Below, piece by piece: positions 1-40,409 of a stretch of DNA of 40,409 nucleotides. Position 1 is the stretch's first letter. Every line of letters begins with the position of its first letter. A program made the translations under genes and the position numbers. Below the pieces are notes generated by a model, which searched no databases, was not told the DNA's origin, and saw only the letters and a program-made list of their open reading frames with translations. Source of the stretch: Selenomonadaceae bacterium (lineage in GTDB: Bacteria; Bacillota; Negativicutes; Selenomonadales; Selenomonadaceae). The stretch covers positions 1-40,409 of the forward strand of contig JAFUYE010000137.1 in NCBI GenBank assembly GCA_017470715.1, read 5' to 3'.

Positions 1-1
1 A

Positions 2-118
2 TCGAATTCGGGACGTGTCTATCGCAACTTTGAACTTAAGCAACCACCGCCGTGCTTGTCCGTTGCGATTGACGATTTACTGAAATTGCTTGCGGACGAA
101 CAAAGAACTTCGACGTAA
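2..118 (+). CDS. C-terminal fragment of an unidentified protein
   Basis: An open frame runs in from the left edge (frame starting at base 2) and stops at TAA 116-118, giving about 38 residues that end LLKLLADEQRTST. A good rho-independent hairpin follows 9 bases later, which supports this being the true 3' end of a plus-strand gene. The fragment is too short to identify, and no motif is visible. The gene converges on the minus-strand hexokinase. Confidence 0.55.
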   Translation, partial: SNSGRVYRNFELKQPPPCLSVAIDDLLKLLADEQRTST

Positions 119-126
119 AAAAATAA

Positions 127-153
127 CCTCTCCGACTGTGGAGAGGCTTTTTT
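127..153 (+). terminator. Rho-independent terminator
   Basis: CCTCTCC (127-133) pairs with GGAGAGG (140-146) around a 6-base loop and is followed by a T run (148-153). It lies just after the stop of the partial gene at the left edge. Confidence 0.85.
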
Positions 154-190
154 GATTTGTCTGCGCGTTGTCTGCAATCCGATATTTTTT

Positions 191-220
191 CGGTTAAAAA
201 CGGTTACGCACGGTTAAGGA
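191..220. repeat. Three decamers beginning CGGTTA
   Basis: CGGTTAAAAA, CGGTTACGCA and CGGTTAAGGA follow one another with exact 10-base spacing, so the hexamer CGGTTA recurs once per helical turn. The array lies between the two convergent terminators. A function as a protein-binding array is possible but unproven, and with three short units chance cannot be excluded. Confidence 0.5.
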
Positions 221-223
221 TTG

Positions 224-257
224 CAAAAAAAATTCCCGCATTATATCACGCGGGAAA
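224..257 (-). terminator. Rho-independent terminator of the hexokinase gene
   Basis: On the minus strand TTCCCGC (256-250) pairs with GCGGGAA (239-233), followed by a T run (232-225). It lies 34 bases past the hexokinase stop. Confidence 0.85.
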
Positions 258-290
258 ATTTCTTGAAAATTTTCGTGTCGATTGATGATT

Positions 291-1595
291 TTATTTCTGA
301 ACAGCCATTGCCGCCGCAATCGCCGCACCGAGACCGGATCCGCCGTTGTCGAGGATTGTGTCGACGTTCGCGGCATCTTCGCCCAAAAGTTCGCTGATGG
401 CTTTGGTGATGTTTTCTTTTGCAAGCGGCATTTTTTCGTAAACCGAGCCGTCAACCGCGACATGTTGTTTTTGAATTTTGCCGGAACCTGCGCGCTGCCA
501 AACGAGAGCGACGAAACTTGCGGCAACCAGTCTTGCGGAACGAATTACAATCGCCGAGGCAAGTTCGCGAATTTTGGCAACGTCATCGCGTTCAAGTTCG
601 TGACCGACTTTCGCCATGATAATATCGGTCGCCTTGCCAAGATTTTCCGATTCGTCAAGAATAATCGCCGACATGTCGACGGAAGTCAGATCGTAATTCT
701 TGCCTTTTTCGCCCAAAAGTTCAGCAATCGCCATGCCAAAAAGTTCACCCATGTAACGACCGGAAACCATTTTTTCAAAACGCTGTTCGCCGGGTTTTTC
801 GGATTTTTCGTCGTATTCTCTGTCGAAGCGATTGGGCACGAGTTTGGAGAAATTACCGCATTCAAGATTTAAAATCATGCCGCCTTCGCCGAAACAATTC
901 GCGTCGTGAATTGACGGTTCAAGGTAGCAGGTGTTGTGACCCGTGGCGTAAATTGAGCCGATAAAAGTTTCGGGCGTTTTGTAAGCCGCGCTCAACAAAA
1001 CTGCAACCGTGTCGTTCAAAACCGCGACGGGTTCGACGTTGTTCACGCCGCGACGTTTGAGAGCCTCGACAAGTAAATCGTTGGCAACTTCGCCCTCGAC
1101 GCCCTGCGTTGCAAATTCTTTCGTCCAGATGATGAGCCGCGCATTGTAAAGATTATCCTGCGTCGACGGGAACGAAAACGTGTGACCGAGATAAAATTTC
1201 GTTTCGTGGTCGCCGTCAATCGCGTCGTCAATCATTTCGGCGATAAATCCAAACATTTGTTCGGCTGTCGCGTCTTTGCTGATGTAATTGTATTCGCCGG
1301 GGACAATCAGCGGACGACCGACGCGTTTGAGAATCTCAAATTTGCCGTCGCCGTCAAGCCGAATTTTGAAAACGCGAATGTTCGTGCCGCCGAAGTCCAG
1401 CGCAAGATATTCGCCGGTTTCTTTGCCGCTGGGAAGTCCGACGTAAGATTTCAACATGCGCATTGACGATTGAGTTACGTCACGCAAGCCCAGTTGCAAA
1501 TCTTGACGGAAAGTCGCCGCGATTTCGTGAAGCCGTTCGCCGCCGATTGTGAATTCGGCAATGATGTCTTTGAATTGCTCTTGATTGAACGCCAT
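291..1595 (-). CDS. Hexokinase (eukaryotic-type hexokinase family)
   Basis: This 434-residue protein phosphorylates hexoses with ATP at the entry to glycolysis. The phosphate-1 motif LALDFGGTNIRVF lies near residues 64-76. The hexokinase sugar-binding signature LGHTFSFPSTQ, the catalytic-region motif VLNDTVAVLL, ATGHNTCYLEP and the E/G motif LNLECGNFS follow in the family order. The length matches one hexokinase domain of the eukaryotic type (hexokinase_1/hexokinase_2 folds), not the shorter bacterial glucokinase or ROK kinases. The ATG at 1593-1595 is preceded by GAGGGGGA. The gene has its own extended -10 promoter, back to back with that of the DNA methylase. With pfkA and the sucrose hydrolase nearby, it could supply glucose- or fructose-phosphate to glycolysis. 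The family call is firm; substrate preference cannot be read from the sequence. Confidence 0.93.
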   Translation of the reverse strand: MAFNQEQFKDIIAEFTIGGERLHEIAATFRQDLQLGLRDVTQSSMRMLKSYVGLPSGKETGEYLALDFGGTNIRVFKIRLDGDGKFEILKRVGRPLIVPGEYNYISKDATAEQMFGFIAEMIDDAIDGDHETKFYLGHTFSFPSTQDNLYNARLIIWTKEFATQGVEGEVANDLLVEALKRRGVNNVEPVAVLNDTVAVLLSAAYKTPETFIGSIYATGHNTCYLEPSIHDANCFGEGGMILNLECGNFSKLVPNRFDREYDEKSEKPGEQRFEKMVSGRYMGELFGMAIAELLGEKGKNYDLTSVDMSAIILDESENLGKATDIIMAKVGHELERDDVAKIRELASAIVIRSARLVAASFVALVWQRAGSGKIQKQHVAVDGSVYEKMPLAKENITKAISELLGEDAANVDTILDNGGSGLGAAIAAAMAVQK

Positions 1596-1631
1596 AAAAA
1601 TTCCCCCTCAACAAAAATAAAGTTCGTGCAG

Positions 1632-1640
1632 ATTATAACA
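1632..1640 (-). promoter_or_regulatory. Extended -10 promoter for hexokinase
   Basis: The minus strand reads TGTTATAAT (1640-1632), a TGn plus consensus -10, about 37 bases upstream of the hexokinase ATG. No good -35 hexamer is seen. It is divergent from the methylase promoter 40 bases away. Confidence 0.65.
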
Positions 1641-1678
1641 CGTGCAGAAAACTTTTGGCGGAAAATTTTTTTGTCGTG

Positions 1679-1687
1679 TGATATAAT
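1679..1687 (+). promoter_or_regulatory. Extended -10 promoter for the EcoRI-type methylase
   Basis: TGATATAAT has TG (1679-1680), one base, then TATAAT (1682-1687), 29 bases before the ATG. TTGGCG at 1655-1660 is the best -35 candidate, but its spacing of 21 is too long, so recognition probably rests on the extended -10. Confidence 0.6.
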
Positions 1688-1716
1688 TGCCGAAAAATTT
1701 TGCGGAGGTAATTTGC

Positions 1717-2796
1717 ATGTCGGGCAACAAAAATTTAAATGACGCCGCTCGTGCGAAGAAAGATAAATTCTACACGCAACTTGAGGACATCGAAAACGAA
1801 CTGCGACATTACCGCGAATTTTTTAAGGGCAAAACTGTTCTTTGCAACTGCGATGATCCGTTCGAGAGCAACTTTTTTAAATACTTCGCGCTCAAGTTCA
1901 ACGACCTTGAACTTAAAAAATTAATCACGACCAGTTATGCCGATTCGCCGATTTGTCAGTTGCAACTGGAATTTTTCGGCACGGAAAATCAGCAATTCGA
2001 CAAGAAAAAAGATGCGCTCATGATTGAAGTCGACGAACTGCGCGATTGGAACGGCGACGGACGTGAAGATTTAAACGACGTGCAATATGCCATTGAACAC
2101 GGACTTTACAAGACGACGCGTCTTAAAGGCGACAAAAAATATTGCGCGGGCGACTTCCGCACGAAAGAATTAATCTCGCTTCTTCCTCAAGTCGACGTTG
2201 TTGTTACGAATCCGCCGTTCAGCAGCTTTCGGGATTACATCAAGCAACTGATTGACTTCGATAAAAAATTTCTTATCATCGCCAATATCAATTCAATCAC
2301 GTACAAAGAAGTTTTTCCGCTCATCATGCAGAATAAAATTTGGCTCGGTTACGGCATGGGACGCGCAATTTCCGGTTTTATCGTGCCCGACGATTACGAA
2401 CTTTACGGCACGGAAGCTCGCGTCGAATTTGACGGTCAACGGATTGTTTCAACGAATCAATGTCTTTGGTACACGAACATTGAGACCCCGAAACGTTACT
2501 GGGATATTCCGCTCTATAAGAATTATTCGCCCGAAGAGTATCCGCGCTACGACAACTACGACGCCATCGAAGTTTCGCGCACGGCTGAAATTCCCGTTGA
2601 TTATTTCGGCGTCATGGGTGTCCCGATAACTTTTTTGGACAAGTACAATCCCAATCAATTTGAAATTCTCGGTTGCACAGAAAGCGAAGGCACGGGCTTT
2701 TCAAACGGACTTTGGCACGACGATTCGCAGTTCAAGCAAGCGACAATTAACGGCAAGAAAGTTTACAAGCGAATTTTTATTCGGCGCAAGCAATGA
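1717..2796 (+). CDS. Adenine-specific DNA methyltransferase, EcoRI methylase family
   Basis: This 359-residue protein resembles the EcoRI-type adenine-N6 methylase family, which transfers a methyl group from S-adenosylmethionine to adenine (GAATTC for M.EcoRI itself). The N-terminal region KKDKFYTQLEDIENEL, followed by VLCNCDDPFESNFFKYF, is typical. The catalytic NPPF tetrapeptide occurs in VVVTNPPFSSF near residue 170. The ATG at 1717 is chosen because GGAGG sits at 1704-1708; the frame extends 10 codons upstream but without a ribosome site. No restriction endonuclease gene lies on either side (hexokinase upstream, HAD phosphatase downstream), so it appears to be an orphan. GAATTC sites occur in the window, so the site is not avoided. 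The actual target sequence is unknown. Confidence 0.9.
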   Translation: MSGNKNLNDAARAKKDKFYTQLEDIENELRHYREFFKGKTVLCNCDDPFESNFFKYFALKFNDLELKKLITTSYADSPICQLQLEFFGTENQQFDKKKDALMIEVDELRDWNGDGREDLNDVQYAIEHGLYKTTRLKGDKKYCAGDFRTKELISLLPQVDVVVTNPPFSSFRDYIKQLIDFDKKFLIIANINSITYKEVFPLIMQNKIWLGYGMGRAISGFIVPDDYELYGTEARVEFDGQRIVSTNQCLWYTNIETPKRYWDIPLYKNYSPEEYPRYDNYDAIEVSRTAEIPVDYFGVMGVPITFLDKYNPNQFEILGCTESEGTGFSNGLWHDDSQFKQATINGKKVYKRIFIRRKQ

Positions 2797-2805
2797 CATT
2801 ACACA

Positions 2806-2840
2806 TAAAAAATCCCGCCAATCGACGGGATATTTTTTTT
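2806..2840. terminator. Bidirectional terminator between methylase and HAD gene
   Basis: ATCCCG (2812-2817) and CGGGAT (2826-2831) form the stem, with an A run on the left (2806-2812) and a T run on the right (2833-2840). It can therefore end both convergent transcripts. G-U pairing makes the minus-strand hairpin slightly longer. Confidence 0.8.
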
Positions 2841-2859
2841 GCTCAAGTCAAACTCAACG

Positions 2860-3672
2860 TCAGAAAAATTTTTCAATCGCCGCCGCAACTCCGTCGCTGT
2901 CGTTGTCAAGCGTGACGAAGTCGGCAAGTTTTTTTATTTCGTCGGACGCGTTGCCCATGGCGATACCAAGTCCCGCCGTCTGCAAAATTTCCGTGTCGTT
3001 GTGCGCGTCGCCGATTGCAACCGTTTCCGAAATGTCGAGTCCCAAAAATTCACTCAGCTCAACAAGTCCCGAACCTTTGGTAATGTTCGCGGGTGACGCC
3101 TCAAGATTGTTCGCCTCGGCAAAACTAATCGACAAGTTCAGCGGCTCCATTCGCGCAAGATTTCTGTCGCGGGAAATTCTGTCGCGGTGATAAAGATTGA
3201 CCTTGATGACTTCGCCGGGGTGTTCGCGAACAAATTTTTTGAAGTCGTCGCAACGCACGCAAATTCGATTGAACATGTCTTGATAAATGCCCATGTCAAA
3301 AGCGTCCATGTGCTGAATATCGTCTTCGCGGGCGATTGAGTGCCTGACGGTGTGCAAGTGAATCATTGCGCGTTCGGCAAGCCCGAAGTCAATCACCTGC
3401 AAAATTTTTTCTTCGTCGACGCCGTGAACTTTAACGGGCGTGTCTTTTTTGAAGTCGAAAACCATTCCGCCGCTGATTAAAATCCCGAAATGCATTGCCC
3501 GCAAAACTTCGCGATAATCGAGAATTTCGGCAAGGTTGCGCCCCGTCGAAGTCACAACATAAATTCCGCGCTTTGAAAGTTCGTCGATTGCATTGGCAGT
3601 TCGCGGAGAAATTTTTTTCTGCGAATTTAAAAGTGTGCCGTCCATGTCGAGTGCAAGAAGTTTGTATTTCAA
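2860..3672 (-). CDS. Cof-type HAD-superfamily phosphatase
   Basis: This 270-residue HAD-IIB (Cof/YbiV-like) phosphatase probably dephosphorylates small sugar phosphates or cofactors in the cytoplasm. Motif I with the nucleophilic Asp is LALDMDGTLLNS near residues 6-17. Motif II is VVTSTGRN, and motifs III/IV are the late Lys region and IGDAHNDTEIL with MGNA. The initiation codon is TTG (3670-3672): GGAGGAG lies 8 bases upstream. An ATG inside that spacer is in another frame and would give only a spurious peptide. The gene has its own extended -10 and runs divergently from pfkA. Substrate cannot be predicted. Confidence 0.9.
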   Translation of the reverse strand: MKYKLLALDMDGTLLNSQKKISPRTANAIDELSKRGIYVVTSTGRNLAEILDYREVLRAMHFGILISGGMVFDFKKDTPVKVHGVDEEKILQVIDFGLAERAMIHLHTVRHSIAREDDIQHMDAFDMGIYQDMFNRICVRCDDFKKFVREHPGEVIKVNLYHRDRISRDRNLARMEPLNLSISFAEANNLEASPANITKGSGLVELSEFLGLDISETVAIGDAHNDTEILQTAGLGIAMGNASDEIKKLADFVTLDNDSDGVAAAIEKFF

Positions 3673-3693
3673 AGTTCATCTCCTCCCGCGCAG

Positions 3694-3702
3694 ATTTTAT
3701 CA
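3694..3702 (-). promoter_or_regulatory. Extended -10 promoter for the HAD gene
   Basis: The minus strand reads TGATAAAAT (3702-3694), 22 bases before the TTG start. The -35 is not recognisable. Confidence 0.5.
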
Positions 3703-3740
3703 CAAGCAACGAAACTTAGTCGACATCCCGCAAAAATTTC

Positions 3741-3769
3741 TTTACAATCGGGCAGAAATTTCTTAAAAT
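3741..3769 (+). promoter_or_regulatory. Promoter of the pfkA operon
   Basis: TTTACA (3741-3746), a 17-base spacer and TAAAAT (3764-3769) make a good vegetative sigma-factor promoter. The predicted leader is about 40 bases, with GGGAGGGG before the ATG. Confidence 0.75.
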
Positions 3770-3816
3770 AACCGCGTGATATTTTCACAGCAGAGATTGA
3801 GCGGGAGGGGTAAGTT

Positions 3817-4779
3817 ATGGTAAATGCGATTGCGGTAATGACTTCGGGCGGCGACTCACCCGGTATGAACGCGGCGGCGCGTGCGGTCGTCAGAACGGCT
3901 CTTTATGAAGGCGTGAAAGTTTTCGGCATAAACAACGGCTACAAAGGTATGCTTGCCGATGATATTGTTGAACTTCAAAGACGCTCCGTCAGCGATTTGA
4001 TTCAGCGCGGCGGCACATTTTTGGGTACGGCTCGTTGCAAAGAGTTCAAAACCGAAGAAGGACGCCGCAAAGGTCTGGAAAATCTGCAGAAACACGGCAT
4101 TGAAGGTTTGGTAATTATCGGTGGCGACGGCTCGTTGACGGGCGGATCTCTCTTGTCGAAAATGGGCGGCATTCCGATTGTCGGACTTCCCGGCACGATT
4201 GACAATGACGTTTGGGGCACGGATTATACAATCGGTTGCGACACGGCGGCGAACACTGCGGTCGAAGCGATTAACAAACTTCGCGACACGGCGTCGGCTC
4301 ACCGTCGAATCATGGTCGTCGAAGTCATGGGACATACTTCCGGCTGGCTTGCAATGGTTTCGGGCATTGCGTCGGGCGCGGAATATATTATCGTTCCCGA
4401 AGTCAAATACGACATTGACGAAATGTGCGAAGAAATTGTCGAGTCGTACAAAGGCGGTCGCCGTTACACGATTATTGTCGTTGCGGAAGGTGCTTGCAGT
4501 GGCGTCGGCTTGAAAAATGTCGTGCAGGAAAAAACCGGCATTGATACCCGCGTTTCGATTCTCGGACACATTCAGCGCGGCGGTTCCCCGACAGTTGAAG
4601 ACCGCATGAAAGCATCTCAGCTCGGCGAAAAAGCTGCTCTTGCAATTATTTCAGGCGTCTCGAACGTGGTTTACGGTTTTGACGAAGGCAAAGTTGTCGC
4701 GATTAATTTGTTTGATTCGGTCAACAACAAAAAGCCGCTTGATCCCGAACTGGTTCGTTTGGCAAGCGTGCTTGTCTGA
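3817..4779 (+). CDS. pfkA: ATP-dependent 6-phosphofructokinase
   Basis: PfkA converts fructose 6-phosphate to fructose 1,6-bisphosphate with ATP, the committed step of glycolysis. At 320 residues it has the normal bacterial length. The sequence shows the N-terminal ATP-binding MTSGGDSPGMNAA, GGDGS for ATP/Mg binding, the catalytic motif GTIDNDVWGTDYTIG with the proton-acceptor Asp, the substrate region VEVMGHTSGW, and the C-terminal LGHIQRGGSPT. GGDGS rather than GGDDT indicates an ATP- rather than pyrophosphate-dependent enzyme. It is the first gene of an operon with a small membrane protein (3-base gap) and a sucrose hydrolase, linking sucrose cleavage to glycolytic flux. Confidence 0.97.
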   Translation: MVNAIAVMTSGGDSPGMNAAARAVVRTALYEGVKVFGINNGYKGMLADDIVELQRRSVSDLIQRGGTFLGTARCKEFKTEEGRRKGLENLQKHGIEGLVIIGGDGSLTGGSLLSKMGGIPIVGLPGTIDNDVWGTDYTIGCDTAANTAVEAINKLRDTASAHRRIMVVEVMGHTSGWLAMVSGIASGAEYIIVPEVKYDIDEMCEEIVESYKGGRRYTIIVVAEGACSGVGLKNVVQEKTGIDTRVSILGHIQRGGSPTVEDRMKASQLGEKAALAIISGVSNVVYGFDEGKVVAINLFDSVNNKKPLDPELVRLASVLV

Positions 4780-4782
4780 AAC

Positions 4783-4989
4783 ATGAACAATCTTTGGAAG
4801 GCGGCGGCGATACTCTCAGGCGTTGGGATTTATATCGTCGCCGTAATTTTTGTTTGTTTATACGCGGGCGGGCTTGTCGACGATTATTTTCAGCTCGGCG
4901 GCAAAGGTCGGCTCTGCGGGATAATTGTCGGCTTCCCGATTGCGATTTATTCGGTTTGGCGGCAGTTGAAACATAACGGCTTTATTTGA
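4783..4989 (+). CDS. Small two-helix membrane protein, AtpZ/AtpI-like
   Basis: This 68-residue protein has two hydrophobic segments (about 8-30 and 44-60), a short linker GLVDDYFQLGGKG and a basic end (SVWRQLKHNGFI). This layout, with an Asp after a Gly-rich first helix and a second helix ending in a Trp/Arg/Lys stretch, resembles the AtpZ/AtpI family associated with F-type ATPases. No ATP synthase genes are in the window, so the assignment rests on pattern only. The start lies 3 bases after the pfkA stop without a clear ribosome site, so translation is probably coupled to pfkA. Confidence 0.65.
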   Translation: MNNLWKAAAILSGVGIYIVAVIFVCLYAGGLVDDYFQLGGKGRLCGIIVGFPIAIYSVWRQLKHNGFI

Positions 4990-5017
4990 AACGTCACATT
5001 AAAAAAGGAGTGGTTTT

Positions 5018-6571
5018 ATGCCGGAACAAATTTCGGAAATTAAAGCATTTTCGCAGGTGACGGACGCCCGCTGGTATCCGCGCTATCATCTTGCTCCGCC
5101 GTTCGGTTGGTGCAATGACCCCAACGGCATGTGTTTTTACAAAGGGCAGTATCATTTTTTCTATCAGCATTATCCTTACGCGCCGGCATGGGGTCCGATG
5201 CATTGGGGACACGCAGTTAGCGACGATTTGGCTTATTGGAAACATTTGCCGATTGCTCTCAAACCCGACCAACCCTATGAAACGGGCGGCGGTTGTTTTT
5301 CCGGTTCCGCAATCGAAAAGGACGGCAAACTTTACCTCATGTACACGGGGCACCTTCAGGCAACTCCGGAAGAAGCAGAGGCAGTCGGTTTCCCGCATAT
5401 CGAATTTCAGTGCCTTGCTCACTCGGAAGACGGCGTTCACTTTGAAAAATCCGAAAAAAATCCCGTTATCGAGGACGCTGACGTTATGGACAAAGATGTT
5501 TCAATCCATGACATTCGCGACCCGAAAGTTTGGGTGCACAACGGCAAATATTATGCAGTCCTCGGCTCGCGCACGCCCGATATGGCTCACGGACAAATTA
5601 TTTTGTTTGAGTCGAAGGATTTAGTTAAATCTTGGCGATTCAAGGCAATTTCTGCGCGCAGTGACGGAACTCTCGGCGGAATGTGGGAATGCCCGAACTT
5701 CGCGGAAATTGACGGGCAAGACGTGTTGATTTTCTCGCCGATGGACTTGCCGACCGACGGCGGAATCTTTTGCCACGACAAAGCGGCGGGCGTGCTTATC
5801 GGCAAACTCAATTACAGATCCGGTCTCTTTACTCACGGCGATTTTCAATTCCTCGATAGGGGCTTTGACTTTTACGCGCCGCAAGTCATGGAAACGCCCG
5901 ACGGCAGAAGCGTCATAATCGGCTGGCTTGATATGTGGAATGTCGATATGCACGAGACGAAAGACGGCTGGGCGGGACAAATGACAATTCCGCGTGAACT
6001 TCACGTTAAAGACGGAAAAATTTTCTCCACGCCCGTTAAGGAACTCGAAAAGCTGCGCAAGTGGAAGCCGATAATTCTTGAAAACGTTGTAATCGACGAG
6101 GCGACGACGTTCGACGGTGTTGCGGGCGAAGCTTACGAACTTGTTTTGACGATTGACGCGGCGAAGTCGAAGAAATTTTCAATCGCCTTGCGTGCCTCGG
6201 AACTTGAGCAAACGGTTTTGACTTACAATTCAAACGGCACATTTAAATTTGACCGCACAAAATCCGGCGAACCGATTAATTTCCAATCCGAACGCGAAAT
6301 TCAGCTTGAACCGCAAGACAAACTCAAACTGCACATTTTTATCGACCGCTCAAGCGTGGAAGTTTTCATCAATGACGGCGCGGAAGTCATTTCGGCAAGA
6401 ATTTATCCGAAGCGTACTTCGCAAAAAGTTATTTTCGTGCCCGAAGACGAAACACTGTCGATTGATTCGCTGGAATATTACAAACTGGATTTCGGTCTGC
6501 CGCATCCGCACATCAAAGACACAATTCCGACGAAAGACGATTTGCCGCCGATTTTGCAAGGCGCAATTTAA
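5018..6571 (+). CDS. GH32 beta-fructosidase (sucrose / sucrose-6-phosphate hydrolase)
   Basis: This 517-residue glycoside hydrolase family 32 enzyme hydrolyses the fructosyl bond of sucrose, sucrose-6-phosphate or short fructans. The five-blade propeller motifs are clear: WCNDPNG with the Asp nucleophile near residue 33, FYQHYP, the FSGSA motif, RDPKV with the transition-state Asp, and WECPNF with the acid/base Glu. A C-terminal beta-sandwich ends with the usual IDRSSVEVFINDG. No signal peptide is present, so it is cytoplasmic, which favours a SacA/ScrB-type role on imported sugar. The ATG follows AAAAAGGAGTGGTTTT. It is the last gene of the pfkA operon, ending at a terminator. No PTS transporter or repressor lies beside it, so the exact substrate is open. 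Confidence 0.93.
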   Translation: MPEQISEIKAFSQVTDARWYPRYHLAPPFGWCNDPNGMCFYKGQYHFFYQHYPYAPAWGPMHWGHAVSDDLAYWKHLPIALKPDQPYETGGGCFSGSAIEKDGKLYLMYTGHLQATPEEAEAVGFPHIEFQCLAHSEDGVHFEKSEKNPVIEDADVMDKDVSIHDIRDPKVWVHNGKYYAVLGSRTPDMAHGQIILFESKDLVKSWRFKAISARSDGTLGGMWECPNFAEIDGQDVLIFSPMDLPTDGGIFCHDKAAGVLIGKLNYRSGLFTHGDFQFLDRGFDFYAPQVMETPDGRSVIIGWLDMWNVDMHETKDGWAGQMTIPRELHVKDGKIFSTPVKELEKLRKWKPIILENVVIDEATTFDGVAGEAYELVLTIDAAKSKKFSIALRASELEQTVLTYNSNGTFKFDRTKSGEPINFQSEREIQLEPQDKLKLHIFIDRSSVEVFINDGAEVISARIYPKRTSQKVIFVPEDETLSIDSLEYYKLDFGLPHPHIKDTIPTKDDLPPILQGAI

Positions 6572-6589
6572 TTTCCAAAACGACGTTTC

Positions 6590-6630
6590 AAACTCCTCGA
6601 CGTGCTCAAAATGCGGGCGGGGAGTTTTTT
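6590..6630 (+). terminator. Rho-independent terminator of the pfkA operon
   Basis: AAACTCCTCG (6590-6599) pairs with CGGGGAGTTT (6618-6627), one T-G pair included, around an 18-base loop. It is followed by a T run to 6630. The remaining stretch up to 6868 carries only the next gene's promoter and a small inverted repeat near 6696-6717. Confidence 0.75.
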
Positions 6631-6733
6631 GGTTGTCGTGTAAAATTTTTTGCCAAGCTCTGTAACGAATTCCGTTTCGCGCTGTATAAAAATTAAAACC
6701 GTCACGACGACGGGTTAAAAATTATCGGCAAAG

Positions 6734-6762
6734 TTGCAAAAGTTTTGACGGTCATTTATACT
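6734..6762 (+). promoter_or_regulatory. Promoter of the Arg/Pro-rich secreted protein gene
   Basis: TTGCAA (6734-6739), a 17-base spacer and TATACT (6757-6762). The predicted 5' leader is about 100 bases. The -35 and the first half of the spacer (AAGTTTTGACGG) closely resemble the tRNA-cluster promoter at 33202-33230. Confidence 0.75.
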
Positions 6763-6868
6763 GAGCGCGTCGAAAAATTTAACGATTACTTAATCAACTT
6801 CCAAGCGTAAAACAAAATTGCCAATCTAAACTTTAAAAAACTTTTTACTCGAAAGGAGCGTGAACCTG

Positions 6869-7267
6869 ATGAAAAAATTTTTGGTCGCCGCAGCCGCAAG
6901 CCTGTTGATTTTCGGCTCTCAAGCAAATGTCGAAGCCTCGACGCTTGACGTTGCGAATTTGGATTTGCAAAGCGTCGAAACTCAAGAAACCGGTCACTGG
7001 GCAAATTTCCGCGACGAAGTTATTTTGGGGCGCGAATCCGACAGAGAACGTCGCGAACGTAAAAAATGGGAACGTCGTGAGCGTGAAAAATGGGAACGCC
7101 GCGAACGTGAACGTTGGGCGCAACGCCACCGTTATGAGCGTCCGTTGCCGCCGCCGCCGAATTACGGTCCGGCACGTCCGGTGCCGCCACCGCCTCCGCG
7201 TGCCGGTTACGGTCCGCCTCCACGGCATTACGGACAACTTCCGCCGCCGCCGCCGCGTATGCGTTGA
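6869..7267 (+). CDS. Small secreted Arg/Glu-rich and Pro-rich protein
   Basis: This 132-residue protein of unknown function has a signal peptide (MKKFLVAAAASLLIFGSQ, likely cut after VEA near residue 23). A 35-residue linker follows, then three near-perfect 8-residue repeats of the form RRERxxWE, and a Pro/Tyr/Arg/Gly tail with several PPPP runs. The ATG at 6869 is preferred because GGAG (6855-6858) is 10 bases upstream; an in-frame GTG at 6860 is too close to it. It is monocistronic, with its own promoter and terminator. The highly basic exported protein could bind envelope polymers or coat the cell surface, but that is inference. No enzyme motif is visible. Confidence 0.8.
   Translation: MKKFLVAAAASLLIFGSQANVEASTLDVANLDLQSVETQETGHWANFRDEVILGRESDRERRERKKWERREREKWERRERERWAQRHRYERPLPPPPNYGPARPVPPPPPRAGYGPPPRHYGQLPPPPPRMR
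7049..7120 (+). repeat. Three 24-base tandem repeats coding RRERxxWE
   Basis: Units at 7049-7072, 7073-7096 and 7097-7120 code RRERKKWE, RREREKWE and RRERERWA. The differences are mostly synonymous or K/R/E swaps, pointing to in-frame unit duplication inside the secreted protein. Confidence 0.8.
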
Positions 7268-7286
7268 AAATTTTATCAAACCAAAA

Positions 7287-7319
7287 AACTCCTCGCCACT
7301 CGACGGGGAGATTTTTTTT
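7287..7319 (+). terminator. Rho-independent terminator
   Basis: CTCCTCG (7289-7295) pairs with CGGGGAG (7304-7310) around an 8-base loop, then eight T. It ends the Arg/Pro-rich protein gene. Confidence 0.85.
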
Positions 7320-7320
7320 A

Positions 7321-7388
7321 ATTAGGAATTAGGAATTAGGAATTAGGAATTAAATTTCGCGCTGTAACAATTTCAAATTCCTAATTCC
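7321..7388. repeat. Heptamer tandem repeat ATTAGGA x4 with inverted arm
   Basis: Four perfect ATTAGGA units (7321-7348) are followed by AATTAAATTT. After about 25 bases comes AAATTCCTAATTCC (7375-7388), the reverse complement of two repeat units. The locus can therefore form a 12-13 bp hairpin just past the argF stop on the minus strand. It resembles the short tandemly repeated heptamers known from cyanobacterial genomes. It may serve argF as a weak terminator. Confidence 0.85.
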
Positions 7389-7398
7389 ACATTGAAGT

Positions 7399-8328
7399 TC
7401 AGCCCATTGTCAAAGCCATGATTGCTTTTTGCGTGTGCAGACGATTTTCCGCCTCGTCGAAAATTACATGCGCGTTATCTTCCAAAACTTCGTCGGTAAT
7501 TTCTTCGCCGCGATAGGCGGGCAGGCAGTGCAGGACGATTGCATTTTTGCTCGCGTGCGACAGCAGATTTTTGTTGACTTGATACGGCGCGAAAATTTTT
7601 TTGCGTGCGTCGTGCTCGGCTTCCTGCCCCATGCTCGCCCACGTGTCGGTTGCGATAATGTCCGCGTCACGAACGGCATCTGCGGGATTTTCCGTCCACG
7701 AAAGATTTGCGCCGGTTTCTTCGGCATCGGCAAGCGCGTTCTCGAAAACTTTTTGATTCGGCTTGTAACCTTCGGGCGTGGCAACCGCAAGCGTCATGCC
7801 GACTTTCGCCGCGCCGTAAAGATAAGAATTCGTCATGTTGTTGCCGTCACCGACGTAAGCCATTTTCAATGCACGGAAATTTTTGCCCTTGTGTTCGCGA
7901 ATCGTCAGCAAGTCCGTCAAAACTTGGCACGGGTGAAGTAAATCGGTCAAGCCGTTGATTACGGGGATTTTCGCGAATTTGGCAAGCTCCTCAACTTTGG
8001 AGTGCTCGAACGTGCGAATCATGATTCCATCCAAATAACGCGACAAAACCCGCGCAGTGTCTTTAATCGGCTCACCGCGACCGAGTTGCAAATCTTTGCT
8101 CGACAAAAATAATCCCGTGCCGCCGAGTTGAAAGATGCCGACTTCAAACGAAACCCGCGTGCGCGTCGAAGATTTTTCAAAAATCATGCCCAGCGTCTTG
8201 CCCGCAAGCAATTTGTGTTCGACGCCGGCTTTTTGCATTGCCTTAAGTTCGGCGGCGAAGTCCAAAATTTCGGCGACTTCGTCGGTGCTCAAGTTGTGAA
8301 TCGAAAGTAAATCTTTGCCTCTCAACAA
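7399..8328 (-). CDS. argF: Ornithine carbamoyltransferase
   Basis: ArgF makes citrulline from ornithine and carbamoyl phosphate. The carbamoyl-phosphate site SSTRTR lies in FEKSSTRTRVSFEVG, followed by LLHPCQVLTDLLT, the ornithine loop region YVGDGNNMTNS, DTWASMG and the catalytic HCLPAYRG. The start is taken as the first of two adjacent TTG codons (8326-8328), because GGAGG lies 9 bases upstream. This gives 309 residues, normal for the family; the long upstream extension of the frame overlaps the glycosyltransferase and is not used. It is the last gene of the recT-argB-GT-argD-GT-argF operon, 5 bases after the upstream glycosyltransferase stop. Confidence 0.95.
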   Translation of the reverse strand: MLRGKDLLSIHNLSTDEVAEILDFAAELKAMQKAGVEHKLLAGKTLGMIFEKSSTRTRVSFEVGIFQLGGTGLFLSSKDLQLGRGEPIKDTARVLSRYLDGIMIRTFEHSKVEELAKFAKIPVINGLTDLLHPCQVLTDLLTIREHKGKNFRALKMAYVGDGNNMTNSYLYGAAKVGMTLAVATPEGYKPNQKVFENALADAEETGANLSWTENPADAVRDADIIATDTWASMGQEAEHDARKKIFAPYQVNKNLLSHASKNAIVLHCLPAYRGEEITDEVLEDNAHVIFDEAENRLHTQKAIMALTMG

Positions 8329-8333
8329 AATTA

Positions 8334-9560
8334 TCAGCCTCCAAATTTCAAAATGTCCGTGAGATAATCCAGCTCGAAATAATATTGCCAACGTTCGTTT
8401 GTCCGCGCAAACTCCATAAGTTGCCGAACGATTTGCACGGAAATTTCGCGCAGATATTTTGCAACGGGGTACGGTCGACACAAAAGTTGCGGCAATTCGC
8501 GAACCAAAATATATCCGTCCGCCACAGTCAAACCGTCCGACAAATTTAAAATCGCGGCAAGAGCAGCCTCTTCGCAAATTTTCCAACGCTCATCGGGAAA
8601 TTTTTCGTAAAGATACGCGCTCAACGCCCGACAAGTCAACGCCGTTTCCAACGAAAAATTTTCGCCCGCCGAATAAGCCGAAAGAATTCGCGTCAAAGTT
8701 TCCGCCACGCGTCTCAGTTTTTCGTCGTCATCGGGCAACGAAAAATTTTGTGCACGGGCAGCGCGATATTTCAAAATCCCGTCGTCGAAAATCTCATTGC
8801 GGTCATACGAATCAAAAAGATTCATGTTGTAAGCGTTGAAAAAAATATCCGTGCGTCCCCGCCAAATTTTTTTTGCAAATTCTTCGCGGGACTTCGTGTA
8901 GTAATGATTGACGGCAATTTTTTCGACGGTCACGGGAAAATTATCTTCGGTGACGGGCGCGCCGTTTTCGTTGACGGAAACAAAATCGCCGAAATAACGC
9001 GGGCAATGCGGATTGGTGACGAATTCCGTTTTGCGGGGATTGACGACGTTTTTGACGCGATTGTTGCCCAAGTTGTTGAAATTCCAATCGCTCTGAGCGC
9101 GTCGGGTGAATCGTTCCAAAACTCCGCGTGAATAATCCGCAGTTTCGTGACCGGTTGAGCCGAAAAGTTGCCAATTAATTGCCACGCCCGCCGCATTGGG
9201 ATTCCGCGACAAAATTTCGTCAAGCGTCTCGACAATGCTTTGATTCGTCTTCGGGAAAATAAATTCGTCCGCGTCAATAAAAGCCATGTAGCGGCATTGG
9301 AACTTGAAATTTTTAACCGCGTCGTTGTAAGCAACAATCTGCATAGCTTTGCCGGGCGCGTGAAAATAATCGACCAAACCCGCTTCGACGTAAGGCGCGG
9401 CGACTTCGGCTTGATTGTCCGTCGAATTATTGTCGTAAAGATAAAAATGGTCGACGCCCGCAAGCAAATGATAATCGAGCCACTCTTTAAGGTAGCGGCC
9501 TTCGTCTTTCAAAATCGCGACGACCGCCAAATCGTGCAGAAACAAATTTTTGTCGACCAT
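8334..9560 (-). CDS. Glycosyltransferase, GT92/GT2-like, copy 1
   Basis: This 408-residue protein begins with the nucleotide-sugar-binding pattern VVAILKDEGRYLKEWLDYHL, LYDNNSTDN and a DxD metal motif in AFIDADEFIFP, as in the GT92 (DUF23) and Glyco_tranf_2_4 families. There are no membrane helices or signal peptide. The first half is nearly identical to the copy at 10765-11958, whereas the C-terminal ~180 residues have diverged strongly. It starts 2 bases after the argD stop with a poor ribosome site, so it is translationally coupled. A role in decorating flagellin or surface polysaccharide is possible, as other flagellin-modification candidates lie in the window. Acceptor unknown. Confidence 0.85.
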   Translation of the reverse strand: MVDKNLFLHDLAVVAILKDEGRYLKEWLDYHLLAGVDHFYLYDNNSTDNQAEVAAPYVEAGLVDYFHAPGKAMQIVAYNDAVKNFKFQCRYMAFIDADEFIFPKTNQSIVETLDEILSRNPNAAGVAINWQLFGSTGHETADYSRGVLERFTRRAQSDWNFNNLGNNRVKNVVNPRKTEFVTNPHCPRYFGDFVSVNENGAPVTEDNFPVTVEKIAVNHYYTKSREEFAKKIWRGRTDIFFNAYNMNLFDSYDRNEIFDDGILKYRAARAQNFSLPDDDEKLRRVAETLTRILSAYSAGENFSLETALTCRALSAYLYEKFPDERWKICEEAALAAILNLSDGLTVADGYILVRELPQLLCRPYPVAKYLREISVQIVRQLMEFARTNERWQYYFELDYLTDILKFGG

Positions 9561-9562
9561 GT

Positions 9563-10759
9563 TTAAAGTCTCAACACGTCGTCCAGAATTCCAATCAGTT
9601 CGTCGACGTGTTCATTCGTAATAATCAGCGGCGGAATAAATCTTAAAACCGTGCCGACCGTGCAGTTGATAATCGCGCCGCGCTTCATGCATTCGTTGAC
9701 GATTTCGACGCCCGTAAGTTTCGGTTTGTCGAGTTGTGCGCCAAGAATCAAACCTTCGCCGCGAATCTCGGAAATTTGTTCGGGATATTTTTTTTGCAAC
9801 TCAATCAGCCGCGACTTGAAATAGTTGCCGACTTCTTCGACGTGCGACAAAAATTTTTCGTCGGGCACGGTGTCAAGCACGACATTTGCCGCCGCACAAG
9901 CCAGAGGATTTCCGCCGAAAGTCGTACCGTGATCGCCCGCGTGAAAAGCCTGAGCAACTTCTTCCGTGCAAATGAACGCGCCAATCGGGACGCCGCCGGC
10001 AAGTCCTTTCGCAAGCGTGACGATGTCGGGTTTGACGCCGTATTTTTCGTAAGCAAAAAATTTTCCGCTGCGACCCATGCCGCATTGAATTTCGTCGAGA
10101 ATCAACAGCGCGTGATGTTTGTCGCACAGCTCGCGAACTTTTTGCAGGTAACCTTCACGCGAGGGATATACGCCGCCTTCGCCCTGAATCGTTTCGAGCA
10201 TGACCGCGCAGGTTCTGTCGGAAATTTTTTCGGCAAGTTCGTCAATGTCGTTGAAGTGAACGTAATCGAAATCGGCGGGCAACGGCTCAAAACCTTTGTG
10301 ATATTTCGGCTGCCCCGTCGCAGTCAACGTCGCCAAAGTCCGTCCGTGAAAGCTGTCCCACGCGCTGATAATCTGCGTTTTGTCGGGAGAAAATTTTTTC
10401 GCGAACTTGCGGGCAATTTTAATCGCGCCTTCGTTCGCTTCCGCACCTGAGTTGCCGAAAAATGCACGGTCAAGCCCGCTGAGTTTGACAAGTTTGGCGG
10501 CGGCGTCCGCTTGCGATTGCGTGTAGTAAAGATTGCTCACGTGAATGACTTTTGCCGCCTGTTTTGAAATTGCGTCGACGAGCGGCGGGTACGCGTGCCC
10601 CAAAACGTTGACGGCAATTCCCGCCAAAAAGTCCAAATATTTTTTGCCGTTGATGTCGTAAAGATAAACGCCTTCGCCGCGCTCCAAAACGATTTTGTAA
10701 CGTTTGAACACGGGCAAATAATTGTTGTCGTCGCGTTCAAAAATTTTTTCTTCAGTCAC
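9563..10759 (-). CDS. argD: Acetylornithine aminotransferase
   Basis: This PLP enzyme converts N-acetylglutamate semialdehyde plus glutamate to N-acetylornithine. Visible are the class III aminotransferase features GNSGAEANEGAIKIAR, WDSFHGRT, DEIQCGMGRSGKFFAYE and the PLP-lysine segment TLAKGLAGGVPIGAF, with TTFGGNPLACAAA near the end. The length is 398 residues from GTG (10757-10759). That start is chosen because GAGGAG lies 9 bases before it and only 5 bases separate it from the preceding glycosyltransferase stop. The 100-codon upstream extension overlaps that gene and is discarded. It sits between two paralogous glycosyltransferase genes in the arginine operon. Confidence 0.95.
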   Translation of the reverse strand: MTEEKIFERDDNNYLPVFKRYKIVLERGEGVYLYDINGKKYLDFLAGIAVNVLGHAYPPLVDAISKQAAKVIHVSNLYYTQSQADAAAKLVKLSGLDRAFFGNSGAEANEGAIKIARKFAKKFSPDKTQIISAWDSFHGRTLATLTATGQPKYHKGFEPLPADFDYVHFNDIDELAEKISDRTCAVMLETIQGEGGVYPSREGYLQKVRELCDKHHALLILDEIQCGMGRSGKFFAYEKYGVKPDIVTLAKGLAGGVPIGAFICTEEVAQAFHAGDHGTTFGGNPLACAAANVVLDTVPDEKFLSHVEEVGNYFKSRLIELQKKYPEQISEIRGEGLILGAQLDKPKLTGVEIVNECMKRGAIINCTVGTVLRFIPPLIITNEHVDELIGILDDVLRL

Positions 10760-10764
10760 AAAAT

Positions 10765-11958
10765 TCAACTCCTCAAAAAATCTTGCAGATAATTTAACTC
10801 GATGTAATCGCGGGAGACGCCGACTTTTTCGCGCAACACAGGCAACATTTGCGGAATTATTTCCAAACACGCGGCGCGAATTTTTTTTACGTCGGGATAA
10901 GGCAGACGCAAAATTTTCGGCAACTCGCGGAGCAACAAACTTGCCTCGGCGAAATTCATCTGCGCGGACAGTTCGACGACTTTTTTCAGCGAAAGTTCTT
11001 CGCAGAAACGCATTTCCGGCAAAACATTTTCGCGCAGGTATGAACTCAACGCCAGGCACGTCAAAGCTGTTTCCAAATTCGCGGGCGCGTGCGAAAGAAT
11101 TTGCGTCAACGTTTCAATCACGCGGTTAAGTTTTTGATTTCGGCTTTCGTGCGTGAAAGTTCGTGCGGCACGATATTTCAAAATCCCGTCGTCGAAAACC
11201 TCGTTGCGGTTGTAATACTCGAAAGTTTGCATTCCGTAAGTGTTGACGGGAATATCCGAGCGACCGCGTTGAATTTTTTTGAGACATTCTTCTTTCGACT
11301 TCGTGTAGTAATGATTGACGGCAATTTTTTCGACGGTCACGGGATTGTTGCTGTGATTCGGGACGATTTTGCCGTTCTCGTTGACTGCGCGAAGACCTTC
11401 AAAATAATTCGCGTGGTGCGGGTAAATCAGGAAATTTATCTTGCGCGGATCGGCAACAGTTTTAACCGGAATATTTTGTTCGTTGTCGACGGGAGCGCGC
11501 CGCGTAAATTTTTCAAGCACTCCGCGTGAATAATCAGCCGTCTCGTGACCGTTTGAGCCGAAAATTTGCCAATTAATCGCAACGCCCGCCGCTTCGGGCG
11601 CAAGCGACAAAATTTCGTCAAGCGTCTCAACAATGCTTTGATTCGTTTTCGGGAAGATGAATTCGTCGCCGTCGATAAAAGCCATGTGTCGGCAATGAAA
11701 CTTGAAATTTTTGACCGCGTCGTTGTAAGCCGCCATCTGCATGACTTTGCCGGGTGTGTGGAAATAATCGACCAAACCTGCTTCGACGTAAGGCGCGGCG
11801 ACTTCGGCTTGATTGTCGGGCGAATCGTTGTCGTACAAATAAAAATGGTCAACGCCCGCCAGCAGATGATAATCGAGCCACTCTTTGAGATATGCGCCCT
11901 CGTTTTTCAAAATCGCGACGACCGCCAAATCGTGCAGGAACAAATTTTTGTCAAGCAT
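10765..11958 (-). CDS. Glycosyltransferase, GT92/GT2-like, copy 2
   Basis: This 397-residue paralog of the gene at 8334-9560 shares LFLHDLAVVAILK, EWLDYHLLAGVDHFYLYDN and the DxD motif, here FIDGDEFIFP. It also shares VAINWQIFGS and GHETADYSRGVLE. The C-terminal portion differs, with only scattered conserved blocks (NHYYTKS, EVFDDGILKYRAAR). Its ATG (11956-11958) overlaps the argB stop as TGATG, so it is translationally coupled. In-frame GTG and TTG codons just upstream are alternatives. Position between argB and argD, and strong similarity to copy 1, suggest a duplication or repeated gene conversion. No substrate can be named. Confidence 0.85.
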   Translation of the reverse strand: MLDKNLFLHDLAVVAILKNEGAYLKEWLDYHLLAGVDHFYLYDNDSPDNQAEVAAPYVEAGLVDYFHTPGKVMQMAAYNDAVKNFKFHCRHMAFIDGDEFIFPKTNQSIVETLDEILSLAPEAAGVAINWQIFGSNGHETADYSRGVLEKFTRRAPVDNEQNIPVKTVADPRKINFLIYPHHANYFEGLRAVNENGKIVPNHSNNPVTVEKIAVNHYYTKSKEECLKKIQRGRSDIPVNTYGMQTFEYYNRNEVFDDGILKYRAARTFTHESRNQKLNRVIETLTQILSHAPANLETALTCLALSSYLRENVLPEMRFCEELSLKKVVELSAQMNFAEASLLLRELPKILRLPYPDVKKIRAACLEIIPQMLPVLREKVGVSRDYIELNYLQDFLRS

Positions 11959-13043
11959 CACGGGCAAACCTCGGTGCCGATACCTTGAGCGGTGAAAAGC
12001 TCCAAAATAATCGAATGCGGTAACCGTCCGTCGATAATGTAAGCTTTGTTCGTGCCCGCGTCAATCGCCCGCAAACACGCTTCGACTTTCGGAATCATGC
12101 CGCCGGAAATTGTGCCGTCTTTGATAAACGTGCGCGCTTCGTCCGCCTTGAGCGTCGAAATAAAACTTTTCTTGTCCGCGAAATTTTTGTAGACGCCTTC
12201 GGTATCGGTCAAGAGCAAAAGTTTTTCCGCGTGAAGTGCGCCCGCAATGTCCGCCGCAACGTAATCCGCGTTGATGTTGTAACTTTCGCCGTCTTCGCCG
12301 ACGCCAATCGGGGCAATGACGGGAACATAATTATGTTCGAGCAAGTCATTGACGATTTGGATGTTGACCTGTTTCGACTTGCCGACGTAGCCGATGTCGA
12401 CTTTGGTTTTCTCGCCACCGTCGTAAACGGTCGCCAATTTTTTCGTGGCTTGAATCAAGTCTGCGTCCTTGCCGCTCAAGCCGACGGCACGAAGTCCGCG
12501 ACGATTCAAAAGCGTGACGATTTCGGAATTGATTTTGCCGTCAAGAACCATTTCGGCAATTTCGACGGTCTCTTCGTCCGTGACGCGCAGTCCGCTGACG
12601 AAAGAACTTTCCTTGCCGAGTTTTTTGAGGAAGCCGGTAATTTCGGGACCGCCGCCGTGCACGATAACAACGTTAATGCCGACGTATTTCATCAACGCAA
12701 CGTCCTGCATGACGGAATTTTTCAATTCGTCGTTGACCATTGCATTGCCGCCGTATTTGATGACAATCGTCTTGCCGTGGAATTCCTGAATGTAAGGCAG
12801 AGCCTCAACCAAAATCGCCGCACGGTCGCCGGCACTGAAATTTTTCATCGCGGAAGATTCATTTTTCGACGCGTCAGAATTTTCTTCGCGCAGATTGTCG
12901 CCGGAAATTTTTTCGTCGGCAGTTTCGACAACTTTGGAAATTTCGTCGTCCAAAGATTTCAAAGCCTCGTCTTGCAATTCGGCGGGCAAAATTTTTTTCA
13001 GCAACGTTGCCGCCAATTCGCGTTGCAGTGTTTCATCAATCAT
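11958..13043 (-). CDS. argB: Acetylglutamate kinase with N-terminal extension
   Basis: ArgB phosphorylates N-acetylglutamate, the second step of arginine synthesis. The core has the amino-acid kinase motifs TIVIKYGGNAM, VIVHGGGPEI, GLSGKDADLI, NINADYVAADIA and a C-terminal GGMIPKVEAC. The core begins at about residue 70 (MKNFSAGDRAAILVEALP). The preceding ~70 residues (IDETLQRELAATLLKKILPA and an acidic stretch) are not part of the usual ~290-residue enzyme. The start at 13041-13043 has GGAGG 5 bases upstream, while the internal ATG before MKNFSAG has no ribosome site, so the extension is probably translated. It lies 11 bases after recT. Total length 361 residues. Confidence 0.93.
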   Translation of the reverse strand: MIDETLQRELAATLLKKILPAELQDEALKSLDDEISKVVETADEKISGDNLREENSDASKNESSAMKNFSAGDRAAILVEALPYIQEFHGKTIVIKYGGNAMVNDELKNSVMQDVALMKYVGINVVIVHGGGPEITGFLKKLGKESSFVSGLRVTDEETVEIAEMVLDGKINSEIVTLLNRRGLRAVGLSGKDADLIQATKKLATVYDGGEKTKVDIGYVGKSKQVNIQIVNDLLEHNYVPVIAPIGVGEDGESYNINADYVAADIAGALHAEKLLLLTDTEGVYKNFADKKSFISTLKADEARTFIKDGTISGGMIPKVEACLRAIDAGTNKAYIIDGRLPHSIILELFTAQGIGTEVCP

Positions 13044-13054
13044 AAAAACCTCCG

Positions 13055-13912
13055 TCAATTTTGTTCGTCGGGTTTATCGTTCGGCGTATCGTCAGGCGTG
13101 TCGTCGGGATTGTCGGGCGTATCGTCGGGGTCGTCGCCGCCTTCGGGCAAGCTGATAATGTCGCTGAACGGAACAATTTTTTCGCCGCCGCGTTCGTTGT
13201 CAATGTAACGGTATCCGTCTTCGGTAATAACAGCCTGGTCGGCCTGCAACGCCGTCGCCAAATCCGCGCTCTGTTGGTCGATTGAAATTATCCCGAAATT
13301 GTTCAGCAACTTTTTGAGCACGGTTTTTTTCGCCATCGCGTCGAAGTTCGTCGACCAAACGGAACTTTTTCTGCCGGAACGAAGATCGTAAGCGTAACTC
13401 TGCGAATATTTTTCCGCGTGCGCCTGCATTTCGTCAAGGCTCATGTAAAGCGATTTTTTGAAACCGTTAATCAGCTCCATGTACGCGACGTAGCCGACAA
13501 CCTCGTCGGAAGTTTTTTCGCCGCGAATAATTTCGCCCGTCACAAAATCAATTTCTTCGATTTGACCTTCGCGAACGGCTCCGGAATTGAGCGTGCGATA
13601 TTGCCCGCTGCGCATTGCCAGTTGCACGAAACCTTTCCAGCTGATTTGAAACGTCGCGTGACCTTTGTACGGGACGATAAACGCGAATCCCAGACTCGGA
13701 TTAATCGGCAACTTCAACGCGGCGGCAATTCCGGCGGCTGCCAAAATCGAATCCGTCGAACATTCCCGAAGTTTTGCGTTGCCGCGAACAATCGTCAAAA
13801 TCGACGACATAAAAGATTGCGCGGACTTGTCGAGTAATGCTTCAAAGCGTCGGCGGATTTTTTCCGAATTCAAAAGTTCTTGCAATGACGGTTCGTCTTG
13901 AGCGGTTCTCAT
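13055..13912 (-). CDS. recT: RecT-family single-strand annealing protein
   Basis: RecT-like proteins anneal complementary single strands and are usually phage- or element-borne. The 285-residue protein has the typical order: SILTIVRGNAKLRECSTDSI, AAAGIAAALKLPINPSLGFA, VPYKGHATFQISWKGFVQLA, then FDAMAKKTVLKKLL. The C-terminus is a low-complexity acidic tail of Asp-Pro-Asp-Asp-Thr units (about residues 258-285). The ATG at 13910-13912 has GGGAGGAAATTTAC in front of it. No RecE exonuclease, SSB or phage structural gene is adjacent. Instead it heads the arginine operon, with argB 11 bases downstream. It may be a domesticated remnant. Confidence 0.9.
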   Translation of the reverse strand: MRTAQDEPSLQELLNSEKIRRRFEALLDKSAQSFMSSILTIVRGNAKLRECSTDSILAAAGIAAALKLPINPSLGFAFIVPYKGHATFQISWKGFVQLAMRSGQYRTLNSGAVREGQIEEIDFVTGEIIRGEKTSDEVVGYVAYMELINGFKKSLYMSLDEMQAHAEKYSQSYAYDLRSGRKSSVWSTNFDAMAKKTVLKKLLNNFGIISIDQQSADLATALQADQAVITEDGYRYIDNERGGEKIVPFSDIISLPEGGDDPDDTPDNPDDTPDDTPNDKPDEQN

Positions 13913-13944
13913 GTAAATTTCCTCCCGTGAAAAATTTTTCGATA

Positions 13945-13973
13945 ACTTTACCACAACAGGCGGCACGGCACAA
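13945..13973 (-). promoter_or_regulatory. Candidate promoter of the recT-arg operon
   Basis: On the minus strand TTGTGC (13973-13968), a 17-base spacer and TAAAGT (13950-13945), preceded by TGG (extended -10-like). No ARG-box-like inverted repeat was recognised. No other promoter was noticed within the operon. Confidence 0.45.
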
Positions 13974-13978
13974 CGGGC

Positions 13979-14013
13979 AAAAAAATTTCCCGCCGATGTC
14001 GACGGGTTTTTTT
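13979..14013 (-). terminator. Rho-independent terminator of the dynamin-like operon
   Basis: On the minus strand CCCGTCGA (14006-13999) pairs with TCGGCGGG (13996-13989), followed by AAA and a T run (13985-13979). It lies 15 bases past the GTPase stop. A T run on the other side lets it work in both directions. Confidence 0.85.
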
Positions 14014-14027
14014 GCGGTCGCTCAATG

Positions 14028-15812
14028 TTACGCCTGAATTTCGGCGATAAGATTTTCCGTGCGCGTCAACAGTTCGGCAAGTTTTTTGCTCTTGGCTTTG
14101 TCGCCGGAAATTTGATCTTCGACAGCTTTAATCTGCGCGTCGAAATTTTTTACAAGCGGGTCAATGTTCTGCGTCATAAAATTTTTCACACCGTTTAAAA
14201 TGTCGCGCCCGATGTCGTCAGCCAAATCGTTAAAGCCCGTCATGATTTCGTTGCGTCTGCGTTGAAGTTCGCGTTCGCGTTTTTCGGCTTGTTGATTTTC
14301 GCGGTAAAGCATCCAAATCGAAACGGCGGCACCGGCGACGGCAAGTCCCGCGCCAAGAATTTTTGAGCCGTTGCCCGTAAACATTTGAGCAATTTTGTTG
14401 ACCATTGTCGGTTCGGCTTTGAATATCGGAAGATTTTTAACCAATTCGCCCGCGCCTTTGCCGAGAATGCCGGAAAAAATTCCTGCGTCGGTTCCGGCAA
14501 GTCCAAACCCGACACCCGCACCGACAGCATTACCGACAGCGTTGCCCAAAGGAGTAATGCCGACTTTTGCAAACTGAGCTGCGAATTGTGCACCTTGCTG
14601 AGCGACGAACGCGCCCGCGACAACTCCGCCGGCACCCAAAGCCGCAACGCCGCCTTGAATCAAGTCGTTTGAGCCGCTTGATTGCAGATGCGTCACGAAA
14701 TTTGTTTTGACTTGTTTAACGAAAGTCGATTGCTCGTAAGTTTGAAGTTTTGTCTCCGTTGATTCGGCGAAAGTTTTTATGCGGTCGGAAATTTTTTGTG
14801 CGCAGTCTTCGGCTGAACGTTGAACTCGTTCCTGCGCGGCAGACAAAACTTTTTTGGCGGAATCTTCGTCGGTTTGGGCAAAAACACTTTCGGCGGTATC
14901 GCGCCCGCGTTTGGAAACGTCGTCTTTGAATTCGGAAATCAGCCCGATAATTTCGTCGAAACATTCGCGTTGCCCGTCAACCAAAATTTTTTTGCCGTGA
15001 CGAAAAGTTTCAATCAAAGCCTGCGCGTCCGATTTCATTTCGGCTGACGGCTCGGCGGAAGCCTTGCGAATTTCGGCGGCGATTGTGTTCAGCGGAAGAT
15101 TAATTATTTGCAGGACGCCTTTGTCCGCGACGAAACGATTTAAGTTGTCGATAAAAATTTCACGTCCGCTGCGTTCAATCGCACGCTGTTTGCGACGTTC
15201 GTTCGGCTCGCTGTCGGCTTTCAAATAACTTTCCGCGTCCGTGAACGACAGATATAAATCTTTCGGGTCGTAAGGCTCCGTGACTTTTTTCAAGTCTTCG
15301 TAAATGATTTCCTGCTGTTCGGGGACATTGCCCAGCGCGGGTTGACACATTTTGTTGACAACCAAAACCATATTCGCGGCGCGTTTTTGGTCAATCGCCA
15401 GCTTTCGGAAATGGTCGCCCATGCGTTGGCTAAATCCCTCGTTCGTGATGACGAAAATCAGCAACGCGGCATGATTAATTTGCTCGTAAGTAATTTCGTC
15501 GTGGTCGGGTCGCAGTTCCGTTTCGATACCGGGCGTGTCGACGATTTCAAGTCCGTTCCAATCGTAAGGCGTCGAATTTTGCGTGGTTATCGCCGCGCCG
15601 ATTGCAACGTCTTCGCCCGTGAGCATTTTAATCAAACTCGACTTGCCCGCGCTGTATTGTCCGACGAAAACCAATTTGATTTTGCCGTCGTCGTCCGGAA
15701 AAGTTTTCGGCAAGTTTGAACTGTCAATGCCCAAACGATTGAATTCGTCGGTGACTTCGCGCAGAAGTTGTGAGCCTTCGTTCGTGAATTTGGTGAGTTG
15801 AAATTCTTCCAT
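14028..15812 (-). CDS. Dynamin-like GTPase with glycine-rich hydrophobic region
   Basis: This 594-residue protein has an N-terminal GTPase domain: G1 GQYSAGKSS (51-59), G2-type TTQNSTPYDW, G3 DTPG (92-95) and G4 NKMC (153-156). Long helical and coiled-coil stretches follow. About residues 390-510 form an unusually Gly/Ala-rich hydrophobic region ending in AVAGAAVSIWMLY, and then a basic-acidic coiled coil. This is the plan of bacterial dynamin-like proteins and LeoA-like GTPases, in which a hydrophobic paddle inserts into membranes. It is the second gene of a two-gene operon; GGAGGTAACCGAC precedes the ATG, 15 bases after the partner. Paired bacterial dynamins often form hetero-oligomers. Membrane remodelling or phage defence are possible roles (inference). 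Confidence 0.83.
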   Translation of the reverse strand: MEEFQLTKFTNEGSQLLREVTDEFNRLGIDSSNLPKTFPDDDGKIKLVFVGQYSAGKSSLIKMLTGEDVAIGAAITTQNSTPYDWNGLEIVDTPGIETELRPDHDEITYEQINHAALLIFVITNEGFSQRMGDHFRKLAIDQKRAANMVLVVNKMCQPALGNVPEQQEIIYEDLKKVTEPYDPKDLYLSFTDAESYLKADSEPNERRKQRAIERSGREIFIDNLNRFVADKGVLQIINLPLNTIAAEIRKASAEPSAEMKSDAQALIETFRHGKKILVDGQRECFDEIIGLISEFKDDVSKRGRDTAESVFAQTDEDSAKKVLSAAQERVQRSAEDCAQKISDRIKTFAESTETKLQTYEQSTFVKQVKTNFVTHLQSSGSNDLIQGGVAALGAGGVVAGAFVAQQGAQFAAQFAKVGITPLGNAVGNAVGAGVGFGLAGTDAGIFSGILGKGAGELVKNLPIFKAEPTMVNKIAQMFTGNGSKILGAGLAVAGAAVSIWMLYRENQQAEKRERELQRRRNEIMTGFNDLADDIGRDILNGVKNFMTQNIDPLVKNFDAQIKAVEDQISGDKAKSKKLAELLTRTENLIAEIQA

Positions 15813-15827
15813 GTCGGTTACCTCCGA

Positions 15828-18071
15828 TTAACGATTGCGATTTTTTTTCGCAGTGCTTGAATTTGTTCGCTTGTTGTGTTTGCGTTTGAAAGTGTCGACG
15901 ATAATCGGAATGCCCGCAATTTGCTGAGCGATTTTGAAACTCGTCGCGTTGACTTTTTCTTTCGGCAGGACGGAATACGTGTGTTTGGTTTTCTTGCCGG
16001 CTTTGGTGAAGTCGAGCGGGTAACGGTCAATGTCAATGTCGCTGTGCAAAATTTCTTTGACGGTCTCGGAAATTTTTTCGTGCGGATGCGTGAGCAAAAT
16101 TTTTTCGCCCAAAAGGTCGGCAAGTTTGTCCGTGTTCAAATTCGCGTCACCGACAAAAGCAACGGTGAGTTCGCCGGGGATTCGCGCAACGGCTTCAATG
16201 TCGGCATAACCCGCGTCACGATAATCAATCGCCTCCGCCAAAAGTTTCGCGTTAAGTTCGCTGAATTTTTTAAAGAGCGTGTATGCAACTTTGCTTTGAC
16301 TGTGACCGAGCCGCGCCAACATGAATTGATAGCCCGCCAACAAGTTTTTAAATTCGTCGACGCCCTTCGCCAAAATTTCGTTGTTGAAAATGTCGACAAC
16401 CTGATTGTGCATTTTGCCGAGCATTTCATGACCGGGCTTTTTCAAGTCGTTGCGAAGTTTTTCTTTCGCCTCGCGAATTTTTTTCTGCTTGTCGTCGAAC
16501 AGTAACTGAAACAACGCACCGCCGACACCGATAGCGATTCGGGCACCCCAACCGATACCGGGCACGAACAAAAGCAAATTCGGTAACGCCATCGCCGCGA
16601 TTTTTCCCCAAGGCGTCGTGCCTTCGAGTTCGATATTTGTTTTCGTGTTGCCGCTGAACGCAAATTTTAATTCCTGCGTCAATTCGTCGGAAAGTTCCTT
16701 GCGCTTGCGTTCACATTCGCCCGCAAGTTCCTGCAACAGTTGCTGATAACGTTGGTCGAAGTGCGCGCTCTGCAAACGCTGTTGCCAGTGTTCGTTGACT
16801 TTGTCGTCTTCGTAATGATTTTCGGCGAAATTGTAAATCAGGTTGTCGAGTTCTTCGGACAAAGTTTTGTAAAGCCCGTCGAGTTTTTGCTGTGAGCGTT
16901 CCAAAAATTTTTCGCGCCACCTGCCGAGTTGTTGCCGCTTGTCAAACCAAATATCGCTTTCGAGCACAGTGTTGGCGGCCTGTTCGTAAATTTTCAAGAT
17001 AATGTTGCTCATCGGGACGGCAACGCTGTCGGCGAAAGTTTTTATCCGCAAAAATCTGCCGTCACTGCGAACTTTGTCAAGAATAAAATCTTCGACTTCG
17101 ACGAAGCGGCTGAGTTCAAAAACTTGCGGATTTTTGTCCTGCGATTGGTACGCGCTCAAAAGATGCGTGGCGACAAATTTAATATTGCTCCAGTCTTGAT
17201 TGTGGCTTGCGGAAAATTTTTTAAACTGCTCAATCGTGGCGTCAATCGTCGACGTGTCGGCAAGTTTGTCCTGCAAGTCCTCAATGTCGAGTTCGTCGTT
17301 GATGTTGAACGCCATCTTGACATTGATGACGCCGAGGACGGGTTTGCCGAAACTTTTCAACTGCGCAAGTTTTTCCGCTTCGTCGGGTTGCGGGGCGTCG
17401 CTGGTCAACAGAAACAAAATCAAGTCCGCAGATTTCGCCGCCTCAAGTGCAAGTCGTTCGTCCGTTTGACCGCCGAAAGCCGAAATGCCGGGCACGTCGG
17501 TAATTTTTAAGCCGTTCCAGTGATAATCGCGAACGTCAAGCGTCGTGCGTTGCGCGCCCTTGCCGATTGATTGCCCGTTGCCGTGCGTCAAAATTTCCAT
17601 CAGCGTCGACTTGCCCGCCATTGTTCGCCCGTAAACGACGATTGAAAATTCCCGTGAACGTTCGCGCAAAAGTTTCAAGTCGTTGCCAATCGGATTGACA
17701 ACCTCAAACAGTCGGCGAAGTTCGTTGCGTTGCTCTTTGACCAAATCCGTATTTTGAATTCGATCGACTTGATTTTGTTCGCGGTCGGTTTGATTGAGTT
17801 TGTCCGCCGCGTCGTTGAGCGTCGACTGAATTTCGTCGTAATTGGTTTTCGCCAACTTGTAGCCTTCTTCGGCGGTCTTGCGACATTTGACAAGTTCGTC
17901 GTCAAGTAAACCGATGTTTGACCTGCGCGGAGTTGAAAATTTTTTCGACGTGTCGGAAATTTTTTCGGACGCCGTGCCCATGAATTCAGCCAAAGATTTT
18001 CCGCAAGCCATGCAAAATTTTACGTCTTGCCGAATAATTTTTGAGCCGCAGTACGGACAGAAATTTAACAT
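15828..18071 (-). CDS. Zinc-ribbon dynamin-like GTPase
   Basis: This 747-residue protein opens with a zinc ribbon (C5-x2-C8 and C20-x2-C23). A helical linker follows, then a GTPase domain with P loop GRTMAGKST (148-156), a threonine-bearing switch (AQRTTLDVRDYHW) and G3 DVPG (192-195). The G4 position reads NVKM (250-253) instead of NKxD, so base specificity may be relaxed. Long coiled-coil helices lead to a hydrophobic segment at about 490-525 (ALPNLLLFVPGIGWGARIAI), more helices, a block beginning ELTVAFVGDANLNTDKLADL, and a very basic C-terminus. The ATG at 18069-18071 follows GAGGTGACGTG; a GTG directly upstream is an alternative. It has its own promoter and is co-transcribed with the second dynamin-like gene. 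Confidence 0.83.
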   Translation of the reverse strand: MLNFCPYCGSKIIRQDVKFCMACGKSLAEFMGTASEKISDTSKKFSTPRRSNIGLLDDELVKCRKTAEEGYKLAKTNYDEIQSTLNDAADKLNQTDREQNQVDRIQNTDLVKEQRNELRRLFEVVNPIGNDLKLLRERSREFSIVVYGRTMAGKSTLMEILTHGNGQSIGKGAQRTTLDVRDYHWNGLKITDVPGISAFGGQTDERLALEAAKSADLILFLLTSDAPQPDEAEKLAQLKSFGKPVLGVINVKMAFNINDELDIEDLQDKLADTSTIDATIEQFKKFSASHNQDWSNIKFVATHLLSAYQSQDKNPQVFELSRFVEVEDFILDKVRSDGRFLRIKTFADSVAVPMSNIILKIYEQAANTVLESDIWFDKRQQLGRWREKFLERSQQKLDGLYKTLSEELDNLIYNFAENHYEDDKVNEHWQQRLQSAHFDQRYQQLLQELAGECERKRKELSDELTQELKFAFSGNTKTNIELEGTTPWGKIAAMALPNLLLFVPGIGWGARIAIGVGGALFQLLFDDKQKKIREAKEKLRNDLKKPGHEMLGKMHNQVVDIFNNEILAKGVDEFKNLLAGYQFMLARLGHSQSKVAYTLFKKFSELNAKLLAEAIDYRDAGYADIEAVARIPGELTVAFVGDANLNTDKLADLLGEKILLTHPHEKISETVKEILHSDIDIDRYPLDFTKAGKKTKHTYSVLPKEKVNATSFKIAQQIAGIPIIVDTFKRKHNKRTNSSTAKKNRNR

Positions 18072-18103
18072 CACGTCACCTCGTTTATCGGAAATTTTGT
18101 TGA

Positions 18104-18132
18104 AGATAAAACTTTTGATTATCCGTTGTCAA
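18104..18132 (-). promoter_or_regulatory. Promoter of the dynamin-like operon
   Basis: On the minus strand TTGACA (18132-18127, consensus -35), a 17-base spacer and TTATCT (18109-18104). It lies between the terminator of the upstream operon and the zinc-ribbon GTPase start. Confidence 0.75.
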
Positions 18133-18136
18133 GTTG

Positions 18137-18170
18137 AAAAAAAATCCCGTCGACGAATCGGCGGGAAATT
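18137..18170 (-). terminator. Rho-independent terminator after the YkgJ-type gene
   Basis: On the minus strand TCCCGCCGA (18166-18158) pairs with TCGACGGGA (loop 18157-18154, second arm 18153-18145), followed by eight T (18144-18137). It separates the smpB-OGT operon from the dynamin operon. The stem is nearly the same as in the terminator at 13979-14013. Confidence 0.85.
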
Positions 18171-18173
18171 TTT

Positions 18174-18440
18174 TTAAGTTTGCGAGCGAAATTTTTTGCA
18201 CAGCTCTTTGTTGATTCGGTAAAATTCTTCGCGGCTCATTTCGTGCGACAAATTTTTTTCGTAAAACTCATCGACGCGACAAAAAATCGGGCGCGTTTCG
18301 TAAATCGTGCAAAGATTGGTTGCCTCGTCCAGAAATTTACAGACACCGTCAGCCCGCGCCATGTGCCGTGCCAAAATTGTTTGACCGACGCGGCGACAAC
18401 ATTGCCCGCAACGTTCACACGGAAATTTGTCACTTATCAC
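18174..18440 (-). CDS. YkgJ-type cysteine-cluster protein
   Basis: This 88-residue protein has a CERCGQCC cluster (residues 8-15), then VCKFLDEATNLCTIYETRPIFC. This is the pattern of the YkgJ/UPF0153 metal-chelating cysteine-cluster family, whose function is poorly known. The GTG start (18438-18440) overlaps the stop region of the preceding gene by 11 bases and has AAGGGG upstream. The longer reading frame, which begins further upstream, lies inside the neighbouring gene and lacks a ribosome site. It is the last gene of its operon. Confidence 0.8.
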   Translation of the reverse strand: MISDKFPCERCGQCCRRVGQTILARHMARADGVCKFLDEATNLCTIYETRPIFCRVDEFYEKNLSHEMSREEFYRINKELCKKFRSQT

Positions 18441-18786
18441 GTTGTTGCCCCTTGTGAAAGGCATCCAAAAAATTTTTCGACTTGGCGCGAATTCGTTCGT
18501 CGCGTTGTTCTTCGCCGGCTTTGGCAATGTTGACGAGTTTTTCGGCAAGCGTCGCGGAACGTTGCTCAAGTTTTGCGTCGGAAGATTTATCGACTTTGGG
18601 ACGTGCCGCCGACATCAAAGCTCCGACATTAACGTTGCCGGTTGCGCCCGAACTTGCGTTGATAATTTTCGTCACGGTATTTGCGTGTTGCAATTCTTTG
18701 CGACGAATCTCCGCAAGAATTTCCGGCGGAACTTCATCTTCGGAAATAATTCGCGTCGTTTCGGTGACGCGTTCATCAGAAAACAT
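18430..18786 (-). CDS. Hypothetical protein, helical, 118 residues
   Basis: A soluble, charged and probably helical protein with no recognised motif. It opens MFSDERVTETTRIISEDEVP, has a Gly/Ala/Ser-rich middle and ends in a Lys/Arg/Glu-rich stretch. The ATG at 18784-18786 follows a near-perfect GGAGGTGA, 4 bases before the start, so it is likely well translated. It overlaps the YkgJ-type gene by 11 bases, implying coupled expression. No function is proposed. Confidence 0.8.
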   Translation of the reverse strand: MFSDERVTETTRIISEDEVPPEILAEIRRKELQHANTVTKIINASSGATGNVNVGALMSAARPKVDKSSDAKLEQRSATLAEKLVNIAKAGEEQRDERIRAKSKNFLDAFHKGQQRDK

Positions 18787-18819
18787 TAAATCACCTCCGA
18801 AATATATCAAAGCGTTCGT

Positions 18820-19671
18820 TCAGAAAAGTTTGCCCTTGTTCAGCCCGCCAATCGGAAATTTTTTCGGCAGAAAATTTTTGTCGCTCGTGCCTTTGAAAAT
18901 AACATTGTCGACATATTTGTTGACGCGTTTGGAAATATTTTTCGCCGAATCGTCAACGGATTCATGAAACGCACGCGTCCAAGGGTCGTCGAAATTTTTG
19001 CCGCCGTTGTGGTGCTTGACCGCTTGCCCGACGAAATTGTCATACCAAAGAACTTTGCCGGTTTCAACGTCAATAAATTGCATCGTGACGACGGTGTTGA
19101 GCGCGGTGCGTTTCGTCAAAAAAGCTCCGCCCAAACCGAGCAAACCGACAGCCGAACCGACACGCCGCAAAGTTTTATCGCTGCTTTTGTTGCCGGAACC
19201 GCCGAGCGAAAGTCCGCCGCCGACAATGCTGGTTATCATGCCGATAGTTTCGTCATCGACTTTCGTCAAGCCGAGCGCAAGCACTTCGCAACGCACGACG
19301 TAATTCGCGCCGAGATTTTGATAACTTTGCCGGTCGAAGTCTGCGGGAGTTTCGACGTTTGCGGGCAACTCCACCGCGTCGAAAATCAAAAGTTCGCCCA
19401 AATTGCCGACGCCTTCAGCTTTTGCGTTGGGAATTACTCCGTCCGGAAATTTTTCGCCGACGACATTAACAAGTTTTTTCTCGACAAGCCGCGTCGACAA
19501 ATAATTTTCAAGCAATGTCGCCGTGTTGAAATCTTTGTGTCGCGTGCCGTCAACGACTTCGACAGCAATTCGGATTCGATCTTCTTCGGGAATTTCGGTT
19601 TTCTTCGCCGACGCCGCTCCGTGAAACATCAGCAAAATCGTCAGGCACATCAGGAAAAATTTTTTCGTCAT
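18820..19671 (-). CDS. Secreted CsgG-like protein
   Basis: This 283-residue protein has a signal peptide (MTKKFFLMCLTILLMFHGAA, cut after ASA near 22). It shows a weak CsgG/curli-assembly-like pattern: an early IRIAVEVVDG strand, LLENYLSTRLVEKKLVNVVG, LGANYVVRCEVLALG, a Gly-rich segment GGGLSLGGSG, then MQFIDVETGKVLWYDNFVG. The last motif is the recurrent CsgG-like VDvxTGxvlw. There is no lipobox Cys, so it would be soluble periplasmic or outer-membrane associated. The start follows GGGGGGCGAAGTC. It is co-transcribed with the OGT-like gene 30 bases upstream. The family assignment is tentative. Confidence 0.75.
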   Translation of the reverse strand: MTKKFFLMCLTILLMFHGAASAKKTEIPEEDRIRIAVEVVDGTRHKDFNTATLLENYLSTRLVEKKLVNVVGEKFPDGVIPNAKAEGVGNLGELLIFDAVELPANVETPADFDRQSYQNLGANYVVRCEVLALGLTKVDDETIGMITSIVGGGLSLGGSGNKSSDKTLRRVGSAVGLLGLGGAFLTKRTALNTVVTMQFIDVETGKVLWYDNFVGQAVKHHNGGKNFDDPWTRAFHESVDDSAKNISKRVNKYVDNVIFKGTSDKNFLPKKFPIGGLNKGKLF

Positions 19672-19701
19672 GACTTCGCCCCCCAGAAAATTTTTTTGAA
19701 A

Positions 19702-21270
19702 TTATACAACAGGCGGGCGGGCGTCAACAAGAATTTTGGCGAAAACTTTTTCGATATTGCGAATGTAAGCGTTGCCGTCCATGAGCGGAGAATTTTTCAT
19801 CATGTCGCGCAGATTTCGGCGGAGCAACGTCAACAGTTCCGAATCGTTCGCCAACATAACGGCACGCGAAATATATTCGTCGACATTATCAACGGCAAGT
19901 TCGGGCAAACCGACGTTCGTCAACATACTCAAGCCGAAACGCGTCCCGTGACGAGTGCCGTATAAACTGACGACGGGCACGCCCATCCAAAACGCCTCGC
20001 AAGTGGTGACGCCGCCGGTGTATGGGAATGTGTCAAGCGCAATGTCCATTTCGTTGTACTCGAAAATATATTTGTTGCTGTAGCCGCGCATGTCCACGCG
20101 TGAAATGCCGAAGCCGAATTTTTTCAAACGGTTGCCGATATATTTTTTGCCGTCGTCCGTGTTGAAAATTTGGTGCTTGAGGATAATTCGACTGCCGGGC
20201 ACGCGGTCAAGAATTTTTTTCCACACGGACAACATTTCGTCGGTGACTTTGCTGAAATTGTTAAAGCTGCCGAACGTCACGTAACCTTTTTGCAAACACG
20301 GCGGCTCCGTTGCGTGCTCAACATTTGTCAGCTGCGAATTGTAACAAAAATGCGTCTGCGGCATTCGGATTAATTTTTCGGTGAACCAACTTTCGTCGCC
20401 CGCGCAGTAAATATCCGACAAAAAATAATCGAAACAATCAAGCCCCGTCGAATTCATGTAGCCGATACCGCAAATTTGCACGGTCGCGGGACGATACACC
20501 GCCACACGCAGACGATTGCCCGCCGTATGTCCCGACAAGTCAAACAAAATATCAATCTCGTCGTCGCGAATAAGTTTCGCCGCGTCTTCGTCCGACAATT
20601 TGCAAATGTCACGCCAATTTTGCGCCGTTGAGCTTAAATATTCGGTGACGTTGTCGGGCTTTTCCGCTGACGAATAAAGATAGGTCTCGAAAAAATTTTT
20701 GTCCAGGTCGCTTATCAATTCCCAGCTCCACGCCATCACCGCGTGCCATCTGAAATCCGCAGACAGAAAACCGACGCGAATTTTTTTGTGCGCGTAAACT
20801 TTAGGCTCGAAAGGCACAATGTCCGACGAACATTTTTTGTAGTCGTCATAAAGTTCGTCGAAATCTGCGCGGGAAAATTTTTCGGAGTTGTTCGCGGCAA
20901 AAATCGCGTTGCTTATTTCGGTGCACGCCTCAAGATTATTGCGGGAAGTTTGGGCGGACAAGAGCAAAAGTTTCACGCCGTTTTCGGGCATACCCAGTCG
21001 AATGCACGCCATACCCATAATGTTGAGCGCGTCCGACATAAGAAATTTTTCGTTGGTCAACGCAATGTCCAGACGCGACAAAAGTTTTTCGGCAAGCGGC
21101 AACAATTCGACGGTGCGTCCCTGTTCGCGCAAAATGTAAGCTTCAAGCAGATAAGGTTTCTTCCACGTCGGTTCCAAAATTTTCAGCTCGTCGACAAGTT
21201 TCAATGACTCATCAAAATTTTTGGACTTGAACTTGTCGAGTGCCGTCGAATAAATTTCTAAACTGTTCAT
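19702..21270 (-). CDS. OGT/SPINDLY-like protein O-glycosyltransferase (GT41), copy 1
   Basis: This 522-residue protein has an N-terminal region of TPR-like helical repeats (about 1-135). A GT41 catalytic domain follows: KKIRVGFLSADFRWHAV, DILFDLSGHTAGNRLRV, RPATVQICGIGYMNSTGLDC, then VTFGSFNNFSKV and LDTFPYTGGVTTCEAFWMGV. The last motif is the nucleotide-sugar diphosphate region of O-GlcNAc transferases. The conserved His in FRWHAV and DLSGHT matches OGT and SPINDLY. Such enzymes glycosylate Ser/Thr of cytoplasmic proteins, including flagellins in some bacteria. It is 68% or so alike by eye to copy 2 (22380-23960), with long identical DNA runs in the C-terminal half. GAGG precedes the ATG. 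A FliB-like gene nearby makes flagellin a reasonable target (inference). Confidence 0.88.
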   Translation of the reverse strand: MNSLEIYSTALDKFKSKNFDESLKLVDELKILEPTWKKPYLLEAYILREQGRTVELLPLAEKLLSRLDIALTNEKFLMSDALNIMGMACIRLGMPENGVKLLLLSAQTSRNNLEACTEISNAIFAANNSEKFSRADFDELYDDYKKCSSDIVPFEPKVYAHKKIRVGFLSADFRWHAVMAWSWELISDLDKNFFETYLYSSAEKPDNVTEYLSSTAQNWRDICKLSDEDAAKLIRDDEIDILFDLSGHTAGNRLRVAVYRPATVQICGIGYMNSTGLDCFDYFLSDIYCAGDESWFTEKLIRMPQTHFCYNSQLTNVEHATEPPCLQKGYVTFGSFNNFSKVTDEMLSVWKKILDRVPGSRIILKHQIFNTDDGKKYIGNRLKKFGFGISRVDMRGYSNKYIFEYNEMDIALDTFPYTGGVTTCEAFWMGVPVVSLYGTRHGTRFGLSMLTNVGLPELAVDNVDEYISRAVMLANDSELLTLLRRNLRDMMKNSPLMDGNAYIRNIEKVFAKILVDARPPVV

Positions 21271-21285
21271 GTAAAATTTTCCTCG

Positions 21286-21819
21286 TTAAACGGTCGGCGC
21301 ATTTTTAATTTTTTGTGCAAACGCAGGTTTGTCGCCTCTGTCGAAGGGAGCATCTTTGTCGACAAGTTTTATCTGCAACGCCTCCATGCGAAGTGACGCG
21401 CCCGCAGTTCCGGCAGGTTCGCCGTTTTTCGCCCAACCGAGCCAACCGACATTTTGAACGTGCGCCCGATAGTAAACGTCAAAATATTGTTCCGTGCGTC
21501 CGACAAGTTGAATGCGAATTGCTTCCATGCGCAAATTTTGTCCGACGGTGCCGGAAGTGTCGCCCGCGTAAACCCAATTTTGCCAGCCGAGATTTTGCAC
21601 GTGTGCGCTGTATTTGATGCCGCCGTTAAAATTTATAATCAACGCTTCAAGTCGCCGCGCCTGCATTGTCGTGCCGGCAACTTCGCCGTCGCCGACAGGT
21701 TGCATCCAGCCGATTCCTTCGACGTTGGCTTGATAGGAAAAATTTTCGTTGGCGGAAACATTTTGCGTAACAAAAAAAATAACCGCCCAAACCAGTGCGG
21801 CAAAAATTTTACGAATCAT
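21286..21819 (-). CDS. Secreted protein with three ChW repeats
   Basis: This 177-residue protein has a signal peptide ([20 protein letters not shown], cut near residue 23) and three ChW (clostridial hydrophobic W) repeats: [28 protein letters not shown] and [14 protein letters not shown]. Each is followed by GxxAGTxxxxxRxEAxxI. ChW repeats are thought to mediate surface or carbohydrate attachment; here they make up almost the whole mature protein, so it could be a small adhesin or wall-binding module. The ATG overlaps the restored smpB stop as ATGA, with GGAG 9 bases upstream. It lies between smpB and the OGT-like gene. Confidence 0.88.
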
Positions 21820-22279
21820 TTCGATCGCTCCTTAAGTGCCCGTTCGACTTCGCGTTGAGCGGATTTTTCGTGCAAGGCTTCGCGTTTGTCGTAATTGTGT
21901 TTGCCGCTCGCCAAAGCCAGCTCCATTTTGCACGACCTTTTTTGAAGTAAATCTTCAGCGGTATCAGCGTGAAACCTTTTTCGCGGGTCTTGCCGAAGAG
22001 TTTAAGAATTTCGCGCTTGTGGAGCAACAATTTTCTGCGGCGCAACGGTTCATGATTAAAAATGTTTCCCTGCTCATACGGGCTGATATGCATGTGCTCG
22101 ACGAAAATTTCACCGTCTTTGACTTCGGCATAACTGTCGCGCAGGTTCGCCTTGCCCGCCCGCAAACTTTTGACTTCGGTGCCTTTGAGTTCGATACCGG
22201 CTTCGTAAGTCTCGTGAATGAAATAATCGTGGCGTGCTTTGCGATTTTCACACGCGATGCGAATTTCGTTTTTGACCAT
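21809..22279 (-). CDS. smpB: SmpB (tmRNA-binding protein), 3' end frameshifted
   Basis: SmpB binds tmRNA for trans-translation rescue of stalled ribosomes. The first ~115 residues match: [53 protein letters not shown] and [13 protein letters not shown]. The frame then shifts. The run of four A (plus strand TTTT at 21926-21929) needs one more A to read [19 protein letters not shown], the normal C-terminus, ending at TGA 21816-21818. That restored stop overlaps the next ATG as ATGA, which argues that the intact frame is the ancestral one. As written, the tail becomes [10 protein letters not shown] and stops at 21809. The start ATG (22277-22279) follows GAGGTGATTTTT. This is either a real loss of the essential tail or a sequencing error. 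Confidence 0.9.
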
Positions 22280-22297
22280 AAAAATCACCTCGTCGCA

Positions 22298-22326
22298 ATG
22301 ATAGCAACCGCGAAACTTTTTGGCAA
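22298..22326 (-). promoter_or_regulatory. Promoter of the smpB operon
   Basis: On the minus strand TTGCCA (22326-22321), a 17-base spacer and TATCAT (22303-22298) preceded by TGC (extended -10). It lies between the heptamer repeat and smpB. Confidence 0.75.
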
Positions 22327-22344
22327 CTTAAAAATCGTTAAGTC

Positions 22345-22372
22345 AAGGGACAAGGGGTAAGGGAAAAGGGAC
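22345..22372. repeat. Heptamer tandem repeat AAGGG(A/G)N x4
   Basis: AAGGGAC, AAGGGGT, AAGGGAA and AAGGGAC follow directly (22345-22372), then AAGT. This is the second four-unit heptamer array in the window and, like the one at 7321, it abuts the 3' end of a minus-strand gene (OGT copy 2 stops at 22380). It does not form a hairpin. Confidence 0.8.
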
Positions 22373-22379
22373 AAGTATT

Positions 22380-23960
22380 TTATCGCTTATCACGCAGATA
22401 ACGTTTCTGCGCGTCGAGAAGAATTTCGGCAAAAATTTTTTCTATCTCGCGAACGTAAGCATTGCCGTCCATGAGCGGAGATTTTTTCATCATGCCGCGC
22501 AGATTTCGACGCAACAACGTCAACAATTCAAAATCGTTGGCAAGCATGACGGCACGCGAAATATATTCGTCGACGTTATCAACGGCAAGTTCCGGCAAGC
22601 CGACGTTTGTCAACATACTCAAGCCGAAACGCGTCCCGTGATTGTCACCGTACAGACTGACGACGGGCACGCCCATCCAAAACGCTTCGCAAGTGGTGAC
22701 GCCGCCGGTGTATGGGAATGTGTCAAGCGCAATGTCCATTTCGTTGTATTGCTCAAGATAATCGAACGAATAGCCGCGCATGTCCACGCGTGAAACGTCA
22801 AAGCCCAAAGTTTTCAGCCGTTCGCTGATAAAATTTTTGCTGTCGTCGGAATTAAAAACTTTGTGCTTAAGCAACAATCGACTGTTCGGCACGCGATCAA
22901 GAATTTTTTTCCACACGGACAACATTTTATCTGTGACTTTGACGAAATTGTTAAAGCTACCGAAAGTTACGTAACCTTTGCGAAGACACGGCGGTTCCGT
23001 CGCGTGCTCAACTTTCGTCAGCTGTGAATTATAACAAAAATGCGTCTGAGGCATTCGGATTAATTTTTCTGTAAACCAACTTTCGTCGCCCGCACAATGC
23101 ACGTCCGACAAAAAATAATCGAAACAATCAAGCCCCGTCGAATTTATGTAGCCGATTCCCGAAATTTGCACCGTAGCGGGACGATACGCCGCCACGCGAA
23201 GACGATTGCCCGCCGTGTGTCCCGACAAGTCAAACAAAATATCAATTTCGTCGTCGCGAATAATTTTCGCCGCATTTTCGTCCGACAATTTTTCAATGTC
23301 ACGCCATTCGTGCGCCGTCGCCTGAATTGTCTGCGTCATGTCGTCAACGAAACTGTGCGCCGAATAAAAATATGTATCGAAAAATTTTTTGTCGAGTTGC
23401 GTCAACAACGCGAAACTCCAATATGTGACCGGATGTTGATGAAAATCGGCAGACAAAAACCCGACGCGAATTTTTTTGTGATTGTAAGTTTTCGGCTCAA
23501 ACGGGACAATGTCCGACAAAAAATTTTTGTACTCGGCATAAAGTTCGTTGAAGTCTTCGCGAGAAAAATTTTCTAAAGCGTTCGCGACAAAAATTGCATT
23601 GCTCATTGACGCGCAGATTTTCGGAATTTCGTGGTGAAGACGCGCCGCAATTCGATAAAAGTTCACCGCTTCCGCCGTCAAAGACAACACGTCGCAAATT
23701 TGTCCCAATCGATTCGTCGTCTGTGCCGCCCAAAGTTTTTCGTAAGGCAACGAAAGATCCAATCGCGGCAAAAGTTTTATCAGCACGTCGAAAGCACGAA
23801 GATATTCTCCGCGCTCGAAATAAATCCACGCTTCAAGCATGAAGACGCGTTTCACGTCGGGGGCGGATTTTTCCATTTCATCAATTAAAGTCAACGCCGC
23901 GTCGAAATTTTTTGTCGCGTAATGTTCAAATGCCGTCGTCATTTTTTCAAAAAAACTCAA
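22380..23960 (-). CDS. OGT/SPINDLY-like protein O-glycosyltransferase (GT41), copy 2
   Basis: A 526-residue paralog of the gene at 19702-21270 with the same plan: N-terminal TPR-like helices, KKIRVGFLSADFHQHPV, DILFDLSGHTAGNRLRV, STGLDCFDYFLSD, LDTFPYTGGVTTCEAFWMGV and GLPELAVDNVDEYISRAVML. The N-terminal repeats and one segment (YWSFALLTQLDKKFFDTYFY against AWSWELISDLDKNFFETYLY) differ most, as expected if the two copies recognise different acceptors. The start is TTG (23958-23960), with GGAGG 9 bases upstream. It is the last gene of an operon, 16 bases after the aminotransferase. Nothing like a T-run terminator follows; the heptamer repeat does. Confidence 0.88.
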   Translation of the reverse strand: MSFFEKMTTAFEHYATKNFDAALTLIDEMEKSAPDVKRVFMLEAWIYFERGEYLRAFDVLIKLLPRLDLSLPYEKLWAAQTTNRLGQICDVLSLTAEAVNFYRIAARLHHEIPKICASMSNAIFVANALENFSREDFNELYAEYKNFLSDIVPFEPKTYNHKKIRVGFLSADFHQHPVTYWSFALLTQLDKKFFDTYFYSAHSFVDDMTQTIQATAHEWRDIEKLSDENAAKIIRDDEIDILFDLSGHTAGNRLRVAAYRPATVQISGIGYINSTGLDCFDYFLSDVHCAGDESWFTEKLIRMPQTHFCYNSQLTKVEHATEPPCLRKGYVTFGSFNNFVKVTDKMLSVWKKILDRVPNSRLLLKHKVFNSDDSKNFISERLKTLGFDVSRVDMRGYSFDYLEQYNEMDIALDTFPYTGGVTTCEAFWMGVPVVSLYGDNHGTRFGLSMLTNVGLPELAVDNVDEYISRAVMLANDFELLTLLRRNLRGMMKKSPLMDGNAYVREIEKIFAEILLDAQKRYLRDKR

Positions 23961-23976
23961 CGCACGTTGCCTCCGT

Positions 23977-25143
23977 TCAACGATGATTTTTCAAGAAATG
24001 TTCAATGCGATTTAACGCCTCGGAAATTTTGTCGACGCTCGTGGCATACGAACAACGCACGTGACCGGCACCGCTTTTGCCGAACGCCGTACCGGGAACA
24101 AGCGCGACATGTTCAGCTTGAATTAATTTTTCGGCGAACTGTTCGGAAGTCAACCCGCTCGACGAAATGTTCGGGAAAATGTAAAACGCACCACGCGGCT
24201 CGAAACTGTTTAAGCCCAAAGTTTTGAAACCGTCGTAAATCAAACAGCGTCGTCTGTCGTAGTCGGCAACCATCTTGAGCATATATTTTTCGCCGCGCTT
24301 GAGAGCCTCGACAGCTGCCATTTGAGCGGTTATCGGCGCACAAAGAATTGTGTACTGATGAATTTTCGTCATCGCCGCGATAACGTCGGGATTTCCCAAC
24401 GCGTAGCCGATTCGCCAGCCGGTCATTGCGTAAGCTTTGCTGAAACCGTTGAGCAAAATTGTTCGGTCGCGCATTTTCGGCAGAGCGGCAAAACATTCGT
24501 GAACTGAGCCGTAAGTCAAGTCGCCGTAAATTTCGTCGCTGATAACAATCAAGTCGTGCGCTTCGGCGAAGTCGGCAATTTTCAACAGGTCGTCACGTTC
24601 CATAATCGCGCCCGTCGGATTATTCGGATAGCCGATTAAAATTGCTTTGGTCTTCGCGGTGACGAAAGGTTCCAATTCTTCGGGCGTGATTCGGAATTCG
24701 TTTTCAATCTTCGCGGGCACGCTGACGGGCACACCGTTCGCAAGTGACGTGCAAGCTTGATAGGAAACGTAACACGGTTCGGGAATCAAAACTTCGTCGC
24801 CCGGATTTAAAATCGCACGCAACGCAATATCCAACGCTTCACTCACGCCGACAGTCACCAAAATTTCCGTGTCGACATCGTAGCTGACGTTAAATTTTTC
24901 GTTGTAGTGACGGGCAATTTCTTCGCGCAACTTCAACATTCCGCGATTTGCCGTGTAACTCGTGTAGCCGCGTTCCAAACCGTAAACGCAACTTTCGCGA
25001 ATCGGCCACGGTGTCACGAAATCCGGTTCACCGACGCCCAAAGAAATTACGTCATGCATTTTCGCGGCAATGTCAAAAAATTTTCGGATACCGCTCGGTG
25101 CCACGGATTTAACCGCGTTCGACAATTTATCGTTCCAGTTCAT
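23977..25143 (-). CDS. Class I/II PLP aminotransferase
   Basis: This 388-residue aminotransferase of the aspartate/aromatic family (PatA/Aat-like) has ISLGVGEPDFVTPWPIRES, YTANRGMLKLREEIA, the cofactor regions GYPNNPTGAIMERDDL and VISDEIYGDLTY, and the Schiff-base lysine in LLNGFSKAYAMTGWRIGY. The C-terminal substrate arginine is in HVRCSYA. The ATG at 25141-25143 lies 4 bases after the stop of the small upstream gene, with GAGGACGG overlapping that stop. In-frame ATGs further up (25179 region) are less likely. An Lrp-type regulator two genes upstream suggests amino-acid-controlled expression. Substrate is not predictable beyond alpha-amino/keto acid exchange. Confidence 0.92.
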   Translation of the reverse strand: MNWNDKLSNAVKSVAPSGIRKFFDIAAKMHDVISLGVGEPDFVTPWPIRESCVYGLERGYTSYTANRGMLKLREEIARHYNEKFNVSYDVDTEILVTVGVSEALDIALRAILNPGDEVLIPEPCYVSYQACTSLANGVPVSVPAKIENEFRITPEELEPFVTAKTKAILIGYPNNPTGAIMERDDLLKIADFAEAHDLIVISDEIYGDLTYGSVHECFAALPKMRDRTILLNGFSKAYAMTGWRIGYALGNPDVIAAMTKIHQYTILCAPITAQMAAVEALKRGEKYMLKMVADYDRRRCLIYDGFKTLGLNSFEPRGAFYIFPNISSSGLTSEQFAEKLIQAEHVALVPGTAFGKSGAGHVRCSYATSVDKISEALNRIEHFLKNHR

Positions 25144-25147
25144 TGTT

Positions 25148-25456
25148 TCACCGTCCTCGCCGCGTATGAAATTCATTTGTCGTGCCGTCATGAACACCTT
25201 TGTCGGCAGCAATCATGTCTTGCGCGAACATTCTGCCGCACCTGCGAAGTTTGTCGCCGTCGTACACGATATAGAATGTAGACTTTGAGCCGGAATACAC
25301 TGCGGTTTTGGCGTCTTCTTCCACGAAAATGAATTTGCCCGCGCCGTTAATTTCCGCACCGTCAAGCCAACGAATAACTTGCTCGGCGGTGTAATTTTTG
25401 TCCGCATAGTCAAGCGATTCGGCAAATTTGGCTGCCGCTTCAATACCGTTTTTCAT
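25148..25456 (-). CDS. Hypothetical protein, 102 residues
   Basis: A small soluble protein opening MKNGIEAAAKFAESLDYADK and ending in a polar, His/Arg-rich tail. It has a plausible alpha-beta core (GAGKFIFVEEDAKTAVY, STFYIVYDGDKL) but no recognised family. The ATG at 25454-25456 follows GGAGGTGCCTGTT. It lies between the Lrp regulator (19-base gap) and the aminotransferase (4-base gap), so it is co-transcribed with both. It could be an amino-acid-related accessory, but nothing in the sequence shows this. Confidence 0.8.
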   Translation of the reverse strand: MKNGIEAAAKFAESLDYADKNYTAEQVIRWLDGAEINGAGKFIFVEEDAKTAVYSGSKSTFYIVYDGDKLRRCGRMFAQDMIAADKGVHDGTTNEFHTRRGR

Positions 25457-25475
25457 AACAGGCACCTCCGAAAAT

Positions 25476-25955
25476 TCATGGCGCAACCACCAGCCTGCGG
25501 TCGCTCTCGTCGTCTTCCATAATCACGCCATCTTTTTTGTAAGCCTTAAGCATGAAGTGACTGCGCGTCTGTGTCACGCCTTCGATTGTCGACAAGCGCG
25601 TCGCAACGAAATTCGCCACGTCTTTGAGCGATTTGCCTTCGATTATGACAAGCAGATCGAAATTGCCGCTCATCAAATAAACCGTGCGCACCTCGTCGAA
25701 GCGATAAATTCTTTCGGCAATGGCGTCGAAGCCGACTTCGCGTTGTGGCGTCAAATTAATTTCGATAACCGCCGTGACAACGTCGTCGCCGAATTTTTCC
25801 CAGTTAATCAGCGCGCCATACGACAGAATAATTTTTTCTTTTTCGAGTGCGGAAATTTCGCGTTCAATTTCGTACTCGGATTTTTTCAGCATGGAAGCCA
25901 TTTCGCTCGTCGTCAAGCGGGCGTTGTGCTCCAAAAGTTCAAGAATTTCTTTCAT
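25476..25955 (-). CDS. Lrp/AsnC-family transcriptional regulator
   Basis: This 159-residue regulator has an N-terminal helix-turn-helix (ILELLEHNARLTTSEMASML, then SEYEIEREISALEKEKII) and a C-terminal RAM/AsnC ligand-binding domain (AVIEINLTPQREVGFDAIAE, VRTVYLMSGNFDLLVIIEGK, STIEGVTQTRSHFML). Lrp proteins sense amino acids and often control the adjacent transport or aminotransferase gene. Here the class I aminotransferase is two genes downstream in the same operon, making it the natural target, probably with autoregulation. The ATG follows GAGGTGATGTCTT. The gap to the FliB-like gene is 16 bases. Confidence 0.93.
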   Translation of the reverse strand: MKEILELLEHNARLTTSEMASMLKKSEYEIEREISALEKEKIILSYGALINWEKFGDDVVTAVIEINLTPQREVGFDAIAERIYRFDEVRTVYLMSGNFDLLVIIEGKSLKDVANFVATRLSTIEGVTQTRSHFMLKAYKKDGVIMEDDESDRRLVVAP

Positions 25956-25971
25956 AAGACATCACCTCGGT

Positions 25972-26988
25972 TTAATCTTCCAACATCAACGCGGCAAAAA
26001 TTTCTGCGTCGTGAAGTTCGGCAAAAATTTTAATCGCGTCCATTCCGCCTGTGCCGTGAGCAAGTTTGTCGTTCAACGCACACAGCAAATCCAAAAAATT
26101 TTCGACGGTCAATCGCCCGTGAGCCAAAGCCGTCAACACCGTCGCGAATTCCGCAAGCCGAAATGTCGTCACGAACACACGGCAATTAAATTTGTCGTCG
26201 CCTTTGAACGCGCAGGGATAGCAACGCATGACGAATTCATTCACCAAATAATTTTCAAGCACGGTCGAAAATTTTTCGCGAATTTGCGGCAAGACTGTTT
26301 CGCGGGCGACAAGGTAACTTTCCACGAGCCGCGATTTTTTGTCGACGGTCAAGTTCGCGTCGTAAGTTTCGCCGAAAATTTCAGCCAAAGCCGCCGCGTT
26401 GCTTTGAGCGTCGAATTCAACGGGGATTGACTTTTCGCCGAAGAATTTGCACAGACGTTTCAGCCGACGATTTATCGACAGTTCGCGCCGTTGCAAAATT
26501 TTTATCGCTTCAACCTGCGCGGACAAAAATTTTTCGACGGGCATTGAAATTTTTTCCGTGAAGTCGAAAATTAAACGCGTGTTGAGTTCGTCCGCAACTT
26601 CAAACGTTATCGGCTCTTCGCGCAGGAGAATTTCAATCGCCGCAACCGGACAAGTCAGCGTCATTGCCTGCAAAAAATTTTCGTCGTCAAGCTTGTACGT
26701 CACTCGCGGGAAACTTTGACACACTGCAGGCAAAAATTCTTCGCCGTGCTTAAGTTGTAAGTTGCACAGTAAATTTTCGTTCAGAAACGGACACGCGCCC
26801 GAATTTGTCGGCATGAAAAAATTTTCGTCCGTCACGTGACAAAAAATTTCTTCGCGGTCGGCAAGCGTCCGAAAATTTTCCCGCGTGTCTTCGTCGACGG
26901 AAATTTTCCAATCGCGGCAACAACGGGAATTGCAAGCCTGTCCGTCACATTTGAATTCGCGAACGTAATCGGGTCGAAAAATTTTCAT
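25972..26988 (-). CDS. FliB-like flagellin lysine N-methylase
   Basis: This 338-residue protein opens with the cysteine pattern FKCDGQACNSRCCRDWKISV (C14, C19, C23, C24), typical of the FliB family that methylates lysines in flagellin. Further conserved cysteines lie in GACPFL, LLCNLQ and AVCQSFPRVTY. The pattern fits a metal- or FeS-binding methylase. The ATG (26986-26988) overlaps the stop of the reductase as ATGA. No flagellin or other flagellar gene lies in the window. The two OGT-like genes in and near this operon suggest a set of flagellin-modifying enzymes (inference). Confidence 0.85.
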   Translation of the reverse strand: MKIFRPDYVREFKCDGQACNSRCCRDWKISVDEDTRENFRTLADREEIFCHVTDENFFMPTNSGACPFLNENLLCNLQLKHGEEFLPAVCQSFPRVTYKLDDENFLQAMTLTCPVAAIEILLREEPITFEVADELNTRLIFDFTEKISMPVEKFLSAQVEAIKILQRRELSINRRLKRLCKFFGEKSIPVEFDAQSNAAALAEIFGETYDANLTVDKKSRLVESYLVARETVLPQIREKFSTVLENYLVNEFVMRCYPCAFKGDDKFNCRVFVTTFRLAEFATVLTALAHGRLTVENFLDLLCALNDKLAHGTGGMDAIKIFAELHDAEIFAALMLED

Positions 26989-27605
26989 CTTATAAAATGC
27001 GTCGGAATCCACTCTTCGCGTTCGGGGAAACCGAATTGCTCTTTTCCGACGGCGATTGACTTCATCAAAAACGTCATGTTGCGGGCAAGCGTGCGCATCG
27101 TCTGCAAACCTTCCGCGTCTTGATTGGCGTCACCGGGCTTGAGACCGTAAGCCATGTTCCAATATTGGCTTGTGGCAATCGTCATGCCGGTTATCGCAAA
27201 ATATTTGTTGAGCACGTCAAAAGCTGCCGCCGTTCCGCCGCGACGAGCAATAACGACGCCCGCACCGACTTTGCCGAATTTGTATTGCGTGAACGTGCTG
27301 TAAAAAAGTCTGTCGAGAAACGAAATTACCGTGCCGTTCGGGGAACCATAATAAACGGGGGCACCGACAACAAGACCGTCAGCCTCTTTGAATTTGGGCG
27401 CGACTTCGTTGACAATGTCGTCGAAAACGCACTGACCGCGTTTGAAACATTGACCGCAACCGATACAGCCGCGAACGACTTTGTTGCCGACGTGAACAAG
27501 TTCCGTTTCGACGCCTTCGGACTCGAAAATTTTAATCATTTCGTCCAGCGCAATTCGCGTGTTGCCTTTGGCTTTGGGCGAACCGTTGATAAGCAAAACT
27601 TTCAT
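26985..27605 (-). CDS. Flavodoxin-like NADPH-dependent FMN reductase family protein
   Basis: This 206-residue flavoprotein is of the iron-sulfur flavoprotein / NADPH-FMN reductase type. The N-terminal phosphate-binding loop INGSPKAKGNTR binds FMN. A cysteine cluster CIGCGQCFKRGQC (about 49-61) could hold an FeS cluster or be redox-active. ADGLVVGAPVYYGSPNGTVI is the flavin ribityl/ring region. The ATG (27603-27605) follows GAAAGGAGTGTTTTAC. It is the first gene of the operon that continues into fliB-like, lrp and the aminotransferase. A clear promoter was not found. It is similar in plan to the partial gene at 40093. Confidence 0.88.
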   Translation of the reverse strand: MKVLLINGSPKAKGNTRIALDEMIKIFESEGVETELVHVGNKVVRGCIGCGQCFKRGQCVFDDIVNEVAPKFKEADGLVVGAPVYYGSPNGTVISFLDRLFYSTFTQYKFGKVGAGVVIARRGGTAAAFDVLNKYFAITGMTIATSQYWNMAYGLKPGDANQDAEGLQTMRTLARNMTFLMKSIAVGKEQFGFPEREEWIPTHFIR

Positions 27606-27713
27606 GTAAAACACTCCTTTCAAATACGCAGGGAATTATTTTGTCACGGGCGGCGAAATTCCTTTTTTGTCGACGAAAATTTTCTTGGGCGGTCACTTCG
27701 ATTCGGCGCGTTC

Positions 27714-27905
27714 GTCAATTTTGAGTTTGTTGATTTACTTTTCTTTTGCTTGCCCAAAAGAAAAGTAACAAAAGAAAACGGCACGCCTGCGCGGCGGGCG
27801 AACGGTGCGTTGTCGCGTTGAATCGGTGTTGTCGTCACCCTTTTGGCCGACGGTATTTGCATCACGCAAATGCGTCGGCGGGGAGCCGTCATCCGTGACG
27901 GCTCC
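27714..27905. repeat. Three-hairpin intergenic element, copy A
   Basis: Within the 397-base gap between the reductase and the alcohol dehydrogenase. Hairpin 1 is TTACTTTTCTTTTG (27735-27748) / CAAAAGAAAAGTAA (27755-27768), loop CTTGCC. Hairpin 2 is CCGACGGTATTTGC / GCAAATGCGTCGG (27847-27878), one bulge. Hairpin 3 is GGAGCCGTCA / TGACGGCTCC (27882-27905), loop TCCG. The same order, with the same loops in hairpins 1 and 3, occurs at 39046-39226, and both copies end next to a promoter sharing CTTAACGTG. A short reading frame across it contains LPKRKVTKE, similar to peptides often mis-annotated from such elements. Confidence 0.85.
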
Positions 27906-27960
27906 AAATTTCGGTAATGTTTGTAGACGAAAATTTTCTTGCCTTGAAGTTGACTTAACG

Positions 27961-27969
27961 TGTTACAAT
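27961..27969 (+). promoter_or_regulatory. Extended -10 promoter of the alcohol dehydrogenase
   Basis: TGTTACAAT (27961-27969), with TTGCCT at 27939 (19-base spacing) as the closest -35. The segment TTGAAGTTGACTTAACGTG upstream matches the CMD gene promoter region (39258 onward). Confidence 0.6.
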
Positions 27970-28002
27970 CGCCGCGTGAAAAATTTTTGGAGAGTGATTT
28001 AC

Positions 28003-29172
28003 ATGAGCTTTACTTGGCATATCCCGACGAAAATTTTATTCGGCGCGGGCAAACTCGGCGAACTGCACAAAGAATCTCCGCTCGGCAAGAAAGCGTTGAT
28101 TGTTATTTCAAACGGGCGTTCGACGAAAACCAACGGCAGTCTCGACAAGTTGCAAGACGAACTGAAACTTTGGAACGCGGATTTCGTCGTCTACAACAAA
28201 ATCGGCGCGAATCCGACTGAACCGGCAGTGCAGGAAGGTGTTGACTTCGGGCGCGAAAATAATTGCGATTTCGTTGTCGGACTCGGCGGCGGCTCCGTTC
28301 TCGACGCGGCAAAAGCTATCGCAAGTGTCATTCCGCAGAAAAACGGCGGACGCGTTTGGGATTACATCATGTTCGGCACGGGCGGCAAGAAACCGTTGAC
28401 CGAAAAAGCGTTGCCGTACATTGCTGTTACGACCAGCGCGGGCACCGGCTCCGAAGTTGACGCGGGCGCGGTTATCACCAATCTCGACACGAACGAAAAA
28501 ACTGCGTTCTTCGGCAGCTATCCGACGTTGGCGATTGTTGACCCCGTTTACATGTTGACCGTTCCGAAACATTTTACGGCGTATCAAGGCTTCGACGCAT
28601 TTTTCCACAACGCAGAAGGTTACATTTCCAACGCGTGCAACGAGGCTTCCGCAATGATTGAGTTGACCGCGATTGAAAAGCTTGCGAAATATTTGCCGGT
28701 TGCCGTGAACGACGGGAAAAATCTTGAGGCACGCACGCAGGTTGCTTTCGCGAACACTTTGGGTGGATTTTCGATGGACGTTTGTGTTTGCACGGCGGAA
28801 CATTCGCTTGAACACGCGCTCAGTGCTTATCATCCCGAATTGCCGCACGGTGCGGGCTTGATTATGATTTCGCTTGCTTACTTCGGACACTTCGTCGAGA
28901 AACACGCTTGCGACGAAAAATTTATCGCAATGGCTCGCGCAATGGGCAAAGTCAACGCGGACAAGCCCGAAGATTTTATCGACGCGCTTAAAGAAATGCA
29001 AACGGCTTGCGGTGTCGACAATCTGAAAATGAGCGACTACGGAATTTCGCCCGACGAGTTCCCGAAAATGGTTCAGAACACTCGCGACGCAATGGGTTTC
29101 CTGTTGCAGTTCGACCCCGTGCCGCTCAGTGATGAAGACATGCTCAACATTTACAAAAAATCTTATCGGTAA
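28003..29172 (+). CDS. Iron-containing alcohol dehydrogenase
   Basis: This 389-residue group III (iron-dependent) alcohol dehydrogenase is of the butanol/lactaldehyde dehydrogenase type, interconverting alcohols and aldehydes with NAD(P)H. The nucleotide region is VVGLGGGSVLDAAKAIA (about 93-109), with TTSAGTGSEVDAGAVI. The metal-binding region is DPVYMLTVPKHFTAYQGFDAFFHNAEGY, and later EHSLEHALSAYHPELPHGAG supplies the His ligands. The start ATG (28003) has GGAGAGTGATTTAC before it; the upstream extension of the frame runs through the repeat element and is not used. It is monocistronic, with its own promoter and terminator. A role in fermentative redox balance is likely. Confidence 0.94.
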   Translation: MSFTWHIPTKILFGAGKLGELHKESPLGKKALIVISNGRSTKTNGSLDKLQDELKLWNADFVVYNKIGANPTEPAVQEGVDFGRENNCDFVVGLGGGSVLDAAKAIASVIPQKNGGRVWDYIMFGTGGKKPLTEKALPYIAVTTSAGTGSEVDAGAVITNLDTNEKTAFFGSYPTLAIVDPVYMLTVPKHFTAYQGFDAFFHNAEGYISNACNEASAMIELTAIEKLAKYLPVAVNDGKNLEARTQVAFANTLGGFSMDVCVCTAEHSLEHALSAYHPELPHGAGLIMISLAYFGHFVEKHACDEKFIAMARAMGKVNADKPEDFIDALKEMQTACGVDNLKMSDYGISPDEFPKMVQNTRDAMGFLLQFDPVPLSDEDMLNIYKKSYR

Positions 29173-29195
29173 AAATTTCTTCCGCAAAAAAATTA

Positions 29196-29223
29196 TCCCC
29201 CGTCACATGACGAGGGATTTTTT
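29196..29223. terminator. Terminator between convergent ADH and lipoprotein genes
   Basis: TCCCCCGTCA (29196-29205) and TGACGAGGGA (29208-29217) pair with one C-A mismatch, followed by a T run (29218-29223). An A run on the left lets it serve the minus strand too. Confidence 0.75.
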
Positions 29224-29234
29224 CGTTGGAAAAG

Positions 29235-29795
29235 TTACTGTGCAACTTTTGCCGTGTAAGTTTTTTCGTGTTCGTCAGCTTTGACGTGCACGACAACTTT
29301 TTTGCCGGACTTCGAGCTTTGAATTATAAAATCTTTGTCGATTGCGGGGACAGCGGAACTTTGTTGTTTGGCAACTTCCGAATTGACGAATTCGCTTTGT
29401 TCCTTCAGGCAATTTTGAATTTCGTCTTGCGTCAAGCCCGCCGCGAACAAAACTCTCGTGAGCAAGAATCCGCCTTGATAATCCAAATTGTAATCGACAG
29501 AATCCGTCATTGTAATTTTCGTGGAGATTAATTCGCCTTTTTCGGTCACCGTGAAATAAACCGAACCGCGATTGTTTTTGTCGAAGACCGCCGAACAGAA
29601 ATGCTCACCGTTGTTTTCGCCGTATTTAACGTCGTGAATTTCGTATTTCAAATCTTTTTCGGACGAACGGAAATCATCCAAAACATCGTTGACGTTCTTT
29701 GTCGACAGCAGGGAAGATTTTTCTTCGGAATTGCCGCCGCAACCGAACATTGCAACGCTCAAAATCAACATGGTAACGCACAAAAATTTTCTCAT
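29235..29795 (-). CDS. Putative lipoprotein, 186 residues
   Basis: It has a lipoprotein signal peptide: MRKFLCVTMLILSVAMFGC with Cys19 after Gly, then a GGNSEEKSS linker. The mature part is a mixed alpha-beta protein (VNDVLDDFRSSEKDLKYEI, CSAVFDKNNRGSVYFTVTEK, GLTQDEIQNCLKEQSEFV) of no recognised family. The ATG (29793-29795) follows AAAGGAGGTGAGCGC, a near-perfect ribosome site. The strong TTGACA promoter overlaps a 19-base perfect palindrome, so expression is probably repressor-controlled. It is divergent from the OstA-like gene. Confidence 0.85.
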   Translation of the reverse strand: MRKFLCVTMLILSVAMFGCGGNSEEKSSLLSTKNVNDVLDDFRSSEKDLKYEIHDVKYGENNGEHFCSAVFDKNNRGSVYFTVTEKGELISTKITMTDSVDYNLDYQGGFLLTRVLFAAGLTQDEIQNCLKEQSEFVNSEVAKQQSSAVPAIDKDFIIQSSKSGKKVVVHVKADEHEKTYTAKVAQ

Positions 29796-29817
29796 GCGCT
29801 CACCTCCTTTCAGGTAT

Positions 29818-29845
29818 ATTTTAGATTGTCGAAAAGTCTTGTCAA
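29818..29845 (-). promoter_or_regulatory. Promoter of the lipoprotein gene
   Basis: On the minus strand TTGACA (29845-29840, consensus), a 16-base spacer and TAAAAT (29823-29818). Confidence 0.8.
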
Positions 29846-29851
29846 GACTTT
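29833..29851. promoter_or_regulatory. Perfect palindrome, candidate operator
   Basis: AAAGTCTTG T CAAGACTTT is a 9-base perfect dyad about one central base. It covers the -35 hexamer of the lipoprotein promoter and lies 23 bases upstream of the OstA-like gene's -35, so a dimeric regulator here could affect both divergent genes. Confidence 0.6.
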
Positions 29852-29873
29852 CCAAAAAATTTTCAGCTTGCGA

Positions 29874-29902
29874 TTGAAAAACTTCCCGCGTTAATATAAA
29901 AT
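29874..29902 (+). promoter_or_regulatory. Promoter of the OstA-like gene
   Basis: TTGAAA (29874-29879), a 17-base spacer and TAAAAT (29897-29902). Confidence 0.65.
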
Positions 29903-29933
29903 TCGCGCAGAAATTTTTCACGGAGGAATTCAC

Positions 29934-30506
29934 ATGAGAGCTTTAAAAATTTTCGCGTTGACATTGTTTGTATTTTTTATCGCGCAAGGAACGACTTTTG
30001 CCGCGATGCCCGACATTTCCGCCAAAGATAGGTACTACGACATTTTAAGGGACGTATATGTTCTTAGCGGCAGTGTTCGCGTTTCGATGGACAATCACGG
30101 ATTCAAAGCCACGCTCAGTGCCGACGAAGCCCGCGTCAACATGCAGAAAAAATGTTGCTGGGCGGACGGTAAAGTCAAACTTGAGCAGGACGGCGTAACT
30201 TTCGGTTGCGACCACGCTTATATTGTTTTGGACGAAAAAACCGCGTCCGTCACCGGCAAAGTCAAGTTCGAGAGCAAGTCGAACGTAACGATAAATTCGG
30301 ACACGGCAGTTTTTAATTGGGACACGAAAATTGTCGACTTCTACGGCAAAATCAAACTCAAGGCGGACAAAAACGTTAAACTTGCCGACGGCGTGAAAAT
30401 TGACGGCAAAGATTATCAACACATTCAATACAACGTTGTCGAGAAAAAAATTCTTGCGTTGGATAAAAAATTTGACGTACCGAAAATCGTCATTCCCGCA
30501 GAATAA
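29934..30506 (+). CDS. Periplasmic OstA/LptA-like protein
   Basis: This 190-residue protein has a signal peptide (MRALKIFALTLFVFFIAQGT, cut near FAA at 24). Regular beta-strand repeats are typical of OstA/LptA folds that bridge lipopolysaccharide across the periplasm: VYVLSGSVRVSMDNHGFKAT, SADEARVNMQKKCCWADGKV and TASVTGKVKFESKSNVTINS. The call implies a diderm cell. The ATG follows CGGAGGAATTCAC. It converges on the chemoreceptor gene with only 3 bases between stops and no separate terminator. It is not beside other lpt genes, so it may be a paralog rather than the main LptA. Confidence 0.8.
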   Translation: MRALKIFALTLFVFFIAQGTTFAAMPDISAKDRYYDILRDVYVLSGSVRVSMDNHGFKATLSADEARVNMQKKCCWADGKVKLEQDGVTFGCDHAYIVLDEKTASVTGKVKFESKSNVTINSDTAVFNWDTKIVDFYGKIKLKADKNVKLADGVKIDGKDYQHIQYNVVEKKILALDKKFDVPKIVIPAE

Positions 30507-30509
30507 CGA

Positions 30510-31421
30510 TTACCGCAATTTGAAAGTTTGAATTGCCGCTTGCAATTCTTCCGCCATATCCGCAAGTTGTTGGCTGGCAGATGCAATTTCCTGCGTGGCG
30601 GCGGAAAGTTGTTGCGTCGTGGCGGAAATGGATTCCGTTTTGCCGGAAGATCTTATCGCGGCGTCATTAATGATTTTAACCGAGTCGACAATCAATGCGT
30701 TGCCATCTTCGGCTTTCTTTATTGCGTCGACGGTCAAGCGAATTTTTTCGGTGAGCGCGTCAACGTTGCTGACAATTTCGCGGAATTCGTGCCCGGCTTC
30801 GTCAACGGCTTGCACACTTGTATTCGTAAGTTCCGTGCCGACGCTCATTGACTCGACAGCGTTTTTCGTTTGGTCTTGCACGTCGAAAATCAAATTTTGA
30901 ATTTCGTTTGCCGCCAAAGCGGATTGTTCGGCAAGTTTGCGAACTTCTTCCGCGACGACGGCAAAACCGCGACCGTGTTCGCCCGCGTGTGACGCCTCGA
31001 TAGCCGCGTTCAAGGCAAGCAAATTCGTCTGTTCCGCGATGCCCGAAATTGTTTCGACGATGTTGCCGATTTTGCCGGACTGTTCGCCGAGCAATTTTAT
31101 AATCTGCGAAGATTGTTGCACTGCGGCGCGCAGGGACTCCATGCTTTTAACTGCATTGCCGACAGTCACAGAGCCGGTTTCCGCCATTTTCAACGCGACA
31201 TTTGCGGCGTCGGATACCCCGCCGGAATTTTCCGCAATGACGTTCAAAAGTTCGCGCATGTCGATTATCGCTTTGTTCGCGTCGCCGATTGCTTTTTGTT
31301 GTCCGGCAGTTTCGTCCGCGAATTCGGTTATCGTGCCGGAAATTTGATTCGCAGCGATTGCGGATTCTCTGGCGTTGTTGTTCAAACTTTCGGCGGCACT
31401 CGAAACGGTCTGTGCGCTCAC
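30510..31421 (-). CDS. Chemoreceptor signalling domain (3' part of split MCP gene)
   Basis: These 303 residues are the cytoplasmic four-helix signalling domain of a methyl-accepting chemotaxis protein. The highly conserved hairpin tip [20 protein letters not shown], followed by [18 protein letters not shown], is the CheA/CheW-binding site. As written the frame opens at GTG (31419-31421), overlapping the stop of the N-terminal part as GTGA. One inserted T in the run at 31435-31439 (plus AAAAA) would fuse the two frames into one ~660-residue receptor, the normal organisation. See the partner entry. Confidence 0.9.
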
Positions 31422-32497
31422 TCGTGCCTTGTGGAAAAATCGTTGAGCTTGTCGGTCATTTTTTCAAAAGCGTTGGCAACGGCTCCCAATTCGTCATTTG
31501 ATTCGACGGGGACGGCTTTGAGCGAAAGGTTGCCTTTGGAAATTTCGTCCGCCGCGTGATTAATCGTCAAAATCGGCTTGACGGCACTGTTTGAAATGAA
31601 ATTCGCTACAAGAACAATCAGCACCAAAATTATTAAAAACATGACGCCCAAAGTCAAAGCTTCGTCAATCGCATGGGCTTCAACGACGCTGTACGGGCGG
31701 AACGTGGCGATAATCCAATTTGTTTGCGGTTCCTTTTCGCAACTGACAAGTTTTTTATCGCCGTCAACAATAATCTCGAAAATTTGTCGTTCGCCGACCG
31801 TCGCATTTTTTATGAACGCGTAACTGCTCATGTCGATGCGGTCTTCTTCCTTTTCGATTGTAAGCGTGGAGTGCGAAACCAATTTGCCGTTGCTCTCGAA
31901 AATCGCCAGTTCCGTATCGGGCGTTGCGGCTTCTTTCAAAATTTCGGTAAGCGCGGAAATGTTGTAGTTGCGCTGAATCATGCCGATAATTTTTCCGTCG
32001 GGCGTTTTCACGGGGACTTCAATAACGACAATCGCCTTGCCCGTGGTTTTGCTTACGACGACTTCCGAAACGGCTTCATTGCCCTGCATTGCTTGAATAA
32101 AGTAATCGCGCCCCTTGAGGCTGACGAGTTTGGATTCGTCGCTGCGGACGAGTTGTTGACCGTCATTGCCCGTTACGACGATATTGCTGCCGTCGTGAAA
32201 AAGTTCGTTGGCATTTTGAACAAGATTTTTCATGTTAAGTGCACGATTTTCCGGAGCCGCCGTCAAATATTCCTGCACGGACGGATTGACCGCCATCAAT
32301 CGCAAAGCCGTAAAGTTGCTGTTGAGCAGGGAATAAACTTCCTTCTCGATTAATTCGTTGGTAACTTTCAATTCGTTTTCTGCGGACGAAAACGCCGCGT
32401 TGATTGTGTTATAGGACGTGTATGCCATTGTGATCAGCAGCGGCACCATGCCTATCAAAATCATCAGGAAAATCAGTTTGGATTTGATACTGCTCAT
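31418..32497 (-). CDS. Chemoreceptor sensor part (dCache and HAMP; 5' part of split MCP gene)
   Basis: These 359 residues comprise a first membrane helix (about 8-28, [19 protein letters not shown]), an extracytoplasmic dCache-type sensor ([40 protein letters not shown]), a second membrane helix ([18 protein letters not shown]) and a HAMP domain ([15 protein letters not shown]). The open frame ends NDFSTRHE, just after HAMP. In the adjacent frame the continuation would read [16 protein letters not shown], so one base is missing from a T homopolymer. dCache receptors often sense amino acids or organic acids. The ATG (32495-32497) has only a weak GTGGG upstream. Confidence 0.88.
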
Positions 32498-32570
32498 AAA
32501 ACCCACGACTACACGACCTTTCAAAATTTGTGCGAAACGTTGAAGTAACTTTCAGGTTGACATTTTACAC

Positions 32571-32599
32571 TTGACATATGAAAAAGTACTGTGTAATTT
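32571..32599 (+). promoter_or_regulatory. Plus-strand promoter-like site with no downstream gene
   Basis: TTGACA (32571-32576), a 17-base spacer and TAATTT (32594-32599); a second TTGACA is at 32557. The 335-base gap between the chemoreceptor start and tRNA-Phe otherwise holds only the tRNA terminator. The plus-strand reading frame at 32578-32862 runs into tRNA-Phe and looks non-coding. The site might produce a small RNA antisense to the tRNA operon tail, or be fortuitous. Confidence 0.4.
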
Positions 32600-32789
32600 T
32601 ATCGTCTTCGCAATTTCAAACTTTGTCGAGAAAATCTGAGCTGAAAATTTTTTCGTTGCTTGACAGGCGACTTGCACGCAATTCGGTAAATATTTTTTGC
32701 AGGTGCGTTTCAGTTCACGGAAAACGATTTATTTGCCTGTGCCGAGTTTGTCGGCCGTTTTTCCGTTCCGCTGTCAAATTTTTTGCAAC

Positions 32790-32820
32790 GAAAAAACTCG
32801 CCGAAATGTTCGACGAGTTT
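32790..32820 (-). terminator. Rho-independent terminator of the tRNA operon
   Basis: On the minus strand AAACTCGTCGAA (32820-32809) pairs with TTCGGCGAGTTT (32805-32794) around a 3-base loop, with a T run extending to 32791. It lies 13 bases past tRNA-Phe. Confidence 0.85.
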
Positions 32821-32832
32821 GGATTTTCATTG

Positions 32833-32908
32833 TGGTGCCTCAGAGCGGAATCGAACCACTGACACGGGGATTTTCAGTCCCCTGCTCTACCAACTGAGCT
32901 ACCGAGGC
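32833..32908 (-). tRNA. tRNA-Phe (GAA)
   Basis: A 76-base cloverleaf including the encoded CCA. The acceptor stem is GCCTCGG/CTGAGGC, the D arm GCTCAGTTGGTAGAGC, the anticodon loop ACTGAAAAT gives GAA, and the T loop GGTTCGATTCC is standard. It is last in the Lys-Glu-Asp-Phe cluster and is followed by the terminator. Confidence 0.96.
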
Positions 32909-32944
32909 GCAACGTGATGTTGCATTTGATTTTGGTAAAAAAAA

Positions 32945-33021
32945 TGGCGACCCGGATCGGACTTGAACCGACGACCTCCGCCGTGACAGGGCGGCATTCT
33001 AACCAACTAAACTACCGGGCC
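32945..33021 (-). tRNA. tRNA-Asp (GTC)
   Basis: 77 bases with CCA. The acceptor stem is GGCCCGG/CCGGGTC, the anticodon stem GCCGCC...GGCGG with loop CTGTCAC gives GTC, and the T loop is GGTTCAAGTCC. Confidence 0.96.
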
Positions 33022-33025
33022 GTGT

Positions 33026-33100
33026 TGGTGACGCCAGCGGGATTCGAACCCACGAACCCGCCGTGAAAGGGCGGTGTCTTAACCACTTGACGATGGCGCC
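33026..33100 (-). tRNA. tRNA-Glu (TTC)
   Basis: 75 bases with CCA. The acceptor stem is GGCGCCA/TGGCGTC, the anticodon loop CTTTCAC gives TTC, and the T loop is GGTTCGAATCC. Only 4 bases separate it from tRNA-Asp. Confidence 0.96.
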
Positions 33101-33108
33101 ATACGTTA

Positions 33109-33184
33109 TGGTGGCTCGCCCGGAACTCGAATCCGGGACACCCTGATTAAAAGTCAGGTGCTCTACCAACTGAGCTAGCGAACC
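33109..33184 (-). tRNA. tRNA-Lys (TTT)
   Basis: 76 bases with CCA. The acceptor stem is GGTTCGC/GCGAGCC, the D arm GCTCAGTTGGTAGAGC, the anticodon loop CTTTTAA gives TTT, and the T loop is GATTCGAGTTC. It is first in the cluster. Confidence 0.96.
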
Positions 33185-33201
33185 GCGAATCAACGTTGCG
33201 T

Positions 33202-33230
33202 AATATAGCACACCCGTCAAAACTTTGCAA
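33202..33230 (-). promoter_or_regulatory. Promoter of the tRNA cluster
   Basis: On the minus strand TTGCAA (33230-33225), a 17-base spacer and TATATT (33207-33202) with TGC before the -10. This is a strong promoter about 18 bases before tRNA-Lys. Confidence 0.8.
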
Positions 33231-33302
33231 GGGGTTTTTGAAAAAAATTTTTTCGCGCAGGTTTTCACTCGGCTCTAACGTCAAAAATTTTTCAGATAGA
33301 AT

Positions 33303-33311
33303 TGCTATATT
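33303..33311 (+). promoter_or_regulatory. Extended -10 promoter of the L,D-transpeptidase gene
   Basis: TGCTATATT (33303-33311), 35 bases before the ATG. No -35 hexamer is recognisable. Confidence 0.6.
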
Positions 33312-33346
33312 GGCGAAAAATATTTCTGCAAAGGAGTTGTTTACAG

Positions 33347-34450
33347 ATGAGCGCGTTGAAATTTTTCACGGCAATCATTCTCGGCGCGGCAATTATTCTC
33401 GGCTCGCTCGGTCAGGCGTTCGCCGAAAAAAAGATTTACATTAATTTGGCAAGTCGATTGATGCTTTTCTATGACGGCAACACGAAATTGGCGGTCTATC
33501 ATTTGGGCGTTGGCAAAGTCAGCACGCCGACGCCGCAAGGTTATTACAAAATCACCGAAAAAGCAATCAACCCGTCGTGGATTGATCCGTCAGATCCCGA
33601 ATACGAAATCCCGTCCGGTCCCGACAATCCGCTCGGCTATCGTTGGATGCAATTCGACGGCAACTACGGAATTCACGGCACCAATCGCCCCGAAAGTATC
33701 GGCAGCTACGTTTCAAACGGTTGCATTCGCATGAACGAACGCGACGTTGAGGAACTTTTTGATTCGGTCGAAGTCGGCACGCCCGTCGAGATAACTTACA
33801 ATCGCGTTGTCGTCGAGAAATCTCCCGAAGGCGACGTGGTTTATTATGTTTATCCCGACGGCTACGGCATTCAGGACATCACCGTTGCCGACGTTGCGAA
33901 GTGGCTGGAACCTTTCGGCGTGCTTGCATTTGAAAGCGACTATGACATTTCGCAAAAAATCGAAGCGTCTGACGGCGAACCGACTTTTATCGGCAAGCCT
34001 TACAACGTCGAAATCAACGGCGAACTTACGCAACCGACCGACGCGAACAATACCCGTTACTTCGCCAAGGCAGTTCTGCGCGAAGGAATTTCTTATCTGC
34101 CCGTCGTGCCGATAGCGAAAATTTTGCGTGTCAAATTGGAGTGGTATCCGAAACAGTCTTCGATTAAGACGAAATTCGGGCGTGCGTTCTGTTACGAAAA
34201 GAAAGGTCAGCTTTATTGCAACGCCGACGATGCGACGGTTTTGTTCAATCTTGAAGGTGGTTTGCAGACGGGCGAAGACGGCACGAAAATTTTTCGCTTT
34301 AAATCAGTTCCGCAAGCCGAGCCCGTCAAGCCGGTTGAGCCGAAACCTGTCGATAAACCGAAGCCCGTTGAAACAAAACCTTTCGACGAACAAAAAACTG
34401 ACGAACCTAAACCCGACGAACCGAACGCTGAAGAGGTTACCGAACAATGA
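33347..34450 (+). CDS. L,D-transpeptidase (YkuD domain)
   Basis: This 367-residue envelope enzyme has an N-terminal signal/anchor (ALKFFTAIILGAAIILGSLG, processed near AFA at 27). The YkuD domain shows YGIHGTNRP and the catalytic SNGCIRMN (Cys at about 125). YkuD enzymes form 3-3 peptidoglycan cross-links or attach proteins to peptidoglycan. A second domain (about 215-320) resembles the copper-amine-oxidase-like stalk (EINGELTQPTD, AVLREGISYLPVVPIAKIL). The C-terminus is a Pro/Lys/Glu repeat tail (PVKPVEPKPVDKPKPVE), likely spanning the wall. The ATG follows AAAGGAG. The stop overlaps the polA ATG as ATGA, an unusual pairing that couples polA translation to this gene. Confidence 0.92.
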   Translation: MSALKFFTAIILGAAIILGSLGQAFAEKKIYINLASRLMLFYDGNTKLAVYHLGVGKVSTPTPQGYYKITEKAINPSWIDPSDPEYEIPSGPDNPLGYRWMQFDGNYGIHGTNRPESIGSYVSNGCIRMNERDVEELFDSVEVGTPVEITYNRVVVEKSPEGDVVYYVYPDGYGIQDITVADVAKWLEPFGVLAFESDYDISQKIEASDGEPTFIGKPYNVEINGELTQPTDANNTRYFAKAVLREGISYLPVVPIAKILRVKLEWYPKQSSIKTKFGRAFCYEKKGQLYCNADDATVLFNLEGGLQTGEDGTKIFRFKSVPQAEPVKPVEPKPVDKPKPVETKPFDEQKTDEPKPDEPNAEEVTEQ

Positions 34451-36960
34451 AAAAATTTTTGATTGTCGACGGCAGCAGTATTTTTTATCGCGCATTTTAC
34501 GCCATGCCTCCGTTGACTGCCCCTAACGGCGAACCGACGGGCGCGGTTGCGGGAACGGCAAATATCTTGCTGAAAGTTCTGCGCGAATTTTCACCGGACT
34601 TGGCGGCGGTTGCTCTCGACGCGGCGAAAAAAACTTTCCGCAACGAAATTTTTACCGAATACAAGGCGACACGTCAAACCATGCCCGACGACCTTGCCGC
34701 ACAACTGGCACTGCTTAAAGAATTTCTCGACGTGTTGGGCTTGAAAACCTGCGCGGCTCAAGGTTACGAAGCTGATGACGTTATCGGCACGCTTGCAACT
34801 CAAGCGGCAGAAAATTTTTCCGTGGACATTTTGACGGGCGACCGTGACGCACTTCAGCTGATTAACGCAACGACGCGGGTGTTGCTCACGAAAACTGCGG
34901 GCGTCGACATTTACGACGAAGGAAAATTTCGCGACGAATACGGATTTGCTCCGATAAATCTCGTCGATTACAAAAGTTTGCGCGGCGACGCGTCCGACAA
35001 TATTCCGGGCGTCAAAGGTATCGGCGAAAAAACTGCGACGAATTTAATCCGCGAATTTGCGACGCTCGAAAATGTTTCGGCTCACCGTGCAGAAATTTCG
35101 TCGAAAAAAATTCGTGACGCACTCGAAAATTTTGCCGACGATGCCCGCATGAGCAAACAACTTGCGCAGATTGTTCGCGACGTGCCGAACGTGACTTTTG
35201 ACGCGGAAAATTTTGCGATTGTGCCCGACCTTGCCCGCGTCGACGAATTCTGCAACCGTTACGCGCTCAATCAGGCGAAGAAAAAAATTCATGAACTCTT
35301 CGGCATGACGAATCTTTTTGACGCGCCGAAAAAAATTTTGTCCGTGCCCGAAATTGCGGCGTTCGACGGTGAAAAAATTTTCGCGGCAGAAAAAATTTCC
35401 GTTGCGGGCAATGCAGGTAATTTCGTCGTGAAAATTTTCGGCGGAGAAATTTTTTCTGCGACACGTGACGAATTGCAAAAAGTTTTCGCGGACTTCGCGG
35501 GCAAAATTATTTTGAGCGGGCTGAAAAATTTCCTGCGCAAATTTACTGTTGCCGAACCGCAAAAAGTTTTCGACACGGAACTTGCCGCATATTTGCTTTA
35601 TCCCGAACGCGACGATTATTCCTGCGAAAAACTTTTTCAACTCGAATTTGACGGTTTGCAGCTGCCCGACGTGTCGCCCGCCGCGCAGGTTGTCGCACTC
35701 GAAAAAATTGCCGCGTTGTACGAAACGAAACTTGACGCTGCGGACATGACGAAACTTTATCGCGAAATCGAATTGCCGCTGACCGAAGTTTTGGCACGCA
35801 TGGAAAATCGCGGCGTCTTCGTCGACAGGGCGCAACTTCAAAAAAAATCCGCAGAAATGTCCCGACGAATTTTCGCGCTCGAAGAAAAAATTTACGACAT
35901 TGCCGGCAGAGTGTTCAACGTCAATTCGCCAAAACAGCTCGCCGAAATTTTGTTTGTGCGATTGGGTTTGCCCGCCGTCAAGAAAACCAAAAGCGGCTTT
36001 TCGACGAACGCGGAAGTTTTGGAAGAACTCCGGCACCGCCACCCGATTGTTGAGGCGATTATAAATTTCCGTGCGCTGTCGAAACTCAAATCGACGTACC
36101 TTGACGGGCTTGCGAAATTAATCGGCGACGACGGGCGAATTCACACGAATTTTAATCAGACGGTCACCGCGACGGGCAGGCTGTCCAGTTCAGATCCGAA
36201 TTTGCAAAACATTCCCGTGCGCACCGACGAAGGCCGCGAAATTCGTGCGTTGTTTGAGCCGCGTGAGCCGTTTGACTGCATTTTGTCCGCCGATTATTCC
36301 CAGATTGAACTTCGACTTTTGGCGCACATGTCGGGCGACGAAAATTTAATCGACGCGTTCAATCGCGGGCAGGACGTTCATGCACGCACAGCCGCCGAAG
36401 TTTTCGGATTGCCGATTGACGCGGTGACGCCCGAATTTCGACGCAAAGCCAAGGCAGTAAATTTCGGTATCGTTTACGGAATCAGCGACTACGGCTTGTC
36501 GCAAAATCTGCACATCACGCGAAAAGAGGCCGCCTCGTACATTGCGCGATATTTTGAACGTTATCCGCGTGTAAAAAATTTTATGGACGAAACTGTTGCC
36601 AAAGCCCGCGAAGTCGGTTACGTGACGACACTGTTCGGCAGACGGCGTTTCCTGCCCGCAATTAAAAGCCCGAATTTCAACTTGCGCAGTCTCGCGGAAC
36701 GTATGGCAATGAACACGCCGATTCAGGGAACCGCCGCCGACGTTATCAAGTTGGCAATGATTCGCGCCGAAAAAAATCTTCACGGGCTCGACAGCCGAAT
36801 AATTATTCAAGTGCACGACGAACTTGTTTTGGAAGCGAAAACTTCAGAACTTGCCGCCGTCGAAAAAATTTTGCGTGAAGCAATGGAACATGTTGCCGAA
36901 TTTTCTGTGCCGTTGATTATCGACATTCACAGCGGCGCGAACTGGGCACTTGCGAAATAA
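34447..36960 (+). CDS. polA: DNA polymerase I
   Basis: This 837-residue repair and Okazaki-fragment-processing polymerase has an N-terminal 5'-3' exonuclease (FLIVDGSSIFYRAFYAMPPL, YEADDVIGTLA, ILTGDRDALQLI). A reduced middle domain follows. The polymerase domain shows motif A DYSQIELRLLAHMSGD, motif B RRKAKAVNFGIVYGISDYGL and motif C VHDELVLE. The 3'-5' proofreading domain lacks the usual DxE start and acidic motifs (FDTELAAYLLYPERDDY is the remnant), as in many Gram-positive PolA proteins, so proofreading is probably absent. The start overlaps the transpeptidase stop. The last ~24 codons and the following bases are duplicated directly downstream. Confidence 0.96.
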   Translation: MKKFLIVDGSSIFYRAFYAMPPLTAPNGEPTGAVAGTANILLKVLREFSPDLAAVALDAAKKTFRNEIFTEYKATRQTMPDDLAAQLALLKEFLDVLGLKTCAAQGYEADDVIGTLATQAAENFSVDILTGDRDALQLINATTRVLLTKTAGVDIYDEGKFRDEYGFAPINLVDYKSLRGDASDNIPGVKGIGEKTATNLIREFATLENVSAHRAEISSKKIRDALENFADDARMSKQLAQIVRDVPNVTFDAENFAIVPDLARVDEFCNRYALNQAKKKIHELFGMTNLFDAPKKILSVPEIAAFDGEKIFAAEKISVAGNAGNFVVKIFGGEIFSATRDELQKVFADFAGKIILSGLKNFLRKFTVAEPQKVFDTELAAYLLYPERDDYSCEKLFQLEFDGLQLPDVSPAAQVVALEKIAALYETKLDAADMTKLYREIELPLTEVLARMENRGVFVDRAQLQKKSAEMSRRIFALEEKIYDIAGRVFNVNSPKQLAEILFVRLGLPAVKKTKSGFSTNAEVLEELRHRHPIVEAIINFRALSKLKSTYLDGLAKLIGDDGRIHTNFNQTVTATGRLSSSDPNLQNIPVRTDEGREIRALFEPREPFDCILSADYSQIELRLLAHMSGDENLIDAFNRGQDVHARTAAEVFGLPIDAVTPEFRRKAKAVNFGIVYGISDYGLSQNLHITRKEAASYIARYFERYPRVKNFMDETVAKAREVGYVTTLFGRRRFLPAIKSPNFNLRSLAERMAMNTPIQGTAADVIKLAMIRAEKNLHGLDSRIIIQVHDELVLEAKTSELAAVEKILREAMEHVAEFSVPLIIDIHSGANWALAK

Positions 36961-37069
36961 AATTTCCCGTCGAAAAAATTTTATGAAACAGGTTGGCGAA
37001 TTTTCTGTGCCGTTGATTATCGACATTCACAGCGGCGCGAACCGGGCACTTGCGAAATAAAATTTCCCG
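36898..37069 (+). repeat. 100-base-period tandem duplication of the polA 3' end
   Basis: Bases 36898-36969 and 36998-37069 match over 72 positions with one difference (T36943/C37043). The second copy repeats the polA C-terminus EFSVPLIIDIHSGAN with Trp changed to Arg, and repeats the stop. CCGTCGAAAAAATTTT occurs at 36857-36872 and again at 36967-36982, at the start of each unit, so unequal exchange or slippage between these 16-mers is a likely origin. The 10 bases after the 16-mer differ between copies. Confidence 0.9.
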
Positions 37070-37084
37070 GTAAAAAAATTTTTT

Positions 37085-37110
37085 CTCTGCGACTTGCAGG
37101 GAATTTTTTT
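37085..37110 (+). terminator. Rho-independent terminator after polA
   Basis: CTCTGC (37085-37090) pairs with GCAGGG (37096-37101) around GACTT, followed by AA and seven T. It lies beyond the duplicated polA tail. Confidence 0.75.
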
Positions 37111-37170
37111 GTGCGTGTCGAACGTAACTTGCGTTTTAAAAATTTAAAGGATTGAATGGGAGATGATTCA

Positions 37171-38994
37171 ATGTCCACCGCAACCGCCACAATGACAAAT
37201 TTTTTTAACGTCTTGAAACTCTACGCTTACGACACGACAACCAACGGCGTCACGATTCTCGATCAAGCTGTCAAAACGGTCTCGCGTTTTTCAAGTTTGC
37301 AGGACGCTGTTAATAATTTTGTTTACGATATGGCTTCCGTCACGGCGACGGCCGGAGCGCGGCAAAGTCTGTATCAAAATTGCGGAATTGTTCTCGGCGC
37401 GAATTACGATTACACTGCCGACACGGGAGCGGTCACGGGCTACAACGCGGGCAATTCGCTGATTAAAAATGCTCAAGACATCGTCCCCGAAAACGCTTTG
37501 CTTACGCAAGTTGCTTATCCCGCGTCGACGATAACTTATCACACGTACACGGGCAACGACGGGCAAACTTTTTCATTCGCGCTGGTTTATCCGTCAAGCA
37601 TTTTGGAAGTTCGCGACGACAATACCGGAATAATTAACGCGCAAGGTTACTACGACACATCTTACGCGCAAAATGTTTATCTGCAACCGGGGCAGTGGTA
37701 TTACGATTATCCCGACGAGGACGGCTATTATTACGTCGTCAGTTACGCGGAGGCAATCGCGGGCATTTACACCATGATGACCGGCATCGAAAATTTTTGG
37801 GCGACGGAAGGGCTCAAACTCGCTTACGATTCGTTCGGGCTTGACTTCAACGGAAAAAATTTGCATATCGTTTTCGGGATAAACAGCGATTATCAGGCTG
37901 CCACGGGACCGACCGCACTTGAACCTAATCACGATAATTATCTGCCCGCAAACGACATTGAAATCGAAATTAACATGCCGCTTTACGCGATAATCGACGC
38001 CGCCGACCCGAACGGCAACACCAACGTTTACGACGGAAGTTATCAAAATTATCTCGACCGAACAATCGCGCACGAATTGATTCATGCTGTAATGTTTGCT
38101 ACCGGCACGCTCAAAGACGGTATGCCCGAATTTTTCACGGAAGGCGTTGCGGAACTCGTTCACGGGCTTGACGACTACGACGGTAATTATTCCGACTTGA
38201 TTTTAAGTCTTGCATCCGACGCGAATTATTTGGCACGTTCGTTGCCGTTTGAGCCGGGCACGGGCACTTCCGAAGCTTATCCCGCGGGCTACATGTTCCT
38301 GCGCTATTTGTGTCACGAAAGTTTGAACACGCAAGTTTCAATCGGCAACGGCACAACGCCCGAACTTTTCGGTTACACCGGCGGCGAAGAAATTATTAGC
38401 GGTGCGGCGTCAGGTAGTCAAATTAATTTGGATAACGGAATTGCATTCGCGGGAATTTCTGTCGACACAAACGACTTGACCGTTGCGACTTCGGCGGGAC
38501 AAATAATCGTTCGCGGGGCACGCGACAAGATCGTTAATTTCGCGGACGCTTACGGCAATGTTTTTGAACGCGGATATTTCGCAAGCGGTTCCGGCACGGT
38601 CGACGGACGCGGCTTGAGCGGCACTGAAATTCTTTACGGCGGAAATTTTTCGGACAACACGATTTATGCGGGCGACGACGGCTCGCAACTTTGGGGCGGC
38701 ATTTACGGCAACGATATACTTTGCGGCGGCGCGGGTGCTGACGAATTTATTGCGGGCACGGCTTGCGGCTCGGATGTGATTTACAATGCAAACGCGGGCG
38801 ACACGGTCAATTTGTCGACAACGTCATTAACTCAGCTTGTCGACGCCACGATAAACGCGAACGGAGTTTTTATCCAAACTTCGGACAATTCGTCGGTTGC
38901 GGTCATGGGCGAAGTCGGTTCGGCGTTCAGATTCGCGGGCGGTGAAATTTTTACTGTCGACCAAACGTCGGGGCAATGGAATCGTCTTGCGTAA
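37171..38994 (+). CDS. RTX-like zinc metallopeptidase (HELIH)
   Basis: This 607-residue protein has no signal peptide. A zinc-binding HELIH (301-305) in RTIAHELIHAVMFATG is followed by EFFTEGVAELVHG, with a Glu (324 or 328) that could be the third ligand, as in gluzincins. The C-terminal third is Gly/Asp/Asn-rich with RTX-type repeats (GDDGSQLWGGIYGNDILCGG, AGADEFIAG) and ends in a hydrophobic block (FRFAGGEIFTVDQTSGQW). That layout suggests calcium-dependent folding and type I secretion through a C-terminal signal. ATG 37171 is chosen because GGAG lies 8 bases upstream; an ATG 15 bases earlier is in frame. No ABC exporter is adjacent. Substrate unknown. Confidence 0.83.
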   Translation: MSTATATMTNFFNVLKLYAYDTTTNGVTILDQAVKTVSRFSSLQDAVNNFVYDMASVTATAGARQSLYQNCGIVLGANYDYTADTGAVTGYNAGNSLIKNAQDIVPENALLTQVAYPASTITYHTYTGNDGQTFSFALVYPSSILEVRDDNTGIINAQGYYDTSYAQNVYLQPGQWYYDYPDEDGYYYVVSYAEAIAGIYTMMTGIENFWATEGLKLAYDSFGLDFNGKNLHIVFGINSDYQAATGPTALEPNHDNYLPANDIEIEINMPLYAIIDAADPNGNTNVYDGSYQNYLDRTIAHELIHAVMFATGTLKDGMPEFFTEGVAELVHGLDDYDGNYSDLILSLASDANYLARSLPFEPGTGTSEAYPAGYMFLRYLCHESLNTQVSIGNGTTPELFGYTGGEEIISGAASGSQINLDNGIAFAGISVDTNDLTVATSAGQIIVRGARDKIVNFADAYGNVFERGYFASGSGTVDGRGLSGTEILYGGNFSDNTIYAGDDGSQLWGGIYGNDILCGGAGADEFIAGTACGSDVIYNANAGDTVNLSTTSLTQLVDATINANGVFIQTSDNSSVAVMGEVGSAFRFAGGEIFTVDQTSGQWNRLA

Positions 38995-39045
38995 AATGTT
39001 TGCGTCAAAAAAATTTCCGCGTCAACAGACTTGCAACGTCATCAA

Positions 39046-39226
39046 TTTGAGTTTTTGAATGTTACTTTCTTTGCTTGCCCAAAGAAAGTAACCAAAGAAA
39101 GGGCACCTCGCGGGGGCGTTACTCATTCGCAATTCAAGCATTGCGGCAACGCGTACCGCTCGTGTCCGCAAGTGAAACATCCTGTTTCAATTGCGGACGA
39201 GGCCGTCATCCGTGACGGCCTCTTTT
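39046..39226. repeat. Three-hairpin intergenic element, copy B
   Basis: In the 306-base gap before the CMD gene. Hairpin 1 is GTTACTTTCTTTG (39061-39073) / CAAAGAAAGTAAC (39080-39092), loop CTTGCC. Hairpin 2 is a 16-bp stem with one mismatch (39164-39179 / 39183-39198, loop TCC). Hairpin 3 is GAGGCCGTCA / TGACGGCCTC (39199-39222), loop TCCG, followed by TTTT like a terminator. Relative to copy A, hairpin 3 has two compensatory pair changes, and hairpin 1 lost bases on both arms. A reading frame across it carries CPKKVTKERAPRGG; I regard this as a repeat-derived peptide, not a gene. Confidence 0.85.
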
Positions 39227-39251
39227 ATTTCGTTGCGGCGGGATTTTTTTG

Positions 39252-39280
39252 TTGACTTGAAGTCGGCTTAACGTGATAAT
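39252..39280 (+). promoter_or_regulatory. Promoter of the double-CMD gene
   Basis: TTGACT (39252-39257), a 17-base spacer and GATAAT (39275-39280). A start a few bases later would leave a leader of only about 14 bases, carrying GGAGGTGATT. Confidence 0.75.
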
Positions 39281-39300
39281 CTTGCAATGGAGGTGATTGC

Positions 39301-40077
39301 ATGAACGCGAAAAAATTTTTGGCAACATCTTTGGCAACGGCAATGTTTTTTTCGACAAGTTCTTTTACGGAGGCGGCAACTGTGAACGACAACACGAAAG
39401 CGGTTAAAATTGTTCAGACGGCGGGACGCGACAATCTCGGCGATTTCGCGCCGGAATTCGCCCGTTACAACGACGATATTCTTTTCGGCGAAGTGTGGAG
39501 CCGCAACGACATTTTGAGCTTGCACGACAGAAGTATCGTCACAATCTGCGCGCTTGTCGGTTCGGGCGTCATCACGGACGCGCTGAAATATCACATTCAA
39601 ACCGCGAAGAAACACGGCGTCACCCGCGACGAAATGGTTGAGATTATTACACAGCTCGGATTTTATGCGGGCTGGCCGAAAGCTTGGGCAGTTTTCCCGA
39701 TGGCAAAAGAAGTTTACGGCGATGACGCGGCTAAAACTTTTGACAACGTCGGCAAGAAAATCGAACAGACTGCCGGCAGAAAAAATCTCGGTGACTTTGC
39801 GCCGGAATTCGCCCGCTACAACGACGATATACTTTTCGGCGAAGTGTGGTCGCGAAATAATATTTTGTCCGTGCACTCAAGAAGTATCGTCACCGTTTCG
39901 ACTTTGGTCGGCGCGGCAATTTTCACGGACGCATTGAAACATCATCTTGCGGCGGCAAAAGCGAACGGCGTCACCCGTGACGAAATGGTCGAGATTATTA
40001 CGCAGCTCGGATTCTACGCGGGCTGGCCGAAAGCTTGGGCAACCTTCCCGATGGCAAAAGAAGTTTACGGCGAATAA
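39301..40077 (+). CDS. Secreted protein with two tandem CMD (carboxymuconolactone decarboxylase-like) domains
   Basis: This 258-residue protein has a signal peptide (MNAKKFLATSLATAMFFSTS, cut near TEA at 25) and two CMD-fold domains (about 35-140 and 155-258) that are almost copies. Both have GDFAPEFARYNDDILFGEVW, SIVT, a loop ending in HGVTRDE or NGVTRDE, and EMVEIITQLGFYAGWPKAWA. CMD proteins include decarboxylases and AhpD-like peroxidase partners, but the AhpD CxxC pair is absent and only the first domain has a Cys (TICALVG). GGAGGTGATTGC precedes the ATG. The next gene, 15 bases on, is a lipoprotein-type flavodoxin-like reductase, so the pair may form an exported redox system (inference). 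Confidence 0.9.
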   Translation: MNAKKFLATSLATAMFFSTSSFTEAATVNDNTKAVKIVQTAGRDNLGDFAPEFARYNDDILFGEVWSRNDILSLHDRSIVTICALVGSGVITDALKYHIQTAKKHGVTRDEMVEIITQLGFYAGWPKAWAVFPMAKEVYGDDAAKTFDNVGKKIEQTAGRKNLGDFAPEFARYNDDILFGEVWSRNNILSVHSRSIVTVSTLVGAAIFTDALKHHLAAAKANGVTRDEMVEIITQLGFYAGWPKAWATFPMAKEVYGE

Positions 40078-40092
40078 AATTTGGTGAGCGTT

Positions 40093-40409
40093 ATGCACAG
40101 GAGAGATTTTTTGAAAGTCGTCGGGCTCGGCACGTTGACGCTTTACTTGAGCGGTTGCGGCACGGCGGCGACGAATTCAACGGGCAACGAAGTTTCCGCG
40201 CAGGGCAGTGTGTCGGGAGGTAAACAAATGAAAATTGTCGTGATTAACAGCAGTCCGCATTCCGAAGAGCAATCGACTTCGCGTTATCTGGCTCAACGTT
40301 TCGTCGAAGGCGCAAAATCTGCGGGACATGAAATTTTTATTTTCGACGCGGCGAACGAAGAAACTCACCCGTGTCGCGGCTGTGACACTTGCGGCATGGA
40401 CGGCGATTG
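40093..40409 (+). CDS. Tat/lipoprotein-anchored flavodoxin-like reductase (partial, runs off the window)
   Basis: The N-terminal part (105 codons) is visible. A twin-arginine motif MHRRDFLKVVGLGTLTLYLSGC ends in a lipobox with Cys22, a Ser/Thr/Gly linker follows, and then a flavodoxin-like / NADPH-FMN reductase fold begins at MKIVVINSSPHSEEQSTSRY and reaches a CRGCDTCG cysteine cluster. The internal ATG at 40228 has GGGAGGTAAACAA in front of it, a better ribosome site than that of the first ATG (GGTGAGCGTT). A cytoplasmic second product is therefore possible. It lies 15 bases after the CMD gene. The fold is similar to that of the reductase at 26985-27605. Confidence 0.85.
   Translation, partial: MHRRDFLKVVGLGTLTLYLSGCGTAATNSTGNEVSAQGSVSGGKQMKIVVINSSPHSEEQSTSRYLAQRFVEGAKSAGHEIFIFDAANEETHPCRGCDTCGMDGD

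Follow-up and report, generated by a model that had tools for sequence, protein, structure and literature searches.

Copy A, one of two related copies in the window (the whole stretch of 40,409 nucleotides from a Selenomonadaceae bacterium that was analysed), is probably one insertion of a non-coding, non-autonomous mobile element that is recognised as folded single-stranded DNA. It belongs to a dispersed family in which stem and linker covary, and in which several copies stand at sites that are empty in near relatives and are flanked by duplications of the target. The head of the element would be a hairpin with an A/T-rich pyrimidine/purine stem, followed downstream by two more hairpins; a mirror-symmetric purine linker would lie on the stem as a third strand, and this triple helix would be locked by a pseudoknot, since the loop can pair with bases behind the linker. 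The structure would be maintained at the level of DNA and would arise when one strand is single-stranded, for example at a replication fork; machinery acting in trans would recognise the folded strand and copy the element to other sites, where long duplications of differing length would result.

The two copies in the window and their family

The sequence-only reading of the window had described three hairpins in the same order in copy A (27714-27905) and copy B (39061-39222), and they lie where it had placed them (Table 1). The loop of hairpin 1 is CTTGCC in both copies, as it had reported. Hairpin 3 reads GGAGCCGTCA-TCCG-TGACGGCTCC in copy A and GAGGCCGTCA-TCCG-TGACGGCCTC in copy B; the loop is common to both and the outer pairs differ on both arms, so that the paired changes are real. 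A T/A difference between the arms of hairpin 1 had also been seen, but it amounts to two T/A pairs and not to the single pair proposed: the arm has T4CT4 in copy A and T3CT3 in copy B, a difference of one T per run with two runs per arm. A short peptide is indeed readable, KVTKE running across the linker. As for the extent of the element, 27714-27905 holds the hairpins, but the inserted unit is wider. The pseudoknot, the mirror linker, the 22-bp duplication flanking copy A and the copy number are features beyond that reading.

Copy A, which sits between divergent genes, has a fold of -87.9 kcal/mol, against -61.5 for its shuffles (sd 4.16; z -6.35), and copy B has a z of -5.19; in both cases 0 of 200 shuffles are as low. 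The motif string, with up to two mismatches, occurs twice in the window, where the expected mean is 0.19 and 2 of 100 shuffles contain it two or more times. No Rfam 15 family was matched at the gathering score. Four tRNA genes are clustered on the minus strand of the window, at 32836-33184.

Table 1. Features of copies A and B, with positions in the window.
Feature	Position	Strand	Remark
Copy A, inserted unit, 232 bp	27688..27919	+	missing at the orthologous site of the relative G016 (L237)
Copy A, left target-site duplication TTTGTCGACGAAAATTTTCTTG	27666..27687	.	in G016 a single stretch of 22 bases matches both flanks
Copy A, right target-site duplication TTTGTAGACGAAAATTTTCTTG	27920..27941	.	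1 mismatch to the left copy
Copy A, hairpin 1 pyrimidine arm TTACTTTTCTTTTG	27735..27748	+	pairs with 27755-27768
Copy A, hairpin 1 loop CTTGCC	27749..27754	+	TGCC at 27751-27754 supplies the 5' side of the predicted pseudoknot, complementary to GGCA at 27780-27783
Copy A, hairpin 1 purine arm CAAAAGAAAAGTAA	27755..27768	+	
Copy A, third-strand (mirror) linker AAAAGAAAA	27770..27778	+	mirrors the purine arm; run-length covariation
Copy A, pseudoknot 3' side GGCA	27780..27783	+	
Copy A, hairpin 2, apical ATCAC	27846..27879	+	
Copy A, hairpin 3, apical TCCG	27882..27905	+	
Copy B, hairpin 1, loop CTTGCC	39061..39092	+	arms 39061-39073 and 39080-39092
Copy B, third-strand linker AAAGAAA	39094..39100	+	
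Copy B, pseudoknot 3' side GGCA	39102..39105	+	pairs with TGCC at 39076-39079
Copy B, hairpin 2, apical ATCC	39164..39198	+	
Copy B, hairpin 3	39199..39222	+	

The genome to which the window belongs (2.9 Mb) contains the element at 75 distinct places, found by BLAST with copies A and B (76 were extracted and a duplicate of L051 was dropped; some are cut by contig ends), so that the search for further copies that had been proposed as a check finds them in number; as DNA queries in this genome, copy A and copy B each give at least 40 scored candidates. Hairpin 1 was parsed in 67 of the 75, and 65 are long enough for alignment and energies. The exact four-T pattern alone occurs at 48 places in this genome, and a reversed control pattern at none. 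Within the genus the four-T pattern is matched in 16 of 25 genomes (that of the window included), with 0 to 87 places each; it is matched in 0 of 16 genomes from other genera of the class and, across the phylum, in 5 of 398 genomes and 3 of 267 genera. The 1.2-Mb genome G217, from a different and distant family of this phylum, has 8 exact-pattern copies with short loops.

The relative with the most copies, G021, carries a compact unit of about 108 bp from hairpin 1 to hairpin 3, preceded by a leader of about 13 nt that is conserved and followed by a short tail; no conservation is seen beyond -14. The stem of hairpin 2 varies and has an irregularity inside it, and hairpins 2 and 3 have in common the apical sequences ATCC, GTCC or ATCAC.

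An extra GCGAACGCTCACCAGTTCGCCTTCG stands behind the linker, at the position of the pseudoknot partner, in L026, L027, L031, L033 and L081 (as a variant in L073). By eye, the hairpin 3 region of L030, L042, L047, L053 and L074 contains another hairpin string, GCGCAAATGCTTGCCAGCGCGCATTTGCC or one close to it, as if a smaller repeat had been inserted there. Foreign sequence interrupts the hairpin 1 loop of L072, L082 and L084, all at contig starts, and of L057; the three contig-edge copies have in common a transposase-like 3' end, presumably IS30-like, that stops just before TGCCCAAAG, and L057 has another one. In L318 (G021:C46:3583-4846), three copies follow each other at a spacing of 213 bp, and an exact repeat of 109 bp is seen between copies, the pattern of a tandem duplication.

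Joint variation of stem, linker and loop

The T-run of the stem equals the A-run of the linker in 32 of 32 distinct strings from the window's genome, with runs of 3, 4 and 5, against a mean of 12.3 and a maximum of 21 in 2000 permutations; these strings were found by BLAST and not by pattern, which leaves their run lengths unconstrained. In a larger set, of which 177 of 180 strings fitted the run-length pattern, the runs are equal in 173 of 177 (permuted mean 92.6, largest 111), a figure that is inflated because some of the loci were fetched with patterns that fix the run lengths; among named-genome strings outside the scan pattern 13 of 14 are equal, which is uninformative (permuted mean 9.6, largest 13). 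The C/G positions shift jointly in all three segments in L106, L159, L233, L079 and L083, which are independent versions, and L094 has a C/G-shifted version one A short. Where a pair at stem positions 1-7 is T-A, the base facing it is A in nearly all strings; where the pair is C-G, that base is G in most of them, as counted in the pattern-biased set. An intrastrand triple helix needs a mirror third strand, a direct repeat being of the other order; the versions with five T and with TTCC tell the two orders apart, and the linker is thus a mirror and not a direct repeat. The layout is that of the PIT type, with pyrimidine arm, purine arm and purine third strand in mirror symmetry. This covariation of stem and linker is well supported, and its pattern, that of an intrastrand triple helix, suggests that such a fold may form.

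The loop of hairpin 1 in turn varies with the bases behind the linker. Over a set of 138 distinct motifs, drawn from viral contigs and named genomes without correction for relatedness, the longest loop-to-flank helix has a mean of 4.04 bp, against 2.62 with the flanks shuffled among motifs (sd 0.08, largest 2.90 of 200); since the search patterns leave loop and flank free, this test is unaffected by pattern bias. Pairing of at least 4 bp is found in 90 of the 138; the 0-3 bp of the remaining 48, and the 3 bp that by our reading the commonest loop class of G021 offers, count against a pseudoknot-locked element. Within the window's genome the loop classes differ, and most have their own complement after the A-rich linker, the exception being copies in which a further segment has been inserted after the linker. 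The earlier view that selection acts on structure and not on protein is borne out by the stem-linker covariation in the 32 strings and the loop-flank complementarity in the 138 motifs, and the covariation that was to be sought is present by counts made without correction for phylogeny.

Pairs were counted on ungapped sequences because in a MAFFT alignment (A1, 38 of 53 listed sequences) the loop classes had their hairpin 1 arms one column out of register with each other. Overall, the helices contain 4,676 Watson-Crick, 5 G.T and 7 A.C pairs: 2,616, 1 and 7 in the 83 distinct copies of G021, and 2,060, 4 and 0 in 65 copies of the window's genome. RNA helices that vary this much usually show many G-U pairs; the near-absence of wobble therefore favours selection at the DNA level, or else a copying process that perfects hairpins. 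Judged by sequence, pairing at the DNA level is thus favoured over the RNA reading that the earlier proposal of RNA-seq implies.

The second of these options could be the correction of quasipalindromes by template switching, which would give the almost wobble-free pairing that is seen. It is nevertheless very improbable that the hairpins were perfected by mutation and not by selection, in an element without a recognised fold: this leaves the loop-flank complementarity, the mirror third strand, the core common to many phyla and the insertions unexplained, and the loop classes show loop and flank changing together on an unchanged stem.

An RNA element of the bottom strand, spreading through an RNA intermediate like a SINE, is unlikely but better founded. 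A U-rich linker would then lie in the major groove of an A/U stem (U.A-U triples, with one C+.G-C), and an RNA intermediate would give long variable duplications and ragged ends; the duplications of 16-67 bp and the variable ends described below do resemble target-primed products. In 38 of 83 G021 copies, moreover, an open frame on the same strand ends 3-15 nt before hairpin 1 (83 of 86 copies had enough flank, and the frames were not checked as genes), although the leader itself may supply part of this excess of stops (TGA in TGAACGTT). According to a published survey (PMC4666352), purine-motif triplexes cannot form in RNA, whereas pyrimidine-motif ones can and are stabilised by T-A-T. Against an RNA stand the scarcity of wobble pairs, the lack of an Rfam family and the energies of the copies in the window's genome, which favour the top strand by 4.65 kcal/mol (sd of the mean 0.68; 47 of 65 lower); in G021 neither strand is favoured by energy (-0.26, 0.35). 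The wobble pairs themselves are too few to decide the strand. For an A/T-rich stem the bottom strand, with its pyrimidine third strand, may be the more stable one, and the hints from energy and from triplex chemistry would point to opposite strands.

Insertions, duplications and candidate movers

In the relative G016 the gene pair around copy A is present, the element is missing, and the flanking 22 bp occur as a single copy; both flanks of copy A align to these same 22 bases, so that 27688-27919 is an insertion with a 22-bp duplication (repeat score 19, against a threshold of 13). G021 has a compact copy at this target too, reversed and flanked by a separate duplication of about 16-17 bp; this is an independent insertion. 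For five further copies (L079, L027, L049, L032, L071), nine relatives were searched for the joined flanks. L079 has continuous empty sites in G016, G005, G017 and G022 (50-bp duplication against G016), L027 in G016 and G021 (20 bp against G016) and L049 in G016 (45 bp against G016). Less favourable to a mobile element are L079 in G021, which is not a simple empty site, and L071, which has no clean empty site among the nine relatives; L032 matches two overlapping pieces in G016. By eye, the 20-bp duplication of L027 spans the last codons of the upstream open frame, both copies reaching a stop in the same frame. Copy B, too, is less favourable, as it has no flanking duplication (best score 9); at its site, G021 has another copy between the two flanking matches, and only the downstream part is matched in G016.

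Direct repeats that flank a copy and score higher than the 99th percentile of mismatched pairs are found in 6 of the 64 copies used out of the 75 in the window's genome, copy A being additional, and in 6 of 58 under other end rules (17 of 75 dropped). The same holds for 16 of 86 copies in G021, comprising 3 tandem duplications (L318, and L309 twice), 10 clear cases of 16-67 bp and 3 doubtful ones (L269, L283, L300); in the clear cases the leader measures 7-20 nt and the tail 4-31 nt, variable ends unlike those of a classical transposase product. Among loci outside the window's genome, the duplication threshold is exceeded by 9 of 109 single copies and by 0 of 26 facing pairs from Proteobacteria, so that mobility is evident solely in the window's genus, with hints at the 9 single loci; L125 and L127, both titled Selenomonadaceae, have exact duplications of 27 and 16 bp. 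Mobility, as insertions and duplications, is well supported, and the earlier surmise of a mobile element finds its confirmation in the empty site of copy A in G016 and in the 75 places.

Target-site duplication, as expected of a MITE, is thus seen at the empty sites, with lengths that vary. DDE enzymes usually leave duplications of fixed length, IS1634 being the exception. We regard it as improbable that the element is a MITE of some DDE transposon which carries the hairpins by chance: outer ends like TGTCGGTAAA/TTTACCGACA do occur on at least one side of 15 of 75 copies in the window's genome, on both sides in three of these (L055, L066, L080) and inside the duplication of L079, but no such ends were seen in the compact G021 copies, the duplications range from 16 to 67 bp, and IS1634 transposase, which was thereby rejected as a mover, is above the cut-off in 0 of 14 genomes. 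The ends suggest that some copies, 15 in the window's genome, sit in a larger inverted-repeat element.

Two further families were searched as movers, the Y1 (IS200-type) transposases and the reverse transcriptases. Y1_Tnp (PF01797) has no match in the window's genome (G000, 95% complete), G010, G011, G015, G016, G021 or G022, and matches in 5 of 31 genomes of the genus. This tells against REP/BIME-like repeats moved by a RAYT (IS200-type Y1) transposase, an origin already disfavoured and hardly credible, even though the hairpins are short, intergenic and present in many copies, and close pairs in loci outside the window's genome mostly face each other (27 of 32 are +-); to our knowledge, IS200-type insertion does not leave long duplications. 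Reverse transcriptase (PF00078) has no match in G021, the assembly with the most copies (80% complete), nor in G010, G011, G015 or G016 (70-91% complete, with G021), and two in the window's genome, one of them above the cut-off, which would speak against spread through RNA as far as these incomplete assemblies reach. Y1, reverse transcriptase and IS1634 do not track copy number, a statement limited by incomplete assemblies, and the lack of a mover among these three counts against a folded DNA strand copied in trans. Among the open frames lying no more than 1.5 kb away at L093-L235, no neighbouring protein is common across unrelated taxa, the largest neighbour-protein clusters staying within Burkholderia/Paraburkholderia loci; the absence of a shared neighbour counts in favour of machinery that would act in trans.

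Distribution and relation to known repeats

The core pattern is present in many phyla, in line with the similar strings in unrelated bacteria of which the sequence-only reading had spoken. A scan of named genomes gave at least 120 stretches, with taxa taken from record titles; the listed matches fall in Selenomonadales, Clostridia, Burkholderiales, Xanthomonas and relatives, Stutzerimonas, Methylomonas, Aeromonas, Pasteurella, Desulfobacterales, Nitrospirae, Elusimicrobia, Lentisphaerae, Bacteroidetes, Saccharibacteria and Buchananbacteria, and some of the remotest taxa have weak loop-flank pairing. The core is also found in 23 viral-contig stretches and in 21 plasmid or chromid records; a single 51-base query at E 0.01 gave 0 matches in 50,697 phage records and 0 in 20,395 E. 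coli records. The presence of the core in many phyla suggests a general partner. At several Paraburkholderia loci, L145 and L194 among them, two copies that face each other at a distance of 320-600 bp make up a long, imperfect inverted repeat, and each core has a G/C hairpin on its outer side.

No paper title was found in the literature that describes the present element, and the nearest published kind is a class II intrastrand triplex repeat of the purine motif, known from E. coli as BoxC, PIT element or TM_ECO (PMC4666352). The two agree in the order of their domains (pyrimidine arm, loop, purine arm, short loop, mirror purine third strand), in their many dispersed copies and facing pairs, and in their patchy numbers between related genomes. 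They differ in composition, the present element being A/T-rich (ACT3-5CTTT) where the paper favours G/C-rich motifs: the G/C-rich BoxC/TM_ECO consensus CCCTCNCCC...GGGNGAGGG is not found in the present motif, and the 51-nt query of the latter matches no E. coli genome at E 0.01. The present element further adds the loop-flank pairing, two more hairpins and insertion with long duplications. In 15 examined of the 23 E. coli K-12 motifs listed in the paper, loop-flank complementarity extends over 2-3 bases; the pseudoknot is thus not a feature of BoxC/PIT, and the word is not used in the paper (PMC4666352). For an E. coli motif of the same kind, the published footprinting lent no support to a triplex that is stable in the cell (PMC4666352), which counts against the proposed fold.

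Like REP/BIME, the element is a small non-coding hairpin repeat in many copies, with facing pairs in Proteobacteria, but its carriers (the window's genome and the high-copy relatives) have no Y1 match, its target duplications are long, and it has a predicted triplex-pseudoknot head. Like a MITE, it is short, non-coding and dispersed, with target-site duplication and, in some copies of the window's genome, inverted ends; it differs in its compact copies, in which no terminal inverted repeats were seen, and in a duplication whose length is not fixed. The pseudoknot of telomerase RNA has a U.A-U triple-helix architecture, and its topology would be the same if the bottom strand were read as RNA; the present element lacks the wobble signature, and the likeness is one of topology.

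New here is an A/T-rich, putatively pseudoknot-locked motif that is part of a three-hairpin mobile unit and occurs across phyla. Bacterial intrastrand triplex repeats had been catalogued before, with no explanation of how they spread. The joint change of three strands, the predicted locking pseudoknot and the empty sites in near relatives make two questions testable, namely whether cells really contain such triplexes and by what means they are moved. It is a tentative extension, with perhaps a modest chance of being right, that these elements form a cross-phylum mobile class whose moving form would be a single strand folded as a pseudoknot-locked triplex, placed by hypothetical machinery with duplications of 16-67 bp: a bacterial counterpart of SINEs, of which BoxC would possibly be a G/C-rich cousin.
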